Source of the DNA: an uncultured SAR86 cluster bacterium
GTDB lineage: Bacteria > Pseudomonadota > Gammaproteobacteria > Magnimaribacterales > D2472
Direction of reading: 5' to 3'
Assembly: GCA_905181645.1 (NCBI GenBank)
Contig: CAJIYN010000001.1
Span: 1-64,000 of the forward strand
Length of the DNA: 64,000 bases
Part shown: positions 1 to 64,000 of the stretch, piece by piece
Numbering within the stretch: position 1 is the stretch's first letter
Layout: every line of letters starts with the position of its first letter
Made by a program: the position numbers and the translations under genes
Notes under the pieces: generated by a model
Seen by the model: only the letters and a program-made list of their open reading frames with translations
Told to the model about the DNA's origin: nothing
The model's database searches: none

Positions 1-111
1 AAGAACACTTCCAATTTTAACCATGCAAAGGTTGGGATCTAAGCTGTCTAGGATTCTATTAAATGAAGCTTTATCCTGCTCATCAATAGCTACTATGATT
101 GATTTAGTCAT
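1..111 (-). CDS. pyrF: Orotidine 5'-phosphate decarboxylase, N-terminal part
   Basis: Catalyses the last step of UMP synthesis (OMP to UMP). Only the first 37 codons are inside the window; the gene runs off the left edge. The start ATG is at 111-109 and the protein opens MTKSIIVAIDEQDK, the first beta strand of the TIM barrel with the family's conserved Asp, followed by LDPNLCMVKIG, which matches the substrate-binding Lys strand. It lies 24 nt downstream of ihfB in the same direction, as in other gammaproteobacteria where pyrF follows ihfB. The usual lapA and lapB genes are absent between them. Confidence 0.85.
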   Translation of the reverse strand, partial: MTKSIIVAIDEQDKASFNRILDSLDPNLCMVKIGSVL

Positions 112-135
112 AATATTAGAATATTAAACCAAAAG

Positions 136-425
136 TTACTTTTCTAGTAATGATTTAGAGGGTTTAAAGTGCATAGTTGCGGTTTCCCCTAGATAAGAAA
201 CTTCTTTAGTTTTTGGATTTATAAACTTTCTAGGTCTAATATATTTTTTTGAGAATGTTCCAAAGCCTCTTATTTCAACTTTTTCATCTTTGCAACAGCT
301 TCAACTATTGAATCGATGATCACATCAACTGATTTAGAAATTTGAGCTTTTGTAAGATATGGAAACTCTTTTATTAAGCTAGACTCTATGTCAGAACGAT
401 TTAAGCTATCTTTAGAGTTACTCAC
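136..425 (-). CDS. ihfB: Integration host factor beta subunit (frameshifted)
   Basis: DNA-bending nucleoid protein, beta chain of the IHF heterodimer. The GTG start (425-423) overlaps the rpsA stop by 8 nt. The N-terminal helices ([20 protein letters not shown]) are in one frame and the beta-arm region, [20 protein letters not shown], in another. The frame breaks at 289-291, where a run of three T on the plus strand should be four; adding one base gives a normal protein of about 96 residues with the intercalating proline in the PRKFINP arm. HU is the alternative, but the position after rpsA favours IhfB. The indel is most likely a sequencing error. Confidence 0.85.
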
Positions 426-1726
426 TTAACCTTAAAGAAATTCTTTCTCTTTCTGCATCTACACCAAAGACAACGCAACTAAGCTTATCGCCTTTTTTAT
501 AATCTTCTAAGGCTTCTTTTGGATCTTCTGCATCTGAAATATCTGAAAGATGGATCAATCCATCAATATCGCCTTCAAGGCCTACAAAGATACCAAAATC
601 AGTAATTGATTTAATTTGGCCTTCTACTTTATCGCCTAAAGTATATTTATTTGAGAATTCAGTCCAAGGATTAGCTTTAGTTTGTTTTAAACCAAGAGAT
701 ATTCTTCTTTTATCGTAATCAATTTCAAGAATCATCACTTTAATTTTTTGTTCCATTTCAACTACTTTAGAAGGATGAATATTTTTGCTTGTCCAATCTA
801 ATTCTGATAAGTGAATAAGTCCTTCTATGCCTTCTTCTAGCTGAGCAAAACAACCATAGTCTGTAATATTTGAAACATTAGCTTCGTATATTCCACCTAC
901 AGCATAATTACCATCTACATTTTCCCAAGGATCATTTTGAATCTGTTTTAATCCTAAGGAAACTCTTAACTTTTCTTTATCAAAACTTAAGATTTTTACT
1001 TCAATTTCTTCACCTAGATTAAGAACTTCGGCTGGATTAGTTACTCTGGACCATGAAATGTCTGTAATATGCAATAACCCATCTAGACCACCAAGATCTA
1101 CAAAAGCTCCATAATCAGTTATATTTTTAACGACACCTTTGACTATTTGCCCTTCTTCTAAATTCTTTAACAACTCAACTTTTACAGCTGAATTATTTTT
1201 TTCAAGAACAGCTTTTCTTGATAAAACAACATTATTTCTTTTGTAATCAAGTTTAATAACTTTAAATTCTTGAACTGTATTCTCTATATCAGGTGCCTCC
1301 TTAAGAGGTCTTACATCAACAAGTGATCCTGGTAAGAAAGCTTTAACAACTTCAACTTCGACAGCAAATCCACCTTTAACCCTGTTGTGAATTTTTCCTG
1401 TTACAAATTCTCCTGATTCAAGAGCATCTTCAAGCATCTTCCAAGTTGTAATTTTTCTAGCTTTCTCTCTAGAGATTCTAGTTTGCACCAAAGCCATCTT
1501 CAACAGCTTCAAGTGCTACCTCAACTTCATCTCCAACTGAGATATCAAGCTCTCCTTCATTATTTCTGAATTCATCAAGAGAAACTACTCCCTCTGATTT
1601 TAAACCTACGTGAACTGTTACCCAGTCCTTATCTACATCTAAAACAACCCCAGATACGATTGATCCTGGTTGCATGTCTAGTGTGCTTAAACTTTCGTCT
1701 AGTAAAGCAGCGAATGATTCTGTCAT
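418..1726 (-). CDS. rpsA: 30S ribosomal protein S1, five S1 domains (frameshifted)
   Basis: Binds mRNA on the small ribosomal subunit and helps translation start. About 436 residues after repairing one indel: the plus-strand TTT at 1482-1484 should be TT, which rejoins DGFGA with [10 protein letters not shown]. Five S1 repeats are visible, at roughly residues 18-85, 103-170, 190-258, 275-345 and 362-432; the third and fourth contain [10 protein letters not shown] and [10 protein letters not shown]. Escherichia coli S1 has 557 residues and six repeats. Here the stop follows the fifth repeat directly and overlaps the ihfB start, so the missing sixth repeat is probably real. The start overlaps the cmk stop by 4 nt (ATGA), suggesting coupled translation. 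Confidence 0.93.
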
Positions 1727-2382
1727 TTATTCAATTCCTTTTTTGCGAGTTTTTTAGTAAAACTCAGTACTTCATCAAGAGACATATTAGAGGAATCAAT
1801 TACTATTGAATCTTCAGCAGGTATTAATGGGGATAAAGTTCTTGTTTTATCCTTCATATCTCTTTGCTCAATATCTGCAATCAGATCGCGCATATTAACT
1901 TCTTGACCACGATTCTGCAACTCTAAATATCTTCTTTTCGCCCTTACCTCAGCTGAGGCAACTAAGAATATTTTTAATTCAGCTTCTGGAAAAACTACGG
2001 TACCCATATCTCTTCCATCAGCAACTAAATTATTGCTTGGCATAAAGTTTCTTTGAATATCTATTAAGGACTTTCTTGTATCACTTAAAGCGCTTAATTT
2101 AGAAGCCGCTTTTGCAATTTCTTCGTTTCGTATAGAAGAGGTAATATCAGTATCTTCATAAAAGATCTTTGTATCATCTTTTTCTGGAATAAACATTAGC
2201 TTCTCAATACTGCTTTCTATTTCTTTATTATTTAGACCTTGATTATGAAAATATGCGAAGGCTCTATATAAAGCGCCGCTATCTAAAATTGAAAAATCTA
2301 AAAATAATGCCAAATTTCTTGCTAAAGAGCCCTTTCCTGCAGCTGATGGCCCATCAATAGTTATGACTAATCTATTGCTCAT
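1723..2382 (-). CDS. cmk: Cytidylate kinase
   Basis: Phosphorylates CMP and dCMP to the diphosphates with ATP. Intact, 219 residues, a normal length for the family (E. coli Cmk has 227). The P-loop GPSAAGKGS is at about residues 11-19, the substrate segment [11 protein letters not shown] follows, and [13 protein letters not shown] carries the conserved nucleotide-binding Arg and Asp. It overlaps aroA by 11 nt upstream and rpsA by 4 nt downstream, the order aroA-cmk-rpsA-ihfB being typical of gammaproteobacteria. One of the few genes here without a frame break. Confidence 0.96.
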
Positions 2383-3680
2383 TAATTTGCATCCCTAGAC
2401 TATTCATTGTTTCAAGAAAATTTGGATATGAAGTATAGATATTTTTACAATTATCAACGTTTACGCCATTTTTAAGCTTAAGACTTGAGATTAGAAAACT
2501 CATGGCTATTCTATGATCTCCATGCGAATCTATTTCAATAGTTTCGTTATGTTCTGGGATGCCTCCGGTTATAGATATGCCATCTTCAAATAGCTCATGC
2601 TTAACTTTTAGTCTAGATAATCCACTACCTATAGCTTCGAGCCTATCAGACTCTTTAACCCTAAGCTCTTTGGCATCGGATATTCTAGTTGTTCCATTAG
2701 CACATGCTGCAGCTATGCTTAAAATAGGAATCTCATCAATTATATTTGCGATCACTCCTCCCCTAATATCCACTCCTTTTAACGAGCCTTGAGGAATAAG
2801 ATCTACTTCTAATTCTCCAGAAAGCATTTTTTTATTTTTAATTTCAATATTACCGCCCATTTCTATAAGAATATCAATAAGCCCAGATCTTGTAGGATTG
2901 AGTCCAACATTTTTTATGAATATTTCTGAGTCATCAGCAATTAAACCTGCAATTATTAAAAATGCAGCTGAGGAAAAATCACCCACTACATCATAATCTT
3001 TCAACTAAAAATTTATTACCTGGAATGAAGGTAATTCTTTTACCATCATTTTCTTCTTCTGATTTAATATTTAATCCAAAATGTTTTAGCATTATTTCAG
3101 TATGATCTCTTGTAATGGATGGCTCAAATATAGAGACTTTCTTATTTGAAGCAACTCCTGCAAGCAAAATTGAAGATTTAACTTGAGCGCTCGCAATAGG
3201 CATATCATAAGCATAGTCATCTCTTATTTCTCTTGACTCAATTTCAATTGGTGGCAAACCTTTTGAATCTGCTACATTGGCACCCATTTCATTTAAAGGA
3301 ATAGAAACTCTGCTCATAGGTCTTTTCATTAAAGATTCATCGCCAATAAGTTTAGCATCCAAGCCAAGTCCTGAGACTAAGCCCATCATTAACCTCATTC
3401 CTGTTCCTGAATTACCAAGATCAATTGAATTAGAGGGATTATTAAAAGGATTTTCACGCTTATTTATATTGACTATATTATTAGTCATAGAAATATCAGC
3501 ACCTATTTGATTTAGAGCACTTAAAGTTGATAAAGGATCCTCTCCCTTTAAAAATCCAGATATAGATATATCTTGATTTGCAAGAGCGCCAATAATAATT
3601 GCTCTTTGAGAAATTGATTTATCACCAGGGCAAATGGCTTGTCCATTTATTGAGGATTTATTCTTGGCAAAGAGTCTCAA
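2372..3680 (-). CDS. aroA: 3-phosphoshikimate 1-carboxyvinyltransferase (EPSP synthase, one frameshift)
   Basis: Joins shikimate 3-phosphate and phosphoenolpyruvate in the shikimate pathway. The N-terminal half (2991-3680) has CPGDKSISQRAIIIGALA and DLGNSGTGMRLMMGL, both EPSP synthase signatures. The C-terminal half (2372-3004) begins DYDVVGDFSSAAF and contains KESDRLEAIGSGLS and DHRIAMSF. One indel near 2991-3004 separates them; repaired length is about 436 residues. The start is TTG at 3680, overlapping the tyrA stop (TTGA). Here aroA is separate from tyrA, unlike the fused gene of Pseudomonas. Confidence 0.95.
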
Positions 3681-4480
3681 AACTTAGAATTCTTATATTC
3701 TTTTATTGCGTTTAAAAGTTCATCTCTATTATTTAGCACCTCTAAAAGTTCACTGAGCTCATCTAGGCTATCTTTATAGGCATCAATAGCCTTTAATATA
3801 CTTTCTTTGTTACTTAAAAATATATCTGTCCACATCTTGGGATCTACCTCTTTTTCCTGTTCCTATAACTGAACACAAAATTGGATCAGCGCCAAGAGCT
3901 TTTAAATTAAGTGCAACATTTGCAGCTCCTCCTAATCTGTTTTCGTGTTTTTTAACTTCTACAACAGGTACAGGAGCTTCTGGAGACATGCGGTTAATTT
4001 TTCCCCACATGTATGCGTCAATCATTGCATCTCCTACAACGAGAACTTTTTTGTTATTAAAATTGCCTCATCTGCATAACCTACTCCAGTATTATGAGAG
4101 CCTGCCATTGGGTGAGATAAGATAATATTTGTAGGTGAAGAGTAATTTTCTTCCAAATGATTACTTATTAATGACTTGGCGCTTGCGGTATCTGTAATTG
4201 TTACATCTGAATTAAACAAACCATTAATGGCATCAAATACTTTAAGGCTTTCTATAACAGGAACTGCGATAATTATTATGTCTACGTCTTTAGAATTAAG
4301 CTTATTAATTTCTTCCAAGGTAGAAATCTTTTTATCGATTATTCCAACGTCTAAAGCTAAATCAAGCGCTGAGTCATTGTGATCAAATGCGCTAATTAAA
4401 ATCTCAGGATTTTTATTTTTAAGAGCTTTTGCAACAGAGCCGCCCATTAATCCAAGTCCAATAATTACAATAGAATTCAT
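3677..4480 (-). CDS. tyrA: Prephenate dehydrogenase, interrupted by a foreign fragment
   Basis: Oxidatively decarboxylates prephenate to 4-hydroxyphenylpyruvate for tyrosine. The N-terminal part (about 4055-4480) begins [20 protein letters not shown], an NAD-binding Rossmann start, and has ITDTASAKS and LSHPMAGSHNTGV. The C-terminal helices (3677 to about 3855, DPKMWTDIFLSNKESILKAI) end at a TGA overlapping aroA. Between them lie about 200 nt of heptose kinase sequence that replaces roughly 100-130 native residues. The ATG overlaps the hisC stop (ATGA). Identity is certain; the gene as written cannot make the enzyme, and the interruption is probably an assembly artefact. Confidence 0.9.
3855..4055 (-). 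other. Foreign fragment: heptose 7-phosphate kinase (HldE/RfaE) N-terminus
   Basis: Within tyrA the minus strand encodes KKVLVVGDAMIDAYMWGKIN followed by SPEAPVPVVEVKKHENRLGG and AANVALNLKALGADPIL. This is the start of the ribokinase-like domain of D-beta-D-heptose 7-phosphate kinase, in the form usual for Bacteroidetes. It has no start, stop or rest of the gene and sits in place of tyrA codons. The left junction falls at a word (AATAACAAAAAAGTT) that reads sensibly in both genes. Read as a mis-inserted short fragment. Confidence 0.8.
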
Positions 4481-5557
4481 AATAATTTTGATAAATGATA
4501 CATAGTAGTTCCGTTTTTTAGCTGTAACTCTAATAAACTCTGGCATATCATATAGACCTATTGGTCTTACAATAACGCCTTCTTTCATAAGATTAATAAA
4601 CAACTCTTCAGCATTAAAATTACCCTTAAATGAGATGAAGTTTCCTACAGACGGAATGCATTCCAGCCCAAGCTGAGTGAGCTCTGCAAAAAGAAAAGCT
4701 CCTTCTGCAAGATTTAAATCTATGCTTTTTTTGATATGCTCTTTGTCATTAATCGCCTCACACGCCAGCTCTTGAGCAAATGAATTTACATTAAAGGGTT
4801 GACGTATTTTATTAAGAATATTACAAAGCTCTAAAAAATATAGGTAGCGCCAAGCTGAGGCTTGCAAGTCCTTGTATTTTTGAAAAGGTTTTAGTAATAA
4901 GAATATTATCAAACTGATCTAGTAGATCTTTGATTTTAATATAGTCATCAGCTTCTACATATTCATAATACGCAAGATCTAAAACAACAAGAACTGATGG
5001 GGGAATGTTTTGCATCATATCTTTAAAATCTTTATGAGAATTGTATGTACCAGTTGGATTATTTGGATTAGCTATAAAAACTATTCTTGTATCACCAGTA
5101 ATATAGTTTTTAAAATTCTCTAGATCATGTCTCCAATCAATCATAGGCACTTCTATTATTTTTGATCCGCAGACTTGTGCAATAATTTTATATACTGCAA
5201 AAGCGTGTTTTGACATTAAGGCGCTGGACTTATTATTTAAAAATGCTCTGCCTGCAAGCTCCAAAATTTCATTAGACCCATTGCCTATAACAATTTGCTT
5301 AGTAGAAACTGCTTCTAGTTTTGCAATTTTTTCTTTAAGCTCCTTCACTTTAAAAGATACTGTTATAAAAGACGTTCTAACCATGTATCAGCAATGTATG
5401 CTTTAGGTGATGGTCCTAATGGATTTTCATTGCTTGCTAACTTTACAACCTTAGCTGGATTATATTTTGCTATAACTTCATCTATAGATCGTCCGGGCTC
5501 ATAAGGGTGAAGTTCAGCAATGCCGTCATTTATAAATGATAGAACTGAATCACTCAT
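4477..5557 (-). CDS. hisC: Histidinol-phosphate / aromatic aminotransferase (frameshifted)
   Basis: PLP-dependent class I/II aminotransferase; in this operon probably HisC2, acting on histidinol phosphate and/or aromatic keto acids. N-terminal [12 protein letters not shown] and [15 protein letters not shown], then [29 protein letters not shown] and the PLP-lysine region [12 protein letters not shown]. At least three indels (near 5370, 4850 and 4510). The proper C-terminus ends YHLSKLL with TGA overlapping tyrA. About 360 residues when repaired, as expected. The start overlaps the pheA stop (ATGA). Confidence 0.9.
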
Positions 5558-6647
5558 GAATCTTCAGGGTATGATCCTAAAATTCTTAGAGATGCTCCTG
5601 CGGATTGAATTTCTTTAATTGCTAGCTTTAGCTTAGCGTCATCTTGATGACCTTCAGTGTCTATAAAGAAATCATGAGAATTAGAAAGAGTTCTTGAGGG
5701 TCTAGTTTCTATTTTATTTAAATTAATATTTTTCTTTTCAAAGGGTTTTAAGATTTTTAATAATGAGCCTGGCATATTTTTTGTTTGGACTAAAAAAGAG
5801 GTTTTATCTTTAGATGTTCTTCCAATAGATTCATTTCCAATAATTAAAAAACGAGTTTGATTATTTAAAGCATCTTCAATATTTTTTTCCTGACAAAAGA
5901 GTTTATATTTCTTAATTGCAAGATTATTAACAATGCACAAAGTATTCTTATTTTTTTTTGCGAATTGAGCTGCTTCCGCAGAGCTATTCATAATCTTCCT
6001 TTCAATATTTCCTAGGTTAGCTTCAATCCATTTGGAGCATTGGCCAATTGCCTGAGGATGTGATGCTATAAGAGTAGCTTTATTTAAATTAATCTTACTA
6101 GCGGAGGCAAGTTGATGATGGACATCAAGGTAGGTCTCTCCACATATCTTAAGATTATGATCAGCTAAACTATTGAGTGTAGAGTTAATAACTCCCTCTG
6201 AAGAGTTTTCAACAGGAACTATTCCTAGAGAAACTTCATTGCTTTCTATCTTTCTAAAAACATCTTCGATTGAGAAGTCGCTTCAACTCGAACAGCTGAT
6301 GAGCCGAATTTATTAATCAATGCAGCCTCAGAATGAGTTCCTTCTGGACCAAGGTAAGCAATTTTTAAGGCTTCCTCTAAGGACTTGCAAATTCTTCAAG
6401 TTTAGAAAAATAGTTTTTATTTTCTTGAAGAATGGGTTCTACTGCTTTTGTTTAAGATATTTCTAAGTATAGATGCCTCTCTATCAGGCTTATAAAATGA
6501 GGTATTTGGACTAGTTTTTGATTTAACTTTCCCTATAGCAACAGCAAGAGTAGCTCTAGTTTGCATCAACTTAAGCAGCTTACTATCGATGACATCTATT
6601 TTATCTCGATATTTTTTTAAATTTTCTTTGCTCAATTTATTAACCAT
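5554..6647 (-). CDS. pheA: Bifunctional chorismate mutase / prephenate dehydratase (frameshifted)
   Basis: Makes phenylpyruvate from chorismate for phenylalanine. Chorismate mutase part near residues 10-90: [20 protein letters not shown] and [14 protein letters not shown]. Prephenate dehydratase part: [15 protein letters not shown], then [18 protein letters not shown] regulatory domain at the C-terminus: [19 protein letters not shown]. Two or three indels (near 6385-6420 and 6270) break it; repaired length about 364 residues. The ATG at 6647 overlaps the serC stop by 8 nt. Feedback inhibition by phenylalanine through the ACT domain is expected from the family. Confidence 0.92.
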
Positions 6648-7714
6648 TTTTTGCTTCAAACTCTTTCATAAATTCTATTAAATCATGCACTCCTTCAATA
6701 GGTGTGGCGTTATATATACTTGCTCGCATTCCACCAATAGATCTATGCCCTTTTAGGTTTAGTAAACCTGCATTCTTAGAATCATCAAGAAGACTGAATC
6801 AAGATCTTTGTTATCTAATATGAATGGTACATTCATAATAGATCTATTATCAATTTTTACAGGATTAGAAAAAAAGCTAGAATTATCTATATAACTGTAT
6901 AACGTCTCTGCCTTGAGATAGTTCTTTTTTCTCATAGCTTCAAGACCACCTTCTTTCTTCAACCATTTAAATACTTTACCAGCCAAATACCATGCGAATG
7001 TTGGAGGAGTGTTAAGCATTGAATTACTCTCAGAGTGTTTACTGTATTTAAAAAAATTTGAGTTATCACTATTTTCTTTTTCAAACATCTCTTTATGAAT
7101 TATGACTATTGTTAGTCCAGCAGGACCAATATTTTTTTGGGCACCAGCATAAATTAAGCTAAATTTTGATACATCAATAGGCTCACTTAAAATAACAGAT
7201 GACATATCAGCAACTAAAGGAGAATTTACTTCAAGTGGATTATGAATTGCCACTCCTTGAATGGTTTCATTAGGCACATAGTGAACATATTTTGTATTAG
7301 TATCTAAATTCCAAGACTCTTTTTTAGGTGCGTAGGTAAAGTTATCCTCTTCAGAGGAGGCTATTACATTAATATTTGAATATTTAGATGCTTCAGAAAT
7401 AGCTTTTTTAGACCAAGTCCCAGAGAGTAAGTAGTCTGCAGAATCATCTTTAGATGAAAAATTCATAGGAATCATAGAAAATTGATGTGTTGCTCCACCC
7501 TGAAGAAATAAAACATCATAATCATCTGAAATAGACATTAGATCGATGAAATCTTTTTTAGCAGTCATTGCAACTTCATTAAAGATTGATGATCTATGGC
7601 TCATTTCCATAATTGACATACCTGAGTCACCCCAATCAAGTAGTTCAGATTTAACTTCTGCTAATACTGCCTCAGGTATTACTGCTGGTCCAGCGCAGAA
7701 ATTTCTGACTCTCA

Positions 7715-7715
<1 letters not shown>
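6640..7715 (-). CDS. serC: Phosphoserine aminotransferase (frameshifted near the C-terminus)
   Basis: Transaminates 3-phosphohydroxypyruvate in serine synthesis and acts in PLP synthesis. [18 protein letters not shown] at the start and [14 protein letters not shown] are family signatures; the PLP lysine is Lys194 in [13 protein letters not shown]. The main frame breaks near 6770-6790; the true end, [20 protein letters not shown] and [11 protein letters not shown], continues to a TAA at 6640-6642. About 358 residues when repaired. The ATG overlaps the gyrA stop by one base (TAATG). Confidence 0.95.
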
Positions 7716-10231
<2,516 letters not shown>

Positions 10232-10237
10232 TTTACG

Positions 10238-10286
10238 GCCTAAATAATTTATTAAAAAAGCTCAAAATTAGAGCTAGATTTAGGCT
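10238..10286 (-). terminator. Nested inverted repeat / probable terminator after pntB
   Basis: In the 82-nt gap between pntB and gyrA the minus strand has AGCTC-TAATTTT-GAGCT followed by six T (10254-10276), a short intrinsic-terminator shape for the pnt operon. It is nested inside a second 8-bp inverted repeat, GCCTAAAT (10238-10245) and ATTTAGGC (10278-10286 region), so the whole gap can fold as a longer cruciform. It also lies just upstream of the gyrA start and could affect gyrA expression. The inner stem is only 5 bp. Confidence 0.5.
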
Positions 10287-10313
10287 TTATTTTAACATAA
10301 AATAAGGTAGAAA

Positions 10314-11696
10314 TTAGTCTTTAAATTCAGATACTAGCCCACTAATTGATTCTTTAGCATCTCCAAAAAGCATTCTTGTATTTGATTTAAAAAATAGGGG
10401 ATTTTGAACTCCTGCAAAACCAGAAGACATTGATCTTTTAAGAACAAAAACCGTTTTAGCATTATGCACTTCTATAATAGGCATTCCATAAATCGGACTT
10501 CCCTCTTCTTCGGTAGCAGATGGATTAACAACGTCATTGGCACCAATAACTATAGCGACATCAACAACATCCATTGTTGGATTAACGTCATCAGGCTCAG
10601 CCAATACATCATAAGAGACGTTAGCTTCTGCTAATAATACATTCATATGACCTGGCATTCTTCCAGCAACCGGATGTATACCATATTTTACCTCAGTACC
10701 ATTACCCTCCCAATAACTCTCCAAGCTCTCTAACAACATGCTGAGCTTGAGCTACAGCCATTCCATAACCTGGAACAATTAAGACAGAACTAGCATTTTC
10801 AAGTATTAAATATGCATCAGATACAGAAATTGGATTAATTTCTCCCTGCTCTTCAGATGAACATGCTGGTTGATGAACTTGCATAACCAACAAATAGAAT
10901 ATTAGTAATTGATCTATTCATTGCCTTAGCCATAATAATAGTCAAAATTAAGCCACTTGCTCCGACTAAAGAACCAGCAACTATCAGCACATTATTAAGG
11001 AGAAGAAGTCCTGCGAAAAGCTGCAGCTATTCCTGAAAAAGAATTAAGCAAAGATATAACTACCGGCATATCTCCACCACCAATTGGTAAGACGAAACCT
11101 ATGCCACCAAGCAATACCAAAACCAACAACACAGTAAAAAATTCAAAAGTTGGAATCAAGAAAGGAGTTATAAATATTGAATATAGTAAAAAAGCTAAAG
11201 AGATATAAAAAATAGTAGTAAATATTTTAGTTATGATTGATGTTTTAGCTATATTAATCTTTTCAGAAAGTTTTCCGTATGCGATTAAACTTCCAGTAAA
11301 GGTAATTCCGCCTATTGCAAGGGTAAACATCACCAAAGCTGCTTGAAAAAAACTGTCTGGGATTGAGTTAAATTCAGACCAAGCAATCAAAAATGTAGCC
11401 AAACCGCCAAAGCCATTGAACAAGGCAACCATCTCAGGTATTGATGTCATTTTTACTTTAAGAGCAATAAAGGACCCGATGATGGCGCCTAGTAATATTC
11501 CAATAAATAAAACAATGGGATTAACTAATCCTATACAAGTAATACCCACAGCTATAAACATCGCAATTGCTGAAAGGAAATTACCCTTAACAGCTGTAGA
11601 TTCTTTACCTAGCATCTTTATACCAGTGATAAACAACACTGATGAAATTATGTAAATAATATTCTGAACAGCTGATATTTCACTAAAAAATTCCAT
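10314..11696 (-). CDS. pntB: NAD(P) transhydrogenase subunit beta (frameshifted)
   Basis: Membrane plus NADP-binding subunit of the proton-translocating transhydrogenase, which makes NADPH from NADH using the proton gradient. The N-terminal two thirds (10995-11696) is very hydrophobic with about eight membrane helices; [20 protein letters not shown] is a channel signature. The C-terminal NADP domain has [36 protein letters not shown] and [12 protein letters not shown]. Two or three indels between 10700 and 11000. The span is 461 codons, close to E. coli PntB. pntA2 ends 2 nt upstream. Confidence 0.95.
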
Positions 11697-11698
11697 AA

Positions 11699-11974
11699 TT
11701 ATTTCTTCTTAAACATTTTTAACATTCTGTTTGTTACTAAATACCCACCAAATACATTTATAGACGCAAAAGTTACTGCAAAAAAGGCAATCGTACTTTG
11801 CAAGATCTGAATCTCTTGAAAGTATCTAGATGCTCCAACTAATGCAATACCTGAGATAGCATTAGCACCTGACATTAAAGGAGTATGCAGTGTACTGGGA
11901 ACCTTTGATATAAGCTCCAAGCCTAGATAAATAGAAAGTATTAAAACAAAACCTAAAAGCATATAAGTTTCCAT
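11699..11974 (-). CDS. pntA2: NAD(P) transhydrogenase subunit alpha-2 (membrane part)
   Basis: Small membrane subunit of the three-subunit transhydrogenase. 91 residues, intact, with three hydrophobic segments at about 4-20, 38-50 and 58-82. SKVPSTLHTPLMSGANAISG is the conserved loop equivalent to the C-terminal membrane part of E. coli PntA. A separate alpha-2 gene is the usual arrangement in many bacteria, and the intact frame and one-base overlap with pntA1 (TAATG) argue that the split is real, unlike the indels elsewhere. Confidence 0.92.
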   Translation of the reverse strand: METYMLLGFVLILSIYLGLELISKVPSTLHTPLMSGANAISGIALVGASRYFQEIQILQSTIAFFAVTFASINVFGGYLVTNRMLKMFKKK

Positions 11975-13087
11975 TATTGGAACCTCTCATTCATTATTTT
12001 ACCTTTGTAAACTAGAACACTGCTTTTAATAATATCATCCTCAAAATCGAAATTTATCTCATTATTTTCTTTATTATAAAAATCACATATCCAATGATTA
12101 AAATTATTAGATAAAGCTAAGGAAGCATGACCGGATACTCTTGAGGCTAAATTAGATACCCCTAAGATTTTTACCCCATTATTAATGACTACTTCATCTT
12201 GAATGGAGCCTTCTACATTTCCACCAGTTTCAACAGCCATATCAAAAATAACACTACCCGGTTTCATTTTTTCAATAGTTTTATTATCTATAATTCTTGG
12301 AGCCGGTCTACAGATACTCCGCCGGTTGTTATAACAATATCTGATACTTTTGCAAACTAGTGATTGAAGTTCTTTTTGTTTTTCAATTTGTTCTGGAGTT
12401 AGTTCTTTTGCGTATCCTTGGTCAGTTTGTCCAGTTTCACCTAAATCTATTTTGACAAATTTAGCACCCAGAGACTTAACTTGCTCTTCAACAACATCCC
12501 TGGTATCAAAAGCTTCTACTCTTGCTCCAAGCCTCTTAGCTGTTGCTATTGCTTGCAAACCTGCAACTCCAACACCAATAACAAAAACTCTAGCAGGTTT
12601 TAATGTTCCAGCAGCTGTCATCATCATAGGGAGCGCAGTTGAAAGTAGACTAGCGGACTCTAAAACAGCAGCATAGCCAGCAAGATTTGCTTGAGAGCTA
12701 AGGACATCCATTTTTTGAGCTCTGGTAATTCTTGGTATAAATTCCATGCTCACAAGGTTAATATTTTTTTCAGCACATAATGTTAAAAGAGATAAATTAG
12801 AGAATGGATTCATTAACCCAAGAAGCGTTGATCCATTTTTCATCATACCAATCTCTTCATTTGATAAAGGTTGTAGTGAAATAATTAAATCAGATTTTTC
12901 AATGCAGTCTTGTCTAGAAGCTATCTTAATACCCTTAGTATACGCTTTCATAAAGAAGAGGAAGAAAATGATGATTCTTTCTCAAAAAAAATTTCAAGCT
13001 TAGGAGATATATAGCAGAAATTGTGTCAATATGAATAGGAGATCTTGAATCTCTTGAGTCATTTGACTTTAAAGCAGATATAATCAC
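11974..13087 (-). CDS. pntA1: NAD(P) transhydrogenase subunit alpha-1 (frameshifted)
   Basis: Soluble NAD(H)-binding subunit of the transhydrogenase. The main frame (11974-12951) has PRITRAQKMDVLSSQANLAG, RVFVIGVGVAGLQAIATAKR and RVEAFDTRDVVEEQVKSLGA, the alanine dehydrogenase/PntA NAD fold. Around 12310-12360 small indels disturb the APRIIDNKTI region. The N-terminus continues upstream in another frame (IISALKSNDSRDSRSPIHID) to a probable GTG at 13087; no clear ribosome site was seen, so the start is uncertain. Confidence 0.9.
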
Positions 13088-13184
13088 TTATTGGTTTTTT
13101 ATATTTAGTTTGTAGTGAAGTAAATCTTAATAGGATTTAAAAGTCAATTAGTTTTTTTTGTCATCTAAAACATAGCTTTTATAT
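13088..13184. other. Intergenic stretch before pntA1
   Basis: AT-rich DNA between the pntA1 start and the hemW-like fragment, with A and T runs (13152-13160, 13174-13182). It should hold the pnt promoter on the minus strand, but no convincing -10/-35 pair was seen. The native leader of ubiG is missing because the foreign fragment begins at about 13185. Confidence 0.4.
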
Positions 13185-13285
13185 CAAAAAAAAATGTAGC
13201 TCTACTACAAAACTAAGAAAATTTACCAAAAAATATTGAAATCACACTTGAGGCGAACCCTGGAACATTTGAAGTAGAAAAATTT
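13185..13285 (+). other. Foreign fragment: HemW-like radical SAM protein
   Basis: Allowing one-base slips in A runs, this reads VALLQKLRKFLPKNIEI then TLEANPGTFE, a signature of HemW (formerly HemN-like, coproporphyrinogen oxidase-like haem chaperone), just after the radical SAM core. No other part of hemW is present. The fragment runs straight into ubiG through a shared word, GAAAAATTTGCTGACCT, which can encode EKFAD in both proteins. About 100 nt; it has replaced the ubiG start. Confidence 0.72.
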
Positions 13286-13930
13286 GCTGACCTGGCACAA
13301 AGATGGTGGGATCCAAAGGGAGAATTTAAACCTCTTCATATTATTAATCCTCTTAGAGCAGATTTTATAGCTTCAAAACTAGAATTGGATGGTTTAGAGA
13401 TTTTAGATGTTGGCTGTGGTGGTGGACTTTTATGTGAAGCTTTATTTGATTTTAAAGGAAAGATTTCTGGAATAGATGCAGCAGGTCCAGGGATAGAGAT
13501 CGCAAAAGAACATGCAAAACTAAATAATAGGGAAATATTTTATCGTGATATCACTGCTGAAGAGTTAGTTGCTGATGAATCAGAAAAATATGATGTAGTT
13601 ACCTGTCTCGAGGTTATCGAGCATGTTCCAGACCCTCAATCACTGGTATCTGCTTGTTCCAAATTATTAAAACCTGGTGGGAGTCTTTTTCTTTCAACGA
13701 TAAATAGAAATCCTAGATCATGGATTACAGCAATTGTAGGTGCTGAATATATATTCAATATACTGCCCAAAGGCACTCATGAATTTTCAAAATTTATAAA
13801 GCCATCTGAGCTTGCATCCTACATGAGAGCAGCTGATATTAATTTATCTGAAAGTAAAGGCATGTTTTACAATCCAATCTTTCATAAAGCTCAATTAAAC
13901 AATGATCTATGCGCTCGAAAGCCGCTCTAA
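13271..13930 (+). CDS. ubiG: Ubiquinone biosynthesis O-methyltransferase (5' end replaced)
   Basis: SAM-dependent O-methyltransferase of both O-methylation steps in ubiquinone synthesis. From 13271 the frame gives KFADLAQRWWDPKGEFKPLH, a UbiG signature, then the SAM loop LDVGCGGGLLCEAL, CLEVIEHVPDPQSL and PGGSLFLSTINRNPRS. The native start codon and about five residues are lost to the HemW-like fragment. The end (LCARKPL) looks unlike the usual UbiG tail and may belong to a patch that continues into gph. Followed 3 nt later by gph, the standard gammaproteobacterial order. Confidence 0.92.
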   Translation, partial: EVEKFADLAQRWWDPKGEFKPLHIINPLRADFIASKLELDGLEILDVGCGGGLLCEALFDFKGKISGIDAAGPGIEIAKEHAKLNNREIFYRDITAEELVADESEKYDVVTCLEVIEHVPDPQSLVSACSKLLKPGGSLFLSTINRNPRSWITAIVGAEYIFNILPKGTHEFSKFIKPSELASYMRAADINLSESKGMFYNPIFHKAQLNNDLCARKPL

Positions 13931-13933
13931 CCG

Positions 13934-14574
13934 ATGATAAATTTTAAAGCGCTACTCTTTGATCTTGACGGCACGCTGCTAGACACAGCACCAGACTTTA
14001 TTACCGCGCTTAACCGACAGTTATGGAAGAAAAAAGCTTAATAAAAATATTATAAGATCTCACGTCTCTGATGGCTCTGCAAAGCTTGTAGAGATAGGTT
14101 TTAAAATTAATGAAAATGATGCCCAGATTTTGATAAACTTAGAAAAGAATTTTTAGATGAATATAAAATTAATCTTTTAAAAAATTCCTACTTATTTAAT
14201 AGATAAACTTATTAAATTTCTTTTAAGCAATAATATTAAATTTGGAATTGTTACAAATAAACCAAGAGAATATGCAGAACCTCTAGTAAAAAATTTTCAA
14301 GAATTAGAAAAGTCAGAAATATTAATTTGTTCTGATGATATTTTAGAACCAAAACCAAGCCCTCTACTTTTTACTTGAGGCTCTTGATATAAATAACTCA
14401 GAATGTTTATATATTGGAGATCATATTAATGATCTTGATGCGGGAGCTAATGCTGGAGCAAAAATAATTGCTTGTTATTACGGATATTCTCTTTGTGCTA
14501 AAAATAACCCATACTCTTGCGACTCAGCTAATAATCCAGAAGATTTAATGGAAATTATTAATAGCTACATATAA
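13934..14574 (+). CDS. gph: Phosphoglycolate phosphatase, HAD family (frameshifted)
   Basis: Hydrolyses 2-phosphoglycolate. The start MINFKALLFDLDGTLLDTAP has the HAD nucleophile motif DxDGTLLDT. Later VTNKPREYAEPL (motif II region), KPSPLLL with the motif III Lys, and CLYIGDHINDLDAGANAGAK (motif IV). Several indels between 14020 and 14380. The first 90 nt are visibly richer in G+C than the rest and may come from another organism's gph. The stop is TAA at 14572-14574. About 213 residues when repaired, typical of the family. Confidence 0.88.
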
Positions 14575-14583
14575 TTTAAAGCT

Positions 14584-15261
14584 ATGAAAGATAAAGTAAT
14601 TTTAATTACAGGTGCTAATAAAGGCATTGGAAAAACACTATCGTTAGAGTTTAGTAAAATGGGAGTAAATATTGTTCTTCTTGTGTGAATCAACACTCTA
14701 CTCTCCTTAAATAGTACACCTCTTCTGCAAACCTCTTATAGTTAAATGTGATTTAAATGATCTAGACTATTAGAATTAATGCAATTAAAGATGAAATTAT
14801 GAATACAGAAAAAGCTATATTTAAATCAAAACTATAGGCTATACTTGGAAAAATGTCTACGATTGAGGATTATGAGGAAGATATTTGGAAAGAAGTATTT
14901 AATATAAACCTTCATAGTGCATTTATTATTTCCAAGGAAATTTTATGAGTTAGATGTCAATGATGATATTGTCCATTATAGCCCTTATAATGGTGAGGTG
15001 GGTAAGGCTTATTGGGGCGCATATGCTGCTTCTAAATTTGCTGTAAAAGGTTTAGCTGAAATAATGAGAGATGAATTAGACTCTACAACAAATATAAAAG
15101 TTTTTAATTTTGATCCAGGGTTGGCTGCTCTATGAAAGATGCGCGTGCTGAAAACCCAAATGATTTAGGTTTAATTCTAACCGAAGCGAATATTTATATC
15201 GAGTTTCTTTTCCGAAGATAGTCAGTTATCAGTTCAGCATTATTTTAAATTTAAAAATTAA
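14584..15261 (+). CDS. yciK: Short-chain dehydrogenase, YciK-like (badly degraded)
   Basis: SDR-fold oxidoreductase of unknown substrate. The start MKDKVILITGANKGIGKTLS is the NAD(P)-binding TGxxxGIG motif. Later IWKEVFNINLHSAFIISKE and WGAYAASKFAVKGLAEIM give the active-site YxxxK (Tyr and Lys in YAASK). The position after ubiG and gph is that of yciK. 14690-14880 reads in no frame for long and several other indels follow; the best repaired end (EFLSEDSQLSVQHYFKFKN) reaches TAA at 15261, overlapping the convergent gene by 33 nt. Confidence 0.75.
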
Positions 15262-15852
15262 ATTAAAGAACAAATTACTTTCCTCTAAAGATGTCCATGT
15301 GGGTTCTGTAATACTTGTTTCCCATGTTTCCCATTTATCAATATCTGGAATAAAAATATTAGCTGCTTTATTTATCCCAAGATCACCATCAAGCCAAACA
15401 TCCTCATCACATATATAAAACATCCTTGTGATTCCTAACGTCCATGGCCCAATACCTTTGATTTGTAGAAGCATTTCGGATAACTCATTAAAAGAATAAT
15501 CTTTCAATGTCTTTTTTGAATGAGATTTAATCAATTGATTATCAAGAATGCCTAAAATATATTCAGATTTTGTTCTAGAGAGTCCTGCAGATTTTAATAG
15601 TTCTATAGTTATATCTTTTTCTATATTTGAATTAATAACCATTTTAACTCTACCCCATATTGTTCGCGCTGCACTTGTTGAAACCTGCTGACTAACAATG
15701 GTTTTAATCAAAAATAAATATAATCTATTTTCCTTATTATTATTTATTGAAATTTTTTCTGCTGTACTTAAAAAATTATAAAATTTTAAATGCCCATATT
15801 TTTTTGACTGCTTTAATAAAAAGCTATATGCATTTTCAGCTTTGCTGGCCAT
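15229..15852 (-). CDS. DNA-3-methyladenine glycosylase II-like (HhH-GPD)
   Basis: Base-excision repair glycosylase that removes alkylated purines. 207 residues, apparently intact. IVSQQVSTSAARTIWGR is the helix before the lesion pocket, LLQIKGIGPWTLGI is the helix-hairpin-helix with GIGPWT, and DVWLDGDLGINKA carries the catalytic aspartate of the AlkA/MAG branch. The protein is short, like the yeast Mag1 form, lacking the N-terminal domain of E. coli AlkA. The start overlaps the rluB end in a shifted frame. No Fe-S cysteines, which excludes endonuclease III. Confidence 0.85.
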   Translation of the reverse strand: MASKAENAYSFLLKQSKKYGHLKFYNFLSTAEKISINNNKENRLYLFLIKTIVSQQVSTSAARTIWGRVKMVINSNIEKDITIELLKSAGLSRTKSEYILGILDNQLIKSHSKKTLKDYSFNELSEMLLQIKGIGPWTLGITRMFYICDEDVWLDGDLGINKAANIFIPDIDKWETWETSITEPTWTSLEESNLFFNLIFKFKIMLN

Positions 15853-16546
15853 ATTTTTTCAAAGCTAGGATCAATTTCAGTTAAGTTATGAACTTCGAAT
15901 AAGTCAAGTTCAACAATCATATCTGACTCTTTTAAGCCTACTAACTGTTAACCCTACTGCTTCAAAAATTTTTCTTACTTCTTTATTTTTACCTGAAACT
16001 AGACATACTGAAAACCATTGATTTGTTCCATTTTTTTCACCTTCAACAACATCAGTAAATTTATGAAGCTCATCTTCGATGGTTATTCCTTTTAACATAA
16101 GGTTTCTTTTTTCTATATTGAATTCGCCTCGAGCTCTTACTAAATACTCTCTATCAATTGTATTAGAGGGATGCATACAATAATTTGCAAATACACCATC
16201 ATTAGTAAATAACATTAAGCCTGAAGTATTGATATCTAATCTACCTATAGAAATCCATTCTCTTTGATTTGAAGATCGAGGTAAATAATCAAAAACTATT
16301 GGAAGATTTTTTTCTCTAGCATTTGAAGATAGAACTCCTGGGGGCTTGTTAAGCATTACAACCTTTAAATCAACATCTCTGGATTTAATTATCTTATTTG
16401 TATTCTTAAGAGTGAAGTAGAGGTTATTGTCAAATGATATAGGGAAGTCATTAATTTTAATTAAACCTTGTTGAATTTTAGAGTTATCAGGCACTCCTAG
16501 AGCCAACACCTGCTGCTGCAAGAAATTTTTGCAATCTTATTGACAC
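15813..16546 (-). CDS. rluB: 23S rRNA pseudouridine synthase RluB (frameshifted)
   Basis: Makes pseudouridine in 23S rRNA (position 2605 in E. coli). The N-terminal S4-like start RLQKFLAAAGVGSR is upstream of the main frame and begins at GTG 16546, 10 nt after scpB. The catalytic motif GRLDINTSGLML holds the active Asp; VMLNKPPGVLSS and SRLKRVRYD are other RsuA/RluB-family motifs. Two indels: near 16500 and near 15915. Without the second repair it would stop at 15910; with it, a coherent tail (ELDLFEVHNLTEIDP) runs to 15813 into the glycosylase gene. Confidence 0.88.
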
Positions 16547-16556
16547 TTTTTATTAT

Positions 16557-17114
16557 CTATATTGCTTGAAGAGTAAAACTTTCATCTACTTCTTGTATTT
16601 CTGGAAGGCTTGGAAGTTCTGTAACTTTCTTTAAATTGAAATCATTTAAAAAGTTAGGAGTTGTTGCATATAGTGCGGGTCTTCCTGGAACATCTCTATA
16701 TCCAGAAACTTTAATCCAATCTCTTTCTAAAAGAGTTCTAACTGTTTGAGTGCTTACATTAACTCCCCTAATGTCTTCAATATCTCCTCTAGTTACAGGC
16801 TGCTTGTAGGCAATAATTGAGATAGTTTCCATGAGTGATTTAGATATTTTTTGTGATTTATCATTCCATAATGATGACAGGCATGGGCTAAATTCTTCTT
16901 TAACTTGGAGTCTGTAGCCTGAAGCCACCTCCTTTAACTCAATTGAAGATTTTTCATATCTTTCTTCAAGAGCATTAAGAGCCATTTTAATAGATGATAG
17001 CTCTAGTTGGCCCAAATCCATCTCTAATAAACTTTTGATTTCTGATAATCTAAGAGGTCTGCCTGCACCAAAAAGTAAAGCTTCAACAGTATTAATTATT
17101 TTATTATTTATCAA
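16557..17114 (-). CDS. scpB: Segregation and condensation protein B
   Basis: Winged-helix kleisin partner of the SMC-ScpA condensin. 185 residues, intact. EALLFGAGRPLRLSEIKSLL at the N-terminus, then ISIIAYKQPVTRGDIEDIRG and GYRDVPGRPALYATT, which are ScpB signatures. It overlaps the scpA stop by 4 nt. Its presence implies an SMC-ScpAB system in this lineage; many gammaproteobacteria instead use MukBEF. The smc gene is not in the window. Confidence 0.94.
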   Translation of the reverse strand: MINNKIINTVEALLFGAGRPLRLSEIKSLLEMDLGQLELSSIKMALNALEERYEKSSIELKEVASGYRLQVKEEFSPCLSSLWNDKSQKISKSLMETISIIAYKQPVTRGDIEDIRGVNVSTQTVRTLLERDWIKVSGYRDVPGRPALYATTPNFLNDFNLKKVTELPSLPEIQEVDESFTLQAI

Positions 17115-17909
17115 TTCGGGCTCCTGGCTTTAGATTTAATATAAATCTCATTATTTTCATTCTGTATTAATTCAACGTGACCATCTTTTGCTAATTCTAA
17201 TGAGGCCAACAAAGAAACTGCAACGCCTTGTTTTCCTTCTGCCTTTTGGATGGTTTTGTAAAAACCAATAATATTTCTTTTACCAAGGATCTGTAAAATA
17301 AGATTGATTCGATCTTGTGTTGAGAGCTCTTCAAAAGCAATTTGATGACTTAATGTTAGGTCAGGCCTTTCAAGAATCTCTTGGAAAATATCCCTAAGAT
17401 CATTTGCGTTTAAATTAAGCGGTTCCTGCTTTTCCTCAAACTTTGGGAGAGATGTTGATGCAACAAAATAATCCCTATCAACTCTGGGTAAAATAGCCAT
17501 ATTCTCTGAAGCAACTTTAAATCTTTGGTACTCTTGAAGTCTCTTAATTAATTCTGTTCTTGGATCGAATTCATCATCTTCAGATTCAGGCTTTGGAAGT
17601 AGCATTCTTGATTTAATTTCGGCAAGAGTAGCAGCCATAACCAAATACTCTGCAGCCAACTCAAACTGCCAAGCTTCCATGAGATCGACATAGTTCAATA
17701 TATTGATTTGTAATTTCTGCAACATTGAGCTCAAGTATGTCTATATTTTCTTTTTTAATAAGATATAGAAGTAAATCCATAGGGCCAGAAAAAGTTTCTA
17801 GGCATAATTCGAATGCATTTGGAGGTATAAAAAGGTCATCGGGCAGGTTTTCTAACGGTTGACCCATCACAAGCGGAATTTCTAATTGCGTTTGTTGTAT
17901 GTTATCCAT
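17111..17909 (-). CDS. scpA: Segregation and condensation protein A (one frameshift)
   Basis: Kleisin subunit bridging SMC heads. N-terminal part MDNIQQTQLEIPLVMGQPL and SGPMDLLLYLIKKENIDI; after one indel near 17700, WQFELAAEYLVMAATLAEIK and RMLLPKPESEDD, then a C-terminal winged helix (VAVSLLASLELAKDGHVEL). About 266 residues. ATG at 17909 is chosen because ScpA usually starts near it; an in-frame start at 17918 is possible. An ACACTA/TAGTGT palindrome overlaps this upstream area. Confidence 0.92.
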
Positions 17910-17914
17910 GATAA

Positions 17915-17928
17915 ACACTACATAGTGT
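17915..17928. repeat. Perfect 6-bp inverted repeat with 2-nt spacer
   Basis: ACACTA-CA-TAGTGT lies just upstream of the scpA start and 170 nt upstream of the divergent DAHP synthase gene. The size and symmetry would suit a dimeric regulator. It does not match a TyrR box and only loosely resembles a trp operator. The rest of 17929-18100 is AT-rich with A runs and no clear promoter pair. Confidence 0.45.
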
Positions 17929-18101
17929 AAGGTTAGAAGACTACTAATACAACATATAGTATTTTAAATTTTATGTCACTTTCTATAGATTTTTTGATTG
18001 CATAAAAATTATTAAAAAAAAGAATTTAATTAAAAAAAAATGGACTAGCGCTCTCAAAATCCTATACTCTAATTTAATATAATTATTCTTTACAATTTAG
18101 A

Positions 18102-19135
<1,034 letters not shown>

Positions 19136-19139
19136 TAGG

Positions 19140-19947
19140 TTGAAGGATTTAGGTACGTTATCTTTCTCAAAGGAAGTCGCTGAAACTCTTGGTCTTGAAT
19201 CAGCGATTATTCTAGAGCTATATAAAACAAATAAAATTTTTAACTCAAGGTCCATTGAGGATTTAATTGAATCTGTAAAAATTGAAGCACCTTTTCTTTC
19301 TAATGTTGCAATTGAAGAAAACCTGCATAAATTAAGAAGAGTTAAACTTATTGAATTTAAGTCTCAAAAGAGTAAAAAAAATTCTGCAAATAACTTTGAT
19401 TTAAAGATTCCAAATAAAAATAATACTGAATCAAAAACTAAAATATCAACCAACTGGATCCCTTCAAAAGAAACAGTAGAAGTTCTTGAATTAGGCGGCA
19501 TTTCAACAGATTTTGCAAAATCAAAACTTAAAGAGTTCAAAATATATTGGACAGAAAGAAATCAAGCAAGGGATAATTGGAACTTCTTATATAGATTATA
19601 TTAGAAGGGAGTGGGCTAAAGAAAAAAGCTCTAATAGAGGCCTGCCGTTCACATTAGACTCAAGCTGGACACCAAGTGAAGATGTTTTTGATATTTTAAA
19701 TCTCTCTCAGATTACAAAAGAATCAGCCTTAAATTACCTTAAGGAGTTTATAATTTATTGGGAAGAAAATGGGACAGCTCTAAAGTCATGGAATTCAAAA
19801 TTTATTGAGTACGTAAAAAGAAAAGAATTAGCTATAACAACGAAAAATGGCAAAGAAGATATTCGAAATAATGAACCTGGAAAATTCACGAAAGGTTTTA
19901 CAGAGAGGAAAAGTGACCAATCCTGGGCAAAAGAATTTAAATTCTGA
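19140..19947 (+). CDS. DnaT-like primosomal protein with two DnaT domains (one frameshift)
   Basis: Probable replication restart or helicase-loading protein. An N-terminal segment (about residues 1-90, LSFSKEVAETLGLESAIILE) looks like a winged helix of the DnaD/DnaT kind. Two C-terminal repeats follow, each starting WxPSxE (NWIPSKETVEVLELGGI and SWTPSEDVFDILNLSQI) and each with EFxIYWxExxxxxxxWN, the DnaT primosomal motif. The frame breaks near 19580. TTG at 19140 is chosen because AGGAGAGGAAG lies 6-16 nt upstream, within the end of aroG. E. coli DnaT has one such domain. Confidence 0.75.
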
Positions 19948-20497
19948 TAACTTGCAAGAGTATATAGAATCTATAGATGCATTGTTTTTAAAGCTTGAGC
20001 TTGCCTATCACTATCAATTTTATAAAGTTTTTGGGACTGATGAGAGGTTAAATGAAGGCAAGAAACTATGGGCAGTGAGCTTGAAAGATTTTTCATCTGA
20101 AATTATCAATAAAGCTTCTGAAGAAATTATTCATACACAACCCTATTTTCCAACTCTAACCGATATAGTAAAACTCTGCGAACAACTAAGAAAAAGTTCA
20201 TCATTGCCTAGTGCTGATGAGGCATTTATAGAAGCACGCAAATCATTTTCACCAAGAAAAAAATATAATTGGAGTCATCCAATTATTTACTTTGCTGGAA
20301 AGAAAACTGGTTGGAATTTTTTAAATGAAAAGGATGGAAGAGACATTTTTTATGAATTTAAAAAAAATTACAACAATCTTATTCATGCTGCAAACAATGG
20401 AAAAGTCTTTCAAATACCTAATGAAGAAGTCACTGAAAAGCTTCAACCTCTTGATCAAAAACTTTTTGAAAGCCTAAGAAAAAAATACAATATATAG
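19913..20497 (+). CDS. Lambda replication protein P-like protein
   Basis: 194 residues from GTG 19913, chosen because AGAGAGGAAAA precedes it; overlaps the DnaT-like gene by about 35 nt. FPTLTDIVKLCEQLRKSS, then LPSADEAFIEARKS and WSHPIIYFAGKKTGWNFLN, recall the replication protein P family (phage-type DnaB helicase loaders), where a PxxxEAFxEA region precedes a HPxxxxAxxxTG motif. No other phage genes are near, so a host helicase loader working with the neighbouring DnaT-like protein is the best guess. Function is inferred. Confidence 0.6.
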   Translation: MTNPGQKNLNSDNLQEYIESIDALFLKLELAYHYQFYKVFGTDERLNEGKKLWAVSLKDFSSEIINKASEEIIHTQPYFPTLTDIVKLCEQLRKSSSLPSADEAFIEARKSFSPRKKYNWSHPIIYFAGKKTGWNFLNEKDGRDIFYEFKKNYNNLIHAANNGKVFQIPNEEVTEKLQPLDQKLFESLRKKYNI

Positions 20498-20574
20498 ATT
20501 AAAATAATATTTCTTTTAAAAAATTAGGTTTAATTATAGTTGATGAATAATATGCCAAATTAATTGGAACACTT

Positions 20575-21456
20575 ATGTCAAAAAATTTACGTATATCTTT
20601 ATATATACTTTTACCATTAACTTTCTGGATGCTGTCTGGTTTATTTGTTGAAGAAAAAGTGATTGAGGAGAATGAACCCTCAGGATTTGCAATGGTTGGT
20701 ATTATGCAAAGCCAAGCTGAATTTTATAATCCAGAAATTTTATTAAAAGCTACAGCTTTATCAGAGAGACGGGTAAATGTTCGTGCAAAAACGTCAGGAG
20801 AAGTTGTAAAAATTGGTGCGACACAGGGTCAATTCGTAGAAAAAGATTCAATATTATGTAGTTTAGGAGTGGTTGAATTAAATAGAACTGAGGTTAAGGC
20901 TCCGTTTTCTGGCTACCTAGAGCAAATTGTAAAACCAGGAAATTATCTAGAAAGAGGTCAAGTTTGTGCAACTATTATTCAGCTAAATCCTATTATTTTT
21001 ATTGCCGAAGTTCCTGAGATAAGTATTGCAAAAGTTAAGGTTGGTCAGAGTGTTGATATTGATCTAATAACAGGTCAAAAGGTTTCAGGTATTTTAAGTT
21101 TTGTTTCAAAAAGCGCCTCACCAGCTACAAAAACATTTAGGGTTGAGGTTGAAATACAAAACAAAGATGGATTAATTAAGGATGGTCTTACTGCTGATCT
21201 TATTATCAAGACGGATAAGGTAAAAGCGCACAAAATATCACCATCTATATTAATTCTTGATGATGACGGAAAGCTTGGGGTGAGAATAACTAATACAGAA
21301 AATATTGTTGAATTTTATGAAATAGAAATTGTTCAAGATTCTCCTGAAGGCCTCAGAGCAACTGGAATACCTGAAGGAGCAAATATTATTGTTCAAGGAC
21401 AAGGGTTTGTTGAAGAAGGTCAGTACGTAGAGACTACAAATGCAGGAGAATTATGA
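20575..21456 (+). CDS. RND efflux membrane fusion protein, lacking the coiled-coil hairpin
   Basis: Periplasmic adaptor linking an RND pump to an outer membrane channel. 293 residues with an N-terminal membrane anchor (about residues 6-22). The lipoyl halves are RVNVRAKTSGEVVKIGATQG and TEVKAPFSGYLEQIVKPGNY; beta-barrel strands follow (ISIAKVKVGQSVDIDL). Between the lipoyl halves only about ten residues remain where a 60-80 residue helical hairpin is expected. The reading frame is intact. Either a real minimal adaptor or an in-frame assembly deletion. The stop overlaps the pump gene (ATGA). Confidence 0.9.
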   Translation: MSKNLRISLYILLPLTFWMLSGLFVEEKVIEENEPSGFAMVGIMQSQAEFYNPEILLKATALSERRVNVRAKTSGEVVKIGATQGQFVEKDSILCSLGVVELNRTEVKAPFSGYLEQIVKPGNYLERGQVCATIIQLNPIIFIAEVPEISIAKVKVGQSVDIDLITGQKVSGILSFVSKSASPATKTFRVEVEIQNKDGLIKDGLTADLIIKTDKVKAHKISPSILILDDDGKLGVRITNTENIVEFYEIEIVQDSPEGLRATGIPEGANIIVQGQGFVEEGQYVETTNAGEL

Positions 21457-24400
21457 CAGGCATAATTGATTTTGCTTTATCCAAAGCAAAAACTACTTTA
21501 ATGATTGCTGTATTAATAATTGTAGCTGGGTCATATGCTCGTCAAAATATACCCATAGCTGCATCTCCCAATATTCAGCTTCCATTTGTAAGTGTTGGTG
21601 TTTTTTTAGATGGAGCATCCCCATCTGATGGCTCAAGATTAGTTGCTAAACCATTAGAAAACAGACTGAGAACGGTTCCAGGAGTAAAAACTATTAGAGC
21701 AACTAGTAGTCTATCCAACATAAGAATTTTTCTTGAATTTGAAGTTGGGTATGATATGGATAAGGCTTTAGTTGATACTAAGCAAGCTGTAGAAGAGGTT
21801 AAATTTAATTTACCTCAAGAAGCTGAAGATCCTCAGATTAATGAATATAGTAATGCTAATTTTCCTGTAATGAACCTTAGTGTAATTGGTGCAAGCTCAC
21901 TAAGACAAAAAGTGTTTTATGCAAGGGAGCTTAAAGATAGATTAGAAAAGATTGAGGAAGTCCTTGAAACAGAAGTCATAGGTTCTCCTGATGAAGTTCT
22001 TGAGGGTATTATTAATAAATCCAAAATGGAAACATATGGAATTACTCTCAGGCAGCTTTATACCGCAATTAGCAATAATAATGTAATTATTCCTGGAGGC
22101 TCACAAGATACTGGGCTTGGCAGTTTTATGATTGAAGTTCCAAGTGTCATTGAGACTGCTGAGGATGTTTATAGCATTCCAATTAAGGTAACAAAAGAAG
22201 CTGTTGTAACTCTTAGCGATATTGCTAGTATCAGAAGAACATTTAAAGATTTTAATTCATACGCAAGGGTGAATGGTGAAGATGCAGTTGCTATTGAGGT
22301 TATGCTCAGAGAAGGCGCGAATGCAATAGATGCAGCCAATAAAATTGCAATTGAATTAGACGAATTTAGAAAAATATTACCTGAGAATCTAACAATAGTT
22401 AAAACAAATGACGATACTGTTTGGGCTAACATGATGGTATCAGAATTAAATGGCAATATTATTTCTGCTGTTGTCTTGATCATGATTCTTGTGGTTGCAA
22501 GTATGGGATTTAGAGTTTCTATGTTGGTGGGTCTTTCTATACCATTTTGTTTTCTAATGACTTATCTAACCTTATTTCTCCTTGGGTATGAGGTAAATTT
22601 TCTAGTAATGATGGGATTATTGCTTGGAATGGGCATGTTAATTGATGGATCAATTGTAGTTACCGAGTATGCAGACAGAAAGATAAGTGAAGGTCTTTCA
22701 AGACTTGAAGCCTACAGACTTGCTTCAAAAAGAATGTTCACACCCGTTTTAGCCTCAACAGGAACCACTATAGCTGCGTTTATTCCTTTAATTTTTTGGC
22801 CAGGCTTTACAGGCCAATTTATGAGATACCTTCCTATAACAGTAAGTATAGTTCTTGCTTCTTCTTTGTTCTATTCTCTTGTTTTAATACCGGTGCTAGG
22901 CTCATATTTTGGTCAAAGCTCATCTACCTTAAAATTAGGTAAAGATAGCGATCAAACGGGTGAACCATTATTTGATAAGATAGCTGAATATTATGGAAAA
23001 TTAACTAAGATTTTTGTAAAGAATCCTGGTGAAACTATTATTCTTACTCTTGCGGTCTTATTTACTATCGTAACTACTTATAATTTTTATGGAAAAGGTA
23101 CTGTCTATTTTGCAATAGTTGATCCCGTAAAGGCAGAGATTACAGTTAGAGGAAGAGGTAATTTTTCTGCATTAGAGTCAAAACAAATAATCGAAGATGT
23201 TGAGGAAAGACTTCTACAGATTGATGAACTGCAAAGTGTTTTCTTAAGATCTGGATCACCTTGGTGGGAGCGTGGCGGAGATAAAATTGGAAGTGGTTAT
23301 GTTGAAGTAGTTGAGCCTTCTGAAAGAGATATAAGCGGTTTAGAGATAATGCAGCTTGTAACAAAAGTAACACAGGGAATACCAGGAATTATTGTTGAAG
23401 CCGAAGCTGATCTAGGAGGACCAAGTTTTGATTCCCCTATTGAGTTAAATATAACTGGTGACATTGAAACCGAAGTCGTTTCAGCTGCCTTAAATGATAG
23501 AGCAGTACATGAAGAATGATGTCATTGGTTTGGCTAATATTAGATCTACCCTTCCCTATTCGTTAATTGAGTGGAGGGTTGATGTTGATAAGCAAAAAGC
23601 TGCACAGCTTGGGGTCAGCATCTCTGATATAGGTGCCTTGGTTCAAATGCTTACTAATGGTTTTAAGGTCGGAGAATATAGGCCTGATGATTCAAAGGAC
23701 GAAATTGAAATTAGGGCAAGGTTTCCAAGCTCTGATAGAACCATTACTGGTATTAAAAATTTAAATGTAACAACTGCAAAAGGGTTAATTCCTGTTAGCT
23801 CATTTATAGATGTTGTCCCAAAAGAAAATAGGCAGACTGTAAGTAGAGAAAATGGTCAGTATTTTCAACAAATAGCTGCAGGCACCGTCAATGAATCTGA
23901 GGTAACTGCGAAAGTTAAGGAGCTTGATAATTGGCTTAAAAATAAAGATTTAGGAGCTGGAGTATCTTATGCATTCAGTGGAATGGCAGAAGAGACGGAA
24001 GATGTAAATCAATTTATGATTATTGCAGGAATTTCAGCTATTTTTATAATGATGATAATGCTGTTGACTCAATTTAATAGTTTTTATCAGTCATTTATTA
24101 TACTTTCTTCAGTAACAATCTCCTTTATAGGAGTACTTCTCGGTCTTTTAATTACAGGCAAACCATTTAGTACAACAATGACAGGTCTATCAATTATTAC
24201 ATTAGCCGGAATTGTTGTTAATAATAACATTGTCTTAATTGATACTTTTAATAAGCTTAAAGAGGAATCCCCTCATCTTGAAAAATCAATACATATCATT
24301 AACGCATGTAAGCAGAGGCTACGTCCAATACTGCTTACATCACTTACAACTATTTTTGGACTTCTACCGCTAGCAATGGGTTTAAGTCTTGATCTTATAG

Positions 24401-24582
24401 GCAGAGAATTAACGGTTGGAAGTCGAGTAGTAGATTGGTGGCAAAATCTGGCGTTATCAATTGTATTTGGACTAGGCTTTAGTACTTTTTTAACTCTGAT
24501 ATTTACTCCTGCGGCACTAGCATTCCCGTATAAAATTAGAGAAAAGTTTTATGAAAGATTTCCTGAAAAAGTCCAAGTCTAG
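21453..24582 (+). CDS. RND efflux pump, AcrB/HAE1-type (one frameshift)
   Basis: Inner-membrane proton-driven exporter of the hydrophobe/amphiphile efflux class. About 1043 residues after one indel at 23494-23519. N-terminal helix then IPIAASPNIQLPFVSVGV and GASPSDGSRLVAKPLENRL; TM4 has GMGMLIDGSIVVTEYADRK; TM10 has TLAGIVVNNNIVLIDTFNKL. In E. coli AcrB the equivalent TM4 residues are Asp407-Asp408 and TM10 has Lys940; here they are Asp-Gly and Asn, so the relay differs. Substrate unknown. No outer membrane factor gene is adjacent. Confidence 0.93.
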
Positions 24583-24616
24583 ATAAATTTATAATAATAC
24601 TAAGTTACAATAGGTT

Positions 24617-24841
24617 ATGGCAAATCCAAAAGATCAAATAGATTTCGAGTCTTCTTTAAAGAAATTAGAAGATATTGTTTCAAAACTTGAAAATAATGAT
24701 ATAAATTTAGAAGATTCAGTCCAGTCTTTTGAAGAAGGAATCAAGTTAGTTAAAGAGTGTCAAAAGCAATTAAGTGATGCCGAATTGAAGGTAAAAAAAT
24801 TACTTGAAAACGGAAATACTGCTGATTTAGAAGATAAATAA
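24617..24841 (+). CDS. xseB: Exodeoxyribonuclease VII small subunit
   Basis: Small subunit of exonuclease VII, which degrades single-stranded DNA. 74 residues, intact: FESSLKKLEDIVSKLENND and SVQSFEEGIKLVKECQKQL form the two-helix coiled coil of XseB. Directly followed by ispA and dxs, the classical xseB-ispA-dxs operon order of proteobacteria. The large subunit gene xseA is not in the window. Confidence 0.95.
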   Translation: MANPKDQIDFESSLKKLEDIVSKLENNDINLEDSVQSFEEGIKLVKECQKQLSDAELKVKKLLENGNTADLEDK

Positions 24842-24842
24842 A

Positions 24843-25724
24843 GTGCCTATTAAGTTCTTAACTCGAACACGAGAGCTTATACATCATAAACTATCAACCG
24901 TAATACCCTCTTCATCTTTAATAGATGAAGCTATGAGATATTCAGTTCTCAGTGATAGTAAGGTCATCAGACCTGGTTTGGTTATGGCCTCAGGAATTTT
25001 AAACAATAATTTAACTGAAGATAGTCTAATCACTTTGGCATGTTCAGTAGAATTAATTCATACCTATTCATTAATTCATGATGACTTACCCAGTATGGAT
25101 GACGATAAAATGCGCAGAGGGAAAGCATCTAATCACATAAAATTTGGAGAAGCTAACGCAATTCTTGCAGGAGATGCCCTGCATGATCTAGCTTTTGAAC
25201 TCATTACATCTGATGAAGATATGAATGATTCTGCTAAAGTTAAAGCAGTAAATATTCTTGCAAAAGCTTCAGGCTCTTCTGGGATGGCGCTTGGTCAGCA
25301 TTTAGATATTGCATCTGAAAAACTAGCTTCGAATATTAGTCTAGAGCAGGTAGAAAAAATTCATTCTCTAAAAACTGGAAAATTGATTCAGGCATCTGTT
25401 CTTATGGGTCAATTAGAGACATCTATAAGCCAAGAGAAGCAAGAAATGCTTTCTGATTTTGGAAGCAAGATTGGCTTAGCCTTCCAGATTTATGATGATA
25501 TTTTGGATGAAACTGGTGAATCTTTAGTCTTAGGTAAATCTGCTAAATCTGATTTAAAAAATCATAAACAAACCTATGTTAATGTTATAGGCTTGAATCA
25601 ATCTTCATTGATAGCAAATAAATTAGCCACAGAATCAATAAATATTTTAGAAAATATCGGACTTGATCATAAGGTTAAAACGCTTAAATCCCTTTGTGGA
25701 TATATGGTGAACAGGAAAAGATAA
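24843..25724 (+). CDS. ispA: Farnesyl diphosphate synthase
   Basis: Condenses isopentenyl diphosphate with allylic diphosphates to farnesyl diphosphate for ubiquinone and undecaprenyl carriers. 293 residues, intact, GTG start one base after xseB. The first aspartate-rich motif is DDLPSMDDD (with HDD before it) and the second is [17 protein letters not shown]-like [12 protein letters not shown] and [13 protein letters not shown] are also present. The usual KRIRP motif is KVIRPGLV here. Bacterial short-chain (DDx4D) FARM supports FPP rather than longer products. Confidence 0.94.
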
Positions 25725-25725
25725 A

Positions 25726-27662
<1,937 letters not shown>

Positions 27663-27710
27663 ATTATGTAAATCCTTTTATTGGCACTGGAGGTCATGGC
27701 CAGGATATAG
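27663..27710 (+). other. Foreign fragment: GH92 alpha-mannosidase start
   Basis: The plus strand reads YVNPFIGTGGHGQD, the opening of GH92 alpha-1,2-mannosidases (VNPFIGTGGHGH), enzymes common in Bacteroidetes. Only some 15 codons exist, abutting the trxB-like fragment on one side and pgpA on the other. The match is short but distinctive. Confidence 0.6.
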
Positions 27711-27980
27711 TGCTAGCCACATTCCAGCTAGCTCATCTATTACTATGGATTTATGATCTTTCTCAATTAATTCAGATGAAGCTTTTTCACATATCCAAAT
27801 TGAAAAAAATATAGTTACTACAATAAGTATTTCGATATGAATTACAAAGTGAGTAAGAGCAATAAATAAAACGCAAGCAAATAAGGAGCCCCATGTTCCT
27901 GGTGCAAAAGGTAACTTACCAACGCCTGCCAAAGTAGCAATAAAATGAATAGGATTTTTAAGATCTGGAAAATTTTTCAT
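27711..27980 (-). CDS. pgpA: Phosphatidylglycerophosphatase A, 3' end missing
   Basis: Dephosphorylates phosphatidylglycerophosphate to phosphatidylglycerol at the inner membrane. The first 90 residues are present: NPIHFIATLAGVGKLPFAPG, GTWGS, two membrane helices, and IVIDELAGMWLA, the active-site DExxGM-like motif. The family is about 160 residues; the last 70, including the second conserved Asp region, are replaced by foreign sequence. ATG at 27980, 2 nt after the thiL stop. Confidence 0.9.
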
Positions 27981-27982
27981 TA

Positions 27983-28828
27983 TTATTTAAATATATTGTT
28001 TAATATTAAAGCTTGGTCAATTTTAGAAATTAACTTAATTTGTCTATTAATAGCTTTCATTTCAACATAATTTATTATTGAATTTATCCTTGGGCATCGT
28101 AAAACATAAGTCATAGTCATCTCCGGAATTGATGTCATCTATGTCGGTTGTTATAGGGATATCATCTAGATATATTAGTGCTCCACATTCTGATAATTTA
28201 AGTATTTTACCAAGGTCAGCCAAGAGACCATCTGATGTATCTATGCATGCTGAAGCAAAATTAACTATTGTTTTTCCTAGTTCAATTTTAGCAAGAGGCC
28301 TTAAGTAATCTGTTAAATACTCAGAGTTATTATTGGTATTCTTCCAATCATTTAAACCCCTTCTTGCTCTTCCGGTAGGGCTACTTATACAAATATAATC
28401 TCCTGGCTGAGCAGTATTTCTCATCAATATTTTTCCTGAATATGGAGTTCCATAAACAATTGCATTTGGCCTCCCATAATCGCTTTTTGGGGATATTTGA
28501 AATTCTTTTGCTATATCCTCAACACCATCAGCTAATTTTTTATACCAACTTTCATCTGTAATTGGTGAGGAGACAGAAAGACTGAAAGCAATTGGTTTGC
28601 AGCCGAATTAAATGCATTAACATTGCCAGATGGAAAACCAGTTTATCCTTGGAAAGGAGAAGCATTAGATGGAAAACCTTTGCCACAAGGAACTACAGAT
28701 GTAACTATGGGAGTTTTTAAATCAAAAATGGCACAATCATCACCTGGGCCAGTGATTATGCCATTCTGTTTATAATACTCAGCACCTATGTGCTGAAAAA
28801 TTTCAATCAGTTCAAATTCTGAGGACAA
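27983..28828 (-). CDS. thiL: Thiamine-monophosphate kinase (frameshifted and patched)
   Basis: Phosphorylates TMP to the cofactor TPP. TTG start at 28828; SEFELIEIFQHIG and GPGDDCAIF near the N-terminus, then AFSLSVSSPITDESWYKKL, AQPGDYICISSPTGRARRGL, SACIDTSDGLLADLGKI and SGDDYDLCFTMP. An unrelated 100-nt piece at 28598-28697 replaces the segment that should hold the metal-binding DTLVE. Further indels near 28070 and 28430; the repaired end (SKIDQALILNNIFK) reaches TAA at 27983. thiL-pgpA is a standard pair. Confidence 0.88.
28598..28697 (+). other. Unidentified foreign fragment inside thiL
   Basis: The plus strand reads AAELNALTLPDGKPVYPW followed by KGEALDGKPLPQGTTDV, with no stop, while the minus strand does not continue thiL. 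About 100 nt, the size of the other patches. Family not recognised; it resembles a secreted or periplasmic enzyme fragment. Confidence 0.55.
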
Positions 28829-28831
28829 AAA

Positions 28832-29990
28832 CTAACTAGGGTATCTTTCGAATAACCCAGAAGCTCCCATACCGCCGCCAACACACATTGTGACAACGCC
28901 AAATTGTTTATTAATCTATTGGAGGCAGTAGTAAGTAAACGAGAGCCTGTGGCTCCAAAAGGATGACCAATAGAGAGCGAGCCTCCCCATTTATTTAATT
29001 TAGATGGATCTAGCTCACCAACTGCTTTAGTTCTTCCCAGCTTATTTAACTCCCACAGACCAATGTCTTCCATTTTTAAGCCATTGCGCTTGAGAAGCTT
29101 AGGTATAGCAAATACAGGGCCAATACCCATCTCATCTGGCTCACAGCCCATAGTTGTAAATCCTCTAAAGTAAGCAACTGGCTTTAAACCAAGTTCTAAT
29201 GCTTTTTCTTCAGACATTATTAAGTTTACCGATGCTCCATCAGATAGCTGAGATGAATTACCTGCTGTTACAGTTCCATTTTCAGGATCAAAAACAGGCT
29301 TAAGGCTTCCTAGTGCTTCCATGGTAGTTCCAGGTCTATTACACTCATCCTTATCTACAGTTACATAGATATTTCTTTTGTTTCTTTATCCATAATACCC
29401 ATTGAAGTTGTAACTGAAATAATTTCATCTTCAAACTTTCCATCCTCTTGACCTTTAGCTGTTTTTATTTGACTTTCTAAAGCATACTGATCTTGATCTT
29501 CTCTGGAAATTTTATATCTTTTAGCTACTACTTCAGCTGTAATACCCATTGGATGATAAATTCCAGGATATTCTGCAGCCAGCCTTGGATTTACAAAATT
29601 ATCCATATTTTGTGCGCCCATCATAGAAATTGTTTCTGCGCCACCAGCAATTATGGTGTCGTAACAACCTGCCATGATCTGACTTGCTGCCATAGAAATA
29701 GTCTGAAGACCTGAAGAGCAATATCTATTTATAGTGGTTCCACCTACTGACATAGGAAGATTTGATAGAACTGCTGCATTTCTTGCGATGTTATGCCCTT
29801 GAGCTCCTTCAGGATTTCCACAACCCATAATTATGTCCTCAACAGCATCAGCTGGGAGGTTAGGGTTCCTCTCTAAAAGAGAATTAATAATATGTGAAAG
29901 CATGTCATCGGGTCTGGTCATATTAAAACCACCCCTATGAGACTTTGCTAAACCGGTTCTTACGCTATCTACTATTACTGCGTTTTTCAT
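28832..29990 (-). CDS. fadA: Acetyl-CoA C-acyltransferase (thiolase, frameshifted)
   Basis: Thiolase of fatty acid beta-oxidation. MKNAVIVDSVRTGLAKSHRG at the start, nucleophile Cys91 in NRYCSSGLQTISM, SIGHPFGATGSR with the catalytic His, and VTMCVGGGMGASG with the second Cys. Indels near 29365, 28870-28900 and 29030; in the last area the expected ELNEAFA motif reads ELN followed by disturbed sequence. ATG at 29990 is chosen because GGAG lies 6 nt upstream. The stop TAG at 28832 precedes thiL. No fadB-type partner is adjacent. Confidence 0.92.
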
Positions 29991-30020
29991 GGTTATCTCC
30001 AAGAATTAAAAATTTTCATG

Positions 30021-30338
30021 CTATTTTAGACTATCCTCATCACTACTTAAAGCTTTATACCAATTAGGAATAATATCGATATTGAATTCTTTAGTTTTTT
30101 TAAGAATATAAGGGATTGTGATCGGACTAAATGGCAGAATCACTAAGATTCCAAGCCCCAAGCTTTTAAGATTTTGTTTAAGTTGGCTATTTGCATAATT
30201 AATATCATCTTCAGATGCTTTACCCTCTGCATATTTAAGATAAGTATCAAGCATTTTTCTATTTTCTTCATTTTCTTCAAGAAAACTTTCTTGCAATTTT
30301 TGCAAATAGATTTGTATTTTTTTTGAATTTAAAAACAT
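30021..30338 (-). CDS. Small membrane protein, LETM1-like
   Basis: 105 residues. A charged helical N-terminus (FLNSKKIQIYLQKLQESFLE) is followed by one hydrophobic stretch, GLGILVILPFSPITIPYILK, at about residues 68-88, and a short tail (IPNWYKALSSDEDS). A LPxSPITIP core resembles the LETM1-like family of small bacterial proteins. Function unknown. It is 30 nt upstream of fadA in the same direction. Intact frame and good composition make it a real gene. Confidence 0.65.
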   Translation of the reverse strand: MFLNSKKIQIYLQKLQESFLEENEENRKMLDTYLKYAEGKASEDDINYANSQLKQNLKSLGLGILVILPFSPITIPYILKKTKEFNIDIIPNWYKALSSDEDSLK

Positions 30339-30381
30339 TCTAGAAGTATTGTATTACACGAACAATTCAATATGATAGATT

Positions 30382-31042
30382 TTGATATGGTCAAAAGCTG
30401 ATAGAGCAAAATTAGTCTCAAATATCTTAAACGAGCACTACCCTGAAACCCCTGTTCCTTTGGACCATGAATCTGTATATACATTACTCATTGCAGTTTT
30501 GCTATCAGCTCAATGCACTGATGAGAGAGTAAATAAAGTAACTCCTGTTTTATTTTCAAAAGCAGACAACCCCTATGATATGGTTAAACTAAGTGTAGAT
30601 CAAATAAGACAAATTATTAAACCAGTAGGTCTTGGTCCAAAAAAATCGAGTGCTATTCTTGAACTTTCAAAAATATTAGTAAAACAATTTTCTGGACAAG
30701 TTCCTAGAGATATAAATGAATTAGAAAAATTACCAGGTGTAGGTCATAAAACTGCTTCTGTAGTTATCTCTCAAGGCTTTGGCATACCTGCTTTTCCAGT
30801 AGATACTCATATCCACAGACTAGCTCAAAGATGGGGGCTAACCAAAGGTAAAAATGTAGTCCATACAGAAAAAGATCCTAAAAAAATTATTTCCTAAAAA
30901 ATCATGGAGCAAATTACATCTACAAATAATTTATTATGGTAGAGAATTTTGTCAGGCTAGAGAGTGTTTTGGTATTAAATGTAAAATATGTAAATCATGT
31001 TTTCCAAAAAGAACTAAACCTTTTGCCCACAAGAGACCTTAG
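30382..31042 (+). CDS. nth: Endonuclease III (one or two frameshifts)
   Basis: DNA glycosylase/AP lyase for oxidised pyrimidines. LLSAQCTDERVNKVTPVLF, the HhH motif LPGVGHKTASVV with the catalytic Lys, and PVDTHIHRLAQRWGL with the catalytic Asp. The 4Fe-4S cluster loop is beyond an indel at about 30890: CQARECFGIKCKICKSC, then CFPKR, with spacing close to Cx6Cx2Cx5C. Stop TAG at 31042. The start is uncertain: TTG 30382 in frame, or ATG 30373 with an indel. About 219 residues when repaired. Confidence 0.93.
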
Positions 31043-31109
31043 TTCATTTAAAATACCCATTCAAAATTTCTATTTGGAGAAAAAATGTCATCGAGAGGAG
31101 ACTAAAAAA

Positions 31110-32344
31110 TTGCATAATGATTCTATTGAACAATATAAAATAGAAGAGCGCTCTTTTATGAATCACAGCGTCAAGAGGAGCATATTGAGTTAATTGCATC
31201 AGAAAATTATGCAAGTAAAAGAATTCTCGAAGCTCAGGGTTCCGTCCTTACCAACAAATATGCTGAAGGGTATCCATCTAAAAGATATTATGGTGGTTGT
31301 GAATATGTTGATATAGCAGAAGATTTAGCAATGATAGACTAAAAGAAATATATGGTGCAGATTATGCAAATGTTCAGCCTCACTCAGGATCATCAGCAAA
31401 TGCGGCTGCTTTTTTAGCTATGCTTCAACCAAATGACAAAATATTGGGAATGAGTTTAGATCATGGTGGACACTTAACCCATGGCGCTAAAGTTAATTTT
31501 TCAGGAAGAAATTATGAAGGTATTCAATATGGGCTTCATCCTGAAACTCATGATATTGATTACGATCAAGTTAGATCTTTGGCTCATGAGCATAAGCCTA
31601 AATTAATAATAGCTGGATTTTCTGCATTTTCTGGAATAATCGACTGGTCTATTTTTAGGGAAATTGCAGATGAGATTGGAGCTTATTTTCTTGCAGATAT
31701 GGCGCATGTTTCTGGCTTAGTGGCAGCAGGCTTATACCCCTCTCCAGTTCCTTTTGCTGATGTTGTAACATCAACAACCCATAAAACGCTGAGAGGTCCA
31801 AGATCAGGAATAATTTTAGCAAAAAGTAATCCTGACCTAGAAAAAAGCTAAATTCAGCAGTATTTCCTGGCTCTCAAGGTGGTCCATTGATGCATGTCAT
31901 AGCTGCCAAGGCTTTATGTTTTAAAGAGGCATTGGAGCCTGAATTTAAGGTATATAGTCAACAAGTTTTAAATAATGCAAAAATTATGTGTGAAACGATC
32001 TTATCAAGAGACATAGATATAGTGTCTGGTAAAACAGAGAATCATATAATCGTTTTTTCGATTTAGTTAGAACTGGAAAAGCAGCAGATGCTGCGCTTCA
32101 TAAAGCTAATATTACTGTTAATAAGAATTCTGTACCAAATGACCCTCAATCTCCATTTGTAACTAGTGGAATTAGACTTGGAACTCCTGCTATTACTACC
32201 AGGGGATTTAAAGAAGAAGAAGTTTCTATAATAAGTAACTGGGTTTGTGATGCTGTCTTGAATAATGATAATGAAAAAATTCTTAATGAAATTAAAAATA
32301 ATGTAACAATGATGTGTAAAGATTTTCCCGTATATAATATTTAG
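31110..32344 (+). CDS. glyA: Serine hydroxymethyltransferase (frameshifted)
   Basis: PLP enzyme that interconverts serine and glycine and feeds one-carbon units to folate. [56 protein letters not shown], the PLP-lysine motif [14 protein letters not shown], and [20 protein letters not shown]. Indels near 31165, 31340, 31850 and 32050. TTG at 31110 is chosen: GAGAGGAG lies about 10 nt upstream and the frame gives a sensible N-terminus ([12 protein letters not shown]). The stop TAG is followed 2 nt later by nrdR. About 411 residues. Confidence 0.95.
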
Positions 32345-32346
32345 AT

Positions 32347-32834
32347 ATGTATTGTCCATTTTGCCAAGCTGAAGACACAAAAGTTGTAGATTCAAGATTG
32401 GTTGCTGATGGCTCTCAAACTAGAAGACGTAGATCGTGTGAGGTGTGCCAATCTAGGTTTACAAAACTGCTGACTTGGCTCTGCCTAGAGTTATTAAAAA
32501 TAATGGTGAAAGACAACCCTTCAATGGCTCAAAGCTTAAAAGAGGTATGTTAAGAGCTCTTGAAAAGAGACCTCTATCATCTGAGGAGATTGATACTCTT
32601 TTTGGAAAAATATTAAATCAAATTAGAACAAGTGGCGTTCGTGAAATTAAATCTATTGAAGTTGGCGAAATAATGATGAACGCCCTAAAAACTGTTGATT
32701 CAGTTGCTTACGTAAGATTTGCTTCTGTTTATAGAGAGGTGATATCAAAGACTTTTCTGAGGAAATAAATTCATTGAGTAAATCATCTAACTGAAGAAAA
32801 GAAATCCAAGAAAGCAAAGACTGAAAAAAAATGA
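32347..32834 (+). CDS. nrdR: Transcriptional repressor NrdR, with a possible lysine-rich tail (frameshifted)
   Basis: Zinc-ribbon/ATP-cone repressor of ribonucleotide reductase genes. [18 protein letters not shown] and SCEVCQSRF give the CxxC...CxxC zinc ribbon; [19 protein letters not shown] starts the ATP-cone. One indel at about 32470 and another near 32740. The normal end ([17 protein letters not shown]) would stop at 32794, but a further frame reads [15 protein letters not shown] to a TGA that overlaps the ribD ATG. The basic tail is unusual for NrdR and depends on a third indel being real. Confidence 0.9.
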
Positions 32835-33854
32835 ATTTTGAAAAGTATATGCTAAGAGCTATATCTCTAGCGGATACTTACAAATATACTGCAAAACCAA
32901 ATCCAGTAGTTGGTGCCCTCCTCGTTAAGGATGACCTGATAATTTCTGAAGGAGCTCATGAGAGATTTGGTGGAAATCATGCAGAAGTAAATGCGATTGC
33001 TTTGGCAAACAAAAAACTAGGAAGTGCTTTTAATTCTTTTGCTGATTTAATATTAATTTGCACTCTAGAGCCATGTAATCATTCTGGCAAGACGGGTCCA
33101 TGCACTAAAGCTATTATTGATTCAGGTATTAAGAAAGTTATTATTGGTAGTGAAGATCCTAATCCAATAGTTGCTGGAACAGCTATAAAAACTTTACTTT
33201 GAAAATGGTATTAATGTTGAAGTTGGCCTTTGTAAGAATTTAGTTGAAAGACAAAATAAATTCTTTTTTTTCAAGCATAAAAATAAAAGACCTTATTTAA
33301 CTGCAAAAATAGCTAGTTCTGCTGATGGAAAATCTCATAAAAAAGATGGAAGGAGCACCTGGATAACTTGTGAAGAATCAAGACAGGACGTTCAAAGAGT
33401 AAGAGCTAAGTATGACGCCATTCTGACTGGAGGAAATACAGTTAGAGACGATAACCCGAGAATGAATGCAAGAGTTAATTTTGAAGTAAACCAACCAAAA
33501 AAAATATTACTTTCAAATAAGCATGATCTAAAAGAAACAGGGAATAATTTTTTTAGAGATGCTGAGGTACAAGTTATAACCGAAATAAATCTTAAAAAGA
33601 TAATATCAAGTTTTCAAGACTTAGAATATTGCTCAATTCTTATTGAGGCAGGACCAAAATTAGTAAATGCTTTTTTATTAAATGATCTTATTGATGAGCT
33701 AATCATTTATCAATCCCAAGATTTACTTGGTTTAAATGGAGTAGATTGGTTTAAAAAAGATAATGCTATAGAAAATCTAGGTTTTAAACTAGAATCCTCA
33801 TATAAAATTAAGACTGATACAAAATATATATATAAAAAAAATGTTAAAAGATAA
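32831..33854 (+). CDS. ribD: Riboflavin biosynthesis protein RibD (deaminase/reductase, frameshifted)
   Basis: Second and third steps of riboflavin synthesis. Deaminase domain (about residues 1-145): AKPNPVVGALLV, the zinc motif NHAEVNAI, and LEPCNHSGKTGPC. Reductase domain: YLTAKIASSADGKSH, RAKYDAILTGGNTVRDDNPR and SILIEAGPKLVNAFL. Indels near 33200 and about 33455. About 340 residues, slightly short of the usual 360-370. Overlaps ribB by 14 nt. Confidence 0.94.
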
Positions 33855-34918
33855 TATTTCTGAAATCATCGAAGATGTAAAAAATGGAAAGATGGTAATC
33901 ATTCTTGATGATGAAAAAAGAGAGAATGAGGGTGATTTAGTATCATATCGATCTTGTGACTCCAGAAATAATTAATTTTATGGCTTCTAATGGCAAAGGA
34001 TTAATTTGTTTACCAATGAGTGCTAATTTATGTAATAAGTATGACCTTCAGATGATGACTCATAAAAATAGAGCTGCAAATAGAACTGCATTTACTGTTT
34101 CAATTGAAGCTGCAGAAGGTATAACAACTGGAATATCAGCAGCTGACAGGGCTCATACTATAAAAACTGCAATAAACAAAAATTCAAAAGCGACTGATAT
34201 AGTTCAGCCAGGTCACATCTTTCCATTAAAGGCTATGGATGGAGGTGTTTTAAGCAGAGCAGGACATACCGAGGCTGCTTGTGATCTTGCTAAGCTTGCA
34301 GGACTTCAATCTGCAGGCGTAATATGCGAAATTATGAATGAAGATGGCACTATGGCCAGAAGAGATGATCTTATAAAATTTGGTAAAGAGCATGAAATAA
34401 AAGTTGGAACAATAGCAGATCTGATTGATTATAGGCTTTCATCAGACTCAACTGTTGAAGCTGTAAATGAGAGAGATATATCGAATGAATTTGGTAAATT
34501 TAATCTTATAGTTTGGCGAGATATGATAAATGATGAGTATCATTTCTCATTAAGTAAAGGTGATTTAACAAAAGCAAAATCTCCTCTTGTAAGAGTTCAA
34601 ACTCAAAGTATTCTTCAAGATACTCTTGGAATTGAGGAGCTTGGAAAAAACTGGTCTATTCGTAAATCACTAGAAAGAATTGCTAAAGAAGATACTGGTC
34701 TTTTTGTGCTTATTAATCACAGAGATGCAAAGAGTTATTGGCTAAATATTCTTGAAGACAAAGAAGTAGAACCCAAAAGAAATAGAAGAGTTATTGGGGT
34801 TGGTTCTCAAATATTAAGAGCGCTAGGATTAAAAGAAATTACTGTTCTGGGAACACCAACAAAATATAATGCTGTTTCAGGTTTTAATATAGATATTACG
34901 GGTTTTATAAATGAGTAA
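33841..34918 (+). CDS. ribB: DHBP synthase fused to a degenerate GTP cyclohydrolase II domain (RibBX type)
   Basis: Makes the four-carbon riboflavin precursor from ribulose 5-phosphate. MVIILDDEKRENEGDLV is the metal/phosphate motif, then LICLPMSANLCNKYDLQMM, FTVSIEAAEGITTGISAADR and GHTEAACDLAKLAGL. The C-terminal part (about residues 215-355) aligns with RibA but lacks the CDCG zinc cysteines: LVRVQTQSILQDTLGIEELG stands where the zinc loop should be, so GTP cyclohydrolase activity is not expected. Such RibBX proteins are known in proteobacteria. One indel near 33945. The end overlaps ribH by 8 nt. Confidence 0.92.
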
Positions 34919-35342
34919 AATTCTAATAGCTTATACGTCCTGGTATAAAGAATATATTGATATGATGGTTGATACTGCCTCACATATATTAAATGAATCA
35001 AATTTTTCTATTAATTTTTCGTGTGCTCCAGGAGCTATAGAGTTAGCTGCGCTGGCTAAAAATAAAATATTAGTGAAGAAACAAGTTCCAGAACAAGCAA
35101 ATGACTATGTTGGAGTTTTATTTTTAGGCATTGTAATTAGAGGTGGCACTTCACATTACGAATTGGTAACTAATGAGGCATTTAGATCTATTGGCAGTTT
35201 GGCGATGGATTTTCCTGAAATTTCTATTATTAATAATATTATATGTGTAGAGAATCAGGGTCAGTTAGAAGAAAGAATAGAGAAGAATACTCAAAATAAT
35301 ACCAGAGCCTTGGTGGACTTAATTAATGAAAAATCTAGCTAA
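34911..35342 (+). CDS. ribH: 6,7-dimethyl-8-ribityllumazine synthase
   Basis: Penultimate step of riboflavin synthesis; forms pentamers or icosahedra. 143 residues, intact. APGAIELAALAK is the phosphate/substrate strand (usual PGAxExP), and FLGIVIRGGTSHYELVTNEA holds the catalytic His in TSHYE, where most relatives have TxHF. The sequence is divergent at both ends (MSKILIAYTSWYKEYIDMM). It overlaps ribB upstream and nusB downstream by 17 nt. Confidence 0.92.
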   Translation: MSKILIAYTSWYKEYIDMMVDTASHILNESNFSINFSCAPGAIELAALAKNKILVKKQVPEQANDYVGVLFLGIVIRGGTSHYELVTNEAFRSIGSLAMDFPEISIINNIICVENQGQLEERIEKNTQNNTRALVDLINEKSS

Positions 35343-35740
35343 ATTTAAAGTTGCGGTAAGAACTAGGGAATACCTAATTCAAGCTATATTTCAACTACTT
35401 TTTAATAATGAAGATAAGGATAATATTCTGCAACAGTTTGAAGATGAACATGCGACTAAAAAAGTAGACTTTGAAAATTTTAATAAAGTTTTAACAAATA
35501 TAGATAAAACCAAAGAATCTCTTGCTTCAATATTACAAGATGATCTGGGATTAAAGAATTCTGAATTAGAGTTAATCGACAGAGCTATTCTTTATTATGG
35601 TATTTATGAAATTAAAACCAAAGAGCTTCCTAAAGAGGTTGTTATTGATGAATGTATTCGTCTGTCTAAAAAGTTCTCAAGTCCTGACTCTTACAAATTT
35701 ATAAATGTGTATTTAGATAAATATCTTAAATTAAATGAAG

Positions 35741-35757
<17 letters not shown>
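35326..35757 (+). CDS. nusB: Transcription antitermination protein NusB
   Basis: RNA-binding factor of the rRNA antitermination complex. 143 residues, intact. [20 protein letters not shown] at the N-terminus and [51 protein letters not shown] at the C-terminus are NusB signatures. Overlaps ribH by 17 nt, the standard ribH-nusB arrangement, and converges on purA with a 17-bp tail overlap. Confidence 0.95.
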
Positions 35758-36958
<1,201 letters not shown>

Positions 36959-36968
36959 TATTTAGGCC

Positions 36969-37835
36969 TTATTTTGTCTTAGATTGATTTAAATATTTAA
37001 AGAAATCTGAGTCTGTGTCAATTAACATAACGTCTGATTTATTTTCAAAAGTTTCAACATAAGCTCTCATGCTTCTTGTAAATTCATAAAATTCTGGATC
37101 TCTAGAAAATGATCTAGCATAAATTCCTGTAGCTTCAGCATCGCCATCACCTCTAATTTGTTCAGCAGTTTTATATGCCTCAGCTAAAATAACAACCTTA
37201 TCTTTATCTGCTATAGCTCTTATTTCTCTAGAGATTTCTTTACCTTGAGATCTTAACTCTTCAGCTAAACGATTTCTTTGAGTTCTCATTCTTTCATAAA
37301 CAGAATTACTTAGGTTAGATGGAAGATCAATACGCTTGACTCTAAAGTCAATAATTTCAATTCCTAAGTCAGCAACTACATCGTTAAGGCCTGATCGCAT
37401 AGTATCCATTAATTCATCCCTTTCACCAGAAACAAGCTCTGTTACGGTTCTTTTACCAAACTGATTCTTTAATTCAAACTCTGTTCGTTGAGCTAGTAAG
37501 CTATTTAAACTATTAAAACTACCATTATTTGCCTGATAAAATTTTAGAACATCTGTAATTTTATATTTTACAAAAGAGTCTACTAATAGATATTTACTCT
37601 CAACAGTAAGAATTCTATCAGGCTCTTCATCTAAAGTTTGAAGTCTAGAGTCAAACTTCTTAACATTTTGGATTATTGGAATTTTAAAGTTTAAGCCTTT
37701 ATCAACATTTGGTCTAATAGCTTCACCGAACTGAAAGACGATGGCATGCTCTTTATCATTAACAACAAAAACACTATTAATGGTAATTCCTAGAATTAAA
37801 GCTGCTAGTACGGTTATGGTTGTAGATCTATTCAT
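36969..37835 (-). CDS. hflC: Membrane protease regulator HflC (SPFH family)
   Basis: With HflK forms a periplasm-exposed cage around FtsH and modulates its proteolysis. 288 residues, intact. N-terminal membrane anchor at about residues 5-24, FVVNDKEHAIVFQFGEAIRP, KIPIIQNVKKFDSRLQTLDE, RIDLPSNLSNSVYERMRTQR and IRGDGDAEATGIYARSFSRD. Start overlaps the hflK stop by one base (TAATG); purA follows downstream, the common hflK-hflC-purA order. Confidence 0.96.
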   Translation of the reverse strand: MNRSTTITVLAALILGITINSVFVVNDKEHAIVFQFGEAIRPNVDKGLNFKIPIIQNVKKFDSRLQTLDEEPDRILTVESKYLLVDSFVKYKITDVLKFYQANNGSFNSLNSLLAQRTEFELKNQFGKRTVTELVSGERDELMDTMRSGLNDVVADLGIEIIDFRVKRIDLPSNLSNSVYERMRTQRNRLAEELRSQGKEISREIRAIADKDKVVILAEAYKTAEQIRGDGDAEATGIYARSFSRDPEFYEFTRSMRAYVETFENKSDVMLIDTDSDFFKYLNQSKTK

Positions 37836-38875
37836 TAGTCTTCCTCACTCTTTTTATTTTGTTCCATAATTTTATCTAAAGGTAAATATAGAAGATTATT
37901 TCCACCCTCTACATCGATCATGATTTTTGTTGAATTTGATAGTACTGACTGCCTTGTATCTATGAATAAACGATCCCTAGTAACTTTTGGAGCTTTTTTA
38001 TATTCTTCAAGAAGTTTATCAAATCTTGCAACTTCACCCTCTGCATTTGATACCACTTCTTTTTTGTAACCCTCTGCTTCTTGAATTGTAGCTTGAGCTT
38101 GACCTCTTGCTTCAGGAACAATTGTTAAAGCATATCTTTCAGCTACGTTTTGGAGTTTTTCTTTATCCTCTCTAGCTGCAACAACATCATCAAATGCATC
38201 TTTAACAGCAGCTGGCGGATCAGTTTTTTCAATATTTATTTGCTGTACGATTAATCCTGTTTGGTATATATCAAGGTAGCTTTGCAATCTTTCTCCAACT
38301 CGTATTGCTATATTCTCTCTTTCAACTGTAAGCGTTTGATCAAGGGTATTATCGCCAACAACGTGTCTTAGAGCGCTTTCTGTAGCCTGTCTTAAACTAG
38401 CTTCTGGATCCTTAACATTTAAAACAAAGTCTTTAAGGTTTGCAATTCTATACTGTGCTGAAACCGTTACATCTACAATATTTTCATCTTTTGTAAGCAT
38501 ATTTGCAGACTGAGAATATCTTCTAGTAAGTGTTACATTTTCTATATATCTTTCATCAACACCTGCAAGCATAAAATTAAGACCCTCTTCAGCAGTTTCA
38601 TGGTATTGCCCAAATCTTAAGATAACCGCCTGCTCAGATGAATCAAGCTGATAAACAGAAAGCGATCCATAAATAATTGCAAATGCAAAAAACCCATAGC
38701 CAAAGATTCTTTTAACAGGCATCTTAAAACCATCACCCGATGATGAGCCGTTTGATTTATTGCTGTTGCCTCCTCCAAATATTGCAGAAAACTTCTTTAT
38801 TAATTCATCAAAATCCGGAGCATTATTATTGTTATTGCCCCATGGATCTTTATTATTTTTATTATCCCAATTCAC
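37835..38875 (-). CDS. hflK: Membrane protease regulator HflK (SPFH family)
   Basis: Partner of HflC. 346 residues, intact. Asn- and Gly-rich N-terminal cytoplasmic tail (WDNKNNKDPWGNNNNNAPD), membrane helix at about 57-75, SEQAVILRFGQYHETAEEGL, LDQTLTVERENIAIRVGERL, INIEKTDPPAAVKDAFDDV and EARGQAQATIQEAEGYKKEV coiled coil. Upstream is miaA; hfq and hflX, which usually lie between miaA and hflK, are not present. Confidence 0.96.
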   Translation of the reverse strand: MNWDNKNNKDPWGNNNNNAPDFDELIKKFSAIFGGGNSNKSNGSSSGDGFKMPVKRIFGYGFFAFAIIYGSLSVYQLDSSEQAVILRFGQYHETAEEGLNFMLAGVDERYIENVTLTRRYSQSANMLTKDENIVDVTVSAQYRIANLKDFVLNVKDPEASLRQATESALRHVVGDNTLDQTLTVERENIAIRVGERLQSYLDIYQTGLIVQQINIEKTDPPAAVKDAFDDVVAAREDKEKLQNVAERYALTIVPEARGQAQATIQEAEGYKKEVVSNAEGEVARFDKLLEEYKKAPKVTRDRLFIDTRQSVLSNSTKIMIDVEGGNNLLYLPLDKIMEQNKKSEED

Positions 38876-38931
38876 TGTTGGAGTTGTTGTTTTTTATATT
38901 ATAAAGTCTATTTGGGTATTAAATTTAATAA

Positions 38932-41422
<2,491 letters not shown>

Positions 41423-41460
41423 AAATTAATACATGTAATAATACATGGAAGAAATTGGCT

Positions 41461-42333
41461 ATGAAGAAAAAAATATTAATAATAATAATTAATCTATGGA
41501 AGATGCTTGTCGGTCTTCCCAGATTTTTACACAAACCTCTTGGTTATTTAATTGGTATGATTTTTTACATACTCCCTCTAAACCGCAATTTGTATAGCAA
41601 AAAAAATATTGACCTTTGTTTTGCAGAATTAGATTCTGATCAAAGAAGAAATGATGATAGAAAAAATATATTACTTTCTGGAAGAATTCCTTTTGATTCT
41701 GGTATTTCTTGGTTTTGGTCTGACAAAAGAATAAATAGCTCAATTGATTATGATATTAGAGGTTTGGATATGCTCCTTGATGAGCAAAAGCATAAGAAAG
41801 GTGTTTTGCTATTTTTTAAACATTCACTTCATCTTGAGCTGGATGCTCGTTTAATTGCAATGAATGCTGAAATGTATGGAGTAGAGAGAGTTCATAACTC
41901 TGATTATTTTGATTCAGTCCAGTCCAGAGGAAGATTGAAAGGTTTACAGGGTTCTGCTGATAAAAATCAGCCCATTAAATTTATTCGGTGGTTAAAAACA
42001 GGTAAAACTGTACTTTATGCAATTGATCAGGATTACGGAATTAAATCATCAGAAATAATAAAATTCTTTGGAAATGATGCTGCCACCATAACAGCCCCGC
42101 ATAAAATAGTTGAAAGTTCAAAATGTAAAACATATTTTTTAAATAGTTATATAGAAGATAACACTTTGATTCTTTCGCTAGAGAGTTTTGTTGGTGACAA
42201 GAGTTCGCCAATAAATTTTTCACAATCAATAAATGATTTTATAGAGAGTAAAGTAAAACTTCATCCTGATGAATATTTATGGCAACATCGCAGATTCAAG
42301 TCAACTCTTGGAAAGGATAATTTTTATAAATGA
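41461..42333 (+). CDS. lpxL: Lipid A acyltransferase, LpxL/HtrB family
   Basis: Transfers a secondary acyl chain to Kdo-lipid A. About 290 residues, intact. N-terminal membrane segment (about residues 20-40), then the catalytic Hx4E in FFKHSLHLELDAR, and YAIDQDYGIKSSEIIKFFGN, where relatives have a DQD motif. ATG 41461 is preferred over an in-frame TTG at 41455 because GGAAGAAA lies at a suitable distance. LpxL versus LpxM cannot be decided. The stop overlaps the next start (ATGA). Confidence 0.9.
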   Translation: MKKKILIIIINLWKMLVGLPRFLHKPLGYLIGMIFYILPLNRNLYSKKNIDLCFAELDSDQRRNDDRKNILLSGRIPFDSGISWFWSDKRINSSIDYDIRGLDMLLDEQKHKKGVLLFFKHSLHLELDARLIAMNAEMYGVERVHNSDYFDSVQSRGRLKGLQGSADKNQPIKFIRWLKTGKTVLYAIDQDYGIKSSEIIKFFGNDAATITAPHKIVESSKCKTYFLNSYIEDNTLILSLESFVGDKSSPINFSQSINDFIESKVKLHPDEYLWQHRRFKSTLGKDNFYK

Positions 42334-42885
42334 TTAATTTAAATGGAATTGAAAATATAAAAGGTTTTATGCTTCAACCAGTAGGCCCAGAAGCTTTAGG
42401 TTGGTTTAAAATATAACGCAAATCCCAGCAGTATGAAAGCTGCTTTAGAATCCTTTTTTAGTTCTAAAAAAGAAGATCAAGTTGTTTTTACTATTGATCA
42501 TCATAAAGGCTCTGAAGAGCATCAGCTTAATGAAGAGTATTTTGACTCTGAGATTTTTGACTACAGCTTAAATGCAGTAAATACTTTCCCACTCTTTATA
42601 AAAAATATAAGAGCATTTGATCTAGAGGATACGGTAATACCTATAGTTAGCTCATCAGCTAGCGTTGCTAAGGGTTGGAATAAGAATCTTGGGATGGTAT
42701 TTATAGATGGAAGCCATTCATTGGAGTCTGCTACTCTTGATTATGAAAGCTGGGAATCTCATATTAAAAATGGAGGTGCTCTTGTGATCCATGATATTTT
42801 TGAAGATCCTGAGCTTGGCGGACAAGCCCCATATGAGATATATAAAAGAGCTCTAGGTGAAGGCTATAAATTGCCTCAAATAGTA
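42330..42885 (+). CDS. Class I SAM-dependent methyltransferase, DHHKGSEE type (3' end replaced)
   Basis: Starts at ATG 42330 inside the lpxL stop: MINLNGIENIKGFMLQPVGP, then an indel near 42415 leads to VVFTIDHHKGSEEHQLNEEY, LGMVFIDGSHSLESATLDYE, NGGALVIHDIFEDPELGG and APYEIYKRALGEG. The SAM-binding GxxxG loop after ALE is missing, so a small deletion near 42445 is likely. Related proteins sit next to toroid-fold and glycosyltransferase genes in other proteobacteria. Substrate unknown. From about 42885 the sequence is AmpD-like. Confidence 0.75.
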
Positions 42886-43118
42886 CCTAAATTTATCATA
42901 GGTCATTCTGATATGGCCCCGGGGCGTAAATCAGATCCAGGAATGAATTTTCCATGGAAAAGGTTTTCGGAAAAAGGATTATCAATCTGGCCAAAAAATA
43001 TTTTAAATGTTCAAGTGGATTGGGATATATTTAAATATAATGCAGAGCGATTTGGATATCGTGCGCCGACTGACAATACTGATGGGTGGACTAAAGTGCT
43101 GGATGTATTTCGGCTTAG
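42885..43118 (+). other. Foreign fragment: N-acetylmuramoyl-L-alanine amidase (AmpD/amidase_2) C-terminus
   Basis: Reads PQIVPKFIIGHSDMAPGRKS then DPGMNFPWKRFSEKGLSIWP, the zinc-site HSDxAPGRKxDPG motif of AmpD-type amidases, and ends with GWTKVLDVFRLRF, the usual C-terminal peptidoglycan-binding-like helix. The style is alphaproteobacterial. About 230 nt, in frame with the methyltransferase but truncating both it and the convergent toroid gene. Confidence 0.8.
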
Positions 43119-43928
43119 GTTTCAGCAACCGTTACCCAAGGCTCTTCTTTTACACATTTAATTCCTAAGCCTTCAATATAAAAATTAGCAAGTGTATTTA
43201 CTATAATGTCTTTACTCTCATCTCTATTAAAAGCACCTGAAATTATTGGATAATACCAGTCCATGGAAAACCTTTTTCTGTCTATTTTTATATCAAATAA
43301 GCCTTCAGGATTTCTTATAGCTTTTTTTAATTTAAGATAAGAGCTCTGCCAGTTCTTTAGCTTTAATTCATCTGCGTCTTGGGTAATATTAAATAAGGCA
43401 ATTGCGCATTCTAGACTTTTATATATTGAGCAACAGCCTGTAAGCAATGCGTCATCATCAGGCGCGGAATCATCTTGTGCTGCCCACCTTACTTCACCAT
43501 TCTTAGACTGATAGCTAAGAACAAATGTTATTGCCATTTCAATGGTTGGGCCAAATTGATTTAACGTATTCTAAGTCTTTAGTTATTAAGTAATAATGAA
43601 GTAATCCGGTGCTCATATAGCATGAAAAATGAGTCTGTTTATTTGTTTGAGTTGCCTTGTCATTAACAAACTCGCTATACCAACTTCCATCTTTATTTTG
43701 ATTATTAACTAGCCAATCGAATCCTAGCCTTGCTGCCTCTAAATGTCCCAAAGTTGCTAGGCCCATTATTGATTCGATATGGTCCCATGGATCAAGTTTT
43801 CCTCCTTTAAGAGATGGAATTGCACCTGAAGGAGACTGGCAGGATTTTATATAATCTGCTGATGATTTATAAAAATCTAGATGAGTATGATCAAGACCCT
43901 CAAATGTCTTCTTTATTGGCATATGCAT
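43118..43928 (-). CDS. Prenyltransferase/squalene-oxidase-like alpha/alpha-toroid protein (3' end lost)
   Basis: Repeat protein of the terpenoid-cyclase-like toroid fold. IKSCQSPSGAIPSLKGGK, LDPWDHIESIMGLATLGHLE, NNQNKDGSWYSEFV and VLSYQSKNGEVRWAAQDDSA are QW-like repeat units. One indel near 43538. The C-terminus stops abruptly after EEPWVTVAET at the AmpD-like patch, so perhaps 50 or more residues are missing. The ATG overlaps the stop of the downstream-strand neighbour methyltransferase by one base. Role unknown; the context suggests surface glycan or lipid modification. Confidence 0.7.
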
Positions 43929-44631
43929 TATTTTTTTTGATAATACATAGCAATACTTTTTCCAAGTATTGGATTAAGAATCTTATCAAGAATCTCTAGA
44001 TATAATGGTTTTTCAAGGATTTGTTTTTCAAGAACCTTTTTATAAGCTCTAACTAATATATTTGTTTCTTGTGTTTTCCAAAACATACATCTTAACCACC
44101 AATATGGAGCATGCAACGAATGAAATTTTTCAGAAGAAATATAATTAAAACCATGGCGTGAAATTGTATTAATTGCGTCTTTCTTCTTAAAAATTCTTAC
44201 ATGACCACCTGGCATATTGTGATAATCTTCTGATAGCATCCAGCATACTCTTTCAGGCCAATATGCAGGAAAGCTGGGTAAGAAATAACCATCTGGTTTT
44301 AATACCCTCTGAATTTCATTTAAAGCATCTTCGTAATTAATTAAGTGTTCTAGCACTTCAGAACAAACTACCATATCAAATGAAGAGTCAGCAAAAGGCA
44401 TTTGATAACCAGAAGCCAAAGTAAAACCTGCTCCTTCATTAGATATAGATTCAAAATATTCTGCACCCTCTTGAGCAATTTTCAAAGATTCAGTGTGAAG
44501 ATCTAAGCCCACACAATAAGCATTAGGATATTTATCCATTATTCCAAATATATGTATTTGCTCCAGAGCCTAAGATCTAGAACCTTTGCACCATCTGGAA
44601 TATTAATTTTGTTGAAATCAAAAGTTAGCAT
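43928..44631 (-). CDS. Class I SAM-dependent methyltransferase (Methyltransf_11; one frameshift)
   Basis: ATG 44631: MLTFDFNKINIPDGAKVLDL (SAM motif I after one indel near 44560, LDLGSGAN), then YCVGLDLHTESLKIAQ, FTLASGYQMPFADSSFDMVV, CSEVLEHLINYEDALNEI and RVLKPDGYFLPSFPAYWPER. The C-terminal third is aromatic-rich (HSLHAPYWWLRCMFWKTQE). Overlaps the glycosyltransferase end by 14 nt and the toroid gene start by 1 nt, so the three form one operon. Substrate unknown. Confidence 0.85.
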
Positions 44632-45874
44632 TATTGCCTTTAATAATTGGTTTATGATTTTTTATAACTTTATTCATTAGATCTTCGTATTGTTTACCTA
44701 TAAAAAGCCAATTAAATTTGGTCTTTATATGCTGCCTGCCTTTAACTGCTATTTTATTATACAGATTAGGCTCAAGAAATATTTTTCTGACTGGTATCTT
44801 AGTTGGAACAGTTCTTGGATTGTTATTAGCTCTTAATATTGAATCTGTTATTTCTGGAATTGAGACTATTATTAACACCACAACTCATAGCCTCAATGAC
44901 AGGATATCCAAAGCCTTCATATAAAGAACTTACAATAGATATTGAGCTCTTTGCATACTCTTTTGCTATATCTTCTTTAGTAAGACCAGTCTTGAAATGA
45001 ACTTTTTCTTGAATATTTAATCTTTTTATTAATCGCGCAGTATGGCCTTCTTCTTTTAGTTTTCCTATTACTATTAATTCTATTTCAGGAAGATTTTTTA
45101 GATAACTCAGATAAAGCGTACAAGGAAAAATCTAAACCTTTTAAGGGGACATCTGCACTAGCAGTTGTGATTAGTCTATGAGGTATCCTTTCTATCTCAG
45201 GATAAGGCCTAAATATATTAGAATCTATAGCATTATGTATAACAGAAATATTTTTAGATTTAACTTTAAAATCGGTAATAATATCTCGCTTAGAGCTTTT
45301 TGATGGTGTGATAATTCTTTTGATTTGAGGAGCAACTTTTTTTTGCATTCTTAAAAAGGAATACCATCTATGCCTTGAAAATCTATAAATTAGGTTTTTG
45401 TTTGTTGCTAATTCATGTTTTAAATCCATAGTAATCGGATGATGAATTACCTCAATAAGTGGTGTCAAAATTTGAATATATTCCATGCCATAACTTACTG
45501 ATTGATTATCAATAACTAAATCATATTGATTTTTTAAAATATATTTTTTAGCTCTTGCACCAAAAGTTCTCATTTCTGGAAATCCTCCAAAAAGTACAGA
45601 TAGAAATTCATATAAATCAGTAATTGTTTTATTTTTATAATTTATGAATTTAAAAAATCTATCTTTAAAGTTAAAAGTTTCAAATAAATTTAAGCCAGGA
45701 GATTGTATTAATTTTATTTTATTATCTAGTTGTGGATATGGTGGTCCTGAAAATACAGTTACATCGTGACCTAAGTCCATTAAAGACTTTTGATAACTCA
45801 TAAACATAGATACCTTGACCGCCACCAAATGGAGCACTTCTGTAACTTAAGATAAGTATCTTTAAAGAATCCAA
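44618..45874 (-). CDS. Glycosyltransferase family 4 (GT-B, frameshifted)
   Basis: Sugar transferase. From TTG 45874: LKILILSYRSAPFGGGQGIY, then LMDLGHDVTVFSGPPYPQLD; RIITPSKSSKRDIITDFKV and ISVIHNAIDSNIFRPY; a C-terminal ELIVIGKLKEEGHTARLIK and SSLYEGFGYPVIEAMSCG (the EGFG..EAMxCG donor-site motif). Indels near 45790, 45090 and 44880; the stretch 44740-44850 also reads poorly. About 418 residues. Likely works on lipopolysaccharide or another surface glycan, given lpxL and waaA nearby. Confidence 0.85.
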
Positions 45875-45889
45875 TTCTCTAGGAGTTAG

Positions 45890-46090
45890 TATAGGTTAGC
45901 CAAGATTTATACTGCTCGCTTTGACCAGTAACGATAAGGCTATAAGTTTCTTGAAGTTTTTTAGTGGCGGCATTTGCGGCATTTGCGGCAGCATTTGCGG
46001 CTTTGGCAGTCACTATAGTTGCAACTTCAGCCCGAGCCACACGGGCTTGCAAATTAGCTATTTGAGCCAACAAATTAGATCTATTATTTG
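45890..46090 (-). other. Foreign fragment: alanine-rich helical protein
   Basis: The minus strand reads NLLAQIANLQARVARAEVAT then AKAANAAANAANAATKKLQE and TYSLIVTGQSEQYKSWL, ending in a stop at 45879. A 9-bp unit (GCATTTGCG on the plus strand) repeats three times at 45967-45998. The start is lost in ilvE and nothing joins it to the glycosyltransferase. It replaces the C-terminal half of ilvE. Family not recognised; a phage or surface coiled-coil protein is possible. Confidence 0.55.
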
Positions 46091-46751
46091 GCTTGTTAGC
46101 ATTGTTATTACAGACTGTCTGGTTATTCCATTTAAACAATGTTCAATTTTGGGTGTATATATCTCATCATTTTTTATGATAAATATATTTTCTCCACTAC
46201 CTTCTGAAATAAAACCATTTTTATCCAATAGCAAGGCTTCATCTGCCCCTTTATTAATTGCATCCTGAAGTGCCATTATAGAATTAATGTAACTCCCCAT
46301 AATCTTATTGCCTTGCACATGGTGATATTCACATGGTGCCGAGTATACGAAGACGTGCGTACTTTAATACCTGCTTCCAGCGCTTCGGGAGACATATAAG
46401 ACGGCCATTCCCACGCCGCTATACCCACATGTACCTTCAAATCTTTTGCTCGCAAGCCCATACCTTCTGAGCCTAAAAAAACTAGCGGGCGAATATACGC
46501 TTCTTTAAGATTGTTAGCGCTCACTACTTCTCTATGAGCAGCATTGATTTCATCTTGGCTAAAAGGGACTTCTAAATGAAGGATCTTTGCGGAAATATAG
46601 CTGGTCCATTTTTAGTCTCATAGGCTCTAACTCCCTCAAATACACCAGTTCCATAATGCAAAGTATGAGTAAGAATATGAATACTTGAATCATTCCATGC
46701 ATGAAAAGATCCATTTTTCCATATAAATTTTGTTTCAGTATTTACAAACAT
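46090..46751 (-). CDS. ilvE: Branched-chain amino acid aminotransferase (patched, 3' end missing)
   Basis: Transaminates branched-chain keto acids. ATG 46751: FVNTETKFIWKNGSFHAWND, then ILTHTLHYGTGVFEGVRAYE; then SQDEINAAHREVVSANNLKE and IAAWEWPSYMSPEALEAGIK; then NKIMGSYINSIMALQDA with the PLP Lys and FISEGSGENIFIIKND. About 12 residues are missing near 46595, and the last 100 residues after NGITRQSVITM are replaced. The middle third (46320-46595) has high G+C. Confidence 0.88.
46320..46595 (-). other. High-G+C patch of an orthologous ilvE
   Basis: Encodes KILHLEVPFSQDEI, LKEAYIRPLVFLGSEGMGLR and KVRTSSYTRHHVN, all proper IlvE sequence, but with about half G+C and codons (GCG, CGC, CCC, ACG) rare elsewhere in the window. 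Best read as a fragment of the same gene from another marine bacterium. Frame breaks flank it on both sides. Confidence 0.6.
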
Positions 46752-46814
46752 TTCTTGCGAGTTAATTTAGGTAAAGTATTATGACAAACTAGAAGTAAAT
46801 ACTAAAGGATGAAT

Positions 46815-48183
46815 ATGAAACTTATTGAATCTATATTTCGAGAATATGATATTAGAGGTACTTATCCAGAAGAAATAAATGAAGAAATTATATCAATAAT
46901 TGGTCAAGCAATAGCATTAAAGTGCAAAGAGGAAGGTGTTACCGAAATTTCAGTTGGAAGAGATGGGAGGTTATCTGGAGAGACGTTATTGGATTCTATG
47001 TGCAGCTCTTTAGCCAGATCAGGTATTTCAGTTACAAATATTGGATTAGTTACAAGCCCTATTTTGTATTATGCAGCTAAGAACAGTGATTCTAAGAGCG
47101 GTATTATGATTACTGGTAGTCATAACCCCAAAGATGATAATGGGATTAAGAAGGAATGAATGTAAGGGTGTGTTCATTTCCGGAAGGAGAAGATCCCGAT
47201 AGTTTTGCTAAAAGTCATACTAAAGAAGAAATAATTAAATTAGATATCATTGAAGATTATATAAATGATGTTTTACAAAAAATAACATTAGATAAACCGG
47301 AAAATTTAAAAGTTATAATTGATTGCGGCAATGGCGCTGCTGGATGTGTTGCTCCTGAATTATTTAAAAGACTGGGTTGTAATGTAATTAATCTTTTTAC
47401 AGAAATTGATGGAAATTTTCCTAATCATCATCCAGATCCAGGAAAACTTGAAAACCTAAAAGATCTAATAGAATCTGTTAAGAAAGAAAATGCAGATCTT
47501 GGTCTTGCATTTGATGGTGATGGCGACAGAGTTGGATTAGTTACCGAAAAAGGTAATGTAGTTTTTCCAGATAAAATTATGATGCTTTTTGCTAAAGATA
47601 TATTAGCAAGAAACAATGGCGGTCAAATTATATTTGATGTGAAGTGCTCAAACTTACTTGCAGAAATTATTAAAACAAATGGTGGAGAGCCAATTATGTC
47701 ACCCACCGGACATTTCCATATAAAAAATAAGCTTAGAGAAACAAATGCTTTGCTTGCAGGAGAAATGAGTGGTCATATATTTTTTAATGATGATTGGTAT
47801 GGATTTGATGATGGTCATTATTCTGCTTTTAGACTAATAGTTGAAGTTCAACTGGACTTTCATTTTCAATAGATGAAATGATTTCTAAATTACCAAAATC
47901 ATTTTCTACACCCGAACTTAATATCTATGCGAGTGATGATAGTAAGTTTGATATTGTTAAAAAGTTTGCAGAGGAGTGCTCTTTGGATGGAAACAAAATA
48001 ACAATTGATGGTTTGCGGATTGAATTTAGTAACGGATGGGGTTTGTTAAGAGCATCGAATACAACACCTAAACTAGTATTAAGATTTGAAGGAAATAGTG
48101 AGGATGACCTCAAAAAAATTCAGGAAAACTTTATAAATGAATTTAAAAGAATATGTCCTGAAATTGATCCAACTATGCATTAG
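46815..48183 (+). CDS. algC: Phosphomannomutase/phosphoglucomutase, AlgC-like (patched)
   Basis: Interconverts hexose 1- and 6-phosphates for surface polysaccharide precursors. SIFREYDIRGTYPEEINEEI, VGRDGRLSG, the phosphoserine loop ITGSHNPKDDNGIK, the metal loop AFDGDGDRVGLV, AGEMSGHIFF and the phosphate-binding RASNTTPKLVLR. A dnaG-like patch at 47155-47228 follows the phosphoserine loop, and an indel lies near 47870. ATG 46815 is preferred to 46809 because AAAGGA then lies 6 nt upstream. Followed by slmA, as in Pseudomonas-type order. Confidence 0.92.
47155..47228 (+). other. Foreign fragment: DNA primase (DnaG) TOPRIM-end
   Basis: The frame entering the second part of algC reads NVRVCSFPEGEDPDSFAKSH, close to the DnaG TOPRIM stretch VRVxxxPxGEDPDSF, in the form common in Bacteroidetes. 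AlgC has no such sequence; a loop of its first domain is expected here (MxLGGxxL...). About 70 nt, the shortest convincing patch. Confidence 0.65.
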
Positions 48184-48208
48184 AATGAATAAAAACTATT
48201 ATTAAAAA

Positions 48209-48779
48209 TTGAAAGGCGATAGAAAACAAATAATACTTCAATCACTAGCTGGACTTCTAGAAGAAAGAAATTTATCAAAAGTTACTACAGCTGTTTTAGC
48301 AGAAAAATCAGGAATAACTGAAGCTGCGCTTTATAGACATTTTCCTAGTAAAAGATCGATATTTTCTGAACTTTTTGGATTTTGTGATGATGCTATTTTT
48401 TCTAAATGTGCTGAGATTAAAAAATCAGATTTAAATTCTGAAGAGAAGATAAAAAATATATTTCTATTTTTTATTATATTTCTTGAAAAAAATAAAGGTT
48501 TTGCAAGAATTTTATCAAGGGAAGCGCTTAGTTCTGATGAGCAAAACGTAACTGATGCGGTGAATCAATTTTTTGAAAGATTAGGAATTAAATATTAAAC
48601 AAATACTTGCTGCAGATGCTAATAAGCTTATTGCTCAACCTGGAATATCTGCTCAACTAATAGTTACTTTGTTAGAGGGAACTGTCTCTAGATATATTCG
48701 ATCTAAATTTAAAGAGGCTCCTTCAAGTTATTCTGAAAATATATGGACCTTAGCAGTCTTAGCCACTTTTAAAGATTAA
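48209..48779 (+). CDS. slmA: Nucleoid occlusion factor SlmA (TetR fold, one frameshift)
   Basis: DNA-bound inhibitor of FtsZ that keeps division away from nucleoids. GDRKQIILQSLAGLLEERN, then the helix-turn-helix TEAALYRHFPSKRSIFSELF, RILSREALSSDEQNV, and after one indel near 48595 LIVTLLEGTVSRYIRSKFKE, which matches SlmA's SRFVRSEFK end. About 190 residues. Start uncertain: TTG 48209, or an upstream ATG at 48184 if an indel lies between. TetR repressors in general are the alternative, but the SlmA-specific ends and the algC neighbour favour SlmA. Confidence 0.82.
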
Positions 48780-51218
48780 TTAGGAATATTTTCGTTTAGA
48801 AATAATTCAAAATATGTATTTTTATCACTTGGATTTGCTATCTCCCCAGTTGATTTATTGACCTTTACATAAGATATGCCACTAGGAATTGTTATCTTTG
48901 ATTCAGGAAGAGAATCTAAGGCTAAACTCATATAATCGACCCAAATTGGAAGAGCGATACTTGAGCCATATTCATTATCACCAAGAGAAGTAAAATCATC
49001 AGTACCAACCCAAACAGTTGTAACAAGATCATCATGAAAGCCTGAAAACCAAGTGCTTTTTGCATCATTGGTTGTTCCTGTTTTTCCTGCAATATCTGAT
49101 CTTTTTAAGATGCTAGTTTTACGACCAGTAGACCCTCTTCGAGTATGTTCCCTTAAAATATCTTTAACAATATCTATGATTTGCTATACAATGATTTAGA
49201 AGATTAAGCTTTTAATGCCTCTACAATTTTAGCCTCTAGCTCTGTAGTATTCAACCAAGGAAATGCTGTCATATTGGAAGTTATATCTGTTGCTTTATTC
49301 TCATCAAGATTTTTATGCAAAAAAACTTGATTTCCATTCCTATCTAGAATTTTTGATACATAGTGTAAATCTACCAAGTAACCATTATTGGCTATCACGC
49401 CATAAGATCTTGCTACTTCAGCTGGTGAAAAATTGCCTGATCCTAGCGCTAAAGATAAGTCATTAGGAAGCCTATTTCTTTCAAAACCAAATTTTGAAAT
49501 ATAATTATTGGCTTTGGAAATACCCAATTCCCTTAAAAGTTTTATTGATACAATATTCAGTGACTGGACTAGTCCTTCTCTGAGTCTAGTGGGTCCATAA
49601 AACTTACCAGTATAATTTTCTGGTCTCCAAAAACTTTCAAGATTCTCATCATTAAAAATAATGGGTGCATCATTAATAAGAGATGATGGATTGTAATTAT
49701 TTGCAAAGGCAGATGCATACACAAATGGTTTGAAGCTTGAGCCAGTTTGAGGAAACGACAGTCTAACTCGGTCAAAAAGACCATCATTAAAAGATGAACC
49801 TCCAACATAACTTGAGATACTTCCTGTTTTTGGATCTATTGATATAAGCGCAGCTTCAGCCAGAGGAATTTGATCAAGAATAATGGCATCATTAATTGAT
49901 TTTAGATAAATAAAGTCGCCCGGTTTAATTAAATCATAAAAATTCTGCGGTGCTGATCCTCTTGAATTAATAGATATATACCTTCTCGCCCATTTATAAA
50001 TTTCATCATTCCATTCAAGAATTACAATTTTAAGATCTTCATTTAGGTATTTAAAATTATCTTCATTTACATCAATAACTATCCCTCTTTGATGAGAATG
50101 CATAAAAATATTAGAATCAAAAGTATTTCTTACTCTAATAATTAGAGTGTCTTTTATATCTAAAAAATCAAAACTTTCTTCGAGTCCTTCTGTAAGAGGA
50201 GAGTAATTAAGATTTGATAAAGCATCTAAATCCTCTATAGAAAATATCTCTAAATAATTATTTTTTGAACGCCATCCGTGCCTTTTATCATATTCTGATA
50301 ATCTTTCCGATATACTTTCTATTGCTTTACTCTGAAGTTTTGAGTCTATTGTTGAATAGACTTTCCAGCCCTCACTATAGGCTCTTAAGCCATATCTATT
50401 TATGACCTCTTGTCGAATTAATTCAGCTAAGTGTCGTGAATCTAGATCATAAGACTTGATATTCTTTGAAATATTTACAGGCTCAGATACGGCCACTAAA
50501 TAATCCTCATGACTTATATACTTTAGTTTTAGCATTCTTCCAAGAATCCAATTTCGTCTTGATTTTGTTCTTTCTGGAGCTCTTATAGGATTTACTCTTG
50601 ATGGAAGCTGCGCTAATGAAGCAATCAAGGCGCTTTCTGCAAGAGTCAACTCTTTAGAGGTTTTACCAAAATAAGTATCAGCAGCTGACTCAATTCCATA
50701 AGATCTATTGCCTAAAAAAATACTATTAACATAAAGTTCAAAAATTTCATTTTTACTGGCTGAACTTTCTAACTGATAGGCAAGCAAGATTTCTTTTTTC
50801 TTATTACTGTTTGATCTCTTGTTAAGACATAGCCCCTTACAACTTGCATCGAAATAGTTCCACCTCCACCAAAACAACCATTGGGGCCAATACATCTTAC
50901 AAAAGATCTAATAATTCCTGTGTAACTAATACCCTGATGATTAAAAAAACCATCATCTTCTGCAGCTAAAAAAGCATTTTTAATATCAATAGGTATATCT
51001 TGAAAATCTAAAGGCCTTCTTTTAATCTCTCCAAACTCACCAATTAACACTCCATCTTCTGTATATACCTTTAAAGGCATTTGTAGTTGAGATTGATCAA
51101 CTAGTGATATCTCTGGAAGATTTGGTTTTAAATAAAGAAAAATGATTAATGTTGTTAATATTCCAAGGCTTGTCACAGCCATGCTAGACCAGAATAAAAA
51201 CTTAATTACTTTTGCCAT
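48776..51218 (-). CDS. mrcA: Penicillin-binding protein 1A (frameshifted)
   Basis: Class A peptidoglycan synthase. N-terminal membrane helix at about residues 8-32; transglycosylase motifs AAEDDGFFNHQGI (catalytic Glu) and GGGTISMQVVRGYVLTR, then KNEIFELYVNSIFLGNRSYG. Transpeptidase: TGSSFKPFVYASAF (SxxK serine), GLVQSLNIVSIKLL (SxN), and beyond an indel at about 49195 AGKTGTTNDAKSTWFSG (KTG). An OB-like insert lies between (about 49850-50250). About 813 residues. Indels near 50830 and 49200. Four-base tail overlap with slmA. Confidence 0.95.
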
Positions 51219-51338
51219 AACTTTAAAAATTGATTGTGCATATTTTAATCTAAGATTTAATGAATATATCTTTTATTGCACTAAAAGACTATTTTATAGA
51301 GTTCAATGTTAAAATCTTGCCCATAAATTAGTAATATT
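51219..51338. promoter_or_regulatory. Divergent mrcA/aroK intergenic region
   Basis: 120 nt of AT-rich DNA between two divergently transcribed genes, so it must carry both promoters. GTTAAAAT at 51307-51314 is a possible -10 for aroK; no clear -35 was seen. No repeat or palindrome stands out. Confidence 0.35.
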
Positions 51339-51847
51339 ATGAATATCTTTATAGTTGGTCCTATGGGATCAGGAAAATCCACCGTTGGCAACAAGAAACT
51401 AGTGAATTATTTTTGTCTTTTTTAGATACAGATGATGAAATCGAAAAAGGTACAGGTGCTTCTATAGATTGGATATTTGATCTAGAGGGTGAAGAGGGTT
51501 TTAGAAAAAGAGAAAGTTCTGTGTTAAATGATTTAGCTGGAATGAATTCTATTGTTCTTTCGACTGGTGGAGGTATCATTTTATCTGATGTAAATAGAGA
51601 TCTTTTGTCAGCAAGAGGAACGGTTTTTTATTTAGATACGCCAATTGATGTTCAGCTAGATAGGACTTCTAAAGATAAAGATAGACCTCTTCTTAAGAAT
51701 GGAGATCCTGGAGAAATTCTTAAAAATTTACATCTAGCTAGAGAAAGTCTTTATAAAGAAGTTGCTGACTATTCTGTCAATACTGAGGGTAAATCGAGTC
51801 AAGAAGTATCTTCTGAAATTATTAAGTTAGTTAAGAACTATGGCTAA
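51339..51847 (+). CDS. aroK: Shikimate kinase (short deletion)
   Basis: Phosphorylates shikimate. MNIFIVGPMGSGKSTVG has the P-loop; LDTDDEIEKGTG, GFRKRESSVL (RxxE) and LSTGGGIIL are family motifs; DRPLLKNGDP holds the lid Arg. Between STVG and LDTDDE the sequence is short and out of frame (should include ETSELFLSF), indicating a deletion near 51385-51395. About 169 residues. ATG 51339. Overlaps aroB by 8 nt. Confidence 0.93.
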
Positions 51848-52726
51848 AATTATCAAGGTTGGTAAAAAAAATTCACAATATGATGTTGTTATAGCAAGAA
51901 ATGCTATTACAAAAACTATATCATCTGCAATAAAATCTTATAATAAAATTCTTATAGTCACTGATGATGGTCTCCCTAAAAAATACTTAGCAGAAATAAA
52001 GAAACTTATTCCAAAATCTAAAAAAGTTTATATATATATTCTTCCTGCTGGAGAGAAATCTAAATCAATAAAATCTTTCAATTTAATTCTTGAAAACCTA
52101 GCATCTCTTAAGTTTGACAGAACAGACTGTTTGATTGCTCTTGGAGGAGGAATGGTTGGAGACATTACTGGTTTTGTTGCCTCTACATATCTTCGAGGCA
52201 TAGATTTTATTCAAATTCCTACAACACTTTTATCACAAGTTGACTCGTCTATTGGAGGAAAAACTGGAATCAATATAAGCCAAGGTAAAAATCTAGTTGG
52301 AGCTTTTTATAATCCTAAAAAAGTTTTTATTTCATTGAGTTATTTACAAACTTTGTCAGACAAAGAATATAAATCTGGTTTAGGTGAAGTTATAAAATAT
52401 GCATTTATTTTAAATAAAAAACTTCATAAAATTTTAAAATCTAATACAGGGTTAGTTCTTTCTAGAGATCTCAAAATCCTTGAAGAGATTGTCTACGCTC
52501 ATGTAAAGATAAGTCGATCATCGTTTCTCAGGATGAATTTGAGCATGGAAAGAGGGCGCTATTAAATTTTGGGCATACTTTTGGGCATGCTATAGAGAAT
52601 ACTTTTGGTTATGGGGTCTACTTGCATGGGGAGGCTGTTTCTATTGGTATGTGTATGGCTTCAATGCTATCGCAGTTCGAAGGAGAATTGTCCCAAACTG
52701 ACTTTGAGCGAATTCAGAGTTTCTGA
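51840..52726 (+). CDS. aroB: 3-dehydroquinate synthase (3' end missing, one frameshift)
   Basis: Second step of the shikimate pathway. [70 protein letters not shown], and after one indel near 52525 [18 protein letters not shown] with the zinc His and [17 protein letters not shown]. The family has about 350-370 residues; this stops near 295 where the sequence turns into an unidentified patch leading into gltB on the other strand. The natural aroB neighbour is therefore unknown. Confidence 0.93.
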
Positions 52727-52925
52727 GACTTTTTAACAGTTCCTAAGTCAACAGCATCGTCATTAAGACTCATATCAACTTCGTCTAGAGTTACACCAGC
52801 AGTGTCTAAAGTTTCTTTAGATAAACCTTTGCCGCTAATAACATCTTTATTAAAAGCCTTTAAAAAATCTAAAACTTGATTTCCATCTTTAAAGCTTTGC
52901 TTCCAGCCTACTGTTTCTAGTAGCC
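52727..52925 (-). other. Unidentified fragment joining aroB and gltB
   Basis: The minus strand reads LLETVGWKQSFKDGNQVLDF then KAFNKDVISGKGLSKETLDT and AGVTLDEVDMSLNDDAVDLG to a stop at 52714. It is in frame with the preceding gltB codons but unlike any GltB C-terminus, and aroB ends at its other side. About 200 nt. Looks like a phage or small structural protein C-terminus; not identified. Confidence 0.5.
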
Positions 52926-55900
52926 AAAAAAGTTGTTCATATTTATCGAAATCGTCATACATTTCTTTGGATCTTAAGCTTTTAGTCTCTTGATAGTGAT
53001 TTAATATTGAGCACTGGAGGAGTGTTCGATGAGATTCCATATCTTCATTAATAATTCTATCTATATTTACTAGACCTCTATTACATTTATCAAAGAAGGA
53101 CTTATCTTCATCCAAAATAAAAGCCATTCCTCCCGTCATACCAGCACCAAAATTATCTCCTACTTCTCCTAAGAACTGTTACATGACCACCTGTCATGTA
53201 TTCGCAACAATGATCTCCAGCTCCCTCTATTATAAATGTTTGCTCCTGAATTTCTAACTGCAAATCTTTCACCAGCTGAGCCAGCAACATATATTTCCCC
53301 ACCTGTCGCACCATATAAACAAGTATTACCAACTAAAGTTGTCTCACTACTTTGTGCGTAATGACTTGTATTTTTAATGACTATTTTCCCACCATTCATT
53401 CCCTTTCCAACATAGTCATTAGCATCACCTTTTAAAATAGATTAATGCCATTTGCATTCCAACAACCAAAACTTTGACCTGCAGAACCTTTAAAGTTAAG
53501 AGTTATTGGTTTCTCTAATCCAGATTCACCAAATGTATTAGCTATAAATCCAGATGCCGAAGCTCCTATAGATCTATCTGTATTCATTATTTTGTAATCA
53601 AATGATTCTGTCTTGCCTTCTTTTATACATGGCTTTATATCTTTTAATATTTTCTTAGCAAGAGTACCTTTGTCCCATGGATCATTTTGTTTTACTTGGC
53701 AATAATAAGGCTCTTTAATAGTTTTATTTTGATACAGTAGATCTTCAAGATTTACTTTTTTAAGAACTTCTATAATTCTAGAATTTATTTTATCTGAATC
53801 GTTCCACTCAGTTTTCTAGTTTAGAAACTCCCATTTCGCTTAGGTGTCGTCTCACATCATCAGCTATAAATTTAAAATAATTTACAACTTTTTCTTTCTC
53901 ACCAATAAAATGATGATTAATAATGTCTTTTCTTTGAGTTGCTACACCTGTTGCGCAATTATTCAAATGGCATATTCTTAAATATTTGCATCCCATAGCT
54001 ATCATTGGGCCTGTTCCAAAACCAAATGATTCTGCTCCAAGAACAGCAGCTTTAATTACATCTAATCCAGTTTTCATTCCGCCGTCTGTTTGGAGTCTAA
54101 TATTTCCTCTTAAGCCACTTTCACGGAGAGCTTGATGAGCTTCTGCTAAACCAAGCTCCCATGGTGAACCGGCATATCTGATTGAAGATAAGGGGCTTGC
54201 CCCCGTTCCTCCATCATGTCCTGATATCGTAATTAAATCTGCATAAGCTTTAGCTACTCCTGCAGCGATAGTCCCTACTCCGGGTTCTGATACTAGTTTT
54301 ACCGAAACTAAGGCTTTTGGATTTACTTGTTTAAGATCATAAATTAGTTGGGCCAAGTCTTCAATTGAGTAAATATCATGATGAGGTGGGGGAGATATTA
54401 AAGTTATACCAGGGGTTGAATATCTTAATTTAGCAATTAATTTATTTACCTTACCACCAGGTAATTGACCACCCTCTCCAGGTTTAGCTCCTTGTGCAAT
54501 TTTAATTTGTAATACTTCTGCATTTACTAAATAATGAGGTGTTACACCAAATCTGCCAGATGCTATCTGTTTTATCTTAGACATCTTTGATGTGCCATAT
54601 CGCTCAACAGCTTCGCCACCTTCACCTGAATTAGATCTTCCTCCAAGAGCATTCATGGCTTCCGCTAGAGTCTCATGAGCGTCAGGTGATAAAGCACCCA
54701 GGCTCATTCCAGCTGAATCAAATCTTGTTAAGATTGATTTTTGATCTTCTACACTTTTTATAGAAATTGGGTTTTCTTTTTTTACTTCCAATAAATCTCT
54801 AAGCATTGCTGGCGGCCTTGTATCAACAAGTTTTGCATACTCTTCATACAAATCAATTGAATTTGAAGAAACTGCCTCTTGTAGTTTTTTAACTATCTCA
54901 GGATTATATGTATGGTATTCGCCGCCATGAATGTATTTTAATAAGCCACCAACATTCATATCAGATAAATTAGACCTAGCATAATCATCTAGAGCTCTTA
55001 AAGACTTATCTAAATCTTTAAAACTTTTACCTTCTATTCTACTAGTAGTATTTGTGAAACAAGTTTCTACAATTTGAGTATTTAAGCCAACTATTTCAAA
55101 AAGTTGTGAGCCTCTATAACTAGATATAGTAGAAATTCCCATTTTTGAAATTATTTTTAACAATCCTTTATTAATTCCTTTTCTATATCTTGCGCAATTC
55201 TCGTTTGCATCGCCCTTCAACTCATTTTTATGAGTTAAATCTAAGATACTTTGATAAGCAAGCCATGGAAATACTGCCGTGGCTCCGAAACCAATCAAGC
55301 ATGCGATATGATGAGTATCTCGAGCAGATGCTGAACTAACAATCAGATTTGTATCTGCTCTTAACCCAAGCCTAACAAGCTCTTGGTGAACAGCCCCTAA
55401 GCCCAATAAAGCATTAAGAGGGAGTTGCCCCTTCTTTGGAAGATGCTCATCTAGATGAATAATTGATGCGCCAGACTTAACAGCATTTACAACATCAGTC
55501 TTCAGTAATTTTATTGCTTTCTTGAGACTTATTGATTTATCAAAAGATAAAGAAAATTCAGCAAATTTAAAATATTTATTTTCTAATATATTATTTAAGG
55601 TATCTCGTTTTACATTATTATCTATGAAGTTATTAATCTCTTTGCATGCTCAGGAGTTTCTTCATATACATTTAATTCAGGACCAAAACATGTCTCAAGA
55701 CTCATAACCTTGTTTTCTCTTAAAGAGTCAATTGGGGGATTGGTTACTTGAGCAAATTGTTGTCTGAAAAAGTCATATAACTGTCTATGCATTTTTGACA
55801 TGACTGCTAAGGCAGTATCATCGCCCATTGAGCCAGTGCCTTCTTGAGAATCAACTGCCAAAGGTTTTATAACCGAGCTTCGCTCCTCTTTAAATAAAAG

Positions 55901-57273
55901 AAATAATTTTGATGCAGTTAAAAAATCTTTTTGTGATATTTTTTTTAAGCCAGGACCACCAAAATCATTTAAAGAAGATTCAATATACACAGCATGTTTC
56001 TTTAACCACTTTCTGTAAGGGTTCTGAGTTTTGAGATGATTGTCTATATATTCTTCATCATGAAGTTCACCAGTTTCAGTATTAATAGCTAATATTCCAC
56101 CTGGCTTGACTCTTCCTTTTGTAAGGATAGATAAATCATCAGTTGGATTAACCCCAGTCTCTGAAGCAACGGTAATTAAACCTTCTTCATCTATTTGATA
56201 TCTAGCAGGTCTCAATCCATTTCTGTCTAAAACACAGATAGCCCACTTTCCATCAGTCATTACTATTCCTGCAGGGCCATCCCATGCTTCCATGTGCATG
56301 GAGTTATATTCATGAAATGATTTTATTTCTGCATCAAGAATTTGTCCATTCTGCCAAGCAGGCGGAAGAACCATTCTTATAGCTCTAAATATATTAATTC
56401 CACCTTTTTCTAGCAATTCAATCATATTATCTCATGACTAGTGGAAAATGCTGATTCATTAATTAAATGTTTAAATTTAGATAATTTCATATCTAATAAT
56501 TCTCCGGGTTTTCGTGCTTTTGCCCAGTTTCTATTACCTCTAATAGCATTAATTTCACCATTATGTGCCATGAATCTGCATGGCTGCGCAAGATCCCAAC
56601 TTGGAGCTGTATTAGTAGAAAATCTTTGATGAAAAACACAAATTGAAGCTGTGAAATTATTTTTTCGTAAATCTTTGTAAAATCACTAATAGCATTTGGG
56701 AGCATTAAGCCCTTATAAACAATTGTTTGGCTAGACATGCTACAAACGTAAAAACATTTCATCATTATCAAATATAACTTCAATAAATTTTCTTGCTTGC
56801 AAGAGAGCTGATTCAAATAATTCTTTTTGTAAATTATTATTTGGTGATATAAAAAGTTGGTAGATATTAGGTAAGCAATCTAAAGCAATGACTCCTAGTA
56901 TTTTCTTATCAACTGGAACAAGTCTTGTTGCATCTAATTGCAAGCCTTCTTTTTTTAAAATATTATTTAACTTGGGGGGAAGCTCTTTTAGTGAAGAGTC
57001 TAGAAATAGTTGGGCTACAGCAAAATATTTTGGCAATACAAGGTTTTGCTCTTTAAGAATTGAATCTCTAAAAAAGTCATGATCTAAATTAAAAAGCAGT
57101 CCGCAACCATCACCAGTTTTACCATCTGAGCCTATGCCTCCTCTATGCTTCATGCTCTTAAGAGCGCTAATAGATTTAGTAATTACAGAGTGAGATTTAG
57201 TACCATTTCGATTAGTAATTAAACCGAAACCGCAGTTATCTTTGAAATTATTATCTCTGTAAAGTCCAGGCAT
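52925..57273 (-). CDS. gltB: Glutamate synthase large subunit (many frameshifts, C-terminus lost)
   Basis: NADPH-GOGAT alpha subunit. The N-terminal nucleophile is Cys14 in [10 protein letters not shown]; amidotransferase motifs [19 protein letters not shown] and [15 protein letters not shown]; the FMN domain [44 protein letters not shown] and [13 protein letters not shown]; the 3Fe-4S cysteines [12 protein letters not shown] (Cx5Cx4C); and the GxGxG beta-helix end ([20 protein letters not shown]). Indels near 56430, 56720, 55600, 53800, 53440 and 53150. About 1450 residues, close to the family. Confidence 0.95.
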
Positions 57274-57315
57274 TTAGATGATTGATGTGAGTTAGTTGTT
57301 GATAATAGCACAAAA

Positions 57316-57335
57316 GTGTCATACTGTGTCATACC
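57316..57335. repeat. Tandem 10-bp direct repeat between divergent gltB and gltD
   Basis: GTGTCATACT followed at once by GTGTCATACC: two copies, 9 of 10 bases identical, one helical turn apart, 42 nt upstream of the gltB start. The spacing would place two regulator monomers on the same DNA face. No match to a known nitrogen-regulator site was recognised. Confidence 0.55.
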
Positions 57336-57338
57336 TAA

Positions 57339-58992
<1,654 letters not shown>

Positions 58993-58993
<1 letters not shown>

Positions 58994-60028
58994 TGATAGA
59001 CCAATCAATATTTTTAAGAGCTTTAAGAAAAGAGAATAATGAAGTTCCTCCTATTTGGTATATGCGTCAAGCTGGAAGATATCTTCCTGAATACAGAGCT
59101 GTAAGATCAAAATTTAAGAACTTTCTCGATATGTGTAAAGATCCAGATGTATGTTGTGAATTAGCTTTGCAGCCTATTGATAGATTTAATCTTGATGCGA
59201 GTATTTTATTTTCTGATATTCTTACAATTCCTGATGCTTTTAATTTAGGTGTTGAGTTTAAAGAGGGAGAAGGTCCTGTTTTTAATAACCCGATAAGAGA
59301 TACTCAAGCCATCGATAATTTGCCATCATTTGATCCCCAAGATCTGTATTGTTAATTACATTAGCAGCAACTACACTAGTGTTTTTATAAAGAAGTCTTC
59401 CTTTAATAGGTTTTCGCTGTTGACCAAAAACTAAAACAGTGATTAGTAACGAAAAACATAATCAAAAGACTTTGCGATTACTAAAAATTTTATAATAGAC
59501 AATCCAGTTCAAGCCCAATATCTTTTAAAGGTCTATACAGATGCATGTTTTGAATATCTTAAAGAGCAGGTTTTGGCAGGTATTAATGCAATCCAAATCT
59601 TTGATTCTTGGGCTGGTTTATTGAATAAAGATGACTATAAAATATTTTCACTTACTTATATTAATGATCTTGTTAATCAGCTAAAGGATGATCCAGTTAC
59701 AACAGATATTCCTGTAATAGTGTTTGCCAGACAGCCGCAAGGCGGCATTAAGCAACTAAGCGCCTGCAAGCCTGAGTGTATTAGTTTGTATTGGGATGAA
59801 TCTATTGAAGATTCAATTCATATTCTAAAAGGTAATACTGCTATACAGGGCAACCTTAATCCTTTAATTTTAAAGGAAGAAAATTCCATTATTTATAACG
59901 AACTTAAAATCATGCTGGATAAGTTTAAAGACTATCCTGGTTATATCTTTAACCTAGGGCATGGCATTACGCCTGATATTAATCCAGATAAGATTAAGTT
60001 TGTAACCGATACCGTTAGAGAGTTATAA
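58993..60028 (+). CDS. hemE: Uroporphyrinogen decarboxylase (middle replaced)
   Basis: Decarboxylates uroporphyrinogen III to coproporphyrinogen [23 protein letters not shown] is the signature with the catalytic Arg region; [20 protein letters not shown] holds the catalytic Asp. After a foreign stretch the gene resumes with [42 protein letters not shown] and [13 protein letters not shown]. Around 50 residues are missing between 59343 and 59470. The [16 protein letters not shown] segment differs from most relatives. Confidence 0.92.
59345..59465 (-). other. Foreign fragment: Bacteroidetes-like regulatory-domain protein
   Basis: On the minus strand: [20 protein letters not shown] then [16 protein letters not shown], a signal-peptide-like start followed by the beginning of a carboxypeptidase-regulatory-like domain as found in flavobacterial secreted proteins. 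It replaces part of hemE, in the opposite direction. About 120 nt. Confidence 0.55.
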
Positions 60029-60030
60029 GT

Positions 60031-60913
60031 CTACTTTTTTGATTTAGGCTTATCCCATAAACGCATAAGGCCCTCTTGGACACAAGAAGCAACGAGTTGA
60101 CCTTTTTTATTGTATATAGAACCTCTTGAAAACCCTCTAGCATTCCCTGAAACAGGGCTATCAATGTGATATAAAAGCCAATCGCTAAAATCTAACTTAC
60201 CATGGAACCATGTCGCATGATCCAAACTAGCGCTTTGAAGAAGTGGTGACATAAAATTTAGTCCATGTGGATTATTGGCTGTCCCTAATAAGCCCATATC
60301 AGATGCATATAATAATAGTGCTTGATGAATCTTCTCATCCTTTGGCAGTGGCGCCATCGGGTTTCATCCATGTATTTTTATAAGGAGGAGCTTTTTTAGG
60401 GTTTAAGAAATCTTGATCCTCAACTGGCCTCATTTCAATTTCTCTTTCTCGAAGAAACATAGGTAAGTATTTTTTATCAATCTTATGGCTGATTTTCTTT
60501 CTATGCTGCCATTCATTTAAAAGTCCTTCGGGGCCTGGAACATCAGGCATATCAATTTGATGAGTTAGACCTTTTTCTCTTTTTTGAAAAGATATTGATG
60601 AGTTAAATATGGATGGCTTTTACAGTTCTTGTAGTAAAGCTTTTGCCGTCTCTAATCCTATCGACGGTAAAAATAATAGGCTTATCCATCTGCCCTGGTC
60701 TCAAAAAATAAGAATGGAAAGAATGTGCATAATGATCTTTCTCTATAGTTTCATATGCAGCAATAAGAGTTTGTGCCATGACCTGTCCTCCGAAAACTCT
60801 CGCCCAGCCAACATTTTTTCCTGTCCAAGTAAAAATATCTCTATCTATCTTTAAATTTTGTAACTTAATCTATCTTCTAACAGTGGGAGTGAATTATCTG
60901 ATTTCTTACTCAT
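60031..60913 (-). CDS. tesB: Acyl-CoA thioesterase II (frameshifted)
   Basis: Hydrolyses acyl-CoA to fatty acid and CoA; double hot-dog fold. ATG 60913: SKKSDNSLPLLEDRL; then VGWARVFGGQVMAQTLIAA, HSFHSYFLRPGQMDKPI, and in the second hot-dog SASLDHATWFHGKLDF (catalytic Asp in LDHA) and ASCVQEGLMRL (catalytic Gln in QEGL). Indels near 60855, 60600 and 60345. About 294 residues, as in E. coli TesB (286). Converges on hemE with a 2-nt gap. Confidence 0.93.
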
Positions 60914-60973
60914 TTTTAGATGTGCTGTTTTATAATATTACTAATCTTACAATGATTAACAAAAAACTAGAAC

Positions 60974-61001
60974 TTTACATTCTCAAAAGGTAGGATACAT
61001 A
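60974..61001 (+). promoter_or_regulatory. Possible sigma-70 promoter for cobST
   Basis: TTTACA (60974-60979), a 16-nt spacer and TACATA (60996-61001) lie 20 nt upstream of the cobS start in the 108-nt gap that divides it from divergent tesB. Four of six and five of six matches to the consensus boxes. AT-rich background makes chance matches likely. Confidence 0.35.
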
Positions 61002-61021
61002 TCTTCAAAACAGAAAAAATT

Positions 61022-61981
61022 ATGTATATAACAAAAAATAGAATTACCAAAAAAAGCTGATATTAAAGTCAAAGTTTCAGATGTCTTTGGTTTTCCTTCT
61101 GAGCTTATCGTAGCTGCATATAAAGAAAAAACACAATGGGTTCCTGAGATAGATAAATCCTACAAATTTGATCCTGAAACCACATTAGCAATTCTTGCAG
61201 GCTTTGAACATAACAGAAGAGTTATGATTCAAGGTTTTCATGGAACAGGTAAATCAACTCATATAGAACAAGTTGCAGCTAGATTAAATTGGCCTTGTCT
61301 AAGAATTAATTTAGATAGTCATATTTCTAGAATAGACTTATTAGGTAAAGATGTTATCAAGCTTCAAGAAGGCAAACAGGTAACGGATTTTAAAGAGGGC
61401 TTGCTTCCATGGTCTATTCAAAATCCAGTAGCTTTAGTTTTTGATGAATATGATGCTGGAAGACCTGATGTGATGTTTGTAATCCAAAGAATACTTGAAG
61501 TGGAAGGTAAACTTACACTACTAGATCAAAACAAAGTAATTACACCACATCCTTATTTTAGGCTTTTTGCTACTACTAATACAGTTGGGCTTGGCGACGT
61601 TACTGGCCTCTATCACGGAACCCAACAAATCAATCAGGGTCAAATGGATAGATGGCATATCCTTTCAACATTGAATTATCTAGATCCTAAGCAAGAATTT
61701 AATGTTGTGAGCTCTAAGTTAAAAAGCTTTAAATCTGCAAAAAATAAAAAGTGGGAAAAAGTTTAATTTTCTAAAATATGGATTATTTATCAATCAAGAG
61801 CTTGCAGATAAGCTGACCAATAAATTACTTCATAAATCTTTTCAAGATATTAAAAAATCTAAAAGCAATAAACTAGAACCTTCAAAAATGTGATGATACT
61901 GAGAAACCAATTATTGCTGAGTATTTTCAACGCTGTTTTGGTGAAGACCTTGAGGAAAGTCACAACCCTCATACAAAATAA
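61022..61981 (+). CDS. cobS: CobS-like AAA+ ATPase (cobaltochelatase small-subunit family; frameshifted, patched)
   Basis: MoxR-type AAA+ ATPase homologous to the CobS subunit of aerobic cobaltochelatase. KVSDVFGFPSELIVAAYKEK, the P-loop MIQGFHGTGKSTHIEQVAAR, RINLDSHISRIDLLGKD, Walker B ALVFDEYDAGRPDVMFVIQR and RLFATTNTVGLGDVTGLYHG are nearly identical to CobS. The end, KCDDTEKPIIAEYFQRCFGE, is also CobS. About 61765-61890 reads as unrelated sequence in place of the sensor-2 region. ATG 61022 with an indel before the ELPKKADIKVK frame. Two nt from cobT. Confidence 0.9.
61765..61890 (+). other. Unidentified fragment inside cobS
   Basis: The frame NFLKYGLFINQELADKLTNK then LHKSFQDIKKSKSNKLEPSK replaces the CobS stretch that should read like DISTVMSPRTVITWAEN. 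Composition is as AT-rich as the neighbours. Native cobS resumes at KCDDTEK near 61890. Family not recognised; 125 nt, the size of the other patches. Confidence 0.4.
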
Positions 61982-61983
61982 GT

Positions 61984-63738
61984 ATGGCGTGGGTAAAGGA
62001 TAGAGAAAACCTTCATATTGCAGCAATATCATCTGCAAAAGCTATTTCAAAAAATAAAGAATTAGCCTCAAAAAATACATCTTCCAATAGATCTCCTAAT
62101 CTAGGAGAAATATCTTTAACAGCAGCACCACGATCTTCAGCAAAGATAGGCGCATGGCGCGGTGAAGCAGATTTTCAGGCATTTTGGAATCTTTATCATA
62201 AAAACTTAGAAGAATTACCTTTAAAAAAAGATGCAAGAGAAATCTTTCAAGAACTAGAGCTATCCAGGGTAGAGATACTTGGTGGAAATAAATATAAAGG
62301 CGCTAAGCAGAATATTATTGCTCATATTGAGCAAAAGAGTTCTGAATTAATAAACGAAAAAATTCAAAACCAAATACCTTTTGCTGTAAACCTGTGGCTT
62401 AAACATGTAAGTGGTTATAAATTCTCAGGTGCGGCTAAAGAAATTGTTACTAACTTTAAAACTGTATTTTTACCAGAAGATAATTTAACTCTTCATGATA
62501 ATTTTATTAAAAGTCTTAATGATCAGTATGCTTTTGAAAAGGAGTCATTAAGGCTATTGCGACAACTCAATCTTTTAAAAGAGCATTCTAATGATTCAAT
62601 GGAGGAAGATGATGATGTCAATGCAGTTTATCATAATCTTGAAATTACAGAAGAACTAATAAACTCGGAGATTGAATCAGAAAATGTAACCGAAACCTCT
62701 GATGAAATTAACGAAGTGGATGATGATCTTTTACAAGAAGCATCTATAGATATAGACGCTAAGTCTATCGAAGAAGAAATAGAGCTCTCTGGAAGTTATA
62801 CAGATATATATGAGGGCAAAATTATAAGTCTGCGAGTACAAAATTTGATGAAATTATAGAAGCTAATAAACTATGCGATCTAGGATGAGGCTATAAGATT
62901 AAGAGTTCAATTAGATAATCTTATAAAACCTTATCAAACTACAATTGGAAAACTAGCAAATAGACTCCAAAGACTTTTGCTGGCAAAACAAAATACTAGT
63001 TGGAACTTTAATCTTGAAGAAGGCATGTTAGATACTGCAAGGCTTCATAGAGTAATTGCAGAACCGGGTCACCCCTCTTAGTTTTAAAGAAGAAACTGAA
63101 AAAGATTTTAAAAATACTGTTGTGAGTCTTTTAATAGACAGTTCCGGATCTATGAGAGGTAGACCTATAACAATAGCTGCTATCTGTGCAGATATAATGG
63201 CAAGGACTCTTGAACGATGCTCTATAAAAACTGAAGTATTGGGATTTACTACTAAAAACTGGAAAGGTGGTGAATCAAAGAAACTATGGTTAGAAAATGA
63301 TAAGCCAGTTCACCTGGCAGATTAAATGACATTAGACATATTATTTTTAAAAATGCTGATAATTCATGGAGAAGAGCAAGAAAATACTTTGGGGTAATGC
63401 TAAGAGAAGGTTTGCTTAAAGAGAATATTGATGGAGAAGCGCTTTCTTGGAGCTTTCAAAGATTATTAAAGAGACCAGAAGAAAGAAAAATACTTATGGT
63501 TATTTCTGATGGTGCTCCAGTCGACGACTCTACTCTTTCAACTAATCATCCTCTATTTTTAGATGATCATTTACGAACTATTATTAACTCAATTGAGGAA
63601 GACAATAAAATAGAGTTGTTGGCCATAGGTATAGGTCATGATGTTTCAAAGTACTATAAAAGAGCGATAACTATTCATAGAGCAGAAGAGTTAGGTGAAG
63701 TTTTACTTGAAGAACTCACTGAGCTTTTTAAAAATTAG
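61984..63738 (+). CDS. cobT: CobT-like VWA-domain protein (cobaltochelatase large-subunit family; frameshifted)
   Basis: Partner of CobS. The N-terminal part ([40 protein letters not shown]) is the CobT start; a long acidic middle (residues about 200-290, [13 protein letters not shown] and EIELSGSY) is typical. The VWA end has the MIDAS motif [59 protein letters not shown] and [15 protein letters not shown]. Indels near 62840, 62885, 63060 and 63320. About 585 residues. Starts 2 nt after cobS. Confidence 0.92.
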
Positions 63739-63807
63739 AAATTCCTATAGAATATAGACCAAGGTAGTATAGATACCTGCAGATTTAAGAACAATTAAGG
63801 GAAAATT

Positions 63808-64000
63808 ATGAAAATAACTCACACAGATGGACCGCCTAAAGATTTACTATATTTTGATGAAGAAATGGATCTCCAACAAAAAGATGTTGAAGATGTAGCT
63901 GAAATTTTTAAAACCCCTTTAACAGGATCATATAACTGGGACTATACGGTCTCTGATAATAGGATTAAAAGACTCTATGAGCTTGGAAAAGAGCTTAACT
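63808..64000 (+). CDS. Ferritin-like (AurF-type) oxygenase, N-terminal part
   Basis: Open at the right edge; 64 codons visible from ATG 63808, with AAGGGA 7-12 nt upstream. IFKTPLTGSYNWDYTVSDNR then IKRLYELGKELN resembles the start of ferritin-like diiron proteins related to p-aminobenzoate N-oxygenase AurF, where TGSYNWDY precedes the metal-binding helices. None of the iron ligands is inside the window. Follows cobT by 69 nt. Confidence 0.55.
   Translation, partial: MKITHTDGPPKDLLYFDEEMDLQQKDVEDVAEIFKTPLTGSYNWDYTVSDNRIKRLYELGKELN

Follow-up and report, generated by a model that had tools for sequence, protein, structure and literature searches.

The window, by which we mean the whole 64,000-nucleotide stretch analysed here, comes from a SAR86 cluster bacterium whose genome assembly (G000) is 1.33 Mb in size and 59.8% complete; SAR86 records are the nearest named hits, the best at 91%. 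Directly after aroG it carries two genes, the start of the second overlapping the frame end of the first, and these are followed by the gene of an RND adaptor protein (Table 1). We refer to the two products as DopC and DopE. A preliminary description of this DNA had claimed two DnaT domains, a following gene that resembles the phage helicase loader P, an overlap of both genes behind aroG and a lack of phage genes nearby, and these points are borne out. The profile search matched PF17948 twice, far above chance, and PF06992 once above its cut-off, and no phage-like ORF was seen among those between 15 and 26 kb, which were read by eye.

Table 1. Features of the dopC-dopE locus and its neighbours in the window
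Feature	Position	Strand	Evidence
aroG, upstream neighbour, in broken frames here	18102..19138	+	AroG also upstream in relatives
DopC-like part 1 (N-terminal winged-helix-like region and first DnaT domain)	19140..19604	+	PF17948, E=1.5e-12
DnaT domain 1	19440..19583	+	profile match
DopC-like part 2, other frame (second DnaT domain and C-terminal SWA-type motif)	19513..19947	+	PF17948, E=1.4e-17 (match within 19513-19944)
DnaT domain 2	19648..19827	+	profile match
DopE-like protein, lambda P homologue, 216 aa	19847..20497	+	PF06992, phrog_109, hhalign, structure match
DopE residues 38-109, G39P-like helical domain	19958..20173	+	1no1_A, Z 8.4, rmsd 1.9, 67 residues
DopE residues 119-192, second helical domain, WSHP..GW motif	20201..20422	+	9oa2_V, Z 6.5
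DopE C-terminal tail KLFESLRKKYNI, candidate DnaB-docking helix	20459..20494	+	aligns with lambda P C-terminus
RND adaptor (membrane fusion) gene, downstream neighbour	20575..21456	+	same neighbour in relatives

In the window DopC is divided between two overlapping ORFs because two bases are missing near 19587, as compared with three loci of the same family (L071, L072 and L074), and the deletion brings in a stop. In relatives DopC is a single frame, mostly of 250-380 aa; as regards one open frame, the preliminary description needs correction for the window. The second part ends in DQSWAKEFKF, as do other DopC proteins of the same family (f1). Since overlapping broken frames are common among the other genes of the window (aroG and the RND pump are examples; affected stretches are 8019-10751, 18102-19138 and 21453-24582), the split of DopC is probably a sequencing error. 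The breakage has the pattern expected of uncorrected sequence, and the reading frames of the window need to be taken with caution.

DopE is homologous with lambda P over nearly its full length. The window protein matches PF06992 with 26.1 bits (E=8.4e-6; gathering cut-off 26), the DopE of Pseudohongiella does so with 44.6 bits, and against PHROG 109, annotated as 'P-like helicase loader', the window protein reaches 1.2e-13. Comparison of a DopE profile (A2) with lambda P by hhalign gave a probability of 92 (E=5e-7, about 15% identity), with profile positions 40-222 lying on lambda P 37-228, that is, as far as the C-terminus. Similarly, residues 23-216 of the AlphaFold model of DopE (mean pLDDT 79.9) superpose on residues 27-223 of lambda P in the 2025 DnaB complex (9oa1_Z; Z 10.1, rmsd 7.2, 185 residues), and the second domain taken alone corresponds to lambda P 119-199 (9oa2_V). 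A sequence search of solved structures with DopE returned no lambda P match; the predicted model did match. In the second helical domain, which has the WSHP..GW motif, the residues W142, H144, P145 and W156 are invariant. The Pfam loader matches of DopE are of the lambda P and G39P types only and include no AAA+ ATPase domain, and PF05258, the DciA domain, was found neither in the Pfam scan of the pair nor in genome G000. Among phages, P proteins from Pseudomonas phages come closest, and phage matches are only about 20-28% identical.

For DopC, only PF17948 exceeds the cut-off in the Pfam scan. The number of DnaT copies is two in families f1 and f4 and three in f2, in most of f3 and in Cellvibrionales-type loci; the double DnaT domain is nothing unusual. 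The AlphaFold model of an intact f1 DopC (L072) has a winged-helix-like N-terminus, a common fold for which 1ku9 is the best match (Z 7.6), together with two DnaT domains that match DnaT at Z 8.8. Its fold matches the crystal structure of DnaT with ssDNA (4ou6), and ssDNA binding is predicted from the model. A lambda O profile found no match in DopC, PHROG replication initiation proteins matched it only weakly (best 5.6e-4), and a tblastn search of phages with the second DopC part returned nothing. By eye, the C-terminus of lambda O (TNTDWIYGVDL; L155:87-983) resembles DopC ends such as LTDRSWAADL and DHEWAVNF, and this TDW/SWA-like end may represent a shared P-binding motif.

The inventory of loaders was based on 61 genomes of the SAR86 order (37 of f1 and eight each of f2, f3 and f4), a wider order set of 203 genomes and a sample of 204 genomes of the class. 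The spread of the pair had been named as a point to check, and its position, flanked by aroG and the RND adaptor gene, proved to be conserved across the order, in four families. DnaT was detected in 58 of the 61 genomes, and PriA above its family cut-off and DnaB_C in 59 each. Two genomes, G009 and G038, have no PriA match above cut-off, the latter being 97% complete and in one contig. DciA was found in none of the 61 (the search control was positive in 7 of 14). The presence of dnaC had likewise been named as a check, and no DnaC-like gene was found in these genomes with PF01695, which covers the AAA+ domain of DnaC. Matches above cut-off occurred only in frames of 305-518 aa and in one of 808 aa, sizes of other AAA+ proteins, and a DnaC-like gene in SAR86 was rejected on these grounds; the frames were read as DnaA-, Lon- and ClpX-like by length alone, and the sub-threshold matches were seen in part.

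In the class sample, DciA is present in 165 of 204 genomes, P in 11 and DnaT in six. All five genomes with at least two DnaT domains (G000, G038, G039, G063 and G101) are without DciA (p=2e-4, a value that ignores kinship, three of the five being SAR86). Three of the P-bearing genomes (G096, G132 and G136) also have DciA; by eye their P genes look phage-type, because they adjoin another replication-type frame and not a DnaT protein. Two further genomes of one family, G147 and G253 (L162 and L163), have no DciA match and encode a divergent P homologue of 263 aa, possibly another domesticated P, with a frame of about 340 aa next to it. The DopC/DopE pair, usually with three DnaT domains, also lies in loci titled Cellvibrionales, Pseudohongiella and Spongiibacteraceae.

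Given these results, the earlier proposal of a domesticated helicase-loading module that replaces DnaC has to be divided. The phage-type module is well supported by homology, synteny and the absence of DciA; the loader displaced in SAR86 was most likely DciA, the loader of most of the class, and not DnaC. We consider it probable that the pair is a chromosomal, phage-derived module for loading the replicative helicase, of the DopC/DopE kind, standing in place of DciA. The names DopC and DopE were reportedly given by Brezellec in 2017 to proteins of Cellvibrionales, from genomes without dciA and dnaC/dnaI, and DopE is said to derive from lambda P and DopC from lambda O. We take the SAR86 pair to be this published arrangement. 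An earlier paper (Brezellec 2016; PMC5109545) did not settle which loader the Cellvibrionales use, and according to another source DciA or DopE is what bacteria lacking AAA+ loaders generally rely on (PMC13326638). A literature search, with most subscription papers outside its scope, returned nothing that combines SAR86 and 'helicase loader'.

DopE is distributed strictly by family. It is present in all genomes of f1 (37/37) and f3 (8/8) and in none of f2 (0/8) or f4 (0/8); order-wide it occurs in 126 of the 203 genomes, 90 of them f1 and 36 f3, and in no other family. Of the 77 genomes without a DopE match, the 20 listed all belong to f1 or f3 and are 56-85% complete. Genome incompleteness bears on single absences and not on the clean family pattern. 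In f2 and f4 the RND adaptor gene lies directly after DopC, and the DopC proteins themselves end in a tail of the DopE type (for example NFKKLKEKHQI and NLREKYKI) in 13 of the 13 that were read, eight from f2 and five from the eight f4 genomes. The same tail was found in none of 49 DopC proteins from f1, f3 and Cellvibrionales-type loci, a set from which the two DopC fragments of the window were excluded.

The tails were scored with a position matrix built from 37 DopE tails (those of f1 minus genus g7, plus Cellvibrionales-type). The DopC ends of f2 and f4 score between 5.4 and 18.6 and 452 unrelated C-termini at most 5.1, the tail being short and K-rich and the weakest f2 tail lying barely above the best background score. 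The DopC ends of f1, f3 and Cellvibrionales-type loci reach at most -2.6 (49 proteins, 34 distinct ends). Five of the eight distinct DopE tails of f3 fall below zero, four of these five ending one residue earlier. Within lambda P, the matrix scores highest (3.7) on the protein's own C-terminal AKIAEIKAKFGL. Mean pairwise identity is 0.70 over the last eight residues of the tail, and 0.24 (f2) and 0.33 (f4) over the adjoining linker. Over all pairs of f2 genes, the last seven codons show 59 synonymous versus 49 non-synonymous codon differences, and codons -32 to -13 show 58 versus 423; the DopC tail of f2 is under purifying selection. A donation of the f2 and f4 tails by the DopE of the sister family was considered and is unsupported, as the f2 tails are closer to the DopE tails of f1 (25.2) than to those of the sister family f3 (20.2).

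Two further observations concern these families. All eight f2 loci (L001, L002, L004 and L008-L012) have a conserved inverted repeat, GTGTTATA ... TATAACAC, at most 60 bases past the DopC stop and ahead of the RND adaptor gene; it may be where a repressor of the pump binds. In f4, assembly gaps were considered as the cause for the three genomes without DopC, and this proved true for G054 only, where the contig starts inside the adaptor gene. In G045, which is 93% complete and in one contig, and in G060, no DopC, DopE or neighbouring adaptor gene was found, and the contig ends of G045 do not account for the missing DopC. If the loss in these two genomes is real, DopC would not always be needed.

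Trees of DnaB (35 of the 59 matched genomes and E. coli; a second set of 24 rows) and of AroG (35 of 38 rows, three short ones being dropped) both divide the order into f2 plus f3 versus f1 plus f4. The AU test rejects f2 plus f4 as one group with either gene (DnaB p=0.0093, AroG p=0.0082). Because this grouping is rejected and the Cellvibrionales-type relatives have DopE, DopE was lost at least twice, and its replacement by the DopC tail took place in two independent events.

Reduced forms of DopE are also found. In genus g7 of f1 the protein has 151 aa and is without the WSHP half, and the tail is kept as LRKKHQI or LRKKHKI (five genomes read); order-wide, all eight P matches of g7 break off around profile position 114-128, and two more genomes of the genus gave no match. 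Beyond SAR86, the DopE of G063 (170 aa) lacks the second half but has a tail-like end, and in G203 a single frame of 397 aa begins like DopC, continues with the first half of P and closes in a tail-like end. In the G203 frame (L164:697-1887) the DopC-like N-terminus appears to be doubled and there are no DnaT domains; DciA was not found in that genome. The P homologue of G101, a genome of the class sample with no DciA match, has the WSHP half and no recognisable tail, and a universal tail in DopE was rejected on this account. The loss of dopE in f2 and f4 together with the DopE-like tail on DopC looks to be the new part of these findings: none of the literature titles and abstract starts searched describes how DopE disappeared or how its tail moved to DopC, Brezellec 2017 and most papers behind subscription lying outside that scope.

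Other explanations for the pair were weighed against a loading module. DopC could act like DnaT, together with PriA, in reloading DnaB at broken forks, with some other factor loading the helicase at oriC, and it is true that the DnaT domain belongs to a restart protein and that PriA is above cut-off in nearly all order genomes. No such other factor was found, however, as far as DciA and DnaC-like genes are concerned, the absence of DciA from genomes with tandem DnaT domains is not predicted by a pure restart role, and the pair persists in G038, where the match to PriA falls far short of the cut-off. We regard a restart module as improbable. Far less credible still is a functionless O/P pair left in the chromosome by a prophage. 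P proteins of Pseudomonas phages do head the phage matches, but their identity is low, no phage genes were seen alongside, the pair keeps its position behind aroG and ahead of the RND adaptor gene in four families, and the tail is under purifying selection.

The DopC tail of f2 and f4 might on the other hand be a convergent short linear motif, perhaps for another partner, instead of a transferred DopE end. A tail of only about 12 residues could arise in this way, and the f2 tails are not nearest to the DopE tails of the sister family; yet the tail occurs solely where DopE is missing, and it sits where dopE lies in relatives. Convergence therefore appears unlikely to us, though it deserves to be taken seriously, and even pure convergence would point to the same binding site.

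Returning to a loading module of the DopC/DopE kind, we infer that the pair loads the helicase, that it acts at oriC and that the tail contacts DnaB. DopC, with its winged helix and tandem DnaT domains, would mark the single strands that DnaA opens or that PriA lays bare at a fork, and DopE would grip DnaB through its second helical domain and C-terminal helix and deliver it to the marked site. The tail may be the element that matters most, being kept in three SAR86 lineages in which DopE shrank or vanished. It is read as a putative DnaB-docking helix because the end of lambda P, like DnaC and DciA, uses the linker-helix/docking-helix region. In the lambda P-DnaB study (Chase 2018; PMC6391071), lambda P 103-233 suffices for DnaB binding, a helical domain lies between the C-terminal domains of DnaB and a lasso sets a further helix on the linker helix; the visible C-terminal segment adjoins that linker helix, and a crosslink connects DnaB 373 with lambda P 229, the sequence assignment of lambda P being termed tentative by its authors. 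The linker-helix/docking-helix site of DnaB is described as common to DnaC and DciA in another paper (PMC9912922). E. coli DnaT, according to a further source, forms filaments on lagging-strand ssDNA and is a proposed recruiter of DnaB/DnaC (PMC13377028). A tail-bearing DopC would combine such a DnaT-type ssDNA role with DnaB docking, so that in f2 and f4 both tasks, the binding of ssDNA and the docking of DnaB through the tail, would fall to DopC alone.

On the side of DnaB, f2 and most f4 sequences retain the tryptophan of the docking helix (E. coli 294), which is replaced in f1 and f3 (L198-L219). At E. coli 299, near a position said to separate DciA from DnaC helicases, most of these sequences have a residue other than Ser or Gly.

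From these sequence comparisons we propose that a loader can be worn down until only a helicase-docking peptide, borne by an ssDNA-binding protein, is left. We would give about even chances to the specific reading that helicase loading in f2 and f4 is carried out by a single protein, a chain of DnaT domains that has kept only the DnaB-docking peptide of lambda P, with the ring-opening body dispensable, the reduction having occurred at least twice independently and g7 standing half-way. Whether the minimum task of a helicase loader includes ring breaking, or is just to deliver the helicase to ssDNA, is an open question. In this respect the SAR86 lineages form a natural series, from a full DopE through half a DopE with its tail to a state in which DopE is gone and the ssDNA-binding partner carries the tail; should the tail by itself be enough to load DnaB, lambda P-type loaders would not need their ring-breaking body for loading. 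Also, an abundant marine group without DciA or DnaC gains a concrete candidate for a replication-initiation factor.

Among known systems, the SAR86 pair resembles the published DopC/DopE in having adjacent genes, a lambda P homologue with a partner, and genomes without DciA and DnaC/I, and it differs in the two or three DnaT domains of DopC and, in f2 and f4, in a missing dopE and a DopE-like tail on DopC. With lambda P itself, DopE shares near full-length homology, two helical domains and a C-terminal helix, whereas it is chromosomal, about 15% identical, and partnered by a multi-DnaT protein rather than the origin-binding lambda O. DopC has the ssDNA-binding domain fold of E. coli DnaT, but in two to three tandem copies, with a winged-helix N-terminus and a lambda P-like partner instead of DnaC. 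The likeness to G39P of phage SPP1 lies in the fold of the first helical domain of DopE and is confined to that domain, the sequence match being just E=0.16. DopE differs from DnaC/DnaI in having no AAA+ ATPase domain. DciA, finally, fills the loader role in most of the class, but it shows no visible sequence relation to the pair and is absent from SAR86.
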